This document shows, piece by piece, positions 1 through 64,000 of a DNA stretch of 64,000 nt (the first letter of the stretch is position 1; each line of letters starts with the position of its first letter). Source of the stretch: Rhodococcus sp. P-2 (GTDB lineage: Bacteria > Actinomycetota > Actinomycetes > Mycobacteriales > Mycobacteriaceae). The notes beneath the pieces were generated by a model. That model searched no databases and was not told the DNA's origin. It saw only the letters and a program-made list of their open reading frames with translations. Made by a program: the position numbers and the translations under genes. The DNA is taken from positions 4,090,053 to 4,154,052 of the forward strand of contig NZ_CP066779.1 in the NCBI RefSeq assembly GCF_016598535.1. The letters are read 5' to 3'.

Positions 1-266
1 GCACCGAGGATGGTGAGCGCACCGAGGATCATGAAAGCCGCGTTCATGACGTCGTGCATCGGCGAACACGAATCCACGCTGCATGTCGTCACACCCAGTG
101 AACTGATGGAGTCACGCGCGAAGCTGTACGGCGTCTTCCAGGCTCCGGCCGTGAAGATTTCGACAAGCAGGTAAAGCACCGACAGGACCCATGCGATGCC
201 GGCTGTGCCGAGGCGAAGATTGTGAGTGATGGTGTTCCCTCTCGCGGCGCTCTGAGGGGATTGCAC
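1..266 (-). CDS. DUF998-family membrane protein, 3' end cut by window edge
   Basis: An open frame runs on the minus strand from a GTG at 266 through the left edge of the window. The visible part, about 88 residues, has a hydrophobic helix (AGIAWVLSVLYLLVEIFTAG) followed by a segment with DSISSLGVT and MHDVMNAAFMILGALTILG. This is the look of the N-terminal part of DUF998 multi-pass membrane proteins, whose function is not established. The GTG start is chosen because it is the furthest upstream plausible start; no clear Shine-Dalgarno is seen, and a start further inside is possible. It is separated by about 95 bases from the sulfur operon and is probably an independent unit. Confidence 0.55.
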   Translation of the reverse strand, partial: MQSPQSAARGNTITHNLRLGTAGIAWVLSVLYLLVEIFTAGAWKTPYSFARDSISSLGVTTCSVDSCSPMHDVMNAAFMILGALTILG

Positions 267-360
267 CCAAAGATCTGTTTCGCAGGCGAAGGAGGTACCT
301 TCGCGGGCTGGACAGATCCAACACTACGGTAACAATCTGATAACGGCCTGTGAAACCGGA

Positions 361-1116
361 TCAGGCGGAGCGGACCAGACGGTCGGGTAGTGCATCAGCG
401 ACTTGTCGGTAACGGTCGATCATCGTTTCGATCAGTAGAGAGTGCCCACCGATCGTGTCGGCGAAACGCGCGCGCGGACACGCCGTTGCTGCGGCAGCGC
501 TGAGTCGATCGGTCAGCAGGCCGGGAGCCAAGAACCACGGTGCGACGACAACGCGTTCTGCGCCGTCCTGCTCGAGAGCGGAGATCGCCTGGGCAACTGT
601 CGGTTCCGCAGACGTGGCGAAACAGATTCGAACACCCGACCAGTTGGTTCCGGTCAGAAGCGTGGAGGCCAATTCTGAGGTCGCGGCATTGGCGCGCGCG
701 TCGGACGAGCCGACTGCCGCGAGAGCGACACCGACCGACGGATCATCCGGCCGTGCACCTGCTTCGAGAATTCGCTCGCGCACCGCTTCGATCAGCCGAG
801 CATCGCGACCCAGTACGTCTGCTTGGAACACGGTCAGTTGGGGGTGGCGCACCGCGGCAGCGGCCAAGAGCCCCGGCAGATCTACCCGAGCATGGAAGGC
901 GTTGCCCAGCAGCATCGGAACAACAACGGCGTGAGTATGGCCGTCGTGTGCAACTCCGTCCAGGACCTGATCGATGGACGGTGCATTGAGATCGAGAAAC
1001 GCCAGCCGGACATCGAGGTCTGGCCGGGCTTCACGAAGAGCCGCTACGGCAGCCGTGATCACCCGAGCAGAACGGGGATCACGGCTGCCGTGAGCAACAG
1101 CAATGAGCGGAACCAT
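361..1116 (-). CDS. sirB: Sirohydrochlorin chelatase-like protein (CbiX/SirB family)
   Basis: Predicted 251-residue cytosolic chelatase that would insert Fe2+ into sirohydrochlorin to make siroheme, the cofactor of the sulfite reductase encoded in the same operon. The N-terminus MVPLIAVAHGSRDPR has the CbiX-type AHGS motif with the metal-binding His. A second related half begins near residue 130 (AVGSSDARANA), so the chain has the two-lobed class II chelatase layout. The start at 1116 lies 5 bases below the cysN stop; a longer frame reaching 1191 would run back into cysN and is not preferred. M. tuberculosis has a homologue (Rv2393, che1) beside nirA-cysH. Cobalt rather than iron as substrate cannot be excluded from sequence. 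Confidence 0.85.
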   Translation of the reverse strand: MVPLIAVAHGSRDPRSARVITAAVAALREARPDLDVRLAFLDLNAPSIDQVLDGVAHDGHTHAVVVPMLLGNAFHARVDLPGLLAAAAVRHPQLTVFQADVLGRDARLIEAVRERILEAGARPDDPSVGVALAAVGSSDARANAATSELASTLLTGTNWSGVRICFATSAEPTVAQAISALEQDGAERVVVAPWFLAPGLLTDRLSAAAATACPRARFADTIGGHSLLIETMIDRYRQVADALPDRLVRSA

Positions 1117-1120
1117 CGTC

Positions 1121-2407
1121 TTAGACGCGCTCGCCCAATTCGACAGCGGAAATGACGTCGCCGACGAGGCCTGCGGCGAGAGTGTTTCCACCGGCGGGAT
1201 CGATCAGCAGGAAGCTGCCGGTGTGGCGATTGACGGCGTAGTCGTCGGCCACGATCGGCTCGGCCACCCGGATCGAGATCTTGCCGATCTCGTTGAGCTC
1301 GAGCGTTTCCGGGCCCTGATCCGTGGTGAGATCCTGCTCGTTGAATCGCTCCACCAAGCTGCCGACGATGGCCTGCGTCGTGCGCGTGCCGTGCTTGAGC
1401 AGCAAGCGTGCACCGGGGCGCAGCGGCTTCTCGGCCAGCCAGCAGACGGTGGCGTCGAATTCGCCGATCGGCTCGGGTGCGTCAGACGGTGAGGCGATGG
1501 TGTCGCCGCGGGATACGTCGACGTCGTCGGCCAGGATCAGTGTGACACTGCGCCCGGCGTGGGCGACGTCCAGTTCACCGTCGGCCGTGTCGATACGAGT
1601 AACGGTGGTGCGCGTACCCGAGGGCAGGATCACCACTTCGTCGCCGGGTACGACGGAACCGGCAGCGACCTGACCGGCGTATCCCCGGTAGTCGAGGAAC
1701 TCGGCGGTGCGGGGGCGGATCACGTACTGCACCGGGAAGCGCAGGCCGACGCGATGCGGCTCGGCGTCGACCGGAATCGACTCGAGGTGCTCGATCAGCG
1801 TGGGGCCGGTGTAGTACGGGGTCTTGTCGGAGCGGATGGCGACGTTGTCACCGTGCAGTGCCGACACCGGGATCTCGACGACGTCTTCGCTTGCCCAGCC
1901 CAGTGAGCTGGTGAGTTCGTTGAACTCGGCGGAGATCGAGGTGAAGACCTCTTCCGGGTTCTCGACGAGGTCGATCTTGTTCACGGCGAGGACGAGCTTC
2001 GGGACACCGAGCAACGCCAGAACCGCTGCGTGCCTACGAGTCTGCGCGATGACACCCTTGCGGGCATCGACCAGCAGGATCACGAGCTGAGCCGTCGAGG
2101 CACCGGACACCGTGTTGCGGGTGTACTGCACGTGGCCCGGTGTATCGGCCAGCACGAAGGTGCGCTTGGGGGTCGCGAAGTAGCGGTACGCCACGTCGAT
2201 GGTGATGCCCTGCTCACGCTCGGCGCGCAGACCGTCCACCAGCAGTGAGAGGTCAGGGGTGTCGAGACCGCGGTCCACCGACGCACGGGTCACGGCGTCG
2301 ATCTGGTCGGCGAGAACGGATTTCGTGTCGTACAACAGGCGGCCCACGAGGGTGGACTTTCCGTCGTCGACACTGCCGGCAGTTGCCAGTCTGAGCAGAT
2401 CGCTCAT
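1121..2407 (-). CDS. cysN: Sulfate adenylyltransferase subunit 1 (GTPase)
   Basis: Regulatory GTPase subunit of ATP sulfurylase, which couples GTP hydrolysis to formation of adenosine 5'-phosphosulfate (APS) from sulfate and ATP together with CysD. The 428 residues show all GTPase motifs: P-loop GSVDDGKST at residues 11-19, DTPGH at 88-92 and NKID at 143-146, followed by EF-Tu-like beta-barrel domains. The chain ends without a C-terminal APS kinase (CysC) domain, unlike the fused CysNC of M. tuberculosis. That fits direct APS reduction by the CysH encoded upstream. Its ATG overlaps the cysD stop as TGATG, so translational coupling is likely. Confidence 0.96.
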   Translation of the reverse strand: MSDLLRLATAGSVDDGKSTLVGRLLYDTKSVLADQIDAVTRASVDRGLDTPDLSLLVDGLRAEREQGITIDVAYRYFATPKRTFVLADTPGHVQYTRNTVSGASTAQLVILLVDARKGVIAQTRRHAAVLALLGVPKLVLAVNKIDLVENPEEVFTSISAEFNELTSSLGWASEDVVEIPVSALHGDNVAIRSDKTPYYTGPTLIEHLESIPVDAEPHRVGLRFPVQYVIRPRTAEFLDYRGYAGQVAAGSVVPGDEVVILPSGTRTTVTRIDTADGELDVAHAGRSVTLILADDVDVSRGDTIASPSDAPEPIGEFDATVCWLAEKPLRPGARLLLKHGTRTTQAIVGSLVERFNEQDLTTDQGPETLELNEIGKISIRVAEPIVADDYAVNRHTGSFLLIDPAGGNTLAAGLVGDVISAVELGERV

Positions 2408-3342
2408 CAGAAGTAGCCCTCTCGCTTGCGGTCTTCCATGGCCGCTTCGGAAACTCGGTCGTCGCCACGGGTCGCGCCGCGCTCGGTCAAACGTGATGCT
2501 GCAACCTCGGCGAGAATCGCTTCGTTGTCAGCCGCATCGGAGAGAACAGCACCGGTGGTCGAACCGTCGCCGACGGTGCGGTAACGCACCGAAAGGGTCT
2601 GCAGCTCTTCGCCGTCAGCCGGACCACCCCAGACTCCGGGGGTCATCCACATGCCGTCGCGCTGGTACACCGGACGCTGGTGGGCGTAGTAGATGCTGGC
2701 GAGTTCGACGTTGTCGCGAGCGATGTAACGCCAGATGTCCAGCTCCGTGAAGTTGCTGAGCGGGAAGACGCGCACCTGCTCGCCGGGGGAGTGGCGACCG
2801 TTGTAGAGGTTCCACAGTTCCGGGCGCTGCTTCTTGGGGTCCCACTGGCCGAAAGCGTTGCGCAGCGAGAAGATCCGCTCCTTGGCGCGGGCGCGCTCCT
2901 CGTCGCGGCGAGCACCACCGAAGACGGCGTCGAAGCGGTTCTCGGAAATCGCGTCCAGCAACGGAACGGTCTGCAGCGGGTTGCGAATACCGTCGGGGCG
3001 CTCGGTGAGGCGACCGTCCGCGATGTACTCCTCGACGCTCGCCACGTGCAGGCGCAGGTTGTACTTCGCCACGACGTGGTCGCGGAAGTCGAGAACTTCC
3101 TGCAGGTTGTGGCCGGTATCGACGTGCAGCAGGGTGAACGGCAGCGGCGCAGGCCAGAAGGCCTTGATCGCCAGATGCAGCAGCACGGTGGAGTCCTTAC
3201 CGCCCGAGAAGAGAATGACCGGGCGTTCGAACTCGCCGGCCACCTCTCGGAAGATGTGGATCGCTTCGGACTCGAGGGCGTCGAGAGTATCGAACTGTGT
3301 GCCGTCGAGCTGAGGACGTGAAAGTGTCAAGTCAACTGTCAT
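2407..3342 (-). CDS. cysD: Sulfate adenylyltransferase subunit 2
   Basis: Catalytic subunit of ATP sulfurylase (311 residues from the ATG at 3342). It is a PP-loop nucleotide-binding protein: FSGGKDSTVLLHLA carries the SGGKDS loop, and GGARRDEERARAKERIFS with the EQVRVFPLSNFTELDIWRYI segment are typical of CysD. The ATG at 3342 overlaps the cysH stop as ATGA, which favours it over an upstream in-frame start at 3384 that would lie inside cysH. The conserved C-terminus DRVSEAAMEDRKREGYF is intact. It works with CysN in the first step of sulfate assimilation. Confidence 0.96.
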   Translation of the reverse strand: MTVDLTLSRPQLDGTQFDTLDALESEAIHIFREVAGEFERPVILFSGGKDSTVLLHLAIKAFWPAPLPFTLLHVDTGHNLQEVLDFRDHVVAKYNLRLHVASVEEYIADGRLTERPDGIRNPLQTVPLLDAISENRFDAVFGGARRDEERARAKERIFSLRNAFGQWDPKKQRPELWNLYNGRHSPGEQVRVFPLSNFTELDIWRYIARDNVELASIYYAHQRPVYQRDGMWMTPGVWGGPADGEELQTLSVRYRTVGDGSTTGAVLSDAADNEAILAEVAASRLTERGATRGDDRVSEAAMEDRKREGYF

Positions 3343-4052
3343 GATGCGTGCAACCCGCATTCTGTCTTGGAGGCACCGGCCCAACGACCGCTACGCGGAT
3401 CGCTGCCGGGGGCTGGCTTGCTGGTGCAGGGTGCGCAGCCGATGGACGGATAGCCCTCGTCGACAAGAGGATTGACGAGGATGGAATTGGTGTCGATGTA
3501 GTTCTGCATCTCCTCGTCCGACCACGGAGCGATCGGGTTGATCTTCACGAGTCCGAAGGCCTCGTCGAAGGAGATCAGGGGAGCGTTGGCGCGGGTGGGC
3601 GCTTCGACGCGGCGGATGCCGGTCACCCACGCGCTGTAGCCGGACAGTGTCTGCTTGAGGGGCGCGACCTTGCGCAATGCGCAGCAGCGGTTGGGATCAC
3701 GGGCGAACAGATCCTTGCCCTCGGCGACATCCTGCTCGGCAACGCTCGCCAGCGCGCGTGCATTGATGACGTTGACGCCGTAGACCTGCTCGACCGCGTC
3801 ACGCGTGCCGATGGTCTCGGGGAAGTGGTAGCCGGTGTCGAGGAAGAGTACGTCGACGCCCGGATGAACTTGTGCGGCAAGGTGAACCAGCACCCCATCC
3901 TGCATGTTCGACGCAACAATGTAAGAGTCACCGAACGTGTCCTCGGTCCACTGCAACAGTTCCTGTGCGCTGGCGCCGTCGAGTTCCACGGCACCGCGCT
4001 CGGCGATGGACCGAAGCTCGTCGGCAGTTGCTCGCGAAATGTCCACTGTCAT
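3339..4052 (-). CDS. cysH: Adenylyl-sulfate (APS) reductase
   Basis: Thioredoxin-dependent reductase that converts APS to sulfite and AMP. The 237-residue chain has the four cysteines that bind the [4Fe-4S] cluster of APS-type enzymes: a CC pair near residue 121 (NRCCALRKVAPL) and CAPC near residues 205-208. The catalytic Cys is in the C-terminal ECGLH. PAPS reductases lack the cluster cysteines, so the APS form is preferred, in line with the absence of a cysC domain in the operon. The start at 4052 overlaps the nirA stop as ATGA. Confidence 0.95.
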   Translation of the reverse strand: MTVDISRATADELRSIAERGAVELDGASAQELLQWTEDTFGDSYIVASNMQDGVLVHLAAQVHPGVDVLFLDTGYHFPETIGTRDAVEQVYGVNVINARALASVAEQDVAEGKDLFARDPNRCCALRKVAPLKQTLSGYSAWVTGIRRVEAPTRANAPLISFDEAFGLVKINPIAPWSDEEMQNYIDTNSILVNPLVDEGYPSIGCAPCTSKPAPGSDPRSGRWAGASKTECGLHAS

Positions 4053-5779
4053 CGCAAATCTCCTTCGTCTGCGCGCACTGCCCATTCGGCGAACCGTTCA
4101 CCTTCGTTGCGGTTCTTCACGAACTGACGTACGACGCGGTCGATGTAGTCACCCATCTCGACGCTGGTGACCTTGTGCTGGCGCAGCTTGCGTCCGAAGG
4201 CGCTGTCGAATCCGAGGCTGCCTCCCAGATGAACCTGGAAACCCTCGACTTGATTCCCCTCACCGTCGTCGACGAGCTGGCCCTTGAAGCCGATGTCGGC
4301 GATCTGCGAGCGAGCGCAGGAGTTGGGGCAACCGTTGATGTTGATGGTGATCGGCACGTCGAGCTGGCTGTTGATGTCGGCGAGACGCTGCTCGAGTTCG
4401 GGCACGAGCACCTGCGAACGCTTGCGGGTCTCGGCGAACGAGAGCTTGCAGAACTCGATGCCGGAGCAGGCCATCAGGTTCTTGCGCCAGTGCGACGGAC
4501 GGGCGGGAAGGCCCAGCGCGTCGAGATCGGCGATGAGCGGCTCGAGCGTCTCGTCTGCGACGTCGAGGATGATCAGCTTCTGGTACGGCGTGAAGCGGAT
4601 CCGGTCGCTGCCGGCCTTCTCGGCGGCGTCGGCGACCTGAGCCAGGATGTCTCCCGAGACGCGGCCGGCGATCGGAGCGAAACCGACTGCGTTGTGGCCG
4701 TTGCGGGTCTTCTGGATGCCGACGTGATCGATCGGGCGCTTGGGCTTCTCCGGCGCGGGGCCGTCGATGAGCGGGCGCTTCAGGTACTCGGTCTCGAGAA
4801 CCTCGCGGAACTTCTCGATCCCCCAGTCCTTGATGAGAAATTTGAGCCTTGCCTTCGCGCGCAGACGACGGTAGCCGTAGTCACGGAAGATCGAGACGAC
4901 ACCTTCCCAGACATCGGGGACCTCGTCGAGCGGAATCCAGGCGCCGACGCGCTGCGCCAGCATCGGGTTGGTGGACAGTCCGCCGCCGACCCAGAGGTCG
5001 AGGCCCGGGCCGTGCTCGGGGTGGTTCACGCCGATGAAGGCAATGTCGTTGATCTCGTGAACGACGTCCTGCTGACCGGAGATGGCGGTCTTGAACTTGC
5101 GCGGCAGGTTGGAGTACTTGGGGTCGCCGATGTAGCGGCGCACGATCTCGTCGATCGCCGGGGTGGGATCGAGGACCTCGTCGAGCGATTCGCCGGCCAG
5201 GGGAGAACCGAGGACGACGCGGGGGCAGTCACCGCACGCTTCGGTGGTCTTGAGTCCGACGGCTTCGAGGCGCTTCCAGATCTCCGGGACGTTCTCGACC
5301 TCGATCCAGTGGAACTGGACGTTTTCGCGGTCGGACAGGTCGGCGGTGTTCCGGCCGAATTCCTTCGAGATGCCGGCGATGGTGCGCAGCTGCTCGACGT
5401 TGAGAGCGCCGGCGTCGCAACGCACGCGCATCATGAAGTATTTGGCCTCGAGCAGGTCGATGTTCTCGTCGCCGGTGAAGGTGCCGTCGTAGCCTTCTTC
5501 GCGCTGGGTGTAGAGACCCCACCAGCGGAAGCGGCCGCGAAGGTCGCTCTTGTCGATGCTGTCGAAGCCCTGCTTGGAGTAGATGTTCTCGATGCGGGCC
5601 CGAACGTTGAGCGGGTTGTCGTCCTTCTTGGCCTGCTCGTTGGCGTTGAGCGGCTCGCGGTAACCGAGGGCCCACTGACCTTCGGCGCGACGCTTGGCGG
5701 GACGCGCAGCGCGTGCAGGCCGGGCTTCGGCGGGTGCTGCCGAATCGGCGGGTGTGGCGGCGTCGGTGGTCGACGTCAT
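4049..5779 (-). CDS. nirA: Ferredoxin-dependent sulfite reductase
   Basis: Six-electron reduction of sulfite to sulfide, with siroheme and a [4Fe-4S] cluster. The 576-residue chain has the two nitrite/sulfite reductase halves. The cluster and siroheme ligands are visible as CSGIEFC near residue 438 and CPNSC near residue 483. WWGLYTQ near the N-terminus and TEACGDCPR are where the M. tuberculosis enzyme has its Tyr-Cys crosslink. The name nirA is historical; the cysH-cysDN-sirB context points to sulfite, not nitrite. The ATG at 5779 is chosen for the AGGAG eight bases upstream. About 280 bases of leader separate it from the Cys-rich leader peptide. Confidence 0.94.
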   Translation of the reverse strand: MTSTTDAATPADSAAPAEARPARAARPAKRRAEGQWALGYREPLNANEQAKKDDNPLNVRARIENIYSKQGFDSIDKSDLRGRFRWWGLYTQREEGYDGTFTGDENIDLLEAKYFMMRVRCDAGALNVEQLRTIAGISKEFGRNTADLSDRENVQFHWIEVENVPEIWKRLEAVGLKTTEACGDCPRVVLGSPLAGESLDEVLDPTPAIDEIVRRYIGDPKYSNLPRKFKTAISGQQDVVHEINDIAFIGVNHPEHGPGLDLWVGGGLSTNPMLAQRVGAWIPLDEVPDVWEGVVSIFRDYGYRRLRAKARLKFLIKDWGIEKFREVLETEYLKRPLIDGPAPEKPKRPIDHVGIQKTRNGHNAVGFAPIAGRVSGDILAQVADAAEKAGSDRIRFTPYQKLIILDVADETLEPLIADLDALGLPARPSHWRKNLMACSGIEFCKLSFAETRKRSQVLVPELEQRLADINSQLDVPITININGCPNSCARSQIADIGFKGQLVDDGEGNQVEGFQVHLGGSLGFDSAFGRKLRQHKVTSVEMGDYIDRVVRQFVKNRNEGERFAEWAVRADEGDLR

Positions 5780-5956
5780 CGATGAACTCCTGGATCTGGG
5801 CGGTTGATCGGCACGCGGCACGCACTTTCGACGAACTGTGGCGGTGTCTGATCGGGACGCACCGGTCCGTGTCGGAAATCGAGGGGGCTGTCCTCGGTCT
5901 CGGAAAGCTCGCGGCCGGCAGGTGTGCTCACTAAAACGAACAGCTGGAGAAGCTGC

Positions 5957-5988
5957 GTCCCTGAAAAGGCATGTCCCTGAAAAGGCAT
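5957..5988. repeat. Two perfect tandem 16-base repeats in the nirA leader
   Basis: The unit GTCCCTGAAAAGGCAT occurs twice back to back (5957-5972 and 5973-5988). A 12-base palindrome (TCTCTGCAGAGA, about 5990-6001) adjoins it, and a short hairpin (CAGCT-5-AGCTG, 5941-5955) followed on the minus strand by TTCGTTTT lies next to it. All are in the transcribed leader between the leader peptide and nirA, where attenuator structures would be expected. No classic strong terminator is evident, so their role is open. Confidence 0.6.
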
Positions 5989-6057
5989 GTCTCTGCAGAG
6001 AGTGTTTTGGCGAAGCAGATGGAGATGAGCGGGAAAGGCTGGAAGATCAGTGAAAGA

Positions 6058-6150
6058 TCAACAGCTACACAGGTGCAGACACGACGAGCTGCACACACGC
6101 TTGAAGTCGACATGGCGACGCGCCACAAGTCGCACTCCGAGTCCGGTCAT
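6058..6150 (-). CDS. Cys-rich leader peptide of the nirA-cysHDN-sirB operon
   Basis: A 30-residue open frame, from ATG 6150 to TGA 6058, upstream of nirA on the same strand. It contains ARRHVDFKRVC, matching the RRHVD motif of small putative leader peptides found before sulfur genes in many actinobacteria, and then four cysteines (residues 20, 24, 28 and 30) at the very end. In mycobacteria short poly-cysteine reading frames before cysteine-related operons act as cysteine-responsive attenuators. By inference, ribosomes stalling at the Cys codons when cysteine is scarce would raise nirA operon expression. An in-frame ATG 9 bases upstream is an alternative start. A -10-like CACAAT at 6158-6163 would place transcription start near the ATG, so the frame could be leaderless. 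Confidence 0.8.
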   Translation of the reverse strand: MTGLGVRLVARRHVDFKRVCSSSCLHLCSC

Positions 6151-6170
6151 GCGGACCATTGTGCCACGTC

Positions 6171-6229
6171 AACTCGATAATTCCGACTCGGGCGTATATT
6201 TCCACGAAAAACGGGGGAAATATCGAGTT
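6171..6229. promoter_or_regulatory. Inverted repeats between the nirA leader and hemW
   Basis: AACTCGATAATTCC at 6171-6184 is matched on the other strand by 6216-6229 with one mismatch in 14 bases. A third, partial copy of the half (ATATTTCC, 6196-6203) forms an 8-base perfect inverted repeat with 6216-6223. The sites lie between the divergent sulfur operon and hemW, just upstream of the leader peptide, and look like an operator cluster for an unknown regulator, perhaps of sulfur metabolism. Confidence 0.5.
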
Positions 6230-6297
6230 CAGGCCACGCGCCGACCTGCATCGCAGGCTGAATAGGTGTGCGTTCCGGATGCTGGGACACTGGAGGC

Positions 6298-7524
6298 GTG
6301 AATGCCACCAGCACGACTCCCACTCGACAGAGCGAGGCGACGCCCTTCGCCTTGCCCGCGCGATCGCTCGAGGGTGTCGGGAAACGGCCGTTCGGGATCT
6401 ACATCCACGTCCCGTTCTGTGCCACCAGGTGTGGGTACTGCGATTTCAACACCTACACAGCCGGTGAGCTCGGAAGCTCGGCGTCGCCGCAGTCGTGGTT
6501 GGAGGGCTTGCGACACGAACTCGATCTCGCGGCCGAGATGACGGGCGCCCCGGCAGCGGAGACAGTGTTCGTGGGCGGTGGAACGCCGTCGCTGCTCGGC
6601 GGCGACGGGTTGTCGGACGTGCTGTCGGCGGTGCGGAGCAGCTTCGGCCTGGCGTCCGGCGCCGAAGTGACGACGGAATCGAACCCCGAATCGACGTCGC
6701 CGGAATTCTTCGGTGCTCTCCGCAGTGCCGGATTCACTCGGATTTCCCTCGGTATGCAGTCTGCCGCCCAGCACGTTCTGAAGATCCTCGACCGCACGCA
6801 CACTCCCGGCCGCGCCGTTGCGGCCGCGAAAGAGGCTCGTGCAGCTGGTTTTTCGCACGTGAACTTGGATTTGATCTACGGAACGCCGGGGGAGCGCGAC
6901 CAAGATCTGGACGCCTCGCTCGATGCGGTTCTCTCGGCCGACGTCGACCACGTCTCGGCCTATGCGCTGATCGTCGAGGACGGCACCGCCATGGCTCGAA
7001 AAGTTCGGCGCGGCGAATTGCCCGCCCCGGACGACGACGTGCTGGCCTCGCGATACGAACGAATCGATTCACGCCTGTCCGAGGCAGGCTTGCAGTGGTA
7101 CGAGGTCTCCAACTGGGCAAAGGCGGAAACCGCGGACTCCGGTGACACCCGCTGCCGTCACAACCTCGGCTACTGGGACGGCGGTGACTGGTGGGGCGCC
7201 GGTCCGGGCGCGCACAGTCACGTCGGCGGAGTGCGGTGGTGGAACGTCAAGCACCCGGCGCGGTACGCGGAACAGTTGGCCCTCGGTGAACTTCCCGTCG
7301 GCGGCAGTGAAGAACTGACCCCCGAGGACGAACACATGGAGCGCGTCATGTTGACCGCACGGTTGCGTACGGGACTTCCGTTGTCGGAACTGTCTGCATC
7401 CGAACGACTTTCGGCCGAACAGGTGGTAGTCGACGGGTTGGCCGTGATCGAGAACGATCACGTGGTTCTCACCGACCGTGGTCGTCTACTTGCCGATGCG
7501 GTGATCCGCACGATCCTGACCTGA
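6298..7524 (+). CDS. hemW: Radical SAM heme chaperone HemW (HemN-like)
   Basis: About 408 residues. The radical-SAM cluster motif CATRCGYCDFNTY (CxxxCxxC) lies near residue 40 after YIHVPFC, with GGGTPSLL and GMQSAAQHVLKILDRTH following, and a HemN C-terminal domain near the end. Such proteins were long annotated as oxygen-independent coproporphyrinogen III oxidase; the single-domain form is now regarded as HemW, which binds and delivers heme. The GTG at 6298 is chosen; an in-frame GTG at 6268 is equally possible, as neither has an ideal Shine-Dalgarno. M. tuberculosis hemN (Rv2388c) is near nirA too. Divergent from the sulfur operon. Confidence 0.88.
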   Translation: MNATSTTPTRQSEATPFALPARSLEGVGKRPFGIYIHVPFCATRCGYCDFNTYTAGELGSSASPQSWLEGLRHELDLAAEMTGAPAAETVFVGGGTPSLLGGDGLSDVLSAVRSSFGLASGAEVTTESNPESTSPEFFGALRSAGFTRISLGMQSAAQHVLKILDRTHTPGRAVAAAKEARAAGFSHVNLDLIYGTPGERDQDLDASLDAVLSADVDHVSAYALIVEDGTAMARKVRRGELPAPDDDVLASRYERIDSRLSEAGLQWYEVSNWAKAETADSGDTRCRHNLGYWDGGDWWGAGPGAHSHVGGVRWWNVKHPARYAEQLALGELPVGGSEELTPEDEHMERVMLTARLRTGLPLSELSASERLSAEQVVVDGLAVIENDHVVLTDRGRLLADAVIRTILT

Positions 7525-7559
7525 CGCGCCTCCATCCTTCGCCGCGTAGCGTTACCGCG

Positions 7560-8180
7560 GTGGCCATCATTCATCGTGCGCAGTTGAATCCGTCCAAGAA
7601 CGACCTGCTCCGAGCGTGGGTGCCCAAGCAGCCATGGATCGGGTCGGTCGACTGTTCGTCGCTCGAACGCGTCGACGCCTATCGTTTCGACGACCCGGAC
7701 GGTGAGGTCGGAATCGAGACGCACCTGATGCGCTCGGCCGACGGACGATTTCTTCAGGTCCCGCTCACGTATCGTGGCGCTCCGCTGGACGGGGCGGAGA
7801 ATGCGCTGATCGCGACCATGGATCATTCGGTACTCGGCGAGCGGTGGGTGTACGACGCGTGCTGCGATCCGGTCTACGTGAGCGCGGTGGCAACCGCGAT
7901 TCTGACCGGTGGGGCCGGAGTCGATCTGGTTTTCGCGGACACCGCCGATCACATCCCGGTGACGGCTCACGTAGTAGGCAGCGGTACGGCCGGCGCGTCG
8001 GTACCGGCAGTCGAATCCGTGACCTGCTCGACAGTCGGCACCGACACGATCGTCAGCGCGGGAGATCTGGAATTGACCGTGGTGAGAGTGATCGACGCAG
8101 ACCGAGTGTCAGGCTCGGCGACGCTCACCGGAACCTGGCCGGGGCAGACGAATCCCGCATTGCTCGCGTTCGTCGGTTGA
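7560..8180 (+). CDS. Maltokinase N-terminal cap-like protein
   Basis: 206 residues starting at GTG 7560, 35 bases after hemW. The start AIIHRAQLNPSKNDLLRAWVPKQPWIG and the internal pattern (RFDDPDGEVGIETHL, FLQVPLTYRGAPL, LGERWVYDACCDPVYVSA) resemble the cap domain found at the N-terminus of actinobacterial maltokinases and in stand-alone proteins. No kinase domain follows, so catalysis is not expected. No signal peptide or membrane helix is seen. Function is unknown; a role in glycogen or trehalose metabolism is only suggested by the family name. Confidence 0.6.
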   Translation: MAIIHRAQLNPSKNDLLRAWVPKQPWIGSVDCSSLERVDAYRFDDPDGEVGIETHLMRSADGRFLQVPLTYRGAPLDGAENALIATMDHSVLGERWVYDACCDPVYVSAVATAILTGGAGVDLVFADTADHIPVTAHVVGSGTAGASVPAVESVTCSTVGTDTIVSAGDLELTVVRVIDADRVSGSATLTGTWPGQTNPALLAFVG

Positions 8181-8206
8181 GTCTCGGCGCCTGAGCCGCG
8201 TGAGCG

Positions 8207-8530
8207 TCAGCGGACGCCCTCGATGACACCGGGCATCGCGTCGAAGTCGAAGACACGCGCGTGCAGCACGACGCGGTTTCGCAGGGCCGAACGAACCGCT
8301 CGGTGCAGGCCGTCTTCGAGGTAGAGAGTGCCGCGCCACTGCACTGCGTGAGGGAACAGATCGCCGTAGAAGGTCGAGTCCTCCGACAGCAGGCGATCGA
8401 GTTCGAGGACCTTCGTGGTGGTCACGATCTCGTCGAGTCGAACCTGACGTGGAGGGAACTTCGACCAGTCGCGTAGAGACAGTCCGTGATCGGGATACGG
8501 TTTGCCGTCCATCACGCCTTTGAAGATCAT
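8207..8530 (-). CDS. Conserved actinobacterial protein, Rv2375-like
   Basis: About 107 residues from the ATG at 8530 (MIFKGVMDGKPYPDHGLSLRDW). A longer frame exists, but family members start at this Met. It is soluble and rich in charged residues, with the conserved stretches PPRQVRLDEIVTTTKVLELDRLL, DSTFYGDLFPHAV and LEDGLHRAVR. The last resembles the DGxHR element of ParB-like folds, but this is weak evidence. The gene is divergent from hrcA, as in M. tuberculosis (Rv2375 beside Rv2374c). No function is known to me. It is convergent with the preceding gene, with 26 bases between stops. Confidence 0.75.
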   Translation of the reverse strand: MIFKGVMDGKPYPDHGLSLRDWSKFPPRQVRLDEIVTTTKVLELDRLLSEDSTFYGDLFPHAVQWRGTLYLEDGLHRAVRSALRNRVVLHARVFDFDAMPGVIEGVR

Positions 8531-8687
8531 GTGCCGCCTTGTCCATGGTTGTGCGATCGACCTTTCGCCGATCTCACTCCACAGTAAGGGCAACAGCCGT
8601 CTCTGGCGCTCGGGCGATTAGACTGCCAGTGGGAACCGATGTGTAAATGTCGGTGTTCGTTCTGTTCAGGAAACGGAGGTGGCAACG

Positions 8688-9731
8688 ATGTCGAGTACCG
8701 ACGACAGGCGTTTCGAGGTCTTACGTGCAATCGTGGCCGATTACGTCTCCACCCAGGACCCGGTGGGATCCAAGGCCCTGGTCGAGCGTCACAACCTCGG
8801 AGTGTCGAGCGCCACGGTGCGCAACGACATGGCATTCCTCGAGGCCGAGGGCTACATCGCCCAACCTCACACCAGTTCCGGGCGCGTCCCCACCGACAAG
8901 GGATACCGCGAATTCGTCGATCGCATCGCCGACGTCAAGCCCATGTCCGGGCCGGAGCGTCGAGCGATTCTGGAGTTCTTGGAGTCGGGGGTCGACCTCG
9001 ACGACGTTCTGCGTCGCGGTGTGCGACTGCTGGCGCAACTGACCCGTCAGGTCGCCGTCGTCCAGTACCCGTCGTTGTCCGCGTCGTCGGTTCGGCACCT
9101 CGAGGTGGTCGCGCTGACGCCCGCGCGTCTGCTCCTCGTTCTCATCACCGATTCCGGCCGCGTCGATCAGCGAATCGTCGAGCTCGGTGACGTCCTCGAA
9201 GACGAAGACCTTTCCCGGTTGCGCACGCTTCTCGGCGGTGCCCTGGAAGGCAAGCGCCTGGCCGCCGCGTCGATTGCCGTCGCGGAACTGGCCGACGAGT
9301 CACCGGCCGACCTACGCGACGCCGTGATCCGGTCGGCAACGGTTCTCGTCGAGACCCTGGTCGAACATCCGGAAGATCGCCTCGTCCTGGGCGGGACCTC
9401 CAACCTCACGCGCAACGCCGCCGATTTCTCCGGTCTGGCCGGCTTCCCCGGTTCACTGCGCGCAGTGCTCGAAGCACTGGAAGAGCAGGTAGTGGTCCTC
9501 AAACTGCTCGCTGCGACGCAGAATTCCGGCACGGTCACCGTTCAGATCGGTGAAGAGACGCAGGTCGAACAGATGCGCGGAACCTCCGTGATTTCGACTG
9601 GCTACGGCGCGGCCGGTACCGTTTTCGGTGGTGTCGGTGTGCTCGGACCCACTCGGATGGACTATCCGGGAACAATTGCATCGGTTGCCGCCGTTGCCAG
9701 ATACATCGGCGAAGTTCTCTCCGAGCGATGA
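8688..9731 (+). CDS. hrcA: Heat-inducible transcription repressor HrcA
   Basis: 347-residue repressor of class I heat-shock genes, which binds CIRCE inverted repeats and is kept active by GroEL. The N-terminal winged helix is clear ([25 protein letters not shown], then [18 protein letters not shown] and [18 protein letters not shown]), followed by the dimerisation domain to [30 protein letters not shown] 8688 is chosen because GGAGG lies 8 bases upstream; a GTG at 8679 is too close to it. No CIRCE element is seen just upstream, so targets (probably groE) lie elsewhere. The pairing with dnaJ2 is typical for actinobacteria. Confidence 0.96.
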
Positions 9732-9811
9732 CGGACGTCGACATTCGTCGGCACGCCTCCTCGCGAGGACTGAGGAAAACCTAGAAGTAAGAGAAGGACG
9801 AGAGACTCAAC

Positions 9812-10963
9812 GTGGCACGGGATTACTACGGATTGCTCGGCGTCGACAAGAACGCGACAGACCAGGAGCTCAAGCGCGCTTACCGCAAGCTGGCACGCGA
9901 ACTGCACCCGGACGTCAACCCTGACGAGGCGGCGCAGGCCAAGTTCAAGGAGATCTCGACGGCCTACGAGGTCCTGACCGACCCGGAGAAGCGTCGCATC
10001 GTCGATCTCGGCGGAGACCCACTCGAGTCCGGTGGCGGCGGCGGTGGTGGCTTCGGCGGCGGATTCGGTGGCGGTGGCCTCGGCGACGTCTTCGAAGCAT
10101 TCTTCGGCGGCGGTGGCGGTGCAGGTCGTGGCCCGCGCGGTCGTGTTCAGCCCGGCGCCGACTCGTTGCTTCGCACCAAGCTGACCCTCGCAGAATGTGC
10201 GACGGGAGTCAGCAAGCACGTGACCGTCGAGACGGCCATTCTGTGCGACAGCTGCACCGGCGCCGGAACCAACGGCGACTCCAAGCCTGTCCGCTGTGAG
10301 ACCTGCAACGGTGCCGGCGAAGTTCAGTCCATCCAGCGCTCTTTCCTCGGCCAGGTCATGACTTCGCGTCCCTGCCCGACGTGCCGCGGTGCCGGTGAGA
10401 CCATCCCGGATCCCTGCCACAAGTGTGGCGGCGACGGCCGAGTTCGGGCCAAGCGCGACATCACGGTGAAGGTCCCGGCGGGCGTCGCCGGTGGCATGCG
10501 CATCCGTTTGACTGCGCAGGGTGAAGTCGGCCCCGGCGGCGGACACCCCGGCGACCTCTACGTCGAGATCGTCGAGCAGCAGCACGACGTCTTCGTTCGA
10601 GACGGTGAAGACCTGCACTGCACCATCCGCGTTCCCATGGTCGACGCAGCACTCGGTACCACCGTCACCGTCGACACCATCATCGACGGCCCCAAGGAAA
10701 TCACCATCGAGCCAGGCACCCAGCCCGGGCACGTAGCTGTTCTTCGCGGTCATGGCATGCCGAAACTGCGGTCGGGAGTGCGCGGCGACGTGCACGCTCA
10801 CCTCGAGGTGGTCATCCCGAGCCGTCTCGATCACAAGCAGTCCAAGCTGCTCAAGGAATTCAAGCTGCTCCGCGATCGTGACGAGGCCGAGGTTGTCTCG
10901 ACGGCCTCGCAGAACAGCGGTGGACTGTTCTCGCGTCTTCGCGAAGCATTCAGCGGCCGCTGA
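9812..10963 (+). CDS. dnaJ: Molecular chaperone DnaJ (DnaJ2 type)
   Basis: 383 residues: J domain at 1-65 with the HPD motif (ELHPDVNP) that stimulates DnaK ATPase; a Gly/Phe-rich linker with long Gly runs; a zinc domain with all four CxxCxGxG repeats ([32 protein letters not shown]); and C-terminal substrate-binding domains. The start is a GTG at 9812. The gene follows hrcA by 80 bases and is almost fused to rsmE (2 bases). This is the hrcA-linked DnaJ, distinct from the DnaJ usually found with dnaK-grpE. Confidence 0.96.
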
Positions 10964-10965
10964 CG

Positions 10966-11727
10966 GTGGCCGCAACGGTCTTCTTTCTCGACCCGGTTCC
11001 CGGCGTCGGTGAAATCGCAGTTCTGGACGGGCAGGAGGGTCGCCACGCGGCCACTGTCCGCCGGATCGGTGTCGGCGAGCGACTGGTGTTGGCCGACGGT
11101 CGTGGCCGGGTGGCCGACGCCGAGGTGACGAGTGTCGGCAAGGATCGCCTGGAGCTGTTGGTCAGTGACGTTCAGGTTCTCGAGCAGCCCAAGCCGTTGG
11201 TGACCCTGGTTCAGGCACTTCCCAAGGCCGAGCGCTCCGAGTTGGCTGTCGAACTTGCCACCGAGGCGGGGATCGACGCCGTGATTCCGTGGCAGTCCCT
11301 GCGTTGTGTCGCCAAATGGGAAGGCCCGAAGCTCGCCAAGGGCGTCGCTCGCTGGCGAAGTGCGGCGGTGTCTGCGGCAAAGCAGTCCAGACGCGCGTTC
11401 GTTCCGGAGATTGCGGAACTGCACAAGACGCCGGCGGTGATCGCGTTGGTTCGCGACGCCGTTACCCGCGGCGCTGTGGTTGCGGTGCTTCACGAATCGG
11501 CGACGACGCCGTTGGCCGGCTTGCCGCTGGCGAGCGCAGACGAGGTATTTCTGGTTGTCGGTCCCGAAGGTGGGCTGGACGATTCGGAGATCAGTGCGTT
11601 GTCGGAGGCCGGGGCCACTCCGGTGCTTCTCGGCCCGACGGTCCTGCGCACGTCGACCGCCGGGGCTGTTGCTCTGGGCGCGATCGGAGTGCTGACCGAT
11701 CGCTGGGGACCACGGCCACTGCACTGA
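10966..11727 (+). CDS. rsmE: 16S rRNA (uracil1498-N3)-methyltransferase
   Basis: 253-residue SPOUT methyltransferase that methylates U1498 of 16S rRNA with S-adenosylmethionine. The N-terminal PUA-like part (HAATVRRIGVGERLVLADGRG) is followed by the RNA-methyltransferase knot with VGPEGGLDDSEISAL and LGPTVLRTSTAGAVALGAI, the cofactor-binding signatures of RsmE. It starts with GTG 2 bases after dnaJ, so co-transcription and coupling are likely; the same dnaJ-rsmE pairing is widespread. Confidence 0.94.
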   Translation: MAATVFFLDPVPGVGEIAVLDGQEGRHAATVRRIGVGERLVLADGRGRVADAEVTSVGKDRLELLVSDVQVLEQPKPLVTLVQALPKAERSELAVELATEAGIDAVIPWQSLRCVAKWEGPKLAKGVARWRSAAVSAAKQSRRAFVPEIAELHKTPAVIALVRDAVTRGAVVAVLHESATTPLAGLPLASADEVFLVVGPEGGLDDSEISALSEAGATPVLLGPTVLRTSTAGAVALGAIGVLTDRWGPRPLH

Positions 11728-11850
11728 TCGTGCTGTGATCCCGGGCTGAATCGGATCCGGCGCTCAGCGAAGTGTCAGATTTGCGCACTATCGTAAGGAC
11801 GTCGGGGGTCGCCTTCGGCGTGAGTTGGTTCGGGGATTTCAGGAGGCCAG

Positions 11851-13089
11851 ATGTTGTCACGTGCGCATATGCGAATCGTTGGAGCGGTGTGTGCCGTGGC
11901 GGCGATGATGCTCGTCGCGGGGTGCACAGTCTCCACGGGAGACAATCCGGGTTCCTCCAGCAGTGCCGTCACCACTACACCGACCAGCGAGGCTCTCGTC
12001 ACCGTCACGCCGGCGGACGGCGGAACCCCGGTGAGTCCACTCGACCCCATCGAGGTCCAGGTCGCGAAGGGAACACTGACGACCGTCGCGCTGACCAATC
12101 CCGAAGGTAAGGAAGTCGCCGGTATCACGACGCCGGACAAGACGTCCTGGAAGCCGAGCGAGCCACTCGGGTACGGCAAGACCTACAAGTTGGTCGTCGA
12201 CGCCGTCGACGCGAATGGTGTTGCCACGACCAAGAACACGACGCTGACCACCGTCGCGCCGAGTAATCAGACCCGCGCGTACATCAACACCACCGGTGGC
12301 GCCTCGATTTCGGACGGTGGCACGTACGGTGTCGGCACCGTCGTCGCCGTACATTTCGACGAGTTGATCGGTGACAAGGCCGCGGCCGAGAAGTCTCTGC
12401 TGGTCACCACCAATCCGCCCGTACAGGGATCGTGGTACTGGGTCGACGGTCAGAACGTTCACTGGCGACCGCAGAACTACTACGCACCAGGCACGACGGT
12501 CTCGGTGAACGCGAACATCTACGGCAAGCAGCTCGGCAACGGACTGTACGGCCAGCAGGACGACACCGTGTCCTTCAAGATCGGCGATTCCCACGTCTCT
12601 GTCGCCGACGACAACACCAAGATGGTGACCGTCTACGAAAACGGTCAGGTGATCAAGGAAATGCCGACCTCGATGGGAATGGGCGGCACCGAAACGATCG
12701 GCGGCACGACGCTCTCCTTCTGGACCCAGCCCGGGACGTACACCGTGATGGACAAGGCCAATCCCGTCATCATGGATTCGTCGACCTACGGTCTGCCGAT
12801 CAACTCGCGCCTGGGCTACAAGGAATCCATCAACTGGGCCACCCGCATCAGTACGGACGGTATCTATCTTCACGAGTTGGAGAGCACCGTCTGGGCGCAG
12901 GGAAACACCGACACCTCGCACGGTTGCCTCAATCTGAGTGCGGCCAACGCCAAATGGTTCTTCGATTTCTCGCAGCCGGGAGATGTCGTCGAGATCAAGA
13001 ACACCGGCGGCGCTCCGCTGGAGGTGTGGCAGAACGGCGACTGGACCCTCTCGTGGGCAGACTGGGCCGCAGGCAGCGCCCTCGCCTGA
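11851..13089 (+). CDS. L,D-transpeptidase lipoprotein
   Basis: 412-residue exported lipoprotein predicted to form 3-3 crosslinks in peptidoglycan. The signal ends in the lipobox LVAGC near residue 25. Two Ig-like domains (about residues 45-240) resemble those of mycobacterial LdtMt2, and a YkuD catalytic domain follows with the HELESTVWAQGNT...SHGCLNLS motif; the Cys of SHGC is the nucleophile. ATG 11851 has AGGAGG 4 bases upstream. Upstream -10 and -35 elements were not assigned. Such enzymes resist most penicillins but are inhibited by carbapenems (family knowledge). Confidence 0.92.
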   Translation: MLSRAHMRIVGAVCAVAAMMLVAGCTVSTGDNPGSSSSAVTTTPTSEALVTVTPADGGTPVSPLDPIEVQVAKGTLTTVALTNPEGKEVAGITTPDKTSWKPSEPLGYGKTYKLVVDAVDANGVATTKNTTLTTVAPSNQTRAYINTTGGASISDGGTYGVGTVVAVHFDELIGDKAAAEKSLLVTTNPPVQGSWYWVDGQNVHWRPQNYYAPGTTVSVNANIYGKQLGNGLYGQQDDTVSFKIGDSHVSVADDNTKMVTVYENGQVIKEMPTSMGMGGTETIGGTTLSFWTQPGTYTVMDKANPVIMDSSTYGLPINSRLGYKESINWATRISTDGIYLHELESTVWAQGNTDTSHGCLNLSAANAKWFFDFSQPGDVVEIKNTGGAPLEVWQNGDWTLSWADWAAGSALA

Positions 13090-13103
13090 GATAGATTTCC
13101 TCG

Positions 13104-13880
13104 GTGCCTCGATTCAAGATTCCGTACGGCCGACACGAGCAGCAGTTCGGGCATCTCTACGTTCCCGACGGAGTCGCTGACGGCCCGATCCCGATCGTCA
13201 TGCAGATCCACGGCGGTTTCTGGAGCGGGCAGTACGGATCGACTCTGGGCACCGCATTTGCCGTCGAACTCGCGCGGCACGGTGTCGCGGTGTGGAACAT
13301 CGAATACCGCCGCCTCGGAGCGGGCGGTGGTTGGCCGGAGATGTCCGCCGACGTGAAAACGGCGTACGACGAGATCCCCGGACTGGTGGCCGCGAAGTCC
13401 TCGGCCGAATTGGATCTGAATCAGATTCGCCTGCTCGGGCATTCGGCCGGCGGACATCTTGCAGTGTGGCTGGCGGGGGAGAAGGACACGTTCACCAGAC
13501 CTGAACGGGTCATCGCCCAGGCTGCCGCACTCGATCTGGCGTCGGCAGGCGAGCGTGGACGACGGATCAGTTTCATCGAGGATCTGTTCGGCGTTCCGTT
13601 CGACGCGGACCCGGATCTGTATCGCGGTGCTTCGCCACAGCATCGACTGCCGATCGGCGTCCCCGTTGTCTGCGTCACGGGTGCGTTGGATCTGCAGGTG
13701 CCGGCCAAGGTGAGCTCCCGATACGCGAAAGCCGCGGAAGCGGCTGGTGATCCCGTGGCACTGCGTGTGATCGAGGGCGAAGGACACGACGCATTTCTCT
13801 CACCCTCGACCGAGTCATGGCGGGTCTCCCGCGAGTTGGTTCTCGCCGAAGACCCGCTCGCGCCGGGCACGTCAGACTGA
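13104..13880 (+). CDS. Alpha/beta hydrolase (esterase/BD-FAE-like)
   Basis: 258 residues from GTG 13104. The oxyanion-hole motif HGGFW appears near residue 37, the nucleophile elbow GHSAGGHLAVW near residue 113, and the putative catalytic His in EGHDAFLSP near residue 230; the order fits carboxylesterase or kynurenine formamidase-like hydrolases. There is no signal peptide, so it is cytosolic. It lies 14 bases after the L,D-transpeptidase gene and may be co-transcribed. Its 3' end overlaps the convergent MFS gene by 9 bases. The substrate is unknown. Confidence 0.8.
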   Translation: MPRFKIPYGRHEQQFGHLYVPDGVADGPIPIVMQIHGGFWSGQYGSTLGTAFAVELARHGVAVWNIEYRRLGAGGGWPEMSADVKTAYDEIPGLVAAKSSAELDLNQIRLLGHSAGGHLAVWLAGEKDTFTRPERVIAQAAALDLASAGERGRRISFIEDLFGVPFDADPDLYRGASPQHRLPIGVPVVCVTGALDLQVPAKVSSRYAKAAEAAGDPVALRVIEGEGHDAFLSPSTESWRVSRELVLAEDPLAPGTSD

Positions 13881-15476
13881 CACAGGGCCTTGCTGCACCG
13901 GGGCCTTCTTGCCCGGCAGGATGAACGCCACGACAACTGCCCCCACGAACAGTGCAAGACCGCCCGCCCAACTGGCCGCCGAAATCGCGTCGGCGTACGC
14001 ACTGCCGGCCGCATCGAGCAACGGCCCTGCCTGAGCTGCCGCCAAGGGATTGGCTGCCATCTCTTCGGCGACCAACGAAGCGCCGCCGACGGATTCTCCC
14101 GACACCTCCATCGCGTACGCAGCCTGTTGCGCCAGCTCACCTGTCAACTGCGGAACCTGCATGCCGCCTATGAAGCCTGCGATCGAATCCTTGTAGCTCG
14201 CAGCGAGGATGGAGCCCAGGATCGCGATTCCCAGCGAGCCGCCCAGTTCGATGGCGGTGTCGTTGAGGCCACCGGCGGCGCCGAGATCGTCCTCGGAGAA
14301 GTTGTCCATGATGGCGTCGGTGGCCGGCGGTTCACTCAAGCCGATGCCCAGGCCGAGCAGGATCAGTGGGACGGCGAACATCCAGTAGCCCGAATCGCCG
14401 TCTACCTGCGTGAGAATCAGAACACCGACCGCGGCGACGACCATGCCGCCGACGATGGATGCCCGGACGCCGATCAGCGGAGTGATCCGGCCACTGACCA
14501 CGGCGCCGATCGAAACGGCAATTGCCAAGGGCAGCAGACGAACACCGGTTTCGAGTGCGCCGTAGCCGAGGATGAACTGGAACTGCTGTGAGATGAAGTA
14601 GATGGCACCGAACGCGGCCAGGAACAGCAGAAGTACGGCGAGCGTCGCGCCGCCGACCATGCGCTGGCCGAGCTTACGGACGTCGAGCAGTGGTTGCGGG
14701 TGACGCAGTTCCCAGACGACGAACGAGACGAGACCGATCGCAGCGAGTGCGGCGGCGCCGATGGGCCCGCCGGTCCACCCGAAGTGGAATCCGTTGATGA
14801 TCGAGTACACGAGCGAGCCGATGGTGACCACCGAGAGTGCGCCGCCGATCCAGTCGATCCGGCCCAGGTGCTCCGCCTTGCTCGGCGGTACCAGGATTAC
14901 GGCGGCGACGGCAGCGACTGCGGCGATCGGGACGTTGATCAGGAAAGTGATGCTCCAGGAATGGCTGTCGAGAATCCATCCGGCCAACAGCGGGCCGAGT
15001 GCGATCGCCAAGCCCGACGTCGCCGCCCACGCCGCGATGGCTCGTGATCGCTCCGCTTTGGGAAAGGTGGCGACCAGAAGCGAGAGTGTCGCGGGCATGA
15101 TGATCGCGGCGCCGACGCCCATGATCATTCGTGCCGCGATGACGGCGTTGGTGGTGTCCGCGATACTGCCGAAGACGGCGCCGCCGGCGAACACTGCGAG
15201 TCCGGCGAGAAGTGCTCCGCGGCGGCTGTACTTGTCACCGATCACGCCGAACAGCAGCATCAGTGCGGCGTAGGGAACGGTGTAACCGTCGATGACCCAT
15301 TGAAGTTGCGTGCTGGTGAGGCCGAGGTCTCTGGTCATGTCCGGTGCCGCGACGATCAGCGCGGTATTCGCCATCACGACGATCAGCAGACTCAGGCACA
15401 ACACCCCGAGCGCGGCCCATCGTCGTGAGTACGGCTGGTCCATATCCGAGACAGGTTTGCTGATGAGTGTCGTCAT
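13872..15476 (-). CDS. MFS drug-efflux transporter (DHA2/EmrB-QacA type)
   Basis: 534-residue membrane protein with about 14 predicted helices, beginning WAALGVLCLSLLIVVMANTALIVAAPDM, the typical first helix of DHA2 proton-antiport exporters. Motif A-like GDKYSRRGALLAG lies near residue 81, and the motif C region LGPLLAGWILDSHSW near residue 170. It is divergent from a tetR gene, with paired operators between them, so it is likely repressed by that TetR and induced by a substrate drug or metabolite. The substrate cannot be read from the sequence. Confidence 0.88.
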   Translation of the reverse strand: MTTLISKPVSDMDQPYSRRWAALGVLCLSLLIVVMANTALIVAAPDMTRDLGLTSTQLQWVIDGYTVPYAALMLLFGVIGDKYSRRGALLAGLAVFAGGAVFGSIADTTNAVIAARMIMGVGAAIIMPATLSLLVATFPKAERSRAIAAWAATSGLAIALGPLLAGWILDSHSWSITFLINVPIAAVAAVAAVILVPPSKAEHLGRIDWIGGALSVVTIGSLVYSIINGFHFGWTGGPIGAAALAAIGLVSFVVWELRHPQPLLDVRKLGQRMVGGATLAVLLLFLAAFGAIYFISQQFQFILGYGALETGVRLLPLAIAVSIGAVVSGRITPLIGVRASIVGGMVVAAVGVLILTQVDGDSGYWMFAVPLILLGLGIGLSEPPATDAIMDNFSEDDLGAAGGLNDTAIELGGSLGIAILGSILAASYKDSIAGFIGGMQVPQLTGELAQQAAYAMEVSGESVGGASLVAEEMAANPLAAAQAGPLLDAAGSAYADAISAASWAGGLALFVGAVVVAFILPGKKAPVQQGPVSV

Positions 15477-15520
15477 GACGCGACTCCGTTCCTGATGATC
15501 GAAGAGACTCCTCGATCTAT

Positions 15521-15565
15521 TTGCACACTGATGTGTAAGTTAATAACTTGCACACCGATGTGCAA
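15521..15565. promoter_or_regulatory. Paired TetR operators in the MFS/tetR intergenic region
   Basis: Two dyads lie 27 bases apart: TTGCACACTGATGTGTAA (15521-15538, one mismatch between arms) and TTGCACACCGATGTGCAA (15548-15565, perfect 7-base arms). Between and overlapping them is AAGTTAATAACTT (15537-15549), itself symmetric. They sit between the divergent MFS and tetR starts and are the probable binding sites of this TetR. Confidence 0.8.
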
Positions 15566-15604
15566 CTATGATTGATCTAGATCACAGTTGGGCAGTCGAA
15601 AGAG

Positions 15605-16300
15605 GTGGAACGCGCGTTGACGCACTCGGGCACAGTCGTTTCGGGAACTGCCGAATCGGGCGGACGGCAGCGTCGTAGTCAGGCCGCGGCGAATCGCAAT
15701 CGCATCATCGAGGCGGCGATCACGGCGTTCGCTGCTGACCCGGATGCGAGCATGGACGACGTCGCGAAGGCCGCTGGTGTGGTCAGGCGAACCGTGTACG
15801 CGCATTTCGACAGCCGTGAGGCGCTGATCAACGGCATCGTGGACGAGGCGTCGACCGATCTTGTTGCTGCGCTGAGCCAAGCCGGTGAGCCGCCCGAGCG
15901 CCCGGATCTGGCGACCGCCGTACTGGCATTGCTGTCATGGCCGGTCGGCGATCGATTCCGGATGCTGCTCAGCTTTGCTCGCAAAGAGTTGGGGGAGCAG
16001 CGGATTCTCGATTTGATGGAGCCCGCGCGCGCCGTGAGTATCAGCGTCGTCGAGCGCGGTCAGCGTGACGGAACCTTCTCGACATACCTGCCGGCCGAGA
16101 CTCTGGTAGCGATGACCGAGGCGATCACGATCACTTTGTTCGATCAGGCCAACAGTGGGCTCATCACGGACTCCGGCGAATCCTTTGCCGCCGTGTGCCT
16201 GGTCATCGCGGGTATCAGTCCGGACAGAAGTGCCGAGATCGTCGCCGAGGCGTCGGAATGGATCCGAGAATCGCTGCCGTCCGGTCGCCGCGAGGATTGA
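15605..16300 (+). CDS. TetR-family repressor of the divergent MFS pump
   Basis: 231 residues. The N-terminal helix-turn-helix (NRNRIIEAAITAFAADPDASMDDVAKAAGVVRRTVYAHF) covers about residues 28-70; the rest is a helical ligand-binding domain. GTG 15605 is the chosen start, with weak Shine-Dalgarno AAAGAGG just before it. Divergent location and the two palindromes upstream indicate autorepression and control of the exporter gene. The inducer is unknown. Confidence 0.88.
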   Translation: MERALTHSGTVVSGTAESGGRQRRSQAAANRNRIIEAAITAFAADPDASMDDVAKAAGVVRRTVYAHFDSREALINGIVDEASTDLVAALSQAGEPPERPDLATAVLALLSWPVGDRFRMLLSFARKELGEQRILDLMEPARAVSISVVERGQRDGTFSTYLPAETLVAMTEAITITLFDQANSGLITDSGESFAAVCLVIAGISPDRSAEIVAEASEWIRESLPSGRRED

Positions 16301-16412
16301 GCCGCGACGATTAACAAGTGGGCCGTGTCCGACTCTGGCGCTAGACTTCGAAGTATCGAGGCTCACGAGTCGAGTGGGCTGATCGGACCAGAAAGCAGGC
16401 CATATTCACCAC

Positions 16413-17501
16413 GTGAGTGAACACAGTGAACTCGACGGGAACCGTGTAACCACCATCACCGAGCGCGCTCTGCCCGCAGAGCGCACCGTCCGTTCGAGTA
16501 TGGATCTGGCGCCGGAGACCGTGCGTCAAATCCTGGGGGCGACGGACGAGAATCTCACCGCGATCGAACGTGAGCTTCGTGCCGACATTCATGTACGTGG
16601 CGGAACCATCTCCCTGTCGGGGACGGCTGCAGACGTTGCGCTGGCAGAACGTGTGTTCAGTGAATTGGCGTCGCTGGCCGGTCGGGGGCAACCCATCGCA
16701 CCGGACGCTGTTCGACGAACCATCGGCATGCTCACCAACGAGGTCGGCGAGTCTCCGGCCGAGGTGCTCTCCCTCGACATTCTTTCGCGTCGGGGCAAGA
16801 CGATTCGGCCCAAGACCCTCAACCAGAAACGCTATGTCGACGCCATCGACGAGAACACAATCGTGTTCGGAGTCGGCCCGGCCGGTACCGGCAAGACCTA
16901 CCTCGCCATGGCCAAGGCCGTTCAGGCGTTGCAGGCCAAGCAGGTCTCTCGGATCATCCTGACCAGGCCGGCCGTCGAGGCCGGCGAGCGACTGGGCTTT
17001 CTGCCCGGCACGCTGCACGAGAAGATCGATCCGTACCTGCGCCCGCTGCACGACGCATTGCACGACATGATGGATCCCGAAGCGATCCCGAAGCTGATGC
17101 AGGCCGGAGTCATCGAGGTCGCTCCGCTCGCCTACATGCGTGGACGGACGCTCAACGACGCCTTCATCATCTTGGACGAAGCGCAGAACACCACGGCCGA
17201 GCAGATGAAGATGTTCCTGACCCGCCTCGGGTTCGGTTCCAAGATCGTGGTCACCGGAGACGTGACCCAGGTCGATCTGCCGGGCGGGGCCCGTTCGGGT
17301 CTGCGTGCGGCGTCCGAAATCCTCACCGGGATCGACGATATTCATTTCGCCACCCTCGACAGCAGCGACGTCGTACGTCATCGGCTGGTCTCCCACATCG
17401 TCGACGCTTACGAGCGTCACGAATCGGATCGGTCCGGCGAGTTGGCGGTCGGAAACCGGGCGCAGCGCCGCGCTGCACATGCTCATTCACCGCGGCGGTA
17501 G
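16413..17501 (+). CDS. phoH: PhoH-family ATPase
   Basis: 362 residues. An N-terminal KH-like segment (about 30-110) is followed by the PhoH P-loop domain: Walker [10 protein letters not shown] near residue 153, Walker [11 protein letters not shown] near residue 252, and [11 protein letters not shown]. Family members are predicted RNA-linked ATPases; the precise role is unsettled, but the gene is almost always beside ybeY, as here (48 bases), suggesting a shared part in rRNA or ribosome maturation. GTG start; -10-like TAGACT at about 16342-16347. It heads the phoH-ybeY-corC-era cluster. Confidence 0.92.
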
Positions 17502-17549
17502 GCTGATCGACGCATCAACCCCTACTTTTCCCAGGAAAGAGCGTCGCAC

Positions 17550-18092
17550 ATGAGCATCGAGGTCTCGAACGAATCGGGCATGGACATCTCCGAACCGGAG
17601 TTGATCAGCGTTGCCCGTTTCGTGATCGCTCGGATGGATGTCCATCCGGCGGCCGAGCTGTCGATGGTTCTCGTCGACTCCGCGACGATGGCGGATCTGC
17701 ATGTTCGCTGGATGGACCTGCCGGGCCCGACCGACGTGATGTCGTTCCCGATGGACGAACTCGAGCCTGGTGGACGTCCTGATTCCCCCGAGCCTGGACC
17801 GTCGATGCTCGGTGACATCGTGTTGTGTCCGTCTTTTGCTGCCGATCAGGCCGACAAGGCCGGGCATTCACTGGCTCACGAACTGGCATTGCTGACCGTT
17901 CACGGTGTGTTGCACCTCCTCGGCTACGACCACGCGGAGCCGGAAGAGGAGAAGGAGATGTTCGGCTTGCAGAACAGCCTCCTCGAAGAGTGGTACGAAG
18001 ACCTTCGCCGTATCGACCGCGAAGCAGCACTGGCCGAACGCGATCAGAAGCTGCTCGGCAAAACCGGTTTCGTCGACGGAGTGGACCGATAA
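17550..18092 (+). CDS. ybeY: Endoribonuclease YbeY (rRNA maturation)
   Basis: 180-residue metal-dependent endoribonuclease acting in 16S rRNA 3' processing and ribosome quality control. The signature [11 protein letters not shown] carries the three zinc-binding histidines near residues 114-124. Upstream [12 protein letters not shown] is also conserved. The start ATG 17550 has AGGAAAGAG upstream. It is in the conserved phoH-ybeY-corC-era cluster. Confidence 0.96.
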
Positions 18093-18113
18093 CAGTCATC
18101 CGGGGGTTCTGTA

Positions 18114-19418
18114 GTGAGTAGCGCCATAGCGCTCTTTGTTCTGGCGATTGCTCTTGTCCCGGTCGGTGGTGTCTTCGCGGCCGTCGACTCGGCGCTCAAC
18201 ACCATCTCGTCGGCGCGCATCGACGAGATGGCCAAGGAAGAGCGAGCCGGTGCCGCGCGAGTGCAACGCATCCTGACCGATCGTCCGCGATACGTGAATC
18301 TGATGGTCCTGCTTCGCATTCTGTGCGAAATCACGGCCACCGTCGTACTCGTGGGCGGCCTGATCGACATCCTCTCGCTGGGCTGGGCGCTGACCGTCAC
18401 CGCGGTGATCATGGTTCTCGTCTCGTACGTGGTCATCGGTGTCGGACCGAGAACACTTGGGCGCCAACATGCGTACTCCATCGCGATGGCCGCGTCGTTG
18501 CCCCTGCTGTGGATCGGTGTTCTGCTCGGGCCGATCAGTCGCGTCCTGATCCTCGTGGGTAACGCATTGACCCCGGGTAAGGGCTTCCGTAACGGTCCGT
18601 TCGCTTCGGAAATCGAGTTGCGTGAACTCGTGGACATGGCGCAGGAACGCGGCGTCGTCGCCGACGAAGAACGCCGAATGATCCAGTCGGTCTTCGAACT
18701 CGGAGACACGTCGGCACGCGAGGTGATGGTGCCCCGCACCGACATGGTGTGGATCGAGAACGACAAGAATGCCGGGCAGGCAACGTCGTTGGCAGTGCGC
18801 AGTGGTCACTCTCGCTTGCCGGTCATCGGGGAGAACGTCGACGACGTGCTCGGAGTCGTCTACCTCAAGGATCTGGTCAAGCAGACCTACCACCTGCCCG
18901 ACGGCGGCCGGAACGTCAACGTCTGCGACGTCATGCGGCCCGCGGTGTTCGTTCCCGACTCGAAGCCGCTCGACAGCTTGCTGGCCGAGATGCAGCGCGA
19001 CCGCAACCACATGGCGATCCTCGTCGACGAGTACGGCGGAATCGCCGGGCTGGTCACGATCGAGGACGTCATCGAGGAGATCGTCGGTGAGATCGCCGAC
19101 GAGTACGACGAGGACGAGACTCCGCCCATCGAGGACCTCGGGGACGGAATGTTCCGCGTATCCGCTCGGCTTCCCATCGAAGACCTCGGTGAATTGTTCG
19201 ATCTCGAACTCGAACTCGACGAGGTCGAAACCGTCGGCGGGCTGATCGGATACGTACTCGGCCGAGTTCCACTTCCCGGTTCCGAAGTGGAGTACGACGG
19301 TTTGATCCTGCGCGGCGAGGGAACCAATACGGGCCGAGGACGAGTACGCATCAGCACGGTGTTCGTGCAGCGCATCCCGCGGTCCGAAGACGAAGAGACA
19401 GAAGACACCGATGACTGA
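18114..19418 (+). CDS. CNNM/CorC-type membrane protein with CBS domains
   Basis: 434 residues. The DUF21/CNNM transmembrane domain spans about residues 1-170 (helices at [40 protein letters not shown] and later), followed by [28 protein letters not shown], a CBS pair ([35 protein letters not shown]) and a C-terminal CorC_HlyC domain. Often annotated as hemolysin; the family is linked to magnesium or cobalt export, so ion transport is the better guess. GTG start 21 bases after ybeY. M. tuberculosis Rv2366c is equivalent; its neighbour Rv2365c has no counterpart in the 24-base gap before era here. Confidence 0.9.
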
Positions 19419-19442
19419 GCGAGTGTTCAGCGAGGAGCAGTT

Positions 19443-20360
19443 ATGAGCAAGAACGAATTCCGGTCAGGCTTCGTGTGTTTCGTGGGTCGACCCAATACGG
19501 GTAAGTCCACGCTGACCAACGCGTTGGTCGGCAGCAAGATTGCGATCACGTCCTCGCGCCCGCAGACGACGCGCCACACGATTCGCGGCATCGTCCACCG
19601 CGAGCATGCGCAGCTGATCCTGGTGGACACCCCAGGACTGCACAAGCCGCGCACACTGCTCGGGCAGCGCCTCAACGACCTGGTGCGTGACACCTACTCC
19701 GAGGTCGACGTCATCTGCCTGTGCATCCCCGCCGACGAGGCCATCGGGCCCGGCGACCGCTGGATCGTGCAGCAGGTCCGTCAGATGGCGCCCAAGACCA
19801 AGCTGGTCGGCATCGTCACCAAGATCGACAAGGTCAGCCGCGACGCCGTCGGCAAGCAGTTGCTCGCGCTGTCCACCCTGCTCGGCCCCGAATCCGAGGT
19901 CGTCCCGGTCTCCGCGAAGTCGGGTGAACAGGTGGAGATACTGGTCGACGTCCTCGCCGGCCTGATGGACGAGGGCCCCGCCTTCTACCCGGACGGCGAA
20001 CTGACGGACGAGCCCGAAGAGGTGCTCATGGCCGAGCTCATCCGTGAGGCTGCGCTCGAGGGTCTCGGCGAAGAGTTGCCGCACTCCTTGGCCGTGGTGA
20101 TCGAGGAGGTCATCCCCCGCGAGGGACGCACCGAGAAGCAGGGCGAGATGCTCGACGTCCATGCGTTGCTCTACGTCGAGCGGCCCAGTCAGAAGGGCAT
20201 CGTCATCGGTAAGGGCGGAGCGCGTCTGCGGGAAGTCGGCACCAGCGCTCGGCTGCAGATCGAGAAGCTGCTCGGGGTGCGGATCTTCCTGGAGTTGCAC
20301 GTCAAGGTCGCCAAGGACTGGCAGCGGGACCCGAAGCAGCTCGGACGCCTGGGCTTCTAG
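19443..20360 (+). CDS. era: GTPase Era
   Basis: 305-residue GTPase for late assembly of the 30S subunit. G1 GRPNTGKSTLTNAL near residue 15, G3 DTPGL near 65, G4 TKID near 123, and a C-terminal KH domain (GIVIGKGGARLREVGTSARLQ) that binds the 16S rRNA 3' end. The Shine-Dalgarno GAGGAG lies 6 bases before ATG 19443. The stop codon abuts a very long hairpin shared with the converging tetR gene. Confidence 0.97.
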   Translation: MSKNEFRSGFVCFVGRPNTGKSTLTNALVGSKIAITSSRPQTTRHTIRGIVHREHAQLILVDTPGLHKPRTLLGQRLNDLVRDTYSEVDVICLCIPADEAIGPGDRWIVQQVRQMAPKTKLVGIVTKIDKVSRDAVGKQLLALSTLLGPESEVVPVSAKSGEQVEILVDVLAGLMDEGPAFYPDGELTDEPEEVLMAELIREAALEGLGEELPHSLAVVIEEVIPREGRTEKQGEMLDVHALLYVERPSQKGIVIGKGGARLREVGTSARLQIEKLLGVRIFLELHVKVAKDWQRDPKQLGRLGF

Positions 20361-20362
20361 GG

Positions 20363-20425
20363 CCTCCGGCCCCGTGAGCGGTTAAGGAGTCCAGGGACTG
20401 CCTAACCACTCACAGGGGCCGGAGG
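20363..20425. terminator. Long bidirectional hairpin between era and tetR
   Basis: CCTCCGGCCCC (20363-20373) plus GTGAGCGGTTA (20374-20384) pair with TAACCACTCAC (20403-20413) and GGGGCCGGAGG (20415-20425): 22 pairs with one mismatch and one bulged base, around an 18-base loop. No U-run follows. The right arm includes the stop codon and last codons of the converging tetR gene. It probably ends transcription from both sides. Confidence 0.7.
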
Positions 20426-20964
20426 ACCCTGAGAATCGCCGCGCCGATGTCCTGCTCGTCGACGCCCGTAGCGAGGCGTCGGAGTTGGAGTCCGGTGATG
20501 ACGGCGACAAGCGTCGATGCAATCGACTCCGGATCCGGTACGCCGAGTGCCGTCAGGATCGTGACGGTCAGATCGTCGTAGGCGGCAAAGCATTCCACCG
20601 CCACCTCATGAAGTTCGTGGTCCCGGCCGGCTGCGATGTACATCTCGAACGGTGCGATCCGCTCGGCGGAGAACGACAGGTCTCGCGTCACCTTCTCGGC
20701 GATCGCCGCAGCGTCCTCGACGCTCAGACCTTTGTCGCGGTACTCCTCGGCCAAGGCACGCAGGCGCGTCGTCTCGTCGGTCACGAAACGAGACAGCGCA
20801 GCCCGAAGCATGTCCGACTGGCTGGCGAAGTGATACGTGATCGATCCGAGTGAGACGCCGGCCTGCGCGGCGATGCGCCGGTTGCTCACACCAGGGATGC
20901 CGTCGGTACCGACGACGTGCAGAACGGCGTCGAGTATTCGCTCGCGAACGTCCCGGTTACTCAT
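20410..20964 (-). CDS. TetR-family regulator of the amidase operon
   Basis: 184 residues with an N-terminal helix-turn-helix (RERILDAVLHVVGTDGIPGVSNRRIAAQAGVSLGSITYHFASQ) and a short helical effector domain. It begins 4 bases after the amidase stop, so the two genes form one minus-strand operon. By inference it represses the operon through the perfect palindrome upstream of the amidase. Its last codons are part of the hairpin shared with era. Confidence 0.85.
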   Translation of the reverse strand: MSNRDVRERILDAVLHVVGTDGIPGVSNRRIAAQAGVSLGSITYHFASQSDMLRAALSRFVTDETTRLRALAEEYRDKGLSVEDAAAIAEKVTRDLSFSAERIAPFEMYIAAGRDHELHEVAVECFAAYDDLTVTILTALGVPDPESIASTLVAVITGLQLRRLATGVDEQDIGAAILRVLRPL

Positions 20965-20968
20965 CGAA

Positions 20969-22387
20969 TCACCACCACGGCTCGGGGCGAACCTGATCCC
21001 AACGCAGGACCGATTCCAATTGTGACGCGAGCGAGACCAACAGCGGTTCGGTGTTTTCGTTGCCCATCAACTGCGCACCGATGGGCAGGCCGGCCGTGCT
21101 GAATCCGGCGGGTACGTTGACCGAGGGCCAGCCGAGGACGTTCCACGGCCACGCGTACGGGCAGGCTCCGGTCATGACCTTGTCGGTGTCCCAACCACCG
21201 ATGCCGTCGATCGCGGTCGCCATGATCGGTGGAGTTGCCGTCGTGGGTGCCAGGACGACGTCGTAGGTGTCGAAGATCGCTCCGATCCGCTTTCGCATCC
21301 GCGGTTCGGCGGCACGGGCCGCGCGCAGAGGTGCGCCGCGAAGTAGCTTGCCGCTGTGTGCATTTCCGCGCGTTCGGGCGTCGACCAGTGTCGGATCGGG
21401 AACGCGTCCGAGCCAGTCGTGGACCCCGACGAGTGAGCGGGGCAGAAAGTTCAGGCCGAAGATCAGGCCGTAGGCGGGATCGTCGACGACGACATGGTGT
21501 CCGAGTCCGCGCAGCGTGTCGGCGATCGAATGAACAGCCAGGCGCACTTCCGGGTCCAGCTTCACGGGAGTGGCGGTGAACGGATTACGAAGGGAAAGAG
21601 CGATTTTCAGCTTTCCGGGGTCGCGTCCCACTGCGTCGCTGACGGTAACCGGTGCCGGTTTGTGGAGATCGCCGTCGTGGTTGCCGGCAGCGACGTCGAG
21701 CAGCAGTGCCGCATCGGCGACGGTGCGAGCGAGCGGGCCGTTGACCGTCAGGCCGTAGAACGCTTCGGCGTCGGGCCAGGTGGAGATGCGCCCGCGCTGC
21801 GGTTTGATTCCGACGAGGTTGGTCCAGGCCGCGGGAATCCGGATGGAACCGGCTCCGTCGGAACCGATTCCGGCGCTGACCAATCCGGCAGCGACTGCCG
21901 CGGCGGTGCCGCCCGACGATCCGCCGGGAGTGTGGTGACGCGACCACGGATTGCGCGTGTAGCCGAAGGCCGAACCGCTCGTGAGCGGCCACTGGCCCAG
22001 TTCCGGGCTGTTGGTCTTGCCCACGATCACTGCGCCGGCGTCGCGGAGGCGTCGAATCATCTCCGAGTCCTCGGTCTTGGCCGGGAAATCGCCCGGGCAA
22101 CCGAAGGCGGTGGGTTCGCCGGTGATGTCGACGTCGTCCTTCACTGCGATCGGCACGCCGAGAAGCGGTAGGCGCTCGCCGAGTGCGAGACGTCTGTCGG
22201 CCTCGGCAGCTTCCTCCAGCGCCTTCTCGCGCCGCACGATCTTGAACGCGTTGAGGTGAGGCTGAGTGGCCTCGATGCGGCTCAGCGTTGCCTCGGTGGC
22301 CGCGACGGACGAGGTAGCACCCGAGGCCAGACTCGCAACCTGGTCGACGAGACCGGGGGCGAGATCGTGGTCGGTTCGAGAAGTCAT
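20969..22387 (-). CDS. Amidase (amidase signature family)
   Basis: 472 residues. The Ser-cisSer-Lys machinery is visible: Lys in PIAVKDDVDI near residue 80, GGSSGGTAAAVAAGL near 155, and the nucleophile region GSDGAGSIRIPAAWTNLVGIKP near 178. It hydrolyses amide bonds; the substrate is unknown. Start at ATG 22387 with AAGGGAA before it; an ORF extension to 22465 would include the operator palindrome and is rejected. M. tuberculosis amiA2 (Rv2363) lies in the same place between era and recO. Confidence 0.9.
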   Translation of the reverse strand: MTSRTDHDLAPGLVDQVASLASGATSSVAATEATLSRIEATQPHLNAFKIVRREKALEEAAEADRRLALGERLPLLGVPIAVKDDVDITGEPTAFGCPGDFPAKTEDSEMIRRLRDAGAVIVGKTNSPELGQWPLTSGSAFGYTRNPWSRHHTPGGSSGGTAAAVAAGLVSAGIGSDGAGSIRIPAAWTNLVGIKPQRGRISTWPDAEAFYGLTVNGPLARTVADAALLLDVAAGNHDGDLHKPAPVTVSDAVGRDPGKLKIALSLRNPFTATPVKLDPEVRLAVHSIADTLRGLGHHVVVDDPAYGLIFGLNFLPRSLVGVHDWLGRVPDPTLVDARTRGNAHSGKLLRGAPLRAARAAEPRMRKRIGAIFDTYDVVLAPTTATPPIMATAIDGIGGWDTDKVMTGACPYAWPWNVLGWPSVNVPAGFSTAGLPIGAQLMGNENTEPLLVSLASQLESVLRWDQVRPEPWW

Positions 22388-22404
22388 CAGGTTCCCTTCG
22401 CAAA

Positions 22405-22426
22405 ACTGTTCGTTCGAACGAACAGT
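22405..22426. promoter_or_regulatory. Perfect 22-base palindrome, probable TetR operator
   Basis: A fully symmetric site with half ACTGTTCGTTC lies 18 bases upstream of the amidase start. Its position over the amidase promoter and the tetR gene in the same operon make it the likely operator for autoregulation. The divergent kdp operon begins about 200 bases away on the other side and could also be affected. Confidence 0.8.
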
Positions 22427-22627
22427 AACTTGTTTCAGTATTAGCGAACTTCGGTTTCGCGTCAAGATCGCGTCAAGACGCCAGGTCAGTGCGTAAGTGG
22501 ATCGTCAGAGACGCGGAATCAGCCTCTCTGGAGGTCGAAGCTGAGAGAGCGCATCCGGTCGAGGGCGACCGAGCGTCATGGCTGCGATGCACAGCAGCAC
22601 GGCAAAAGATTTCGAAGAGGGAAGCTC

Positions 22628-22720
22628 ATGGCCGATCTGGCCTACGTTGCTCTGATTCTCGGCGGTTTTCTCGTGTGCGCGCTGGTACTGCGCGCCCTAC
22701 AGGCGAGCGCTCCCAAATGA
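22628..22720 (+). CDS. 30-residue membrane peptide coupled to kdpF
   Basis: ATG 22628 to TGA 22720 encodes MADLAYVALILGGFLVCALV followed by LRALQASAPK: one hydrophobic helix with a short positive tail. AAGAGGGAAGCTC before the ATG supplies a ribosome site. Its stop overlaps the kdpF start as ATGA. It could be a second KdpF-like stabilising peptide or a translational leader; no family assignment is made. It is transcribed first in the kdp operon. Confidence 0.65.
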   Translation: MADLAYVALILGGFLVCALVLRALQASAPK

Positions 22721-22815
22721 CGGTTGCCGGTGTGGTCAGCGTGGTTCTGATCGCCGTCGCCGCGGCATTGGTCATTTATCTGCTCGTTGCACTCGTAGAT
22801 CCTGAGAGGTTCTGA
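22717..22815 (+). CDS. kdpF: K+-transporting ATPase subunit KdpF
   Basis: 32-residue single-helix peptide (VVSVVLIAVAAALVIYLLVA then LVDPERF), the usual size and C-terminal PERF signature of KdpF, which stabilises the KdpFABC complex in the membrane. ATG 22717 overlaps the stop of the preceding peptide, and the TGA overlaps the kdpA ATG as TGATG, so the three are translationally coupled. Confidence 0.88.
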   Translation: MTVAGVVSVVLIAVAAALVIYLLVALVDPERF

Positions 22816-24500
22816 TGTCGCCCGCTCTCGCAGCCGGCCTGCAGATTGTCTTTGTCCTCGTCGTTCTGGCAATCGCCTACGTTCCGGTGGGCGACTACAT
22901 GGCACGTGTTTACTCGTCGACGCGAGATCTGCGGGTCGAGAGTGTGATCTACCGCGTCGGTCGGATCGACTCGCGGGCCGAGCAGACGTGGTACGGCTAC
23001 GCCGCGAGCGTTCTCGGATTCTCGTTGGCGAGCGCATTGTTCCTGTACTTCCTGCAACGGATTCAGGGAGTACTGCCGCTGAATGACGGACTGTCCGGCG
23101 TCAGCCCAGCCGTTGCCTTCAACACCGCGATTTCCTTTGTGGCGAACACCAACTGGCAGTCGTACACGCCGGAAACGACGATGAGCAACTTCGTTCAGCC
23201 CGTCGGTCTGGCGGTGCAGAACTTCGTCTCGGCCGCAGTCGGCATGGCAGTGGCAATCGCCTTGGTACGTGGTTTCATTCGAGTGGCCAGGGGCGGTGAG
23301 ATCGGCAACTTCTGGGTCGATCTGACGCGTGGTTCTCTGCGCATCCTTCTCCCGTTCTCCTTCGTGATCGCCCTGATCCTGTTGAGCCAGGGAGTGATCC
23401 AGTCGTTCCACAGCAGTTTCGCCTCCACCGGCCTCGACGGCAATGCGGTGACCAATGCACTAGCTCCCGTCGCGTCCCAGGAAGCGATCAAGGAACTCGG
23501 CACCAACGGTGGCGGGATCTTGGCTGCCAACTCGGCGCACCCGTTCGAGAACCCCACCCCGCTGAGCAATATCGTCGAGATTCTGGCGATCCTGTTGATT
23601 CCGGTCTGCCTCACCCGGACATTCGGAACTCTCGTCGGGGATCGTAGGCAAGGCCTCACCCTGCTGGCAGTGATGGGAATCCTGTGGAGCGGACTGCTCG
23701 CGGTGACGCTCGCTGCCGAATCCGGCGCACGCGGTGTTGCCGCCACAGCAGCTGGTTCGATGATGGAGGGCAAGGAAGTTCGCTTCGGAATCCCCGGATC
23801 GGCATTGTTCGCGGTGGCGACCACGGGAACGTCGACGGGTGCGGTGAACTCTGCCCACGACAGCATGTCGCCCCTCGGCGGAGGCGCGGTCCTGCTCAAC
23901 ATGTTGCTCGGCGAAATCGCGCCGGGTGGAGTCGGAACCGGCCTCTACGGGATTCTTGTGCTCGCACTGATCGCGGTGTTCGTCGGCGGACTGTTGGTCG
24001 GTCGCACCCCCGAATACCTCGGCAAGAAGTTGGGTCGACGCGAGATCACCCTTGCAGCACTGTCGATTCTGGTCATGCCCGCACTTGTCCTGATCGGTAC
24101 CGCCATCACCGTGATCCTCGGATCGACCACCGGTTATCAAGGCAACGGGGGAGATCCGGGCACGCCGGGATCGATCCACGGGTTCAGTGAGGTGCTCTAC
24201 GCCTTCGCTTCCGCCTCGAACAACAACGGCAGCGCGTTCGGCGGTCTGACTGTCACCAGCGACTGGTTCCAGTCGTCCCTCGGAATCTGCATGCTTCTGG
24301 GCCGATTCCTGCCCATCATCTTCGTTCTCGCTCTGGCCGGTGCCCTGGCCTCGCAGAAGAAGGTGGCGCCGACGGCGGGCACCCTCCCCACATCCGGTCC
24401 GATGTTCACCGGCTTGTTGACCGGCACCGTCGTTCTTGTTGCTGCACTTACATTCTTCCCGGCCCTCGCGCTGGGCCCGCTAGCGGAGGCTCTTCAATGA
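22815..24500 (+). CDS. kdpA: K+-transporting ATPase subunit KdpA
   Basis: 561-residue potassium-binding, channel-like subunit with about ten helices. The filter regions are present: [50 protein letters not shown] and [11 protein letters not shown]. It takes up K+ at low external concentration with KdpB energising transport. Stop and kdpB start overlap as ATGA. Confidence 0.97.
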
Positions 24501-26602
24501 CCGTGCGTATCAGTGAGAAACCCGTGGTAGCGCAAGACGCTGCCGACAAGGTTGATCCAGGGCAGTCCCGTCAAGTACACGCAGGCGTATTCAACCCGCG
24601 GCAGATGATCACCGCGTTGCCGGGGGCCGTACGCAAACTCGACCCACGCCACTTGGCGCGTAACCCGGTCATGTTCGTGGTGTTCGTCGGTTCCGTCATC
24701 ACCACCGTCATGGCGATCGCCGATCCCTCGGTGTTCTCCTGGGTGATCACCCTGTGGCTCTGGTTCACGGTGATCTTCGCGAACCTCGCCGAATCCGTGG
24801 CCGAAGGGCGAGGCAAGGCCCAGGCGGCCAGCTTGCGAAAGGTCAAGCAGGACACCACCGCACATCGGATCACCATGAGTGGTGCGATCGAATCGGTGTC
24901 CGGCACCGAACTGGTGGTCGGGGACCGGGTGATCGTGGTTGCGGGCGAGGTCATCCCCGGCGACGGCGACGTGGTCGAAGGTATTGCCTCCGTGGACGAA
25001 TCGGCGATCACCGGTGAATCGGCACCGGTAGTCCGTGAATCCGGTGGCGACCGCTGTGCCGTCACCGGTGGTACGACGGTTCTCTCCGACCGCATCGTCG
25101 TGGAGATCACCGCGGCACCGGGCAGTTCGTTCGTGGACCGGATGATCGCGCTCGTCGAGGGTGCTTCGCGTCAGAAGACACCCAACGAGATTGCGCTCAA
25201 CATCCTGCTCGCGTCGTTGACCGTCATCTTCCTCCTCGCCGTCGTTGCCATCGGCCCGATGGGCTTGTACGCAGGGCACGAACAGGATCCGATCAAGCTG
25301 ATCGCACTCCTCGTCTGCCTGATCCCGACGACCATCGGAGCGCTGCTCTCGGCGATCGGTATCGCGGGGATGGACCGGCTCGTCCAGCGCAACGTTCTCG
25401 CGATGTCGGGGCGTGCCGTGGAAGCTGCGGGCGACATCGACACCCTGCTGATGGACAAGACCGGAACCATCACCTTCGGTAACCGTCGGGCGACCGCGCT
25501 CCATCCGGCGCCAGGTGTAACCGCCGACGACCTCGCTGCGGCAGCACGCTTGTCGAGCCTGGCCGACGGAACTCCCGAGGGACGGAGCATCGTCGAGTTG
25601 TGCGCAGCGGAGTTCGGTCTCGCTGCCGAGCCGACGCTGGACGAGGAACGCGCCGAGTTCGTTCCCTTCACGGCACAAACGCGGATGAGCGGACTCGACC
25701 ACTCCGGACGCCACATCCGAAAGGGTGCAGCAGATGCGGTGATGAACTGGGTCGTCAGTGGCGGTGGACACGCAGAGACCGCGGTGACCGACACCGTGAA
25801 CGACATCGCGCAAGCCGGCGGAACACCACTGGTAGTTGCCGTCAAGAACGGTGAGAGCACTTCGATACTCGGCGTGATCGCGTTGTCCGACGTCGTCAAG
25901 CCGGGAATGGCTGACAGATTCGCCGAACTCCGGGCGATGGGTATTCGCACGATCATGATCACCGGCGACAATCCGTTGACCGCGAAGGCGATTGCCGACG
26001 AGGCGGGCGTCGACGACTTCATGGCGGAAGCCACCCCGGAAGACAAACTGGCCCTGATCCGGAAGGAGCAGGAAGGCGGACGTCTCGTCGCGATGACCGG
26101 TGACGGGACCAATGATGCTCCCGCCCTTGCCCAGGCGGATGTCGGGGTCGCGATGAACACGGGAACCTCGGCAGCCAAAGAGGCCGGGAACATGGTCGAT
26201 CTCGATTCCGATCCCACCAAGCTGATCGAGGTGGTGGAAATCGGCAAGCAATTGCTGATCACCCGCGGCGCGTTGACCACATTCTCGTTGGCGAACGACC
26301 TGGCGAAGTATTTCGCAATCCTGCCGGCATTGTTCAGCGGCATCTACCCGCAGCTGGACGCGTTGAACATCATGCGGCTCGCCACCCCCGAATCGGCGAT
26401 CGTCTCGGCCGTGATCTTCAACGCCTTGGTGATCATCGGTTTGATTCCGTTGGCACTCAAGGGTGTTCGATACCGACCGTCGACGGCATCGCAGTTGCTC
26501 GGACGTAACCTGCTCGTCTACGGTCTCGGCGGTGTGATCACGCCGTTCGTCGGTATCTGGTTGATCGATCTCGTCGTACGTTTGATTCCTGGAATTGGGT
26601 GA
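24497..26602 (+). CDS. kdpB: K+-transporting ATPase ATP-binding subunit KdpB
   Basis: 701-residue P-type ATPase. The phosphorylated Asp is in DKTGTIT near residue 318, the actuator loop is TGESAPV near 174, and the hinge is [21 protein letters not shown] near 533. Membrane helices flank these domains as in other KdpB proteins. An ORF of 585 codons on the opposite strand is only a shadow. Six bases separate it from kdpC. Confidence 0.97.
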
Positions 26603-26608
26603 CCTGAC

Positions 26609-27259
26609 ATGCGTTTCACTATCGGTTTTGCCAAACAGGTGTGGGCGGGTCTGCTCGTATTGCTCGCGCTCACCGTCGTTCTCGGTGTGATCTACCCTGC
26701 CGCCGTGTGGGGTGTCAGCCGAATCAGTTCGGGATCGGCCGAAGGCTCACCGGTCACCGACGCCTCCGGTTGTGTGGTCGGCAGTGCCTGGGTGGGTGTC
26801 GATCCGCAGGTTGCCGAAGGGCAGCAGGACCCGTTCTTCCACAATCGTGTCGTCGGATCGGTTTCGGACGAGGATCCGTTCGCCACCGGTGATCCCGCCG
26901 CGGCACTGCCGTCCAACCAGGGGCCGAGCAGCGAAATTCTGGCCGGATTCATCATCGAGCGTCGGGCGGCCATCGCGGCACGTGAGGGCGTCGACCCGGC
27001 ATCGGTTCCCGTCGACGCCGTCACCGGCTCGGGCTCGGGTATCGATCCCCACATCAGTCCGGCGTACGCCGGACTGCAGGTCGCGAGGGTGGCGGCGAAC
27101 AACGGCATCTCGGAAGATCAGGTGCGAGAGTTGGTGGCCGAGCACACCGACGGTAGGCAACTCGGATTTCTCGGAGCCGAGCGAGTCAACGTCCTGGAGT
27201 TGAACCTGGCACTCGGATTGACGGCACCTACGTGTGCTGCGCCGACGACTGGTGGATGA
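26609..27259 (+). CDS. kdpC: K+-transporting ATPase subunit KdpC
   Basis: 216 residues with one N-terminal helix (VWAGLLVLLALTVVLGVIYPAAVWGV) and an external domain with DPFFHNRVVGS, LPSNQGPSSEIL and DPHISPAYAGLQVARVAANNGI, the family signatures. It assists nucleotide binding by KdpB. An unusual extension after the conserved LNLALGL is short (TAPTCAAPTTGG). Confidence 0.95.
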   Translation: MRFTIGFAKQVWAGLLVLLALTVVLGVIYPAAVWGVSRISSGSAEGSPVTDASGCVVGSAWVGVDPQVAEGQQDPFFHNRVVGSVSDEDPFATGDPAAALPSNQGPSSEILAGFIIERRAAIAAREGVDPASVPVDAVTGSGSGIDPHISPAYAGLQVARVAANNGISEDQVRELVAEHTDGRQLGFLGAERVNVLELNLALGLTAPTCAAPTTGG

Positions 27260-27266
27260 TTGTCAC

Positions 27267-29807
27267 GTGAGTTCTTCGGAGAAGGTCGGTCAATCTTTCG
27301 GTAGGGCACGCAAACGCGGTGAATTGCGTATCTACCTCGGCGCTGCCCCCGGCGTCGGAAAGACCTTCGCGATGCTCGGTGAGGCTCATCGGCGTCGAGA
27401 TCGTGGCTGTGACGTGGTCGCGGCCGTCGTGGAGACACACGGCCGCGCCCGCACGGCGGCGCAGATCGGGGACCTCGAGATCATTGCGCCGAAGCTGGTG
27501 GACTATCGCGGAACACGGATGCCGGAACTGGACGTCGAGGCCGTGTTGGCTCGGCGGCCGGCCCTTGTCCTGGTGGACGAGTTGGCACACACCAACACGC
27601 CGGGGAGCAAGAATCACAAGCGCTGGCAGGACGTACAGGAACTGCTCGACGCCGGAATCGACGTCCTGTCCACGGTCAACGTGCAACACCTCGAAAGCCT
27701 CAACGACGTTGTCGCGCACATCACCGGCGTGGTTCAGCAGGAGACGGTTCCGGACGCGATAGTGCGTAGTGCGGCGCAGGTCGAGCTGGTCGACATCACC
27801 CCGGAAGCGCTGCGCCGCAGACTTTCTCATGGCAACGTGTATTCACCGGAACGCGTCGATGCGGCATTGGGTAACTACTTCAGGCGCGGAAACCTCACGG
27901 CGCTACGCGAACTGGCTCTGCTGTGGGTGGCCGATCAGGTGGACGCCGCACTGGCGAAATACCGCGCCGAGAACAAGATCACCGACACCTGGGAGGCGCG
28001 CGAGCGCGTCGTCGTTGCCGTGACCGGGGGACCGGAGTCGGAAACCCTGGTACGACGCGCATCTCGAATCGCGTCGAAGTCGAGCGCCGAACTGATGGTG
28101 GTCCACGTCGTGCGCGGTGACGGACTCACCGGGGTCTCGGCCCCCGAGATGGGCAAGGTGCGTGCGTTGGCCGTCGGGGTCGGCGCGACGCTGCACACCG
28201 TTGTCGGTGACGACGTACCGTCGACGCTCCTCGAGTTCGCCCGGGAGGAGAACGCCACACAGTTGGTGTTGGGAACGTCGCGGCGTTCTCGCCTGGCCCG
28301 CATCCTCGACGAGGGGATCGGCGCCGCGGTGGTTCAGCAGTCCGGCGGTATCGACGTTCACATGGTCACGCATGAGGAAGCAACGACGCGGCGACGCATT
28401 TCGGTGCTGGGGCGCTCGGAGCGCCGAGTCCTGTCGTGGATTGCGGCGATCGTCGTACCTTCGCTCGCGGCGGCGATCATGGGTCTGGTCGACCGAATTT
28501 CCGGGGTCAACGGGGAGAACGCATTGTTCTTCGTCGTGGTCGTTCTGGTTGCCCTCCTCGGCGGCGTCGGCCCGGCGATACTGTCAGCCCTGATTTCGGG
28601 ACTGCTGCTCAACTACTTCTTCACCGATCCGCGGTACAGCTTCACCATCGCCGAACCTGACAACTTCATCACCACTGTCGTGCTGTTGATCGTGGCTGTG
28701 GCAGTTGCCGTTCTGGTCGACGCCGCAGCAAAGCGCGCCCGAGAGGCGAAGCGCGCCTCCGAGGAAGCCGAACTGCTCACCTTGTTCGCCGGATCAGTTC
28801 TCCGCGGAGCAGACCTGTCGACACTTCTGGCGAAGGCACTCGAAATCTATCGCCAGCGAGGGGTTTCCGTCATCCATCACGACGACGGCGTCATTGCCGC
28901 CGTGGGAACGCAGCCGCCGACCACGGACGACGAAGCGGATACGGTCTGTGAGGTCAACGACGGGGAATACGCGCTGTTGTTGGCTGGACCCGACCTGAGT
29001 GCGCGGGATCGACGAGTGCTGACGGTGGTGGCTCACCAAGCCGTCGGAATGATCCGCCAGGAGAAACTGACCGTCGAGGCGAGCAAGGCTGCCGCGCTCA
29101 CCGAGGCTGATCAACTGCGTCGAGCCCTGCTGTCAGCGGTAAGTCATGACCTGCGAACGCCTCTCGCCGGAGTGAAGGCTGCGGTGTCGAGTCTGCGCAG
29201 CGACGACATCGAGTTCTCGCCCGAAGACACCGCTGAATTGTTGGCAACCATCGAGGAGTCGGCGGATCAGTTGACGGCACTGGTCGGGAACTTGCTCGAC
29301 TCGTCCCGCCTTGCCGCCGGCGTGGTGAAACCCACGCTGCGGCCGGTGTATCTGGACGAGGTGGTTCACCGCGCGTTGCTGGGCCTCGGCATCGGCGGAC
29401 GCTCGGATTCGCGAGCTCGCAGCGTAGTCGTCGACGTGGGTACCGTTGCAGTGCAAGCAGATCAAGGCCTGCTCGAGCGGGTGATCGCGAACATCGTCGA
29501 CAACGCTCTGCGCTACGGGGGAGAAACCCCGGTGCGAGTCGGGGCGGCGCAACTCGGTGATCGTGTGGTGATCAGTGTCGCCGACACCGGCCCGGGTGTT
29601 CCGCGAGGTGAGGCCGAAACGATGTTCCAACCGTTCCAACGGATGGGCGATCGTGACAACACCGGTGGAGTGGGCCTCGGGCTTTCCGTGGTGCGCGGAT
29701 TTGTCGACGCCATGGGCGGAACGGTCAGCGCCACAGACACACCCGGTGGGGGATTGACGATGATCGTGGAATTGGCTGCGGCCGGTACGAATGGGAATGG
29801 ATCATGA
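27267..29807 (+). CDS. kdpD: Sensor histidine kinase KdpD
   Basis: 846 residues: KdpD N-terminal domain with Walker A GAAPGVGKTFAML near residue 34 and DELAHTNTPGSKN; a Usp-like domain (VVAVTGGPESETLVRRASRIA) near 255; four helices of the DUF4118 region about residues 390-490; then a kinase with H-box SHDLRTPLAGVK near 630 and N/G boxes NIVDNALRYGG and GLGLSVVRGF. It senses K+ or turgor and phosphorylates KdpE. GTG 27267 is chosen, 7 bases after kdpC; a longer frame overlaps kdpC. Stop overlaps kdpE as ATGA. Confidence 0.95.
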   Translation: MSSSEKVGQSFGRARKRGELRIYLGAAPGVGKTFAMLGEAHRRRDRGCDVVAAVVETHGRARTAAQIGDLEIIAPKLVDYRGTRMPELDVEAVLARRPALVLVDELAHTNTPGSKNHKRWQDVQELLDAGIDVLSTVNVQHLESLNDVVAHITGVVQQETVPDAIVRSAAQVELVDITPEALRRRLSHGNVYSPERVDAALGNYFRRGNLTALRELALLWVADQVDAALAKYRAENKITDTWEARERVVVAVTGGPESETLVRRASRIASKSSAELMVVHVVRGDGLTGVSAPEMGKVRALAVGVGATLHTVVGDDVPSTLLEFAREENATQLVLGTSRRSRLARILDEGIGAAVVQQSGGIDVHMVTHEEATTRRRISVLGRSERRVLSWIAAIVVPSLAAAIMGLVDRISGVNGENALFFVVVVLVALLGGVGPAILSALISGLLLNYFFTDPRYSFTIAEPDNFITTVVLLIVAVAVAVLVDAAAKRAREAKRASEEAELLTLFAGSVLRGADLSTLLAKALEIYRQRGVSVIHHDDGVIAAVGTQPPTTDDEADTVCEVNDGEYALLLAGPDLSARDRRVLTVVAHQAVGMIRQEKLTVEASKAAALTEADQLRRALLSAVSHDLRTPLAGVKAAVSSLRSDDIEFSPEDTAELLATIEESADQLTALVGNLLDSSRLAAGVVKPTLRPVYLDEVVHRALLGLGIGGRSDSRARSVVVDVGTVAVQADQGLLERVIANIVDNALRYGGETPVRVGAAQLGDRVVISVADTGPGVPRGEAETMFQPFQRMGDRDNTGGVGLGLSVVRGFVDAMGGTVSATDTPGGGLTMIVELAAAGTNGNGS

Positions 29808-30484
29808 GTCGAATCCTGGTAGTGGACGACGAACCGCAGATTCTGCGGGCTCTGCGTATCAATCTTTCGGTGCGCGGGTACGAGGTGGTGACGGCGTCGA
29901 CGGGCGCCGGCGCGTTGCGGGCTGCTGCCGAGCGTCCACCGGACGTCGTGGTGCTCGATCTCGGACTGCCGGACATGGATGGCACCGAAGTACTTGCGGG
30001 CCTGCGTGGCTGGTGCACGGCGCCGGTCATCGTTCTGTCGGCGCGCACGGACTCCGCGGACAAGGTCGAGGCGCTCGATGCGGGCGCCGACGATTACGTC
30101 ACCAAGCCTTTCGGGATGGACGAGTTTCTGGCCCGCGTGCGAGCTGCGGCGAGGCGGGGAACCTCCGCGGCCGATACCTCGGAACCGTCGGTCGAGACCG
30201 CGTCGTTCACGGTCGACTTGGCTGCCAAAACGGTGAGTCGGCGCGGTGAACAGGTGCACTTGACGCCGACCGAGTGGGGCATGCTCGAAATGCTTGTGCG
30301 CAACCGCGGAAAGCTGGTCGGGCAGAAGGAATTGCTTCGGGAGGTGTGGGGGCCGGCGTATGACACCGAGACCCACTATCTGCGTGTCTACCTTGCTCAG
30401 CTTCGTCGCAAACTCGAGGACGACCCGGCCAACCCCAAGCATCTGATCACCGAGGCGGGAATGGGCTATCGATTCGTGGTGTGA
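29804..30484 (+). CDS. kdpE: Response regulator KdpE
   Basis: 226-residue OmpR-type regulator. The receiver domain has the acidic pair DDE at 8-10, phosphoacceptor Asp52 in VLDLGLPDMDG and Lys in YVTKPFGMDE. The C-terminal winged helix has HLTPTEWGMLEMLVRNRGKLV and THYLRVYLAQLRRKLEDDP. It should activate the kdp promoter upstream of 22628. The start overlaps the kdpD stop. Confidence 0.96.
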   Translation: MSRILVVDDEPQILRALRINLSVRGYEVVTASTGAGALRAAAERPPDVVVLDLGLPDMDGTEVLAGLRGWCTAPVIVLSARTDSADKVEALDAGADDYVTKPFGMDEFLARVRAAARRGTSAADTSEPSVETASFTVDLAAKTVSRRGEQVHLTPTEWGMLEMLVRNRGKLVGQKELLREVWGPAYDTETHYLRVYLAQLRRKLEDDPANPKHLITEAGMGYRFVV

Positions 30485-30507
30485 GAAACCAGGTGTGAGA
30501 AGCCAGG

Positions 30508-31488
30508 TCAGAGCATCACTACCAATTTGCCACGAGCCGTACCGGCTTCCATCTTGGCATGTGCTCGCGCGATGTCCTCGAACGCGAACACCTCGTCGAT
30601 CGGTACCACCGCCTCGCCGGACGCCACAGCGGAGAGGAAATCTTGCAGGACGTCGGCAGGCAGGTCGGACGCATCCCCGCCGTACGAGGTCAATCGCACT
30701 CCGCGTGGAATGTAGTCGATCGGATAGAAGTCCTTGACTGTCCACTCGTTGGACAGCATGCCCGTGAAACACACGGTGCCGTGAACGCGAGTGGCGCGCA
30801 ACGTGTCGGGAAGTGTTGGTGTTCCGACCAATTCGAGGGCCAGATCAACACCGCCCGGGAGAATGTCTCGAACCTGTCCGGCCACAGCACCGTCGTCGAC
30901 AACAACGTGGTCAATTCCGATCGCGGTCAGTGACGCCGCCTTGCGCTCGTCTCGGGTGGTTGCGAGAACTGTGAGTCCCCACCGCTTCGCCAGGACTGCC
31001 GTTGTCATGCCGACCGAGGAGGTTCCGCCTCGAATCAGTAGGGATTGACCGGATTTCGCATCCAGTCCCACCGTCAGCGAGCCGTACGACGTCTGCAGCA
31101 TCTCGGGAACAGCTCCCAATGTCGACCAGTCCAGGTCGCTGGTGAAGGGAACGACCTGGCTGACGGGAACGCACGTGTACTCGGCATATCCGCCGTCGAA
31201 GGCTCGACCCATCCCGCCCATCATGGCAGCGACCTGCTGGCCTTCGGTCAGCTCCCCACCGGGGCAGTTCACCACTTCGCCGATGGCTTCGATGCCCAGC
31301 ACCCGCGGAAAAGTGACGCCTTCGGCGAGGCCGAGGCGGGTGTGAAGTTCGGATCGATTGAGACCGAAGGCCTTCACCCGGACCAGTACCCAGCCCGCAA
31401 TCGGCACAGGTATCGGAATCTCCCTGATGGTCAATGCTTCTGGCGGGCCGGGGGCGTCGACCACGATTGCGCGCATTGTGTCGGTCAT
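30508..31488 (-). CDS. Zinc-independent MDR oxidoreductase (quinone reductase-like)
   Basis: 326-residue NAD(P)H-dependent medium-chain reductase. The N-terminal GroES-like fold (FGLNRSELHTRLG, VLGIEAIGEVV) lacks the catalytic Cys and zinc ligands of alcohol dehydrogenases. The Rossmann motif is IRGGTSSVGMTTAVLAK near residue 150. This resembles quinone oxidoreductases that deal with reactive carbonyls or quinones. It overlaps the upstream marR gene by 4 bases (ATGA) and is probably derepressed with it. Confidence 0.85.
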   Translation of the reverse strand: MTDTMRAIVVDAPGPPEALTIREIPIPVPIAGWVLVRVKAFGLNRSELHTRLGLAEGVTFPRVLGIEAIGEVVNCPGGELTEGQQVAAMMGGMGRAFDGGYAEYTCVPVSQVVPFTSDLDWSTLGAVPEMLQTSYGSLTVGLDAKSGQSLLIRGGTSSVGMTTAVLAKRWGLTVLATTRDERKAASLTAIGIDHVVVDDGAVAGQVRDILPGGVDLALELVGTPTLPDTLRATRVHGTVCFTGMLSNEWTVKDFYPIDYIPRGVRLTSYGGDASDLPADVLQDFLSAVASGEAVVPIDEVFAFEDIARAHAKMEAGTARGKLVVML

Positions 31489-31946
31489 GCTTTTTCCTTC
31501 GTAGTCGGTGTCAGGCTTCGGTTGGCTTCACGCAGCGTGGCCAGTGTGGCGCCGAACCGATCGAGAGCGTCGGGCGTCAGCACGGAACCGAGACGGCGTT
31601 CCAGTTCGTCGTCGAACGTGGCCTTCGCCCGCCGCAACAGCTCATTTCCCTCGGGGGTCAACTCGATGAGTGAGGATCGTTTGTCTGCCGGATTGGATTG
31701 TCGACGGCAGTGCCCCGAGGACTCGATCCGATCCACCAATTTGCTCGTGCCGCCGACGGTGATCGCGAGGGCCTCGGCAATGTCGAAGACCCGACAAGAT
31801 CCGAGTCTGTCGATGATCTGCATCGGCTCGAATCGACTCAGCGGCAGGTCGTGCTCGATTCGGAGTCTCTGGTCGAGGGCCGTCCACAATTCGGTTTCGA
31901 AGCGGACAAGGTTGTCGAAGTGACGGCTCAGGGCTGATCTGGTCAC
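31485..31946 (-). CDS. MarR-family regulator
   Basis: 153 residues with the MarR winged helix: FEPMQIIDRLGSCRVFDIAEALAITVGGTSKLVDRIESSGH and RQSNPADKRSSLIELTPEGNELL (the wing, DKR). GTG 31946 is the start. It heads the operon with the MDR oxidoreductase. By inference it represses the operon from the inverted repeats just upstream, and a quinone-like or phenolic ligand would relieve this. Confidence 0.88.
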   Translation of the reverse strand: MTRSALSRHFDNLVRFETELWTALDQRLRIEHDLPLSRFEPMQIIDRLGSCRVFDIAEALAITVGGTSKLVDRIESSGHCRRQSNPADKRSSLIELTPEGNELLRRAKATFDDELERRLGSVLTPDALDRFGATLATLREANRSLTPTTKEKA

Positions 31947-31969
31947 GAGCAGACACCGAGCTGATATGC

Positions 31970-32025
31970 ATTCCGTGGAATCATTCTTTCAGCGTACGCA
32001 CGATCCGTGATTAATTCCACGGAAT
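31970..32025. promoter_or_regulatory. Probable MarR operator pair
   Basis: ATTCCGTGGAAT (31970-31981) and ATTCCACGGAAT (32014-32025) are exact reverse complements, and each has its own 5-base symmetric arms. They flank the probable promoter of the marR-oxidoreductase operon and lie about 45 bases before dinB, so MarR could also affect dinB. Confidence 0.65.
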
Positions 32026-32062
32026 CTATTCGCAGGCCTTCCGCGGTGTCGGTGGCGCATGG

Positions 32063-32074
32063 GAACATATGTTC
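32063..32074. promoter_or_regulatory. LexA-like (SOS) box at the dinB start
   Basis: GAACATATGTTC is a perfect palindrome matching the GAAC-N4-GTTC core of the actinobacterial SOS box. It overlaps the proposed ATG of dinB (32069), so LexA bound here would block transcription start. The flanking bases deviate from the full TCGAAC...GTTCGA consensus. Confidence 0.55.
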
Positions 32075-33352
32075 GTGCCGAATGAACCGCTGGATCGAGA
32101 AACGCCAGGTAATCACCCTGGCGGTGCGCATTCTGGGGGTCTCCGACCTACGGGTGACGCAACGATCCTGCACGCGGACCTTGATTCGTTTTACGCATCG
32201 GTCGAGCAACGCGACGACCCGACTCTGGCGGGCAGGCCGGTCATCGTCGGTGGTGGAGTGGTCTTGGCGGCAAGCTACGAGGCCAAGGCATTCGGGGTTC
32301 GCACCGCCATGAGTGGTGGTCAGGCTCGATCACTGTGTCCCCAGGCGATCGTCGTTCCTCCGCGGATGTCGGCGTACTCGCAGGCGAGCAAAGACGTGTT
32401 CGACGTCTTTCACGACACGTCGCCGCTGGTCGAAGGAATCTCCATAGACGAGGCCTTTCTCGAGGTCGGTGGCCTCGCCAAGATCGTGGGAAACCCGCTG
32501 CAGATCGGAGCCAACCTCAGACGCGACGTGGCCGAGCAGGTGGGACTTCCGATCACGGTCGGCATCGCTCGCACCAAGTTCCTGGCCAAGGTCGCGAGTG
32601 CATTCGCGAAACCCGACGGATTGCTGCGAGTGCCGCCGGAGGGTGAGACCGAATTCCTGCATCCGTTACCTGTCGAGAAACTGTGGGGTGTCGGCAAGAT
32701 CACGGCCCAGAAGTTGCGAAACTTCGACATCGTGACGGTAGGTGACATCGCTCGTCACGACGAATCCTCGATCGTCTCGATTCTCGGGGGTGGCGCCGGT
32801 CGCCATCTCTACGCGCTCTCGCACAACCGAGATCCACGCCCCGTCCGCGCCTATCGTGGCCGCAGTTCGATGGGTGCTCAGCATGCGCTGGGTCGCGGAT
32901 CCCATTCCCGCGCAGAACTCGATGCGTCGTTGATGTCCCTTGTCGACCGTGTCAGTCGGCGGATGCGTTCGGCGCAGCGGACGGGGCGCACGATCACGCT
33001 CCGGCTCCGCTTCGCCGATTTCACGCGGGCCACTCGTTCGCACACGCTGCGCCGATCCACGGATGACACAGCGGAGCTGCTGAACGCCTCGATGGTGCTG
33101 CTGGATGAAGCGATACCGACAATCTCGGACAAAGGCATCACGTTGATCGGGGTAGCAGTCTCCAACCTGGATCGTGACGGTGCCCAGCAGCTCGAATTGC
33201 CCTTCGACGGTCCAGGATTCGCGAGCCCGGACACTGCGGCCCTCGACTCGGCGATGGACAGTGTCCGGAAGAAGTTCGGCTCCGCGGCCCTCACGAGGGG
33301 AGTGCTCCTGGGGCGTGACCCCGATCTGTCGGTGCCGCTGCTTCCGGACTAG
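32069..33352 (+). CDS. dinB: DNA polymerase IV
   Basis: 427-residue Y-family translesion polymerase. Catalytic motifs are HADLDSFYASVEQ near residue 35 and SIDEAFLEV near 128; the helix-hairpin-helix is LWGVGKITAQKLRNF. QLELPF near the C-terminus looks like a beta-clamp binding motif. About 33 residues precede the first conserved motif, longer than usual, and a GTG at 32075 is an alternative start. A LexA-like box overlaps the start. The stop overlaps the converging monooxygenase stop in CTAG. Confidence 0.93.
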   Translation: MFVPNEPLDRETPGNHPGGAHSGGLRPTGDATILHADLDSFYASVEQRDDPTLAGRPVIVGGGVVLAASYEAKAFGVRTAMSGGQARSLCPQAIVVPPRMSAYSQASKDVFDVFHDTSPLVEGISIDEAFLEVGGLAKIVGNPLQIGANLRRDVAEQVGLPITVGIARTKFLAKVASAFAKPDGLLRVPPEGETEFLHPLPVEKLWGVGKITAQKLRNFDIVTVGDIARHDESSIVSILGGGAGRHLYALSHNRDPRPVRAYRGRSSMGAQHALGRGSHSRAELDASLMSLVDRVSRRMRSAQRTGRTITLRLRFADFTRATRSHTLRRSTDDTAELLNASMVLLDEAIPTISDKGITLIGVAVSNLDRDGAQQLELPFDGPGFASPDTAALDSAMDSVRKKFGSAALTRGVLLGRDPDLSVPLLPD

Positions 33353-34629
33353 GTGAGGTTTTCTCGCAGAGTCGCTCCCTCGTATTCGCGTCGGAACAAC
33401 CCACGAGCCTGCAATACCGGAATAACGTGGTCGACAAAATCTTCCAGTCCCTGGGGATAGGTCGGTGGCATCAGGTTGAAGCCGTCGGCGCCGCGACCGC
33501 GCAACCAGGATTCGATCTCGTCGGCAATCGACTCCGGTGTGCCGATCATCGTTGCGTGACCACCACCTGCAGCCAGCGTTCCGAGGAGTTCCCTCACAGT
33601 CGGTGCGTCCTTCTCGACGATCCGCAGAATAGTTGCGTAGCGTCCCTGCGGCCCGGTGAATGCTTCGAGTGGAGGCAACGGAGGCACGGACCCGTCGAGA
33701 TCCCAGTTATCGCAATCCTGCCCGGTGAACAACGAGAGTTGGCGTATCGATTGTTCGGTGGGCAGCAGGAGATCAAGTTCGGCCTTCTTCGCCCGTGCCT
33801 CGGCGACGGTGCTGCCGACGTAGGTGACCAATCCCGGCATGACGGCGACCGAGCTCGAATCCCGGCCGGCGCGCTCGATTCTCGATTTCACGTCCGCGTA
33901 GTAGCTCTGTGCGCTGGGTAGGTCGTAGGCAACCGAATAGACTGCCTCGGCGCGTCGCGCCGCCAGATCGCGCCCCTGCTCGGACGCCCCTGCCTGGAAC
34001 AACACCGGCCTACCTTGCGGGGAGCGCGGAACCGTCAACGGCCCGTCCACCCGAAAATGTTTGCCGTCGTGATCGATTCGAGAAATCCTGCTTGCGTCGG
34101 CAAAACGCCCCGACCGGTCGAGAATCAGCGCGTCTTCCGACCATGAATCCCACAATGCGAGGGCCACGTCGACGAATTCGTCGGCTCGTTCGTATCGGGA
34201 CGCATGATCGGGCATCGCCTCGAGGCCGTGGTTGCGCGCTTCCTGGTCGAACATCGAGGTCACGACGTTCCAACCGGCCCGTCCGCCGCTGATGTGGTCG
34301 AGCGACGCCAGCAGTCGTGCTGCGTGAAACGGCGTGTAAAAGGTCGTGGAGATGGTGGTGACCAGGCCGACGTTCGCCGTCGCTCGTGCCATGGCAGTCA
34401 ATGCGGTGATCGGTTCGAGAAACCACGACGCACCAGACTCGGGTTCTCGAACACTGTGACCGTCCGCGAAGAAAACGGCGTCCAGCTTCCCGCGTTCGGC
34501 GATCTGGGCAAGCGACTCGTAATACGTGATGTCGCCGAGACTTTCGACGGGTGAGTCGCGGTGTCGCCACGCCGCACTGTGGTGTCCGCAACCGAGCAGG
34601 AACGCACCTATCCGTAGTTGTGCGCCCAT
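33349..34629 (-). CDS. Flavin-dependent monooxygenase (LLM class, NtaA/DszA-like)
   Basis: 426-residue FMNH2-dependent oxygenase of the luciferase-like superfamily, NtaA/SnaA/DszA branch: ISTTFYTPFHAARLLASLDHISGGRAGWNVVTS and RYERADEFVDVALALWDSW are family signatures, and FQAGASEQGRDLAARRAEAVYS is the FMN-binding part. It needs a separate flavin reductase, not seen here. The ATG overlaps the SDR stop as TGATG, so both genes share the TPP-riboswitch-controlled transcript. This implies a link to thiamine or its precursors. The substrate is unknown. Confidence 0.88.
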   Translation of the reverse strand: MGAQLRIGAFLLGCGHHSAAWRHRDSPVESLGDITYYESLAQIAERGKLDAVFFADGHSVREPESGASWFLEPITALTAMARATANVGLVTTISTTFYTPFHAARLLASLDHISGGRAGWNVVTSMFDQEARNHGLEAMPDHASRYERADEFVDVALALWDSWSEDALILDRSGRFADASRISRIDHDGKHFRVDGPLTVPRSPQGRPVLFQAGASEQGRDLAARRAEAVYSVAYDLPSAQSYYADVKSRIERAGRDSSSVAVMPGLVTYVGSTVAEARAKKAELDLLLPTEQSIRQLSLFTGQDCDNWDLDGSVPPLPPLEAFTGPQGRYATILRIVEKDAPTVRELLGTLAAGGGHATMIGTPESIADEIESWLRGRGADGFNLMPPTYPQGLEDFVDHVIPVLQARGLFRREYEGATLRENLT

Positions 34630-35420
34630 CAGTTCTTGACGAGTCCGCCGTCGACAACCAGGTTCTGGCCGGTCACGGCCCGCGACCAGGGTGAGGCGAA
34701 AAAGAGTGCGGCGTCGGCAAATTCGTCCGGTGTGGTGACTCGGCGCAGGGGAGTGCTCGCCGCGATCATGTCGAAGACGGCTTCCGGTGTCGCGGCACTC
34801 GCATCGGTGGTACGGAGCAAACCGCCGGAGACCATGTTGACTGTGATCCCGTCCGGACCGAGGTCGGCGGACAGTGTCCGTGTCAGTGCCAACAGTGCAG
34901 CCTTGGCGGCGGTGTAGTCGTGGTACGGAACTACCGGATTCTGGACCAGATTGGTTCCGACAGTGATGATTCGGCCGAAGCCGAGTTCGCGCATGCCGGA
35001 GAGTGCCGCCTGAGTGGTGTTGAGTGTGCCTGCAACGGCTCCGCGTAGTTGAGAGTCGAAGTCGGCCCAGGTGATCGTGTCCGCGTTCGGCCGGGCATCG
35101 CCGTTGAACGAGAAGTCGACGAGTGCATTGTCGACCACGGTCGAGATCGGTGCGTCGAATCGCTCGCGTGCGGCGGTGAACAACTGGTCTACCGAACTGC
35201 GGTCCGTCACGTCCGCCTGGACTGCGTAGGCGCGATCCTCGCCCAGTTCGGTGACCAGGGCCTCGGCGGCATCACGGCTCTTGTTGTAGTTCACGATCAC
35301 CCGGGCCCCCGAGCGGGAGAAGGCTCGGCTCAGTGCGGCGCCGAGCCCGCGGGCGCCGCCGGTGATCAGAACGATCTGCTCGTCCAGGTTCAATGCGCGC
35401 TGAAATTGCTGTTCGGTCAT
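34629..35420 (-). CDS. Short-chain dehydrogenase/reductase under a TPP riboswitch
   Basis: 263-residue NAD(P)-dependent SDR, FabG-like. Cofactor motif TGGARGLGAAL near residue 20; catalytic Tyr and Lys in YHDYTAAKAAL near 168. The usual NNAG is replaced by DNALVDF, and the Ser is not obvious (TVGTNLVQN), so the active site may be specialised. The ATG at 35420 lies 7 bases after GGAGGGA, which is also the 3' end of a TPP riboswitch, so thiamine pyrophosphate should block translation initiation. Confidence 0.88.
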   Translation of the reverse strand: MTEQQFQRALNLDEQIVLITGGARGLGAALSRAFSRSGARVIVNYNKSRDAAEALVTELGEDRAYAVQADVTDRSSVDQLFTAARERFDAPISTVVDNALVDFSFNGDARPNADTITWADFDSQLRGAVAGTLNTTQAALSGMRELGFGRIITVGTNLVQNPVVPYHDYTAAKAALLALTRTLSADLGPDGITVNMVSGGLLRTTDASAATPEAVFDMIAASTPLRRVTTPDEFADAALFFASPWSRAVTGQNLVVDGGLVKN

Positions 35421-35427
35421 GTCGACA

Positions 35428-35503
35428 TCCCTCCGCCAGTGCTAACTGGTCAGGTTCATCGGGTCTGATCTCAGCCGACTTTTTCGGCACCCCGTGTCGC
35501 CGT
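35428..35503 (-). promoter_or_regulatory. TPP (THI-element) riboswitch
   Basis: Read on the minus strand the leader has, in order, ACGGGGTGCC, GGCTGAGA, ACCC, GAACCTGA and CTGGCGGAGGGA, with the expected spacings: the full conserved core of the thiamine pyrophosphate riboswitch. The final GGAGGGA is also the Shine-Dalgarno of the SDR gene, so ligand binding would hide the ribosome site directly, the usual actinobacterial mode. The 5' boundary is approximate. Confidence 0.95.
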
Positions 35504-35642
35504 CCATCAGACCACGAGAGGTGAATCGTCCTGAACGCCGGGTGCGTAGTAACGACGGGCGCGATGAGTTTTCGATCGCTCGGGAGTCGTAATTGCAAGC
35601 GAAGTGGCAACCGGCCGCTCGCCTTCGCCCCGGGAGATTCCG

Positions 35643-36080
35643 ATGACCACCCAGCCTGCCCACCACGACACCCTTTCCGGTAACGGCACGACGACACCTT
35701 CGGCCACGGCTCGCAAGGTCGGATACGTGCTCAGTGGCCTGTTCGTCCTTTTCATGCTTTTCGACGGCATCATCCACATTCTCAACCTTCAGACCGTCAA
35801 GGATGCCTCGGCCGAATTGGGGCTGCCGGACTCGCTGGCATTGACGGCCGGAGTTGTGCAGCTGATCTGCCTTGCGCTGTACGTGATTCCGCGAACGTCG
35901 ATATTCGGCGCGATTCTGCTCACCGGTTATCTGGGTGGCGCTGTGTTGACCAACCTTCGAGCTGAACAGCCTCTGCTGAGCACAACCTTGTTCGCCGTCT
36001 ACACCGGGATCGTCATGTGGGCGGGACTGTATCTCCGAGACGAGAAGGTTCGCGAGATCATCCCGGTGCGGCGGGCCTGA
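35643..36080 (+). CDS. DoxX-like membrane protein
   Basis: 145 residues with four hydrophobic helices (VGYVLSGLFVLFMLFDGIIHIL; LALTAGVVQLICLALYVI; IFGAILLTGYLGGAVLTNL; TLFAVYTGIVMWAGLYL), the DoxX/DoxD-like four-helix pattern. ATG 35643 has GGGAG 6 bases upstream; an upstream frame start at 35604 is less likely. It is divergent from the riboswitch operon and about 100 bases before the AurF-like gene. Function is unknown; DoxX proteins are linked to redox or thiosulfate chemistry in some organisms. Confidence 0.8.
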   Translation: MTTQPAHHDTLSGNGTTTPSATARKVGYVLSGLFVLFMLFDGIIHILNLQTVKDASAELGLPDSLALTAGVVQLICLALYVIPRTSIFGAILLTGYLGGAVLTNLRAEQPLLSTTLFAVYTGIVMWAGLYLRDEKVREIIPVRRA

Positions 36081-36184
36081 AATCAGACCCCCGAAGGGGT
36101 TGCGTGGGACGCGGTGTCCCATTATGTTTGACCTCATTCAAGTCCGTCGACTGCAATCGACGGACTGGCCGTGAGGAGACACCG

Positions 36185-37174
36185 ATGGCTCGGTCAGCGT
36201 CGATCGAAGTGGAAAAGCCGTACCACGAGGTACTGCAGACTTTGTCCGAGGGCTCAGTTGCCCGCAGTTTCGATCCCTATCTCGACATCGACTGGGATTC
36301 AGCAGAGTTCGCGATCGATCCACATGATCCGAGGTGGGTACTCTCGTCCGTCTCGGACCCGCTCGGAGCGACGCAGTGGTACCAGGATCAGTCGTTGGAG
36401 CGTCGAATCGCCATGGGAATGTGGCGACAGGCGAACGTGACCAAGGTGGGTTCGGCCTTCGAGAGCATCTTGATCCGGGGAATGCTGCAGTACATCATGG
36501 CGCTGCCCAACCAGTCGCCGGAGTTCCGCTACTGCTTGCACGAGATGACCGAAGAGTGCAATCACATCCAGATGTTCCAGGAACTCGTCAATCGCATGGA
36601 CATCGACGTGCCGGGTATGCGTCCGATGTTCCGGCGACTCTCGCCCGTCATCGGAGTACTGGGTGCCAAGTTCCCGGTCATCTTCTTCATCGGCATTCTG
36701 GCTGGTGAAGAACCGATCGACCATTTCCAGAAGGACTTGATCCGCGAAGGCAAGGACACTCCGCCGGCGATGCTCCGCACGATGGAGATTCACATCGCCG
36801 AAGAAGCGAGGCATATTTCGTTTGCGCACGAGTTCTTGCGTAATCACGTCCCGAGGCTCAGTCGTACGAGTCGGGCGGTTACGTCGGTGGCCTTCCCCGC
36901 TACGATGCGTTGGCTCGCGGGCGAAATCATGTCACCGCCAAAGGAATTCGCCGAAGAGTTCGGCATCCCGGACGAGGTGATGAAAAGCGCCTTCTGGGGA
37001 AGCCCGCATTCACGCCGCATCCTGGGTAACTACTTCGGTGAAATGCGAGCCCTGGCAGACGAACTCGGATTGATGAACCCGGTGTCGAAGCGCGCGTGGC
37101 GAAAGCTACGCATCGACGGCGACTATGCACGCTATCGCGGCGAGCCCAAGCGCTCCGACAAGTCCCGGAACTAG
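36185..37174 (+). CDS. AurF-like diiron oxygenase
   Basis: 329 residues from ATG 36185, with GAGGAG 6 bases upstream. Two EExxH motifs carry the diiron ligands: EMTEECNHIQMF near residue 119 and HIAEEARHISFAH near 203, as in AurF-type arylamine oxygenases (p-aminobenzoate N-oxygenase). No biosynthetic cluster surrounds it, so a metabolite N-oxygenation or another oxidation is possible. The stop converges on the neighbouring tetR gene in a CTAG overlap. The GAGG-rich leader contains GTCGACTGCAATCGAC-like symmetry upstream of the site. Confidence 0.85.
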   Translation: MARSASIEVEKPYHEVLQTLSEGSVARSFDPYLDIDWDSAEFAIDPHDPRWVLSSVSDPLGATQWYQDQSLERRIAMGMWRQANVTKVGSAFESILIRGMLQYIMALPNQSPEFRYCLHEMTEECNHIQMFQELVNRMDIDVPGMRPMFRRLSPVIGVLGAKFPVIFFIGILAGEEPIDHFQKDLIREGKDTPPAMLRTMEIHIAEEARHISFAHEFLRNHVPRLSRTSRAVTSVAFPATMRWLAGEIMSPPKEFAEEFGIPDEVMKSAFWGSPHSRRILGNYFGEMRALADELGLMNPVSKRAWRKLRIDGDYARYRGEPKRSDKSRN

Positions 37175-37917
37175 TCGGGCCGCGACTGTGCGTCGGAGGA
37201 CACCAGTTCAGCGATGAGCGTGGACAATTCGACATGAGGATCTATCGTGAGTCCGCTCGAGCGGGCCACGCCGTCGAACATGTACCAGGTGTACTTCGCG
37301 AGATCGGCGACGATCTCGTCGCGACTCGGTTTCGGATCGGCGCTTCGGACCCAGTGGGTGAGGGTGCCCTCGACCATCGTCACCACGGCAAAGGGCAGTG
37401 AATCGAAGGGGGAGGAATCGATCCCCACGGATCGACCGACTTCGGTGATGGTGGCGCGGGCCGAGTCGGCGATCGTCGCCTTCAGGCTGCTGATCGCGTC
37501 GATGCTCTCGTCGTCGTAGTCGGTGGGGCCGGTACCCATGAACTCGTGAATCCGAGGATGTTCGGTGATCCACTCCGCTACGGCACTGATGGTGCGAGTC
37601 AGGATCTCGTCGAGAGTGCCGACCGAAATGCTCATCGACGCATCCAGGGCAGCCGCGAATTGGCCGAGCACAAACGCGCGGACTCGTCGATCGAGGTCGT
37701 CTCGTCCGCTGAATTGCCGGTACACCACCGACTTGGCGAGGCCGGCACGGTCGGCGATCTGCTGAACGGATACTTCGGCGCCTGCCGCCCGCTCTTCGAT
37801 CAGTTCGACTGCCGAGGTGAGTATCCGTTTCTGGCGCTCGGAGTTGTGCCGCTCCCACCGAGCTTCGCGACCGGTCAACTCTGCAGTGGCAGGTTGCGCA
37901 ATTGCGTCGCTCGGCAT
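37171..37917 (-). CDS. TetR-family regulator
   Basis: 248 residues. The helix-turn-helix is QKRILTSAVELIEERAAGAEVSVQQIADRAGLAKSVVYRQF, about residues 29-70, followed by a long helical ligand domain. It converges with the AurF-like gene, and its start lies 86 bases before recO on the other strand. The target is unknown; the diiron oxygenase is a candidate only by proximity. Confidence 0.85.
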   Translation of the reverse strand: MPSDAIAQPATAELTGREARWERHNSERQKRILTSAVELIEERAAGAEVSVQQIADRAGLAKSVVYRQFSGRDDLDRRVRAFVLGQFAAALDASMSISVGTLDEILTRTISAVAEWITEHPRIHEFMGTGPTDYDDESIDAISSLKATIADSARATITEVGRSVGIDSSPFDSLPFAVVTMVEGTLTHWVRSADPKPSRDEIVADLAKYTWYMFDGVARSSGLTIDPHVELSTLIAELVSSDAQSRPD

Positions 37918-38003
37918 CGGGTCAGTCTATCCGGACACCATCCAGCTCGGGATCGGGCGCGGCATCGAGCGTTCACGTCGGTACAACGTGGGACACTGGA
38001 CCA

Positions 38004-38819
38004 GTGAGGTTGTATCGAGACACGGCGGTGGTGCTGCGCCTGCACAAACTGGGCGAGGCCGACCACATCGTCACGTTGCTCACCCGCCAGTTCGGGTTGG
38101 TGCGTGCCGTGGCCAAGGGTGTCCGCCGAACCACCTCCAAGTTCGGCGCCAGACTCGAACCGTTTGCTCACATCGACGTGCAACTACTTCCGGGCAAGAA
38201 TCTCGACATCATCACCCAGGTGCAGACGGTCGATGCATTCGCCACCGACATAGTCGACGACTACAGCCGTTACACCACGGCCTGCGCCGTACTCGAAACT
38301 GCCGAGCGGTTGGCCGGTGAGGAACGCGCGCCGGCCCCGCAGCTTCAGCGATTGACGGTGGGAGCACTGCGCGCGATCGCCGAGCAGGCGCGGCCGGTCG
38401 AGTTCGTGCTCGACGCGTTCTTGTTGCGAGCCATGGGCTATGCGGGTTGGGCGCCGGCCCTCGAAGAGTGCGCCCGCTGCAGCGCTCCGGGACCGCACCG
38501 TGCATTTCATGTCGCCGCCGGCGGAGCCGTGTGTACCTACTGTCGCCCGGCAGGTGCTGCGACGCCGTCGCCCGGAGTGCTCGACTTGATGGAAGCGCTG
38601 CTCCGAGGGGAGTGGGAGGGCACCGATTCGGCGCCCGCGACGCTGCGGACGCAAGCCAGCGGACTGGTCGCGGCGCATCTGCAGTGGCATCTCGAGCGTC
38701 AATTGCGGACGTTGCCGCTGATCGAGCGTTCGAGGCCGCATGCAGCCGTCGAGGTCGACTTGCCCGTGAGGCAGGATGGAACACGTGATTCGACGACGCG
38801 AACCGCGAACTCCGCTTGA
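38004..38819 (+). CDS. recO: DNA repair protein RecO
   Basis: 271 residues: N-terminal OB-fold ([27 protein letters not shown]) and a C-terminal zinc site ([25 protein letters not shown], four Cys). RecO helps RecR load RecA and anneals single strands. GTG 38004 is preferred to a start 34 codons upstream, which has no conservation and overlaps the tetR gene. It overlaps uppS by 44 bases. Confidence 0.94.
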
Positions 38820-39594
38820 CTCTGCTGCTGATCGGGTGATCCGGCCACCGGACCCACATCCGTCCGGAGCGACCCCGCCGATCCTGCAAACCGAACTCAT
38901 TCCGCGCCACGTCGCGCTGGTGATGGACGGCAACGGACGGTGGGCGCAGGAGCGCGGTCTGCCGCGAACCGCCGGGCACGAACGCGGTGAAGCGGTCTTG
39001 ATGGACACGGTGTGCGGGTGCATCGAGATGGGTGTCGAGTGGCTCTCCGCCTACGCCTTCTCCACCGAGAACTGGAAGCGCAGTCCCGACGAGGTTCGAT
39101 TCCTGATGGGCTTCAACCGTGACGTCATCCGCCGCCGACGCGACGAGATGAACGAAATGGGTGTGCGGGTTCGCTGGGCCGGTCGTAAGCCGCGCCTGTG
39201 GGCCAGCGTGATCAAGGAACTCGAGATCGCCGAAGAACTGACCAAGAACAACACAGTCATGAACTTGACCATGTGCGTGAATTACGGTGGCCGGGCCGAA
39301 ATTGCCGATGCGGTAAAGGAAATCGCGAAGCGTGTCGCGGCCGGTGAGATCAACCCGGACAAGATCACCGAGGCGACGGTGGCGAAGTACCTCGACGAGC
39401 CCGACATGCCCGACGTCGATCTCTTCCTGCGTCCGTCGGGGGAGCAGCGGACGTCCAATTTCTTGATCTGGCAATCCGCTTACGCCGAAATGGTGTACCA
39501 GGAGAAGCTGTTTCCCGATTTCGACCGCCGCGACCTGTGGGCCGCCTGCGTCGAATACGCCTCACGCGACCGTAGATTCGGTGGCGTCAAATGA
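38776..39594 (+). CDS. uppS: Polyprenyl diphosphate synthase (cis-prenyltransferase)
   Basis: 272-residue cis-prenyltransferase; the equivalent M. tuberculosis enzyme (Rv2361c) makes decaprenyl diphosphate, the carrier lipid for cell-wall assembly. [14 protein letters not shown] carries the catalytic Asp; [26 protein letters not shown] and [24 protein letters not shown] are diagnostic. The first 35 residues are poorly conserved, and a GTG at 38785 is an alternative start. The ATG lies inside recO, so coupling is likely. Confidence 0.95.
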
Positions 39595-39605
39595 CAGGGG
39601 AGAAC

Positions 39606-40013
39606 ATGACCGACACCACCGACGAAGCAGCCCGCCTTCAAGAACGCGCGGCCGCCTCGCTGGCGCATTTCGTGACGGTCGATGTGGCTGCGGACGGCTC
39701 GCTGGGTTTCCAGTACTCCGGCGCGCTGTGCTCGATCCAGGCAATGAACCTGTCGGAGGGTCTGGACGTGCTGTCCATGACGTGTGTTCTCGCGTGGGAC
39801 CGACCGGTCAGCGCGGCATTGCACCGCAAGGTGGCCGAGCGGAACCGGACCATCCAATTCGGTTCGATCGCGGTATTCGGCCACGGCAGTCTGGCGGACG
39901 TCATTCTGCGGTACACGTTCCCGGCGGCCGGACTGGACGACGAGGCACTGACCACGATGTTGCTACTCGCGCTCACCGGCGCCGATACCGCGCGTCAGGG
40001 TTTGATTCCCTGA
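39606..40013 (+). CDS. Small conserved actinobacterial protein, Rv2360c-like
   Basis: 135 residues from ATG 39606, with GGGGAG 5 bases upstream; an ATG at 39591 overlapping the uppS stop is the alternative. The fold pattern (ASLAHFVTVDVAADGSLGFQYSGALC, SMTCVLAWDRPV, TMLLLALTGADTARQGLIP) suggests a small YbjN/CesT-like chaperone fold, but this is tentative. No signal peptide is seen. The same place in M. tuberculosis is held by Rv2360c. Function unknown. Confidence 0.7.
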   Translation: MTDTTDEAARLQERAAASLAHFVTVDVAADGSLGFQYSGALCSIQAMNLSEGLDVLSMTCVLAWDRPVSAALHRKVAERNRTIQFGSIAVFGHGSLADVILRYTFPAAGLDDEALTTMLLLALTGADTARQGLIP

Positions 40014-40046
40014 CGCGTTCGGGTGGGGTTCCATTCTTCGACGCGC

Positions 40047-40478
40047 TCAGTTGCCGGCGCAATCGCGGCAGGTGCCGAAGATCTCGACGGTGTGACTCAC
40101 TTCGGTGAAACCGTTGTCCTCGGCGATGGTCTGTGACCACTGCTCGACCGTCGGACCCTCGACCTCGACGGTGAATCCGCAGTTGCGGCACACCAGGTGA
40201 TGGTGGTGCCCGGAGGAGCAGCGTCGGTAGACGGACTCACCCGTGTCGGTGCGGAGGACGTCGATGGTTCCGGCGTCGGAGAGTGCCTGCAGCGTGCGGT
40301 AGACGGTGGTAAGGCCGATGCCTTCACCGCGCTTGCGGAGTTCGTCGTGCAGTTCCTGTGCCGATTTGAATTCGTCGATGTCGTCGAGCAGGGCGGAAAT
40401 GGCGCTGCGCTGTTTCGTGGAACGAACGCCGACGGTGGCCGGTCCACGTTTCGAGGTTGTACTGCCCGGAGTGTTCAT
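40047..40478 (-). CDS. zur: Zinc uptake regulator Zur (Fur family)
   Basis: 143 residues. The N-terminal winged helix (FKSAQELHDELRKRGEGIGLTTVYRTLQALSDAGTI) and the metal domain (SSGHHHHLVCRNCGFTVEV; CRDC near the C-terminus) identify a Fur-family protein; location in an smtB-zur operon marks it as Zur (M. tuberculosis FurB, Rv2359). It represses zinc uptake genes when zinc is bound. ATG 40478 is chosen; the frame continues upstream into smtB without conservation. Confidence 0.92.
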   Translation of the reverse strand: MNTPGSTTSKRGPATVGVRSTKQRSAISALLDDIDEFKSAQELHDELRKRGEGIGLTTVYRTLQALSDAGTIDVLRTDTGESVYRRCSSGHHHHLVCRNCGFTVEVEGPTVEQWSQTIAEDNGFTEVSHTVEIFGTCRDCAGN

Positions 40479-40489
40479 GCGGTGGAATC

Positions 40490-40873
40490 TCATCCTTCTT
40501 CGGCGTGGGCGACAGCGTCGACGACGATGTGTGCGAGGTGATCGTCGACGAGTCGATAGAGAACTTCTCGTCCGTTGCGCTCGCCGCGGACGACGCCCGC
40601 TGCTTTGAGTACGCGCAGATGCTGGCTGATGAGTGGCTGAGTGACACCGAGGGCGCCGACGAGTTCGTGTACGCAACGCTCCGACTCGTGCAACTGAAGC
40701 ACGATCGCGATGCGAACGGGTGCAGCCAGTGCCCGCAGAATTTCGCCGGCTGCCGCCAGGGTTTCCTTGGGCGGCACGGGCGCGGGAGGTGCGGCTTCGA
40801 ACGGATCGTGCGTGTGTCCGAGGTCGGAATGATCATGGCTTTTGTGGAGATCGCCGGTATCCGCAATGCTCAC
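40490..40873 (-). CDS. smtB: ArsR/SmtB-type zinc-sensing repressor
   Basis: 127 residues. A His/Asp-rich N-terminus (HKSHDHSDLGHTHD) precedes an ArsR winged helix (ILRALAAPVRIAIVLQLHESERCVHELVGALGVTQPLISQHLRVL). It should release DNA when zinc is high, allowing zur to be expressed, as reported for the M. tuberculosis Rv2358-Rv2359 operon. GTG 40873 has AAGGAGC 8 bases upstream. Zur follows after 11 bases. Confidence 0.92.
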   Translation of the reverse strand: MSIADTGDLHKSHDHSDLGHTHDPFEAAPPAPVPPKETLAAAGEILRALAAPVRIAIVLQLHESERCVHELVGALGVTQPLISQHLRVLKAAGVVRGERNGREVLYRLVDDHLAHIVVDAVAHAEEG

Positions 40874-40933
40874 AGCGAGGCTCCTTCGAGGGGTAGATCA
40901 TGATGTCCGGGCATAGCCATCTCACCACATTAT

Positions 40934-40976
40934 TGCAAATCACTTTCATTTTGATATGCACAAGTATGCATGTCAA
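40934..40976. promoter_or_regulatory. Overlapping inverted repeats, probable SmtB operator
   Basis: TGCAAATCA (40934-40942) pairs with TGATATGCA (40952-40960), 8 of 9; TTGATATGC (40951-40959) also pairs with GCATGTCAA (40968-40976), 8 of 9. The AT-rich block lies upstream of smtB-zur and within 100 bases of glyS, a suitable place for an autoregulatory SmtB site. Confidence 0.6.
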
Positions 40977-41071
40977 CCTTGGACGGAAGTGCGTGGCAGC
41001 CGCCAGATAGGCTGATGGTGCGAAAAGCGCACGAAAATCATGCATCTATTACCCAGATGGAGAGCAATCGA

Positions 41072-42463
41072 GTGGCACCCAAGTCCAAGATCGAAGCCGT
41101 TGTCAATCTCGCCAAGCGGCGAGGCCTGGTCTACCCCTGCGGTGAGATCTACGGCGGTACCAAGTCCGCATGGGACTACGGCCCATTGGGTGTCGAGCTC
41201 AAGGAGAACATCAAGCGTCAGTGGTGGCGCAACATGGTCACCAGCCGCGAGGACGTCGTCGGCCTCGACTCCTCGGTGATCCTGCCCCGCGAGGTGTGGG
41301 TCGCATCCGGTCACGTCGGTGTCTTCAACGACCCGCTCGTCGAGTGCCTCAACTGTCACAAGCGTCACCGTCAGGATCACCTGCAGGAGGCGTACGCGGA
41401 GAAGAAGAAGCTCGACAACCCGGACGACGTCTCGATGGATGTCATCGGTTGCCCCGATTGCGGCACCGTCGGCCAGTGGACCGAGCCGCGCGACTTCAAC
41501 ATGATGCTCAAGACGTACCTCGGCCCCGTCGAGAGTGAAGAGGGTATGCACTACCTTCGCCCCGAGACCGCACAGGGCATCTTCGTGAACTTCGCCAACG
41601 TGCTGACCACCTCGCGTAAGAAGCCGCCGTTCGGCATCGGCCAGATCGGCAAGAGCTTCCGCAACGAGATCACCCCCGGCAACTTCATCTTCCGCACCCG
41701 CGAGTTCGAGCAGATGGAGATGGAATTCTTCGTCAAGCCGGGTGAGGACGAGCAGTGGCATCAGTACTGGATCGACTACCGCCTCGACTGGTACACGGGC
41801 CTCGGCATCAACAAGGACAACCTGCGTCTCTACGAGCATGCCCCGGAAAAGCTTTCGCACTACTCGAAGGGCACGACCGACATCGAGTACCGCTTCCACT
41901 TCCAGGGCAGCGAATGGGGCGAGCTCGAAGGCATCGCGAACCGTACCGACTTCGATCTCTCGACGCACTCCAAGCACTCGGGCACCGAGCTGAACTACTA
42001 CGACCAGACGACGGGCGAGCGGTACACGCCGTACGTCATCGAACCGGCGGCCGGTCTCACGCGTTCGCTGATGGCCTTCCTGGTCGACGCGTACACCGAG
42101 GACGAGGCACCCAACTCCAAGGGCGGCGTCGACAAGCGCACGGTGCTGCGCCTGGATCGTCGACTTGCACCCGTCAAGGCCGCAGTTCTGCCGCTCTCGC
42201 GTAACGCGGACCTGACGCCGAAGGCAAAAGATCTTGCAGCGCAGCTGCGTCAGAACTGGAACGTCGAGTTCGACGACGCCGGCGCCATCGGTCGTCGTTA
42301 CCGTCGCCAGGACGAGATCGGTACGCCGTTCTGCATCACGGTCGACTTCGACACTCTCGAAGATCAGGCTGTGACGGTGCGTGAGCGTGACTCGATGGCG
42401 CAGGAACGCGTCGCTCTCGATCAGGTGGAAAGCTACCTGGCTGCACGGCTGATCGGTTCCTGA
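41072..42463 (+). CDS. glyS: Glycyl-tRNA synthetase (single-chain, class II)
   Basis: 463-residue homodimer-type enzyme that charges tRNA-Gly. The class II motifs are present: [39 protein letters not shown]-like [12 protein letters not shown] and [28 protein letters not shown] 41072 gives the same length as the M. tuberculosis enzyme and has GGAGAG about 8 bases before it; ATG 41057 and a frame start at 40970 are alternatives. It is divergent from smtB-zur and ends at a strong terminator. Confidence 0.95.
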
Positions 42464-42477
42464 TTCGTTCGAAGCTG

Positions 42478-42513
42478 ACGGGCGGTCCTTCTCAATCGAG
42501 AAGGACCGCCCGT
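42478..42513. terminator. Rho-independent terminator after glyS
   Basis: A perfect 16-base stem (ACGGGCGGTCCTTCTC and its complement) with loop AATC, followed on the plus strand by GTTTTC. It lies 15 bases after the glyS stop. Confidence 0.92.
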
Positions 42514-42555
42514 TTTCTCTATCCTTGACGGATCTTCAGGCGCAGGATCGAAGCT

Positions 42556-43149
42556 ATGAGAAAACTCAGCGTGACCAACAGCGTGACTCTCGACGGTGTC
42601 ATGCAGGCACCTGCTGGGCCGGACGAAGACCGTCGTGGCGGATTCGAGCACGGTGGATGGGCGGCGCCCTTCAACGATTCCGTCATGGCACAGAAAATGG
42701 GGGAGGGGATGGCGAAGAAATCGGAGTTGCTCTTCGGACGTCGAACCTACGAGAACTTCGCCTCCTACTGGCCGTTTCAGACCGACAATCCGTTCACCGA
42801 GGTGCTCGACAACACGCAGAAGTACGTAGCGTCAAGAACTTTGGGTGAACCGCTGCCGTGGAAGAACTCGACATTGTTGAAAGGTGATGCCGCCGACGCG
42901 GTCGCCACGCTCAAGGAAAGCGAGGGCCCGGATCTGGTGATTCTGGGCAGCGGCGACTTGATCACGTCTTTGGCCGAACGGCGACTCGTCGACACCTACA
43001 CTCTGCTGATTCATCCGCTGGTTCTCGGAACCGGGCGCAGATTGTTCCCCGACGGAGCTGCGCTCGCTCAGTTCACCCTCACCGAAAGTGCCCCTACGAC
43101 AACAGGCGTCATCATCGCGACGTATCAGTTGAGCTGGAACAGCAGTTGA
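42556..43149 (+). CDS. Dihydrofolate reductase-like protein (RibD C-terminal fold)
   Basis: 197 residues of the DHFR/RibD superfamily: RKLSVTNSVTLDGVMQAP at the N-terminus, FGRRTYENFASYW near residue 57, and VILGSGDLITSLAERRLVDTYTLLIHPLVLGTGRRLF. Stand-alone members are common in actinobacteria, with unknown substrates; a role in folate synthesis is not implied. Its C-terminus (QLSWNSS) is encoded in a tandem repeat that also carries the end of the convergent mepB gene. Confidence 0.85.
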   Translation: MRKLSVTNSVTLDGVMQAPAGPDEDRRGGFEHGGWAAPFNDSVMAQKMGEGMAKKSELLFGRRTYENFASYWPFQTDNPFTEVLDNTQKYVASRTLGEPLPWKNSTLLKGDAADAVATLKESEGPDLVILGSGDLITSLAERRLVDTYTLLIHPLVLGTGRRLFPDGAALAQFTLTESAPTTTGVIIATYQLSWNSS

Positions 43150-43589
43150 GCTGGAACAGCAGCTGAGCTGAACACATCGGGGAACTCGCCGAAATGCCGG
43201 CTCTGCCAGCGCTGAGTTCTGACTGCTTGCGTGCTGGTCGGCGTAACCCAGGGCGCATAGACCCGGATGGCGCGCTTACCACCTGAGAAGTTCGTCGACA
43301 CGATGTCGTGTTCGACGAGGGTTTCGGTGGGAAAGACGAAGTGCCCCACATGCTCTTCGTCGTAGACCTTCACCACGAACAGCATCACGCCGTCTCCGGT
43401 GTCGAAGGGGCGGATGGGCCCGGCCTCGGAACGGCGCCACAGTGTGACGAACTGACCGAGCTTGGTCGGCGTCGTCTTGGCGGTTCGATAGACGGTGGGG
43501 AGGCCGTTGACGGTCAGCGTGTGAGCGCTGTATTCCGCACCCTCGGGCTCGGGAATCGGTGTGGACCAGGTAAATGCGTCGGCGTTCAT
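43125..43589 (-). CDS. MepB-family protein
   Basis: 154 residues. GAEYSAHTLTVNGLPTVYRTAKTTPTKLGQFVTLWRR and GHFVFPTETLVEHDIVSTNFSGGKRAIRVYAPWV match MepB proteins, named from the staphylococcal mepRAB locus; the function is unknown. ATG 43589 is preferred. The last residues (AAVPAQLLFQLN) lie in the tandem repeats overlapping the DHFR-like gene, so the end may have been altered by repeat expansion. Confidence 0.75.
   Translation of the reverse strand: MNADAFTWSTPIPEPEGAEYSAHTLTVNGLPTVYRTAKTTPTKLGQFVTLWRRSEAGPIRPFDTGDGVMLFVVKVYDEEHVGHFVFPTETLVEHDIVSTNFSGGKRAIRVYAPWVTPTSTQAVRTQRWQSRHFGEFPDVFSSAAVPAQLLFQLN
43126..43175. repeat. 17-base tandem repeat across two converging stops
   Basis: CAGTTGAGCTGGAACAG occurs at 43126-43142 and 43143-43159, with a decayed third copy from 43160. 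Both the DHFR-like and mepB reading frames end within it, and they overlap by 25 bases. Repeat slippage would change both C-termini. Confidence 0.8.
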
Positions 43590-43655
43590 CGGGGCCGATG
43601 ATGCCACGGACCACCGACAACCTTCGTGACGAACGCTGTCGGTGGTAGTCCCGCT

Positions 43656-44021
43656 TCAGACCGTAGGCACCTTGTCGAGAAACCCGAGGACGAGCGTCAC
43701 CCGGCCGTCATCGTCGCGTTCGAGTACGTCGAACCCGTCGATCAGTGACCCGGCCCCCGCCGGGCCGAGAGCCCAGCCGAATCGAGCCTGTCGGTGATGC
43801 GCGTCCACCGGTCCGACGAGGGTGAAGTGCATGCCCGGAAATTGTTGCTGCACAGCGTTGATCATCGCGTCGATCTGATCGTGTCCGGTGACGTCCGCGA
43901 GCGGATCGGTGTAGCGACCGTCGGGTGCGAACAGTTGCTCGATCCGTGCTTTACGGGCGGTGGTATCGGTTTCGTTCCACATGTCGATATAGGCGTCGGC
44001 GATTGCGTCGAAGTCGCTCAT
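43656..44021 (-). CDS. SnoaL/NTF2-like protein
   Basis: 121 residues with the NTF2-like cone fold pattern: FDAIADAYIDMWNETDTTARKARIEQLFAPDGRYTDP, TGHDQIDAMINAVQQQFPGMHFTLVG and LIDGFDVLERDDDGRVTLVLGFLD. It could be an isomerase-like or ligand-binding protein. It is divergent from the XRE regulator gene, which may control it. RBS GGGAGCG lies before ATG 44021. Confidence 0.82.
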   Translation of the reverse strand: MSDFDAIADAYIDMWNETDTTARKARIEQLFAPDGRYTDPLADVTGHDQIDAMINAVQQQFPGMHFTLVGPVDAHHRQARFGWALGPAGAGSLIDGFDVLERDDDGRVTLVLGFLDKVPTV

Positions 44022-44159
44022 GGTCGCTCCCTTGATCAGTGTCCAGTGGTGAAGATCCGGCGGTCGCGCCGGCTGAGACCACTGTTCCTCCGAAACTGTT
44101 TCGGGTCGATTACCTCGGAGGTCATGGCCTCGGCTACCTCGGGTCGCTAACTTGAGAGA

Positions 44160-44966
44160 ATGACCTTCGAGACGATGGACGTGGGCACCGAACTCAAAAG
44201 ATGGCGGGAGCGGCGAAGGCTCACTCAGCTAAGTCTCTCGGCAGCGGCAGGAGTGTCGACAAGGCATCTGAGCTTCATCGAAACCGGCCGCTCCAAACCC
44301 AGCCGGGACATGATTCTTCACCTGTCCGAATGTCTGGATGTTCCTCTACGACAACAGAACACGCTTCTGCTGGCAAGTGGTCATGCGCCGGAGTACTCGC
44401 AGAAGTCGTTGGCGGAAGCGCCGATGTCAGCGGTGAGTGAGGCCATCGATCGCATCATCGAAGCTCATGATCCGTATCCGGCCGTGGTGGTCGATCAGCA
44501 GTGGGAGATGGTCGCCGGGAACCGTGCCGTGGGGATCCTGACCGAGGGCGCCGCTGCATTCCTCCTGGAACCACCGGTCAACGTATTGCGACTGAGCCTG
44601 CACCCCGAGGGCATGGCGCCGCGGATCGTGAACCTCGCGCAGTGGCGTGTCCACCTGCTCGCACGGCTGGCTCGGGAAGTGGAAGTCAGTGCCGACGAAC
44701 AATTGTCGTCGCTGCTCGACGAGTTGCGCACGTATCCGAGTGGAGGGGAGTGGCACGACGACCGCGCGAATTCCCTGCTGGTTCCGTTGCGGGTACGCGC
44801 CGGCGACACCGAACTGGCGATGTTCAGCACCACCACCGTGTTCGGTACGCCGCGCGACGTCACGCTCGCAGAGATCGCGATCGAATCGTTCTACCCGTCG
44901 GACATGCAGACGGCCGACTACTTCCGATCGGCCGCACAGGTCACAGAGACTTCTTGCCGAACTTGA
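44160..44966 (+). CDS. XRE-family regulator with MmyB-like ligand domain
   Basis: 268 residues. The helix-turn-helix (LKRWRERRRLTQLSLSAAAGVSTRHLSFIETGRSKPSR) covers about 10-50, and the C-terminal MmyB-like PAS domain (YPAVVVDQQWEMVAGNRAVGIL; VNVLRLSLHPEGMAPRIVNLAQWR) binds an unknown ligand, possibly a fatty acid. It is divergent from the SnoaL-like gene. The 3' end overlaps the convergent mannosyltransferase gene by 26 bases. Confidence 0.88.
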   Translation: MTFETMDVGTELKRWRERRRLTQLSLSAAAGVSTRHLSFIETGRSKPSRDMILHLSECLDVPLRQQNTLLLASGHAPEYSQKSLAEAPMSAVSEAIDRIIEAHDPYPAVVVDQQWEMVAGNRAVGILTEGAAAFLLEPPVNVLRLSLHPEGMAPRIVNLAQWRVHLLARLAREVEVSADEQLSSLLDELRTYPSGGEWHDDRANSLLVPLRVRAGDTELAMFSTTTVFGTPRDVTLAEIAIESFYPSDMQTADYFRSAAQVTETSCRT

Positions 44967-45678
44967 GCTTCCACGGCACCAGCGCCGACTCCAGCTGAAC
45001 CGAGAGACTCATCTTGGAGACACCTTCGGTGCGCTCCTCGAAGCGGATGGGAGTTTCGGCGATCTTCATGCCACGCTGAACAACTCGGTAGTTCATCTCG
45101 ACCTGGAATGCGTAGCCGTTGCTCTGCACCGATTCGACGTCGATGTCGCGCAAGGTCTTTGCATGCCACGCCTTGAAGCCGGCAGTTGCGTCCTTGACGT
45201 GCAGTCGCAGAATTGCGTTGACGTAGAAGTTCGCCCAGGCGGACAAAGCCTTGCGATGCCACGGCCAGTCACCGGCCACTGCGCCACCTTCGACGTAACG
45301 GGAGCCGAGAACGACTGCCGCATCGGTCGTGGTGAGGATCTCGATCATGGCGGGGATCGCTTCGGACGGATGCGAGAGATCCGCGTCCATCTGAATGACG
45401 ATGTCGGCGTTCTCCGCCAGAGCCCGGCTCATGCCCGCGACGTACGCACGGCCGAGTCCGTCCTTGACCGTGCGGTGAAGCACTCCGACCGGGATGGGAC
45501 CATCGATACCCAACTTGTCCGCAACCTCGCCTGTGCCGTCGGGGGAGTTGTCATCCACCACGAGGACGTGCAGGTTCGGGATCTTCAACGCGGCGAGGCG
45601 ATCGACGAGCTTTGGCAGGTTCTCACGCTCGTTGTATGTAGGTACAACGACGGTTATCTGCGGGGCGACGCTTTCCAT
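44941..45678 (-). CDS. ppm1: Polyprenol-phosphate mannose synthase
   Basis: 245-residue GT2 enzyme that transfers mannose from GDP-mannose to polyprenyl phosphate, making the donor for lipoglycans and protein mannosylation. Motifs: VVVPTYNERENLPKLVDRL, VDDNSPDGTGEVAD, and DAD in MDADLSHPSEAIP. It has only the catalytic domain; the N-terminal acyltransferase half of M. tuberculosis Ppm1 is absent, as in many actinobacteria where the halves are separate. Confidence 0.9.
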   Translation of the reverse strand: MESVAPQITVVVPTYNERENLPKLVDRLAALKIPNLHVLVVDDNSPDGTGEVADKLGIDGPIPVGVLHRTVKDGLGRAYVAGMSRALAENADIVIQMDADLSHPSEAIPAMIEILTTTDAAVVLGSRYVEGGAVAGDWPWHRKALSAWANFYVNAILRLHVKDATAGFKAWHAKTLRDIDVESVQSNGYAFQVEMNYRVVQRGMKIAETPIRFEERTEGVSKMSLSVQLESALVPWKLKFGKKSL

Positions 45679-45777
45679 AACACCTTCGTATGATCTGTGA
45701 TCCCGACTTGCCGGATGAAGCGTACGACGAGTGCGGTCGTGAACAAAGTAGGGATTTTACTACCTCGACGGGATCCG

Positions 45778-47844
45778 TCAGAACCGGCCGCCGCCGCCTC
45801 GACTGGTGCGGCCGCCACCACCACCGCCGAAACCACCGCCGCCGCCACCGCGACCGGAGCGTCCGCTGCTGCTCGGTCCGCCGTACGAACGGGGCCCTCC
45901 GCCACCTCGCAGAATGCTGTTGATCAGGATGCCGCCGAGGATCGCTCCTGTCGCATCGCCGCCGCCACCGCGGGGTCGTTGGTTTGCTTCCCACGTGTTG
46001 ACGTCGTTCTGCGCTGCGCGAAGCGAATGCGTCGCCAGGGTGGTCGCGGCCTGGGCGTGTTGCAGTGCTTTCGACGGATCCGAAGCCTGCAATTGCTGGG
46101 CGGCCTGCAGGTGCCGCTGAGCTTCTGCGTAGCGAGTGCGGGCCTCGGCCCCGATCGCGCCGCGCCGGGTTCCGAGGAAGTCACCTGCAGCGGTCACCTG
46201 AGCCTGCGCGGCCAGAATGTCCTGGGCGAGGCGCTGCTGTGCACGTTCGAGCTGCTGCTTCTGTTCCTGAGCGTCGGCAAGCAGCGCGTCGAGTTGGGCG
46301 TCGGCCGCGACGATCTGGTTGAAGGCTGTCAGCGGATCACTGTCCTTCGACGTCTGAGCATTCGCCAACGCTGCCTGGGCCGCGGACTTCGCGTCCGCCA
46401 ATTTCTGCCCGCCCTGCGCCAGGTAAGCATCCGCAGTGGTGATGCCCTGCTGGACGTCGTCCATCGCGGACGGAAGTGTCGCTATGGCGTTTCGGATGTC
46501 GTCGGCGGCGTGATCGACCCCGTCGAGTAGTTTGCGTGCCTGATCGAGAGCCGCTTCGGCAGTGCGAATCGCGGTGACGGCAGCGCCTTGCTTACCGGCG
46601 GGCAGCGCCGTCGCGTCTCGGCCTTCCTCGATCGACTTCTCGGCGAGCGTCAGGCGTTCGCTGGCCATCGTGACGTTGTTCACGACAGATGCCAGCGTCG
46701 GCGCGGGGAACTGATCCTTCAATTTGGTCAGAATCGCCTCGGATTCGGGCAAGCGCACGCTGAGAGAAACAACACTCTGCGTCAACGCATCGAGACGTGC
46801 GGGGGCGTTGATGAGAAGGTCACGAAGCCCGTCGAACTCCTCGACGCGAGCTTCGAGTTCTTGGTCGGCTCGACCGCACGAGGAAATGATGTCGATCAGC
46901 ATCTGCCGGCGTTGATCGGGAGTTTCCGGGATGGCGTCGTCGAGTCGCTGCCTGATCGCGAAGGCGTCCGCGAGAGTCGCCTTGGCCTTGTCGAATGCGG
47001 CGGAGAAGGGCGCAACTGCGGAATCTCCGAACTCGCTGCGAGCCAGATCGAGTTCCTCCTGGCTGCCGGCGATCGCGTTGTCCGTCTCGACGAGGATCTC
47101 CTTCGCCCGCTCGTCGAGGGTGGGCAGCGGAAGCGCGTTGAGGCTGGCGAAGTCGTCGGGGGCGATGTTCTTCGCGGCTTCGACGCTTGCCTTGTTCTTG
47201 TCGTTCTTGCGCTTACGTGAGTACAGGACCACGCCACCTGTCCCGACCACCACAGCGCCGCCCGCGATGAGGAGTGTTCCGACTCCCATTCCGCCGCTCG
47301 TGTTGTTCGCGTCGCCGAGTGCTCCAGCTGCGGCGATTGCCGCGCCGGTCCAATCATCCTCGGCGAGAGCTGGTTCCACGGCGTCGGTATTGATCGATTC
47401 GATGTCGGAATCCGTGATGTTGCTCAGCTCGGCCGGGACGTCGAGGTAGTAAGCACGCTCTGCCGTGGCAACGGCAAGCAGGACGGACTTGGTACTCAGC
47501 GTCGACTTCGTGGCGGTCTGCTGTGCCCATGCCTGGCCACCCAGGTTGTTGAAATCGGGGACGAACGCGACCCACAGATCGATCTGGTGGTCCTCGCTGA
47601 GTTGATCGATCGCGGCTTGGATATCGCTGCGTTGCCCGGCGTCGAGGACCCCGGAGGTGTCGGTGATGTGATTCGGCAACACCATCGGGGCGTCCGCCGA
47701 GGCGAGCGCGGGACTGAAGACGAGCGCCAGCAAAGCGAAAATCGCAGCGACGGCTGCGGCGCTTCCCCGACGCCGAACGGGTCGGGTGGTTGTCCGACTC
47801 TGCTCTACCGAGGACAACTGCGCGAAGTGTGGTGCGAGGGCCAT
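45778..47844 (-). CDS. TPM-domain membrane protein with coiled coil, Rv2345-like
   Basis: 688 residues. A signal/anchor helix (AAVAAIFALLALVFSPALASA) leads into a TPM domain (MVLPNHITDTSGVLDAGQRSDIQAAIDQL, about 53-180), then a helix (VGTLLIAGGAVVVGTGGVVLYS), a long charged helical region with heptads (about 240-600), and a C-terminus of Gly/Arg/Ser repeats ending GGGGRTSRGGGGRF. The same layout is known for M. tuberculosis Rv2345. TPM domains are linked to photosystem or membrane protein quality control in other lineages; here the function is unknown. Confidence 0.8.
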   Translation of the reverse strand: MALAPHFAQLSSVEQSRTTTRPVRRRGSAAAVAAIFALLALVFSPALASADAPMVLPNHITDTSGVLDAGQRSDIQAAIDQLSEDHQIDLWVAFVPDFNNLGGQAWAQQTATKSTLSTKSVLLAVATAERAYYLDVPAELSNITDSDIESINTDAVEPALAEDDWTGAAIAAAGALGDANNTSGGMGVGTLLIAGGAVVVGTGGVVLYSRKRKNDKNKASVEAAKNIAPDDFASLNALPLPTLDERAKEILVETDNAIAGSQEELDLARSEFGDSAVAPFSAAFDKAKATLADAFAIRQRLDDAIPETPDQRRQMLIDIISSCGRADQELEARVEEFDGLRDLLINAPARLDALTQSVVSLSVRLPESEAILTKLKDQFPAPTLASVVNNVTMASERLTLAEKSIEEGRDATALPAGKQGAAVTAIRTAEAALDQARKLLDGVDHAADDIRNAIATLPSAMDDVQQGITTADAYLAQGGQKLADAKSAAQAALANAQTSKDSDPLTAFNQIVAADAQLDALLADAQEQKQQLERAQQRLAQDILAAQAQVTAAGDFLGTRRGAIGAEARTRYAEAQRHLQAAQQLQASDPSKALQHAQAATTLATHSLRAAQNDVNTWEANQRPRGGGGDATGAILGGILINSILRGGGGPRSYGGPSSSGRSGRGGGGGGFGGGGGGRTSRGGGGRF

Positions 47845-47913
47845 GACGCAAATCTATCCGTTGTGGCGCGTCGGCATCGGAGGTGATCGCCGCGAACTGG
47901 CAGAATTGCGGGA

Positions 47914-48603
47914 GTGAAACCTGCTTTCGGTAACCGCCCCCACGACCCATCACCCTCACGGGCGGGCGGCTTCGGGGCAGGATTGGCTCGCTGGACGCGC
48001 CGACTGATCGCCGGTGCGCTGTTGATCGCCGTGGTTCTGGTCGGGGGTACTGCGTTCCGGGTGTGGCAGGTGGCACGTATCGACGACACACGACCGGCCG
48101 ACGCGATAGTCGTTCTGGGCGCGGCGCAGTATTCCGGCACTCCGTCGTCCGTGTTCGAGGCCCGACTCGAGCAGGCGTACAAGTTGTACAAGCGCGGAGT
48201 GGCTCCGCAGATCATCACCGTCGGCGGTAAACAAGAAGGTGACGAGTACACCGAAGCGGCGTCGGGAAAGATGTATCTGACCGATCGCGGAATTCCCTCG
48301 AGTGCGATCACCGCTGTGGAGACCGGTTCGGACACGCTGCTCAGCATCGACGCGGTGAGTGCCGAGATGTCCTCGCAGGGAATCAATTCCGCTGTCCTGG
48401 TCAGTGACCCGTGGCACTCCTTGCGAACACGGACGATGGCCCGCGACACGGGACTCCAGGCGTGGACCGCCCCTACCCGTCAAGGCCCGGCTGTCTTCAC
48501 CCGCGAATCCCAGTTGCACGGAATCGCTCGTGAAACCGGCGCGCTGCTCTGGTATCAGCTCACGCACTTCTCGGCAGACTTCCCCTACACGGCAGGGCAA
48601 TAG
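47914..48603 (+). CDS. YdcF/SanA-like DUF218 protein
   Basis: 229 residues. A membrane helix ([21 protein letters not shown]) at about 30-50 and then a DUF218 domain: [33 protein letters not shown] and [13 protein letters not shown]-like [15 protein letters not shown]. The family includes SanA, linked to envelope barrier function. It starts with GTG 47914, divergent from the TPM gene, and is 4 bases before dgt. Confidence 0.82.
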
Positions 48604-48607
48604 AACC

Positions 48608-49906
48608 ATGACAGCTCACACCACCTATGGAGGCGGCACCTACTCCGAACACGACCTCGAACGTCGTGTCGTCGAGGCGCCGAAGCGTGCGGGGTTGCCG
48701 GGTTCGCAGATCGCAGCGGCGCAGCATCGTTCGGACTTCTCGCGAGATCGGGCGCGTGTCCAACACTCCGCGGCTTTGCGGCGGTTGGCCGACAAGACCC
48801 AGGTTGTCGGCCCGCGGGACGGTGACACACCTCGCACGCGGTTGACGCACTCGATGGAGGTCGCACAGATCGGGCGAGGGATCGCCGACGGACTCGGGTG
48901 CGATCCGGACCTGGTGGACCTCGCCGGTCTCGCGCACGACATCGGGCACCCGCCGTACGGTCACAACGGCGAGAAGGCCCTGGACGAAGTCGCCAAGGAC
49001 TGCGGAGGTTTCGAGGGCAACGCGCAGAATCTGCGGATACTGACCAGCCTCGAACCCAAGATCCTGCGCCCCGACGGTCTGAGTGCCGGCCTCAATCTCA
49101 CCAGGGCATCACTCGACGCAGCCATCAAGTACCCCTGGACCCGGCCGCAGCCCGGCGCGAAGTTCGGGGCATACGACGACGACGCAGAGGTGCTCGCCTG
49201 GGTTCGAGAGGGGGCGCCCGAGCGTCGGCAATGCCTGGAAGCTCAGGTCATGGACTGGGCCGACGACATCGCGTATTCCGTGCACGACGTGGAGGACGGC
49301 GTGATCGCAGGCCGTATCGACCTTCGCTCGCTTGCCGATCCGTCCGAGCAGCGCGCACTGGCAGAACTGGGGGCCTCCGAGTTTCGGGGGTTGGTAGTCG
49401 ACGATCTGATCGAAGCCGCTCAACGGTTGTCCGAACTCCCTGTCGTACGCGGGGTCGGAAGTTTCGACGGAACGCTCGGAAGTTCCGTCGCGTTGAAGAA
49501 TCTCACGAGTGAATTGGTGGGTCGCTTCGCCACCGCGGCGATTGCCAGCACCCGGCTGACACACGGTGACCGACCCCTCTCGCGGTATCAAGCCGACCTC
49601 GACATACCCGAGGCCGTCGCATCCGAGGTGGCATTGCTCAAGACCGTGGCGCTGTACTACGTGATGTCCGACGCCGGACACAAGGCGCGTCAGGATCGGC
49701 AGCGTGATCGTGTTCATCGCGTCGCGGAATGGCTGTTGGCAACCGCGCCGGCCGGGCTCGATCCGATACTGCTGCCCGCGTGGGAGCGAGCCGCGGACGA
49801 CGGCGCTCGGGTCCGGGTAGTGGTGGATCAGATCGCGTCGTACACGGAGAGTCGGCTGGAACGGGTGGACAAAGCGAGCCTGGGCGCGCAGGCCAGCTGG
49901 GGCTGA
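48608..49906 (+). CDS. dgt: dGTPase-like triphosphohydrolase
   Basis: 432 residues with the HD domain: H in [21 protein letters not shown] in [15 protein letters not shown] and D in [16 protein letters not shown]. Such enzymes hydrolyse dNTPs to nucleoside plus triphosphate. ATG 48608 gives the same size as the mycobacterial protein (Rv2344c); the frame upstream lies inside the DUF218 gene. It precedes dnaG with an intervening kinase gene on the opposite strand. Confidence 0.93.
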
Positions 49907-49919
49907 GCCGCTCACGCCC

Positions 49920-51470
49920 TCAGCAGGTCATCCGCGTCGACGGGTCGGTAGTGGTATCGAGCCACTTGCCGTAAGCGTCGCCGCCTGCTGCGCGAACGTC
50001 CTTGCAGATCTTCGACTCGGTGTTCCCGGATTCGCGATACACCGTGTAGATCGCCGTCCCCGAATCGGAGACTTGACGCAGTGACGGGCAGGACTGGTCT
50101 GTGCGTAAGTATTTCGAGCCGGGGAACGCGTCGAGGTAGTTCTGGATCTCGCTGGCGTATGTTGCCGGATCGGTGGCATTGGCCAACACCACGATTCCGG
50201 TTCCTTTGCATGCGGGGACGGTGATCGGCTTGCTCACCCCGAGGTCGCCGTTTCTCGCGGACGGGTTCGACGCCCGAGTGGTTGTGGTCGCTTGCAGTCC
50301 GGCGGTGGGTAGCGGCTCGAGCTTCGGCGTTCCGACCGGCTCCTGAATGGGTTCCTGTGTCGACGTAGCGGTGGAAGCCGCTGCAGTGGTTGGTGATTCC
50401 GGTCCGGAGTCTGTGAGCACCGCCCACGTCGCTGCGCCGCCCGCCGCCAGGATGAGGGCAAGACCTACTGCACCGACGACGATCGGCGCTCGATTGCGCT
50501 TGGTCTTTGTCGCGATGTGCGCGTAGGTCCCGTGAGCGGGATTCGCCTTGGTGTAGGTAGGCGGGCCGACGATCGTGGGGTGCAATCCGCCCGCCGCACC
50601 GGGGGTGTGGTTCGTCGAGAGGGCCTGCCGCGCTTGGAGTGCGAGCGCTCCCGTTGTCGGATAGCGGTGTGCGGGATCCTTTGCCATTCCGCGAGCCACG
50701 ATGGCGTCGAAACCTTGCGGCAGCGAGGGAACCGTCAGCGTGGGGCGTGGCGGCGGAGCGTTCAGGTGCGAATTGACCAGGTGCTCGATGCTTGTGGTGT
50801 TGAAAGGTGTTGTTCCGGTGAGTGATTGGTAGAGGACGCAAGCCAGAGAATAGACATCTGCTGCGGCCGTCGGTGTTTCGATTCCGAACCGCTCCGGCGC
50901 CATGTATGCATACGAACCGACTGCGCTTCCCTCGGTAGTGATCTTCGTGTCCGTCTGTGAGTATGCGATTCCGAAGTCGACGAGGTAGGCGAAGCCGTTG
51001 TTCGTGAGAATGATGTTGTCTGGTTTGACGTCACGATGGATGAGCCCGCGGGCATGTGCGGCGTCCAACGCCGACGCGATTTGCGAGACGATGTCGACGG
51101 CTCGTGCAGGCGTGAGTCGGCCGAACTCGGCCAACTCGGCTCGCAATGTGTGGCCTTCGACCAAGCGCATGTCGATGAAGAGGACTCCGTCGATCTCGCC
51201 CCAGTCGTGCACAGGGATCACGTGAGGTTCGTTCAAGGCGGCGGTGGTGCGAGATTCTCGGCGGAAACGAGCTTGGAATGACGGGTCGGCCGCAAGCTCG
51301 CGATGGAGCAACTTGAGTGCGACCAGGCGATCCTTCGAGGTGTCGTACGCCTCGTACACTTCACCCATTCCGCCTCGGCCGAGGAGGCGACGCAACTCGT
51401 AGACGCCGAATCGGGTTCCCGATCGCCCTTCGTGCGAGCTCGAGGCGTTTTCAGTCATCGTCGGTCCCAT
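49920..51470 (-). CDS. Membrane Ser/Thr protein kinase (Pkn type)
   Basis: 516 residues. The kinase domain (about 20-285) has the Gly loop LLGRGGMGEVYEAYD, Lys in VALKLL, HRDVKPDNI and DFG (LVDFGIAYS), with APE as APERFG. After a linker is one helix (APIVVGAVGLALILAAGGAATWAVL), then a Pro/Thr linker and an external domain of about 90 residues with four cysteines (VPACKG, SCPS, KICK, MTC), likely two disulfides. The external domain is not one I recognise. An in-frame ATG at 51458 is an alternative start. It is inserted between dgt and dnaG compared with M. tuberculosis. Confidence 0.9.
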   Translation of the reverse strand: MGPTMTENASSSHEGRSGTRFGVYELRRLLGRGGMGEVYEAYDTSKDRLVALKLLHRELAADPSFQARFRRESRTTAALNEPHVIPVHDWGEIDGVLFIDMRLVEGHTLRAELAEFGRLTPARAVDIVSQIASALDAAHARGLIHRDVKPDNIILTNNGFAYLVDFGIAYSQTDTKITTEGSAVGSYAYMAPERFGIETPTAAADVYSLACVLYQSLTGTTPFNTTSIEHLVNSHLNAPPPRPTLTVPSLPQGFDAIVARGMAKDPAHRYPTTGALALQARQALSTNHTPGAAGGLHPTIVGPPTYTKANPAHGTYAHIATKTKRNRAPIVVGAVGLALILAAGGAATWAVLTDSGPESPTTAAASTATSTQEPIQEPVGTPKLEPLPTAGLQATTTTRASNPSARNGDLGVSKPITVPACKGTGIVVLANATDPATYASEIQNYLDAFPGSKYLRTDQSCPSLRQVSDSGTAIYTVYRESGNTESKICKDVRAAGGDAYGKWLDTTTDPSTRMTC

Positions 51471-51542
51471 CGCTGCGGTGCAGAGTCGGCCATCAACATA
51501 TCGTTGTCAGGAGGTGTCGGGGGACCGCCTAGACTGATGTAC

Positions 51543-53462
51543 GTGGCGGGCCGAATTTCTGACAGAGACATCGCGGCCATTCGCGAACGCACTCGCATCG
51601 AGGACATCGTCGGTGAATACGTTTCACTCAAGCGTGCCGGTGGCGATTCGATCAAAGGTCTGTGTCCCTTTCACGACGAGAAGTCGCCGTCGTTCCACGT
51701 GCGACCCAACCACGGCCTCTACCACTGCTTCGGCTGCGGTGAGGGTGGGGACGTGTACTCGTTCCTGCAGAAGATGGACCACATCAGCTTCGTCGAGGCT
51801 GTCGAGCAGTTGGCCGATCGACTCAGCTACACGATTTCGTACGAGGGCGGTGGGCCGTCCGTTCAACGCGATCGAGGCACCCGTGCACGCTTGATCGCAG
51901 CAAACGCGGCGGCTCAGGAGTTCTACGCCGCTCGTCTGCGCGAACCCGATGCCCAGGCGGCGCGCGACTACCTCACCGAGAGAAACTTCGACGGCGCCGC
52001 TGCACTGCAGTTCGGGTGTGGATACGCGCCCGAAGGTTGGGACACTCTCACAAAACACTTGATGTCCAAGGGCTTCGAGTTCAAGGAACTCGAAGCAGCC
52101 GGGCTGTCCAAAGAAGGCCGACGAGGTCCGATCGACCGGTTCCATCGCCGACTTCTGTGGCCGATCCGCAGCGTCGCCGGTGACGTCATCGGCTTCGGTG
52201 CCCGCAAGCTTTTCGACGACGACACCATGCCGGGTAAGTACGTCAACACGCCGGAAACGATTCTCTACAAGAAGTCTCAGGTCTTGTTCGGCTTGGACCT
52301 CGCCAAACGCGACATCGCCAAGGGGCACCAGGCGGTAGTCGTCGAGGGTTACACCGACGTCATGGCGATGCACTTGGCCGGCGTCAAGACCGCCGTCGCT
52401 TCGTGCGGAACCGCCTTCGGTGAGGAGCACCTCGCGATGCTCCGCCGACTCCTGATGGACGACAGCTACTTTCGCGGTGAAATCATCTACACCTTCGACG
52501 GTGATGCCGCGGGGCAGGCCGCTGCGATGAAAGCGTTCGAGGGTGATCAGAAGATGGCCGGGCAGACGTTCGTCGCTGTCGCGCCCGACGGGATGGACCC
52601 GTGCGATCTGCGTCTGAAGTCCGGTGACGCCGCCGTTCGCGACCTCGTGGCGCGGCGCACTCCGATGTTCGAGTTCGTGGTGAAGTCCATCCTCACCGAG
52701 CATGATCTGGAGACCGCTGAAGGTCGCGTCGAGGCACTGCGTCGTACCGTCCCCGTCGTCGCGCAGATCAAGGAATCAACTCTGCGCGACAGCTACGCAA
52801 ATCTGTTGTGCGGATGGGTCGGTTGGGACGATCTTCCGTCGGTTCGACGACGCGTGCGTGACGAAGCTCGCAAAAGGGCTTCGACGCGCGGATCTTCACC
52901 GGCGCCCAAGCGTCGTCAGGTTGTCGACCCACCTGCTGCCGATGCGCTTGCGCTGCCGATCGGAATCTCCAGGCCCCGGCCCAACGATCCGGCGCTCTCG
53001 ACGCAGCGAGCTGTCCTCAAGGCCGCATTGCAGCACCCTGGCATCGCCGGCAGTGTCTTCGACTCGTTGCCGCCCGAGACATTCACCCACCCCGCTTACG
53101 TTGTCATCAGACAGGCAATGGCTGACGCCGGTGGAACGAGCAAGGGGTTCGGCGGCGCCGAGTGGATCGAAGTCGTCACCAAGGGCGTCGAAGACATGAC
53201 GGTGGCCTCGGTTGTGTCGGAGTTGGCCGTCGAACCGATGCCGTGCGACGAAGACACGGTTCCGCGCTACATCAACGGAGTGCTCGCACGACTGCAGGAA
53301 GCGTGGGTGGGCGAGCAGGTTGCCGACCTCAAATCCAAGCTTCAGCGCGTCTCACCTGCCGCGGCCCCCGAGGAGTACAACTCACTGTTCGGCGACCTCG
53401 TGGCCCTGGAGCAGTATCGCCGACAGCTGCGTGAGCAGGCTGTCGGCGACCAAAGCGTCTGA
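51543..53462 (+). CDS. dnaG: DNA primase
   Basis: 639 residues from GTG 51543, the length of the mycobacterial enzyme. The zinc-binding domain has CPFH at the start and CFGCGEGGDVYSF; the TOPRIM domain has EGYTDVMAMHLAG and TFDGDAAGQAA; the C-terminal part contacts the DnaB helicase. A -10 TAGACT at 51530-51535 puts the transcription start at or next to the GTG, so the mRNA may be leaderless. The much longer reading frame upstream to 51303 lies antisense to the kinase gene. Confidence 0.95.
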   Translation: MAGRISDRDIAAIRERTRIEDIVGEYVSLKRAGGDSIKGLCPFHDEKSPSFHVRPNHGLYHCFGCGEGGDVYSFLQKMDHISFVEAVEQLADRLSYTISYEGGGPSVQRDRGTRARLIAANAAAQEFYAARLREPDAQAARDYLTERNFDGAAALQFGCGYAPEGWDTLTKHLMSKGFEFKELEAAGLSKEGRRGPIDRFHRRLLWPIRSVAGDVIGFGARKLFDDDTMPGKYVNTPETILYKKSQVLFGLDLAKRDIAKGHQAVVVEGYTDVMAMHLAGVKTAVASCGTAFGEEHLAMLRRLLMDDSYFRGEIIYTFDGDAAGQAAAMKAFEGDQKMAGQTFVAVAPDGMDPCDLRLKSGDAAVRDLVARRTPMFEFVVKSILTEHDLETAEGRVEALRRTVPVVAQIKESTLRDSYANLLCGWVGWDDLPSVRRRVRDEARKRASTRGSSPAPKRRQVVDPPAADALALPIGISRPRPNDPALSTQRAVLKAALQHPGIAGSVFDSLPPETFTHPAYVVIRQAMADAGGTSKGFGGAEWIEVVTKGVEDMTVASVVSELAVEPMPCDEDTVPRYINGVLARLQEAWVGEQVADLKSKLQRVSPAAAPEEYNSLFGDLVALEQYRRQLREQAVGDQSV

Positions 53463-53463
53463 C

Positions 53464-53715
53464 CTAGCGGTTTTTCTTCAACTGGTCGTGAGGGACCAGA
53501 ATCGTGGTCTCCTCGTTGATCGGCTTCATCGGCTCGAGCTTGGGCTGAGTACTAAGTGAGTCGGCCAGCTTCTGCCGTGACGCGTCCAACACCTTCTTGG
53601 TGGCCGGACTAGTGGCCACCGCCTTCGCGGCCCGGCTGATCTGCTCGTATCGTGCGCGGCCCGCTTTGGTTCCCAGGACGTACCCAGCTGCAACACCGAT
53701 CAACAAACGCATCAT
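53464..53715 (-). CDS. Small conserved membrane-anchored protein, Rv2342-like
   Basis: 83 residues: a short N-terminal helix (RLLIGVAAGYVLGTKAGRARYEQI) followed by a charged, probably helical cytosolic tail. The GxVLGTxAGRxRYEQI pattern is common in actinobacterial proteins after dnaG. It converges on dnaG with a single base between stops. Function unknown. Confidence 0.75.
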   Translation of the reverse strand: MMRLLIGVAAGYVLGTKAGRARYEQISRAAKAVATSPATKKVLDASRQKLADSLSTQPKLEPMKPINEETTILVPHDQLKKNR

Positions 53716-53851
53716 TCCTGCTTCCCTCCAGCACCGATCGTCCTGACTCCATCCTGCCTGATGACTCGCTGGGCAGGCGATTTGGTACTTCGGTGGAGGA
53801 TTCGCTACAGTTTCTCAGGCAACGCCGGAACGGGCGAAGCGAGCAAGACAA

Positions 53852-53924
53852 TCCCCTGTAGCTCAATTGGCAGAGCTTCCGACTGTTAATCGGACGGTTG
53901 CTGGTTCGAGTCCAGCCGGGGGAG
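53852..53924 (+). tRNA. tRNA-Asn (GTT)
   Basis: Seven-pair acceptor (TCCCCTG with CGGGGGA), D arm with AGCTCAATTGGCAGAGC, anticodon stem TCCGA/TCGGA with loop CTGTTAA (anticodon GTT), and T arm GCTGG-TTCGAGT-CCAGC. CCA is not encoded. It follows dnaG as asnT does in M. tuberculosis. Confidence 0.96.
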
Positions 53925-53928
53925 CAGC

Positions 53929-53964
53929 AAAGCCCCTCACCTGAGAAATCAGGTGAGGGGCTTT
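53929..53964. terminator. Rho-independent terminator after tRNA-Asn
   Basis: AAAGCCCCTCACCTGA, loop GAAA, then the complementary arm ending CTTT and TCTT: a 16-base perfect stem with a U-rich end. It can also serve the converging HAD gene on the minus strand. Confidence 0.92.
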
Positions 53965-53980
53965 CTTGTATTCGTCTGAC

Positions 53981-54604
53981 CTAGTGCGCTCGCAGCAGGT
54001 CCACCGATCGAAGTGCCGATTCGACGTCTGCCGCGTTGTTTGCTTGTTCTGCGAGAATTCCCAGCCGTCGAGCGCTGAGGACGTTCACCGGGTTGTCGTC
54101 GACGAAGAAGGTCTGCTGTGGACGCGCATCGAGAAACTCCAGCGCAGCCACGAAGGCCGCAGGGGCGGGTTTGGTAGCTCCGAGCATGCAGGAGAAAACA
54201 TGCTTGTCGATTGCCGATGGAGTTACAACACTTTCGATGGCGGCCAACAGGACAGGTCCATTGTCGGAGAGCGTGGCGACCACGACGCCCTCGCTTCGAA
54301 GCGCGATTGCGAGAGCGATGACTGCGCGGTCCGGGACGAAGGCTGTCGCCCAGGCTCGGCGTAGGTCGTCGCGGTCACCAGAAAACCCGAGCCGTCGAAA
54401 ACGTTCCAGGATCGCAGTTTCGGAGTGAAGGCCGAGATCGCATTCCTGGTCGAACCCGGACGCGAACACGAGTGCACGGACTTCGTCTTCAGTGACGCCG
54501 ATAGCCGTTGCCAGTTCTGCGGCGCGACGATCGGGCTCGAATCGACACAGCACACCACCCAAGTCGAACAGAACGAGTTCGGGTCGTCCGCTGCCGTTCG
54601 CCAT
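53981..54604 (-). CDS. HAD-family hydrolase
   Basis: 207 residues from ATG 54604; ATG 54625 and TTG 54664 are alternatives. The HAD motifs are in order: FDLGGVLC (D-x-D-like, with Gly in the second position as in many epoxide-hydrolase-type HADs), TLSDN for motif II, KPAP for motif III and FFVDDNPVNVLSARRLG for motif IV. It is a haloacid dehalogenase-like phosphatase of unknown substrate. It is bounded by terminators on both sides, so it is a single-gene unit. Confidence 0.85.
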   Translation of the reverse strand: MANGSGRPELVLFDLGGVLCRFEPDRRAAELATAIGVTEDEVRALVFASGFDQECDLGLHSETAILERFRRLGFSGDRDDLRRAWATAFVPDRAVIALAIALRSEGVVVATLSDNGPVLLAAIESVVTPSAIDKHVFSCMLGATKPAPAAFVAALEFLDARPQQTFFVDDNPVNVLSARRLGILAEQANNAADVESALRSVDLLRAH

Positions 54605-54666
54605 GTCGTAGAGGGTAGGCGTCATCAGTGCCGGTGAACGCGACTCGAAGATGCCGGCGACCAATA

Positions 54667-54708
54667 CGCCGAAAGCCCGACGAAAGTGCTTGCGTCGGGC
54701 TTTCGGCG
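54667..54708. terminator. Hairpin between the Hfq-like gene and the HAD gene
   Basis: CGCCGAAAGCCCGACG and its exact complement form a 16-base stem with a 10-base loop. It follows the Hfq-like gene on the minus strand, with little U-run. It is the probable 3' end of that transcript. Confidence 0.75.
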
Positions 54709-54736
54709 AAACCGTCGAACTGTTCGGCCGGTGCGC

Positions 54737-54934
54737 TTACTTCGCTGCGCGATCCGAAGGCTCGAATAGTCGGATGATGTGGCTGGGGTTGATGTAGTAG
54801 ACACCGTTCGGAGAATTGAGAACGAGAGTGTCTTCGGTGAAATCGGTGACGGTGCCGTTCAGCTTCGCGCCGTCGGACATGATGATCCGGATCGTGGCCT
54901 TCGAGTTCTTGAATTCGGTCAGTGCAAGCTTCAT
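54737..54934 (-). CDS. Small Hfq/Sm-like protein
   Basis: 65 residues from ATG 54934 with MKLALTEFKNSKATIRIIMS at the N-terminus. The rest (DGAKLNGTVTDFTEDTLVL, then NSPNGVYYINPSHIIRLFEPS) has the Sm1/Sm2 pattern: KATIRIIMSDGAKLNGTVTDF is similar to the Hfq NG-KL-G-I--F motif, and YYINPSHIIRLFEPS lies where Hfq has YKHAIS-V-PS. This suggests a five-strand Sm fold that could form a ring and bind RNA. Actinobacteria are generally said to lack Hfq. There is no SD stronger than AGGATC. The longer frame to 55105 is not conserved-looking. A terminator follows; tRNA-Met lies about 180 bases upstream. Confidence 0.65.
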   Translation of the reverse strand: MKLALTEFKNSKATIRIIMSDGAKLNGTVTDFTEDTLVLNSPNGVYYINPSHIIRLFEPSDRAAK

Positions 54935-55111
54935 GTGGTGATCCTGTTCCGTGGGGTGTGCACTCCCACGGTATCGGCTCATCGCGCCTGTGCCGACCAA
55001 CCTTGGAAGACTCGACTCGAAAGAGTGCAACGCGTCACCGCCTGCCCGATTGTGATCCGCGTCGGATGTGCCGGTAACATTCGGATTCGCCGCGATGCAT
55101 CGCATCCGGAT

Positions 55112-55185
55112 GGGGCGGTAGCTCAGTCGGTTAGAGCCGTGGACTCATAATCCATTGGTCGCGGGTTCGAGCCCCGCCCGCCCCA
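55112..55185 (+). tRNA. tRNA-Met (CAT)
   Basis: Acceptor GGGGCGG with CCGCCCC, D arm GCTC-AGTCGGTTA-GAGC, anticodon stem GTGGA/TCCAT with loop CTCATAA (anticodon CAT), T arm GCGGG-TTCGAGC-CCCGC. The CAT anticodon could also be a lysidine-modified tRNA-Ile2; elongator Met is preferred. The first base pair is G-C, so it is not the initiator. Confidence 0.93.
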
Positions 55186-55555
55186 CGTTCGGGCGCCGTG
55201 AGCCCTGTTGCTCCGACTTCAATGACACTTGTCGAAGACCAGAATGCAAACGCAAGGGCAGTTGCCCACTGGTTGTCGGGCTTGAATCGCGAGGCACGCG
55301 CCTACGGTGCGATTGAGTGATCCTTGGTAGTTACCCAAGGAAATGTCGCACCTTCGTCGATCCCAGGCAAGGTGAAGGTCTCGGAACCGGATGCGCAACC
55401 CCTGACAGCGTCGGAGGATCAGTGCCATTAGGTGAGACCGAGGCAGCGACATGTCGGACGATGAAGGAAAGCAGGTACCTATTCAGGTATTTCGGCGTAT
55501 GTGCTCAACGTGCCGAAGTGTCACGCTTTCGATGTGCCTACCGGTGTAGGTACAA

Positions 55556-55589
55556 GGCAGTCGAGCCGTCCCCCCGCGGCTCGGCTGCC
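55556..55589. other. Stable hairpin with a C6 loop
   Basis: GGCAGTCGAGCCG pairs with CGGCTCGGCTGCC (13 pairs, one G-T) around TCCCCCCG. It is in the gene-free stretch after tRNA-Met. A C-rich loop resembles one hairpin of the actinobacterial 6C RNA, but the second hairpin expected for that family was not found. Confidence 0.6.
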
Positions 55590-55874
55590 CCCAACAGGCG
55601 GCATCGGGCCCGAATGGCCGCGTTAGAACTGGCGACTGCAAGTTCCGACTCGGGGTTGGATGCGACTCGGGATCGTAGGTGTAGCTACAGCTCGGTTGTC
55701 CGACGCCACAGGTGTGATCACCGGCCCCATCATGGACAGCCGACTTCAGTCCGAGACTGCGTTCAACGTGAACGATCGAAATCCGTTCGACTGCCGAGCA
55801 ATACACGCTACGTTTCATCGACGCGTTGACCGGGAGCAGACCGTCGGTACCCACTCAATGCGAGGAATAGAAAC

Positions 55875-55908
55875 GGAAATGGGCCCCGCAAGTGCGGGGC
55901 CCATTTCC
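55875..55908. terminator. Strong terminator hairpin
   Basis: GGAAATGGGCCCCGCA and its complement form a stem of about 15 pairs with a tiny loop. T-rich DNA follows on the minus strand (GTTTCTATT) and moderately on the plus strand. It ends an unidentified transcript, either from the tRNA-Met side or from the right. Confidence 0.8.
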
Positions 55909-56164
55909 TTGTCTGAAAAGCGTTGTCGGACGAGGGCTTTCAACGTCGAGGACTTTGTGCTCGGTCTCGTTCAGTTGTTTGATCAGGGTGACGGGAAATA
56001 TTTCTATGTTCCGATTCCATCCTTGTGTACTTCGGTGGTGACTCGGGCTCGATTGTCGTTTTTCCGTGCTCCGTCAATCGTGGAATCCACAGTCCGCGAG
56101 CGCTCAGTAGTTACCTCGATCGGATGCAAAAACCGGGCAATCGGAACAAAACACTTGTCGAAGA

Positions 56165-56189
56165 GTTACATTTGTTGATAAAGTGTAAC
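56165..56189. promoter_or_regulatory. Dyad GTTACA-N13-TGTAAC
   Basis: Perfect 6-base arms extended by TTT and AAA lie around an AT-rich core, about 180 bases upstream of the small hypothetical gene. It could be an operator or part of its promoter. Confidence 0.45.
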
Positions 56190-56366
56190 GACATGCTGAT
56201 AGTCAACAGCAACTTCGAGGCCGCATTACCGGACGCCGACGGGCGCCGGGGGATATCGGTGTGCTGTCGATGGGTGGTGACGCCGCTGTGCGCCGCAACA
56301 CGGATTCGGCGAACTGTGCCGGGTTGGACCCCTGATCCCACGGACCAAAGTAACGGAGAACGTACT

Positions 56367-56720
56367 GTGAAAATCAAGAACTCGATCGCGCCTGGTTTTA
56401 TGGACGATCACGGAAACAGGCTGTTCAGCAACACGATTCGATCAGCTGAGGGTGAGGCTCTGGTCGAGCGGCTGAATACCATGTTCGAGCAAGCGAACAG
56501 GACAGGTCGGGTTGTCGATCAACGAGAACTCTCGACCGTGCTTTATGCGCAGCGATCCGAGGATTCGGCGGGTGACCGGTCGATTTCGGCGCCCGAAAGG
56601 TTGCTGCGTGCAACCGAGGGACTCTCCTACGAATCCTTCTCCCTGTTGATCTTGGCGGCCGAACATTTACTGCGTTCCGAAGGGAAATTCGTCGACCCGC
56701 TTCCCTCTCACGAGGGTTGA
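56367..56720 (+). CDS. Hypothetical protein, possibly EspR-like regulator
   Basis: 117 residues from GTG 56367, with GGAG 8 bases upstream; an upstream extension of the frame has no protein-like character. The segment VERLNTMFEQANRTGRVVDQRELSTVLYAQ followed by SISAPERLLRATEGLSYESFSLLILAAEHLL is helical and loosely resembles the HTH-containing EspR-type proteins (LNrLF...ELs..L...sa..L). This is a weak similarity only. No membrane helix. It is a stand-alone gene after the structured region. Confidence 0.6.
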   Translation: MKIKNSIAPGFMDDHGNRLFSNTIRSAEGEALVERLNTMFEQANRTGRVVDQRELSTVLYAQRSEDSAGDRSISAPERLLRATEGLSYESFSLLILAAEHLLRSEGKFVDPLPSHEG

Positions 56721-56818
56721 CGAGGTCAGTGGGAGCGTCGTCCACAACGACACAGGCTCGCCCAGGCGAGCGTCGAGCCAGGTGCGTGTCACGAGAGCCG
56801 GTGGCAGCCGATCACGGA

Positions 56819-57109
56819 TCAACACGTACCTCGCGCCGCCGCATGAAGTGAATTGACGACCACTGTCTGCTGTCGCGGTGTGTACATAGCCCACATGCTG
56901 GCTGAATCAGCGAGAGCCGGTACGTCGTTCCATCCAGGGCTCTGCAGCCGTGTCAACGTCGCTTCCACGGTTCCGAATGCCTCGAGCAATGCATACGCGT
57001 CGTCACACGTAAAGGCGAGTTCGCGCGGCTCGGCGTCACCCCCGTCCCCGCCACACGCAGTCAGCGTGAGCGCAAGTGGAATCGCGATACCGAGCATGAT
57101 TCGCTTCAT
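56819..57109 (-). CDS. Small secreted lipoprotein
   Basis: 96 residues. The signal MKRIMLGIAIPLALTLTACGG ends in the lipobox LTAC, so the mature protein would start at Cys19 and be lipid-anchored. The mature part has two further cysteines (TCDDAYALLEAFGTV and terminal GTC), likely one disulfide. No family recognised. It is divergent from the DinB-family gene, 49 bases apart. Confidence 0.7.
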   Translation of the reverse strand: MKRIMLGIAIPLALTLTACGGDGGDAEPRELAFTCDDAYALLEAFGTVEATLTRLQSPGWNDVPALADSASMWAMYTPRQQTVVVNSLHAAARGTC

Positions 57110-57158
57110 CGGCCAATCAGAGCAGACCGACTCTGCCCTGGCGGACTATTCTCGATCC

Positions 57159-57677
57159 ATGCCGATCACCCCGGATACAAAGAACTGGACCTGGGTCCTC
57201 GAACGCCCCTGCGCCGAGTGCGGGTTCGATTCCTCCACCGTCGCATTCACGGATGTTCCTGATCTGGTGCGTGGCAACGCCACATCGTGGGTTGAGGTGC
57301 TGGAACGCGAGAATGTGACGGAGCGACCGGACAGTGAAACATGGTCAGCGCTGGAGTATTCCGCCCACGTGCGCGACGTGTTCAGGATCTTCAAGGTGCG
57401 GTTGGAACAGATGCTCCAATTCGACGATCCGACATTCGAGAACTGGGATCAGGACGCAACAGCTGAGTCCGAGCGGTACAACGACCAAGATCCGGCAACG
57501 GTCGCATCGGAGTTGGCGGACGCCGCGGCGGAGGTCGCGAACGCCTTCGAAACCGTGCCGGAGGGCAGCCGCCTACGACGGGGTCTCCGCAGTGACGGAT
57601 CGGCGTTCACCGTCGAATCGTTGGCGGCATACTTCATTCACGATCCGATCCATCACTTGCACGACGTCTCGGCGTAG
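57159..57677 (+). CDS. DinB/MDMPI-like protein
   Basis: 172 residues. It resembles the four-helix DinB-like metalloprotein fold: WSALEYSAHVRDVFRIFKVRLEQML carries one probable His ligand, and FIHDPIHHLHDV near the C-terminus supplies others. Members include mycothiol-dependent enzymes of actinobacteria. CAECGF near the N-terminus is an extra feature. The stop abuts the stop of the converging polyol dehydrogenase with no gap. Confidence 0.8.
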   Translation: MPITPDTKNWTWVLERPCAECGFDSSTVAFTDVPDLVRGNATSWVEVLERENVTERPDSETWSALEYSAHVRDVFRIFKVRLEQMLQFDDPTFENWDQDATAESERYNDQDPATVASELADAAAEVANAFETVPEGSRLRRGLRSDGSAFTVESLAAYFIHDPIHHLHDVSA

Positions 57678-59150
57678 TCAGAGCCCGCGTACCTCCTCGA
57701 GGGTTCTTCTGGCTCCGACGGAGTGCAACGAGTCGAGGGTCTTTCGGAAGCTTGCGACAAATCGGCGATCGTCCACGAGATCGCCGAACACTTGGCGGTA
57801 CCCGATGAACGCCAACGGGTCGCTCGACTGCTTCCGGGCGAGCGGCACCAGAGTGTCCGACAGTTGATCGACGACGGTGATGGGGTCACCGTTCTCGTCT
57901 GTGCCCTCGGCGTAGCGGGCCCAGCTGGCGACTATGGCGGTGGACAGGTTGATCGGTCCGCCAGTGTCGAGTTGGGTCCGGATGACGGGCAACAGCCACT
58001 TGGGAATTCGATCGGACGACTCGGCACACAGACGTGCAATCGTGTCGCGGACCTGGGGGTTCGAGAATCTTTCGATGAGGGTCTTCTTGTACTGATCGAG
58101 ATCGACGCCGGGCACCGGATCAAGGGTCGGCGTCGCTTCGAGATTCATGTAGTCGAGCAGGAACCCTGACAAGAGTTCGTCCTGGCACGCCTCGTGAACC
58201 AGGCGGTATCCGGCAAGGTAACCGAAGTACGCGATGCCTTGATGGCTGGCATTGAGAAGTCGCAGTTTCATCAGTTCGTAGGGGCGAACATCCGGCACGA
58301 GATTGACGTCGGCATTCTCCAGAGGCGGCCGGCCTGAGGTGAACTCGTCCTCGAGGAACCATGCGGTGAACGGCTCGGCCGCGACCGGCCACTGATCGTC
58401 CACGCCAAACGTTTCGGCGATCTCTGCGGTCACCTCGGCTGTCGTGACGGGTGTGATCCGGTCGACCATGGAGTTGGGGAAGGCGCCGTTCTCGTCGATC
58501 CACTCCGCAAGTTCGGGATCCTTCAGGGCGGCGAAGGCTCCGACGGCCGTCCTCGCGACTGATCCGTTGCCTTCGATGTTGTCGCAACTCATGATCGTGA
58601 ATGGTGGCAGGCCGCGGTCTCGACGGAGTGCGAGGGCAGCGCACATCAAACCGAAGGTGGTGCGGGGGAGCGCTCCCGGCTCGAGATCGTGCACCACATC
58701 GGGATTCGACGCGTCGAACTCACCCGTGGTGTGCGAGATGTTGTACCCGCCCTCGGTAATGGTGAGTGAGACGATCTTCGTCGATTCGGCCGCCATCTTC
58801 TCGATCACCGCCTCCGGATCGTCTGGAGCGAACAGGTACTCGACGATCGATCCGATGACCCGGCCCTCGAGGGTGCCGTCCGCATGCTTGAGCGCCAGTG
58901 TGTAGAGGCCGTCCTGCGCGCGGAGTGCGTCTTTCATTCGCCTGTCCGACGGCATCACTCCCACTCCGCAGATTCCCCAGTCGAAGCCCTCACCGCGTCG
59001 CAGGAGACTATCGATGTACATGGCCTGGTGTGCGCGGTGAAAGCCTCCGACCCCGAAATGCACTATGCCGGTGGTGACTTTGCTCCGGTCGTAGTTCGGC
59101 ACTTCGAGTGCAGCATCGAAGTCGAGCAAGGTCTTCGTGTTGAGTTCCAT
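57678..59150 (-). CDS. Polyol dehydrogenase, mannitol dehydrogenase family
   Basis: 490-residue long-chain polyol dehydrogenase that oxidises a sugar alcohol (mannitol, arabinitol or similar) to the ketose with NAD+. The N-terminal nucleotide fold is GIVHFGVGGFHRAHQAMYID, and the catalytic motif K-x4-N-x2-H is in KLRLLNASHQGIAYFGYLAGY near residue 290. It is the second gene of an operon with the zinc alcohol dehydrogenase, 7 bases downstream, and is presumably controlled by the SorC-type regulator. Confidence 0.9.
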   Translation of the reverse strand: MELNTKTLLDFDAALEVPNYDRSKVTTGIVHFGVGGFHRAHQAMYIDSLLRRGEGFDWGICGVGVMPSDRRMKDALRAQDGLYTLALKHADGTLEGRVIGSIVEYLFAPDDPEAVIEKMAAESTKIVSLTITEGGYNISHTTGEFDASNPDVVHDLEPGALPRTTFGLMCAALALRRDRGLPPFTIMSCDNIEGNGSVARTAVGAFAALKDPELAEWIDENGAFPNSMVDRITPVTTAEVTAEIAETFGVDDQWPVAAEPFTAWFLEDEFTSGRPPLENADVNLVPDVRPYELMKLRLLNASHQGIAYFGYLAGYRLVHEACQDELLSGFLLDYMNLEATPTLDPVPGVDLDQYKKTLIERFSNPQVRDTIARLCAESSDRIPKWLLPVIRTQLDTGGPINLSTAIVASWARYAEGTDENGDPITVVDQLSDTLVPLARKQSSDPLAFIGYRQVFGDLVDDRRFVASFRKTLDSLHSVGARRTLEEVRGL

Positions 59151-59157
59151 GAAAGTT

Positions 59158-60216
59158 CTAGTCTCCTTCGGCGACGATGACTACGGCTTTGATGCTGCCG
59201 GGAATGCGATCGGCCACCAGGGCCTCTTGCGACTGTTCGAGTGAAAAGCGCGCTGTGACCATCGAATCCAGGTCGACGCGCCCGGCAGCGACCAGTGCGG
59301 CGGCGATCGGCCATGTGTTGGCGTATCGGAACACTCCGGTCAGCACCAGTTCGCGATTCTGAATGATCGGGACCGGCAACGGTATCTCGTCGGCACCCAT
59401 CCCGACCAGAACGACGGTCCCAGCGGGCCGAACTGCGTGAATCCCGTCGATCACGGCGGCCGTGGCACCCGAGGCGTCGATGAAGGCGTCGACGGCCAGC
59501 GAGCGTACGTCGCTTTCGCGGGGGTCCACGACGGTTGTTGCGCCGAATTTCAGTGCCACATCACGCCGGGCCGCATCGATGTCCGAGACGATGACCTCCG
59601 TCGCGCCGAATGCCTTGACCACCTGCGTCGTCACGATCCCCACCGGGCCGGCGCCGGCGATCAACACACGAGAGCCCGCCGTGATTCCCGCCTTCTGGGC
59701 TGAGGCAATCCCCACGGAGAGTGGCTCGAACAGCGCAGCTGCCTCGTAGGACACGGAATCTGCGATGGGATGGGCGAAGTCGGCACCGATTGTGACGTAG
59801 TCGGTCAGTGCTCCGTCGATCGGCGGCGTCGCGAAGAACTCCATATGGGGGCAGAGGTTGTATCTGCCTGCCTTGGATTCGGGGCTTGTCGGATCAGGTT
59901 TCTGAGGCTCGATGGACACGCGCTGCCCGATGCGTCCCGGGTCGACGCCGACGCCGACTGCGGCGATGCGTCCCGATGCCTCATGTCCGAGAACAAGGGG
60001 CGCGTCGACCACGTAAGGGCCGATGCGACCTTCACGAAAGTAGTGCGCGTCCGACCCGCACACGCCCACGGCATGGATGCGAACGAGGACTTCGCCGGAC
60101 TTCGGGGACGGTCGTGGTCTCTCGACCATCTGCATCTTTCCGGTTTCAACGAGGACGTTTGCCCGAATTGTCGCAGGTAGATCGATGGATTCTCCGGAAA
60201 CTGTTGTGTGGGTCAC
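59158..60216 (-). CDS. Sorbitol/xylitol-type zinc dehydrogenase
   Basis: 352-residue MDR enzyme. Catalytic zinc ligands are present: Cys in VCGSDAH, His-Glu in LGHEASG and Glu in FEPLSVG; the Rossmann motif is IAGAGPVGIVTTQVV. Where typical members have three further cysteines before the structural zinc, the sequence reads PDPTSPESKAGRYNLCP, so only the last Cys remains and the structural zinc is probably lost, as in mammalian sorbitol dehydrogenase. It is expected to oxidise a polyol such as sorbitol or xylitol. Divergent from the regulator. Confidence 0.9.
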   Translation of the reverse strand: MTHTTVSGESIDLPATIRANVLVETGKMQMVERPRPSPKSGEVLVRIHAVGVCGSDAHYFREGRIGPYVVDAPLVLGHEASGRIAAVGVGVDPGRIGQRVSIEPQKPDPTSPESKAGRYNLCPHMEFFATPPIDGALTDYVTIGADFAHPIADSVSYEAAALFEPLSVGIASAQKAGITAGSRVLIAGAGPVGIVTTQVVKAFGATEVIVSDIDAARRDVALKFGATTVVDPRESDVRSLAVDAFIDASGATAAVIDGIHAVRPAGTVVLVGMGADEIPLPVPIIQNRELVLTGVFRYANTWPIAAALVAAGRVDLDSMVTARFSLEQSQEALVADRIPGSIKAVVIVAEGD

Positions 60217-60219
60217 AAC

Positions 60220-60269
60220 CTAGATGTTAGCTTAATGAGCATAAGAACATCTAGTGAGCATTTGCTCAC
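60220..60269. promoter_or_regulatory. SorC-type operators in the polyol intergenic region
   Basis: CTAGATGTT (60220-60228) and AACATCTAG (60246-60254) are exact inverted repeats; adjoining is the perfect palindrome GTGAGCATTTGCTCAC (60254-60269), close to the TGAnCAnnTGnTCA-type sites of SorC-family regulators. They sit between the dehydrogenases and the regulator gene. Confidence 0.75.
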
Positions 60270-60307
60270 GATCGAGAAACTTTGAACCCGATGCACAAGG
60301 AGACCGC

Positions 60308-61306
60308 GTGAACCAGTCGGCTCAGCCCGCAGGACTCAAGTCGTCGAAGTTGCCTGCTTCCGAGGATGTGCGGCTCGCGTTGCGAGCGGCGACCATGTAT
60401 CACCTCGAAGGCGCTACTCAGGCGGAGATCGCAGCGAAGTTGGGTGTCTCGCGGCCTACGGCTGGGCGACTGTTGGCCAGGGCGCGGACCCAAGGTTTGG
60501 TCAGGGTCGAGATTTTGGTACCGCCCGAGCTCGAAGGTTCGGTGAACACGGAGTTGGAATCGAAGCTGGAGAAGCACTTCGGGTTGGCCGAAGTGTTGAT
60601 TGTGCCCGAAGCGAATTCGGACTCGGACGATCCGGACTTCGACGCGCTCGGCCGACGAGCAGCGGAAGTTCTGGTTCGTCGTCTGCAGCCATCGAGTGTT
60701 CTCGGGTTTACCTGGGGCCCGGAAACCGTTGCGGTTGCAGGATCTTTGCCAGACAAGGCGGCGAAGTGCTCGGCTGTGGTACAACTTGACGGCTCCATGA
60801 CGGTGACCGACTACCAAACCGGTGTCGACTTCACTATCGGCCGATGTGCACAACAGTTGCAGGCCAATCCTATTCGCCTCAATGCTCCGCTGTATGCCGA
60901 CCCGGCGACTGTGGAGTCGATGCGAAACGACTCGGTCATCTCGAAGGCGCTGAAAGCTGGAACTGATTCCGACATCATGGTTTTCGGAGTCGGTGCCGTA
61001 TCGACTGCCACGACCTTGTTTGCCGGTAGCTTCGTCGACTCGACCATGCTGGACGAGTTGGAAAGTCGAGGCGCTGTCGGTGAAATCGGCGGCCGTTTCT
61101 ACACGATCGACGGCAATCCAGTGGAGGGGCCACTGCCTGAGCGAACGGTCTCCGTATCGCTCGACGCAGTGAAAGCCTGCGATCAGACGATTCTGATTTC
61201 GGGGGGAACACACAAACGCCAGGCCGTTCTGGGCGCATTGCGCGGAGGTTTGGCAAACGTACTCGTCACCGACGTCGAGTGCGCCCAGTGGCTGCTCGAA
61301 GGCTAG
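60308..61306 (+). CDS. SorC-family sugar-binding transcriptional regulator
   Basis: 332 residues. The N-terminal HTH (RAATMYHLEGATQAEIAAKLGVSRPTAGRLLARARTQGLVRVEI) is followed by a phosphosugar-binding domain (VLGFTWGPETVAVAGSL, MVFGVGAVSTATTLFAGSF). GTG 60308 has AAGGAG 5 bases upstream. It is divergent from the dehydrogenases and upstream of the ABC transporter, and should control both. The effector is probably a phosphorylated or free polyol. Confidence 0.9.
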   Translation: MNQSAQPAGLKSSKLPASEDVRLALRAATMYHLEGATQAEIAAKLGVSRPTAGRLLARARTQGLVRVEILVPPELEGSVNTELESKLEKHFGLAEVLIVPEANSDSDDPDFDALGRRAAEVLVRRLQPSSVLGFTWGPETVAVAGSLPDKAAKCSAVVQLDGSMTVTDYQTGVDFTIGRCAQQLQANPIRLNAPLYADPATVESMRNDSVISKALKAGTDSDIMVFGVGAVSTATTLFAGSFVDSTMLDELESRGAVGEIGGRFYTIDGNPVEGPLPERTVSVSLDAVKACDQTILISGGTHKRQAVLGALRGGLANVLVTDVECAQWLLEG

Positions 61307-61369
61307 CGATCTCACGAGTTTCGCTGTCCGAGCGCGCGACTGACACGCAAGTGTGAAGGAAGGTAATCC

Positions 61370-62722
61370 GTGAAAACAGGAAGACGAGTGTGGGGCGCTG
61401 CCGCGGCGGCGCTCTGCCTCCTGGTGTCGGGATGTGCGGGCGCTGGTGCGCTCGGTGGTTCCGGCGAACGAACAGTCACCATCGCGATGGTGTCGAACTC
61501 GCAGATGCAGGACGCCATCAAACTGGCGCCGGCTTTCGAAGCCGAGAACCCTGGCATCGACCTCAAATTCGTCAGCCTTTCCGAGAACCAGGCGCGCGCC
61601 AAGATCACGGCGTCGACGGCAACCGGCGGCGGTGAGTTCGACGTCGTGATGATCAGCAACTACGAGACACCTCAGTGGGCCGCCAACGGTTGGCTCACGA
61701 ACCTGTCCGAGTATGCAGACAAGACGCCCGGTTATGACGAGGACGACTTCATACCGTCGATCAAGACTTCTCTGTCGTACGAGGACAGTATGTACGCGGT
61801 CCCGTTCTACGGGGAGTCGTCGTTCCTGATGTACCGCAAGGATCTGTTCGATCAGGCGGGGATAACAGTTCCCGAGGACCCGACGTGGCAAGAAGTTGCG
61901 GGTTGGGCAGCGCAATTCGACAACCCAGACGCCAAGATGGCGGGAATCTGCTTGCGTGGAAAGCCTGGCTGGGGTGAGGTACTCGCACCGCTGAACACCG
62001 TGATCAACACCTTCGGCGGACGCTGGTACGACGAGAACTGGAATGCGCAGTTGACCAGTCCGCAGGTCGAGGATGCGGTCCAGTTCTACGTGGATACTGT
62101 CAAGGAGCACGGTCAGCCCGGTCCTGCCACAAGCGGATTCGGTGAATGTGCAACACAATTCGCGCAAGGGAACACGGCGATGTGGTACGACGCGACTTCG
62201 GCTGTGTCGGTTCTCGAGGACCCTGCGTCGTCGAAGGTAGTCGGCAACATCGGATACGCGAAGGCGCCGAAGGTCGAGAAGTCCGATCCTGGTTGGCTCT
62301 ACACCTGGGCGCTCGGAATCCCGGAGTCGGCACAGAACAAAGACGACGCCTGGAAGTTCATTTCCTGGATGACGAACAAGGACTACATTCAGAAGGTCGG
62401 AACCGAACTCGGCTGGTCGAGAGTTCCTCCGGGAAGTCGCCTTTCGACCTACGAGATTCCGGAGTATCAAGAGGCCGCACAGGCATTCGGTCCGATTACT
62501 CTCGAATCGATCAACAATGCAAATCCGAAAAACCCGACAGTGCAACCGGTTCCGTACACCGGCGTCCAGTTCCTCACCATCCCTGAGTTTCAGGACCTGG
62601 GCACTCGCGTCAGCCAGCAGATCAGTGCTGCCATCGCGGGTCAGAAGAGCGTGAAAGAAGCACTCGAACAATCCCAGCAGTATGCCGAGGTGGTCGGCAA
62701 GACCTATCAGGAGAACCGATGA
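61370..62722 (+). CDS. Polyol/sugar ABC transporter substrate-binding lipoprotein
   Basis: 450 residues. The signal ends in lipobox LVSGC (near residue 22). The mature chain has the family 1 solute-binding pattern: TVTIAMVSNSQMQDAIKLAPAFEAENPGIDLKFV, KITASTATGGGEFDVVMISNYETPQWAANGWL, VPFYGESSFLMYRKDLFDQAGI and AWKFISWMTNKDYIQKVGTELGW, as in mannitol/sorbitol binding proteins. GAAGGAGGTAAT-like AAGGAAGG lies before the start GTG/ATG region. Stop overlaps the permease as ATGA. Confidence 0.93.
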   Translation: MKTGRRVWGAAAAALCLLVSGCAGAGALGGSGERTVTIAMVSNSQMQDAIKLAPAFEAENPGIDLKFVSLSENQARAKITASTATGGGEFDVVMISNYETPQWAANGWLTNLSEYADKTPGYDEDDFIPSIKTSLSYEDSMYAVPFYGESSFLMYRKDLFDQAGITVPEDPTWQEVAGWAAQFDNPDAKMAGICLRGKPGWGEVLAPLNTVINTFGGRWYDENWNAQLTSPQVEDAVQFYVDTVKEHGQPGPATSGFGECATQFAQGNTAMWYDATSAVSVLEDPASSKVVGNIGYAKAPKVEKSDPGWLYTWALGIPESAQNKDDAWKFISWMTNKDYIQKVGTELGWSRVPPGSRLSTYEIPEYQEAAQAFGPITLESINNANPKNPTVQPVPYTGVQFLTIPEFQDLGTRVSQQISAAIAGQKSVKEALEQSQQYAEVVGKTYQENR

Positions 62723-63669
62723 CTACGGTTGCCGAACCCAGCACCACGGTGGACGACGCGCCACCGGTCCGTGTCGAAAAGAAGATCTCCCGCGCCGAGG
62801 GTTGGCGTCGTAGAGGTCCCCTGTTGCCGGCGTTGATCTTTTCGATCGTCGTCACCCAGATTCCGTTTCTGTTCACCCTCTACTACTCGACGCAGTCGTG
62901 GAACCTTGTCCGGCCGGGATCGCGGCACTTCAACGGGTTCGACAACTACATCGAGGTTTTCAAGGACAGTCAGTTTCGGGAAGTCGCGGTCAACACGGTC
63001 ATCATGATCGTGGGTACGGTCATCGTTTCGGTGATCCTCGGACTCGCGTTGGCACTGCTACTCGACAGAGCCTTCCTCGGTCGCGGGATCGTGCGGACAC
63101 TGCTGATCACGCCATTTCTCATCACCCCCGTCGCTGGCGCATTGCTCTGGAAGACAACAATGTTCGACCCGGTATTCGGTATCGTGAACTTCGTCCTCCA
63201 GCCTTTCGGTGTCGGCCAGGTCGACTGGGTCAGCAAGTTTCCGCTCGCCGCCGTCATGATCAATCTGATCTGGCAGTGGACGCCCTTCATGATGCTGCTC
63301 ATTCTGGCCGGCTTGCAGTCCATGCCCCGAGACATCCTCGAAGCCGCACGGGTGGACGGAGCCAAGCCGTTTGCGATGTTCCGCGAACTGACGTTGCCGC
63401 ACCTGCGCCGCTTCATCGAACTCGGTGCAGTTCTGGGTGCGATCTACCTCGTGAACACCTTTGACGCGGTGTACATGATGACCTCGGGTGGGCCCGGCGT
63501 GGCCAGCTCGAACCTGCCGTTCTACATCTACCAGCGCGCGTTCCTCGGCTTCGACGTAGGTCAAGCTGCGGCGATGGGTGTCGTGACAGTGATCGCGACC
63601 ATCATCGTGTCGACACTTGCGCTCCGATTGATCTTCAAGAGCTTTACCGGCAACGAGGAGGCGGCGTGA
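62719..63669 (+). CDS. ABC transporter permease (sugar, first)
   Basis: 316 residues with about six helices (LPALIFSIVVTQIPFLFTLYYS; VAVNTVIMIVGTVIVSVILGLALALLL; GIVRTLLITPFLITPVAGALLW; others). The coupling motif EAARVDGAKPFAMFRELTLPHLRR near residue 214 contacts the ATPase. The family is MalF/UgpA-like. It forms the channel with the next permease. Confidence 0.94.
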   Translation: MTTVAEPSTTVDDAPPVRVEKKISRAEGWRRRGPLLPALIFSIVVTQIPFLFTLYYSTQSWNLVRPGSRHFNGFDNYIEVFKDSQFREVAVNTVIMIVGTVIVSVILGLALALLLDRAFLGRGIVRTLLITPFLITPVAGALLWKTTMFDPVFGIVNFVLQPFGVGQVDWVSKFPLAAVMINLIWQWTPFMMLLILAGLQSMPRDILEAARVDGAKPFAMFRELTLPHLRRFIELGAVLGAIYLVNTFDAVYMMTSGGPGVASSNLPFYIYQRAFLGFDVGQAAAMGVVTVIATIIVSTLALRLIFKSFTGNEEAA

Positions 63670-64000
63670 TGACTGCCGTAGAGACGACAAGCGCGACGGC
63701 CGACAAGCCCGTCGTCAAGAAAAAGAAGAGCAGCAAGTTCAGTCCGTGGTCCGTTGTGGCGTGGATCGCCGCTCTCGGGTTCTTCTTCCCGGTCTTCTGG
63801 ATGGTCCTGACCGCGTTCAAGACCGAGGCAGACGCCTACACGGATCCGCCGAAGCTGTTCTTCACTCCCACCCTCGAACAATTCCGTGCCGTCCTCGACT
63901 CCGGTCTCGGCACGACGCTGGCAAACTCTGCATTTGCAACGGCCATGTCGACGATTCTTGTTCTGCTACTCGGCGTTCCGGCTGCGTTTGCATTGTCGCT
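63669..64000 (+). CDS. ABC transporter permease (sugar, second), 5' part only
   Basis: The start ATG 63669 overlaps the first permease's stop as TGATG. The 110 visible residues have a Lys-rich N-terminus (VVKKKKSSKFSPW), a first helix (VVAWIAALGFFFPVFWMVLTAF), the FKTEADAYTDPPKLFFTPTLEQF segment, and helix two up to LLGVPAAFALS: a MalG/UgpE-like permease. The window ends inside it; an ATPase gene may follow. Confidence 0.92.
   Translation, partial: MTAVETTSATADKPVVKKKKSSKFSPWSVVAWIAALGFFFPVFWMVLTAFKTEADAYTDPPKLFFTPTLEQFRAVLDSGLGTTLANSAFATAMSTILVLLLGVPAAFALS

Follow-up and report, generated by a model that had tools for sequence, protein, structure and literature searches.

A predicted stand-alone Sm-fold protein of the Rhodococcus erythropolis group that resembles Hfq

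How actinomycetes regulate through small RNAs without Hfq is an open question; PMC3774663 describes mycobacteria as lacking Hfq. A reading frame for 65 residues in a 64,000-nucleotide stretch of Rhodococcus DNA (the window) was proposed in an earlier note to encode a Hfq/Sm-like protein and, if it formed an RNA-binding ring, an RNA-chaperone type missing from the phylum. The question is whether this small protein is Hfq, a relative that handles RNA differently, or another barrel of similar shape. Among the literature matches listed, no title concerned Hfq or an Sm protein in Rhodococcus. An RNA-binding ring would be a home-grown riboregulator in a class where Hfq is held to be absent, and a protein that binds no RNA would still be a clean example of an Sm barrel in another use. 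The gene is a directly testable candidate in a tractable Rhodococcus.

The gene and its surroundings

The minus-strand open reading frame at 54737-54934 encodes 65 residues exactly as quoted, MKLALTEFKNSKATIRIIMSDGAKLNGTVTDFTEDTLVLNSPNGVYYINPSHIIRLFEPSDRAAK, and its coordinates and the quoted Sm1-like and Sm2-like stretches are all correct. It is a real coding gene under constraint. Four near copies differ from the window gene by 4-6 synonymous and 0 non-synonymous changes, and five distant copies give pS 0.40-0.50 and pN 0.044-0.060 (Nei-Gojobori counts, uncorrected proportions). In the erythropolis group the open frame around the gene extends over 128-135 codons, against no more than 77-80 for the globerulus-type group, and the ATG and the AGGA in front of it are invariant across all 10 copies, which shows that the start of the 65-residue protein is right. 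Judging from protein identity, the source genome is probably a member of the Rhodococcus erythropolis group.

Table 1. Features in and around the tRNA-bounded spot of the window
Feature	Position	Strand	Remark
tRNA-Asn (GTT)	53852..53925	+	other border of the variable spot
HAD-type hydrolase gene	53981-54664	-	between the 65-aa gene and tRNA-Asn
Terminator-like hairpin behind the gene	54667..54708	-	16-bp stem, 10-base loop
65-aa Sm-fold (Hfq-shaped, predicted) protein gene	54737..54934	-	ATG at 54934; stop codon ends 54737
Shine-Dalgarno-like AGGA	54942..54945	-	same in 10 genomes; putative function
TANCGT block, possible -10 box	54968..54973	-	33 bases 5' of ATG; in 10 genomes; putative promoter
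tRNA-Met (CAT)	55112..55186	+	adjoins the 65-aa gene in seven relative loci scanned (L012-L017, L047)
Folded stretch	55187-55640		behind tRNA-Met
Strong hairpin	55869-55914		within the stretch 55187-55914 behind tRNA-Met

The suggestion that the gene has its own terminator is supported by the hairpin behind it. The 81 nucleotides containing this hairpin fold at -39.2 kcal/mol (z -4.8), and a paired stem with two-sided changes is present at this place in 10 of 10 genomes, as judged by eye. The stem sequence varies among subgroups while the pairing, again by eye, is kept; L005 and L006 have a bulge of one base. A simple T-tail terminator scan did not list the hairpin, and a sigma-70 promoter scan listed nothing at the TANCGT block.

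The gene was also said to lie between two tRNA genes. It is indeed flanked by tRNA-Asn and tRNA-Met, but a HAD-type hydrolase gene intervenes on the tRNA-Asn side. The tRNA-Met side is constant, gene and tRNA being divergently oriented in 7 of the 7 loci scanned (L012-L017, L047), and the other side is variable. Five of 28 genomes have the hydrolase gene in the stretch to tRNA-Asn; in R. globerulus (L015) a HicB-like frame (17.9 bits, Pfam cut-off 27) and others lie there, and in L016 and L017 about 170 bases with no further gene separate the 65-aa gene from tRNA-Asn. The structured stretch that was thought to encode perhaps a small RNA has a more stable predicted fold than 100 shuffled versions (z -4.05). 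Its conservation within the erythropolis group is patchy, however, and R. globerulus (L015) lacks it, tRNA-Met standing there beside the DinB gene; within 53400-57200 the Rfam gathering score is reached by the two tRNAs alone.

Resemblance to Hfq

With the Pfam Hfq model (PF17209) the protein scores 20.7 bits against a cut-off of 27, with a best E-value of 3.1e-4 and a match that covers the Sm1 half alone; four relatives score 20.7-21.9 bits. With the NCBIfam Hfq model (TIGR02383) it reaches 15.8 bits against a cut-off of 61.7. The Sm-like resemblance does lie above chance: by hhalign the 65-aa family scores 28.7 to ten Hfq domains, versus a mean of 9.6 for column shuffles (sd 2.2, maximum 19.4, n=300) and 11.2 for the reversed alignment. 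The scores are 25.04 to five Hfq domains of other phyla and 21.79 to five actinobacterial ones.

A MAFFT alignment with the ten Hfq domains places the retained and the replaced residues. The equivalents of E. coli G29, K31, L32, G34 and F39 are kept. Q8 is replaced by M1, D40 by Thr or Ser, F42 by D35 and K56 by Ser or Ala at position 51; if the structure alignment to 6gwk is followed, which implies a gapless register, P50 stands at the K56 position instead. Ile takes the place of Y25, a distal A-site residue. The Sm2 motif (Y/F)KHA is absent and the six aligned sequences have YINP(S/A)H there. The invariant H52 coincides with H57 in the MAFFT register and is one place off in the 6gwk-implied one, so this equivalence depends on the register. 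The by-eye pairing with YKHAISxVxPS thus fails for the lysine and holds for the histidine in one of two possible registers only. Q8, F42, K56 and H57 (E. coli numbers) are proximal-pore residues of Hfq.

The single-chain AF2 model consists of an N-terminal helix and five strands in an Sm fold (pLDDT 82); the alignment behind it comprised six sequences that share 92% or more identity with the query and so offers little covariation. In the Foldseek ranking, re-examined with one row per entry, Hfq accounts for 50 of the best 50 solved-structure matches listed, and the structure alignment to Hfq spans the N-terminal helix as well. Archaeal Sm, eukaryotic Lsm and RimP are unlisted by VIA-align 2, an absence that excludes none of them. 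A stand-alone Sm-type fold in an actinobacterium is borne out at the level of prediction.

The protein is therefore like Hfq in its predicted fold, the size of the Sm core, the Sm1 segment DGAKLNG (NGIKLQG in E. coli) and the F39 equivalent. It differs in falling below both family cut-offs, in the loss of YKHA, in the replacement of Q8, D40, F42 and K56 and in its occurrence in a single clade among the genomes sampled. That it is Hfq is not supported, given also that the family-model match covers only the Sm1 half and that the C-terminal domain of RimP (RimP-C) is about as close by profile. As far as sequence comparison goes, it is a Hfq look-alike of unproven function and not a missing Hfq, because the residues by which Hfq grips RNA are missing.

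Possible roles of the protein

We rank the readings of this protein with an Sm-type ring of altered RNA binding first, an adaptor ring next, a barrel that forms no ring third and a classic Hfq last. The first, to which we assign a probability of roughly 0.4, is that of a stand-alone protein of predicted Sm fold, peculiar to the R. erythropolis/globerulus clade, that forms an Sm-type ring and binds RNA in an altered way. The barrels would join via their edge strands, β4 of one barrel pairing with β5 of its neighbour. RNA contact, if any, would be made by the retained DGAKLNG turn, which in Hfq lies on the distal-face side, and a second contact could involve the basic helix end KNSK, corresponding to the Hfq rim; the U-tail pocket of the proximal pore would not be used. 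With contact through these elements rather than the U-tail pocket, the protein would bind RNA weakly or in an altered manner and modulate a small number of this clade's transcripts, not serve as a global sRNA chaperone. The more specific claim that this clade-specific ring is an RNA-binding regulator of the R. erythropolis group, using its outer faces in place of the pocket, we regard as doubtful.

Several observations count against the ring with altered RNA binding. The Hfq signal in the sequence is not specific, as RimP-C domains reach the same E-value of 3.1e-4, and the hhalign score to RimP-C (26.75) is near that to Hfq and above those to both Hfq halves. The distal A-site tyrosine is lost, the net charge is approximately neutral (8 Lys/Arg, 7 Asp/Glu), and the structure model stems from near-identical sequences that hold little covariation. 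By analogy, the nearest precedent for altered RNA binding is the cyanobacterial Hfq homologue, for which the title of reference 16 in PMC9037510 speaks of 'altered RNA-binding properties'.

The same precedent suggests a second reading, which we consider unlikely, in which the Sm ring has given up RNA binding and serves as a protein-protein adaptor. The cyanobacterial Hfq homologue works via the type IV pilus motor, a link for which our literature search found no paper. A Hfq-like predicted fold with the proximal-pore residues replaced would suit such an adaptor, and PMC9037510 describes proteins of Cyanobacteria that are equivalent in function but only weakly homologous to Hfq. Against an adaptor, no partner gene is constant next door, the next gene being a HAD hydrolase, a HicB-like frame or tRNA-Asn directly. 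In addition, neither PF21979 (Hfq_1), a 'Hfq related' model that is probably linked to cyanobacteria, nor NF047718 (Hfq_rel_Cyano) lists the 65-aa protein at E up to 10, in searches whose filters discard most matches beyond about 0.1; this sets it apart from the cyanobacterial Hfq-related protein.

Slightly less probable is a generic small SH3/Sm-type barrel, monomeric or dimeric, perhaps derived from a RimP-C-like or other barrel and connected with Hfq by fold only. By hhalign the 65-aa family scores 26.75 to RimP-C over 36 columns versus 28.7 to the ten Hfq domains over 57 columns, and RimP-C itself scores 35.8 to Hfq. The RimP-C score exceeds that to either Hfq half (25.04, 21.79). Seven RimP-C frames of the same class obtain 14.3-19.8 bits with the Pfam Hfq model, compared to 19.9 for the 65-aa protein in that search, and their best E-value equals that of the 65-aa protein; all seven match PF17384, the RimP C-terminal domain, but a match to Hfq was the criterion for choosing them, which biases the set towards Hfq. 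PF17384 is not listed for the 65-aa protein at E up to 10. RimP is a two-domain protein with a further N-terminal domain before the barrel, a layout that differs from 65 stand-alone residues with a conserved start. The likeness to RimP-C hence consists of the small barrel, the hhalign score and a Pfam Hfq match of about equal strength, and the difference of the unlisted PF17384 and the shorter profile match. On these scores the sequence places the 65-aa protein in the Sm/small-barrel superfamily and not with Hfq specifically. The structure ranking leans to Hfq: that the best 50 matches listed are all Hfq, and that the N-terminal helix aligns too, argues against a generic barrel.

Distribution and origin

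Of 28 Rhodococcus genomes 10 carry the gene, and it was found in no other genome among 61 relatives; a chaperone type of the phylum is not supported by this range. An identical protein is present in R. erythropolis NBRC 15567, R. qingshengii IEGM 1359 and Rhodococcus sp. IEGM 1409, and one of 92% identity in R. globerulus NBRC 14531 and two more strains. A search for a divergent homologue elsewhere in Rhodococcus, in which hmmsearch was run on every frame of 16 loci around the DinB neighbour, yielded a best E of 4.3. ARAGORN found both tRNAs in 5 of these 16 loci (L065, L069, L070, L074, L075); since L065 and L075 belong to one genome, four gene-less Rhodococcus genomes are spanned from tRNA to tRNA, and the search detected no divergent copy in their tRNA-bounded spot. 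This makes it most likely that the gene was gained, or arose, in the ancestor of the erythropolis/globerulus clade. That the protein is a true but highly divergent orthologue of Hfq, working as a classic sRNA-mRNA chaperone, is very improbable in spite of the predicted fold and the Sm1 match, in view of the missed cut-offs, the replacement of YKHA, Q8, D40, F42 and K56, the narrow clade and the lack of a homologue in the spot of these four genomes.

The general statement that Actinobacteria lack Hfq was upheld for the class as sampled, with 0 of 296 genomes above the Pfam cut-off. It did not hold for the entire phylum in its GTDB delimitation, with 5 of 396 (overlapping samples); in the control for this model Hfq was detected in 5 of 14 genomes. 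The five carriers fall in a single class (5/36 genomes searched, 0.8-2.8 Mb), four of them in one family. Their Hfq domains (L082:804-1271 and L083:1156-1755, both on the plus strand, and L084-L086) score 38-51 bits versus the cut-off of 27 and contain the motif FKHAIK; the proteins have a CxxC...CxxC stretch N-terminally and the Hfq domain towards the C-terminal side. Single Hfq-carrying genomes may be contaminated. A literature search on Hfq with a zinc finger in Actinobacteriota found nothing. The class of the five carriers, which is not that of Rhodococcus, also contains a stand-alone 73-aa Sm-like frame (G575, L087:1456-1677, minus strand), followed by a 354-aa frame. It is like the 65-aa protein in size, scores 21.9 bits with the Pfam Hfq model and has no YKHA; it differs in sequence and neighbours, with no demonstrated relationship.

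Across the overlapping samples of 296 genomes of the class and 396 of the phylum, the remaining matches to the 65-aa protein are weak, the best being L018 at E 2e-4. Here (L018:1150-1860, plus strand) and in L021, proteins of about 240 aa from one actinomycete family have an internal stretch that weakly resembles the 65-aa protein (E 2e-4 and 0.049); neither has a Pfam match. Other weak matches lie inside frames of 288-684 aa and were discarded as chance-like, as were L089 and L090 from the phylum sample.

By tblastn the 65-aa protein has no match among phages and, among plasmids, seven Azospirillum records at E 8 and nothing else. The sole viral-contig match is L047, from a sister strain. It is 98% identical to the window from 55186 down to 53888, that is from the tRNA-Met end to within tRNA-Asn, and includes both the 65-aa and the HAD genes; besides this stretch the comparison gave two self-matches of hairpins. 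A phage integrase frame (L047:4391-5299, in the region L047:3990-5299) lies beyond the shared stretch. A phage or plasmid origin of the gene was rejected, L047 being read as probable host DNA with an adjacent prophage. ARAGORN finds no whole tRNA-Asn in L047. The likeness stops at window position 53888 inside tRNA-Asn with the integrase next, which suggests that a prophage attachment site lies within the 3' half of this tRNA gene (53888-53925).
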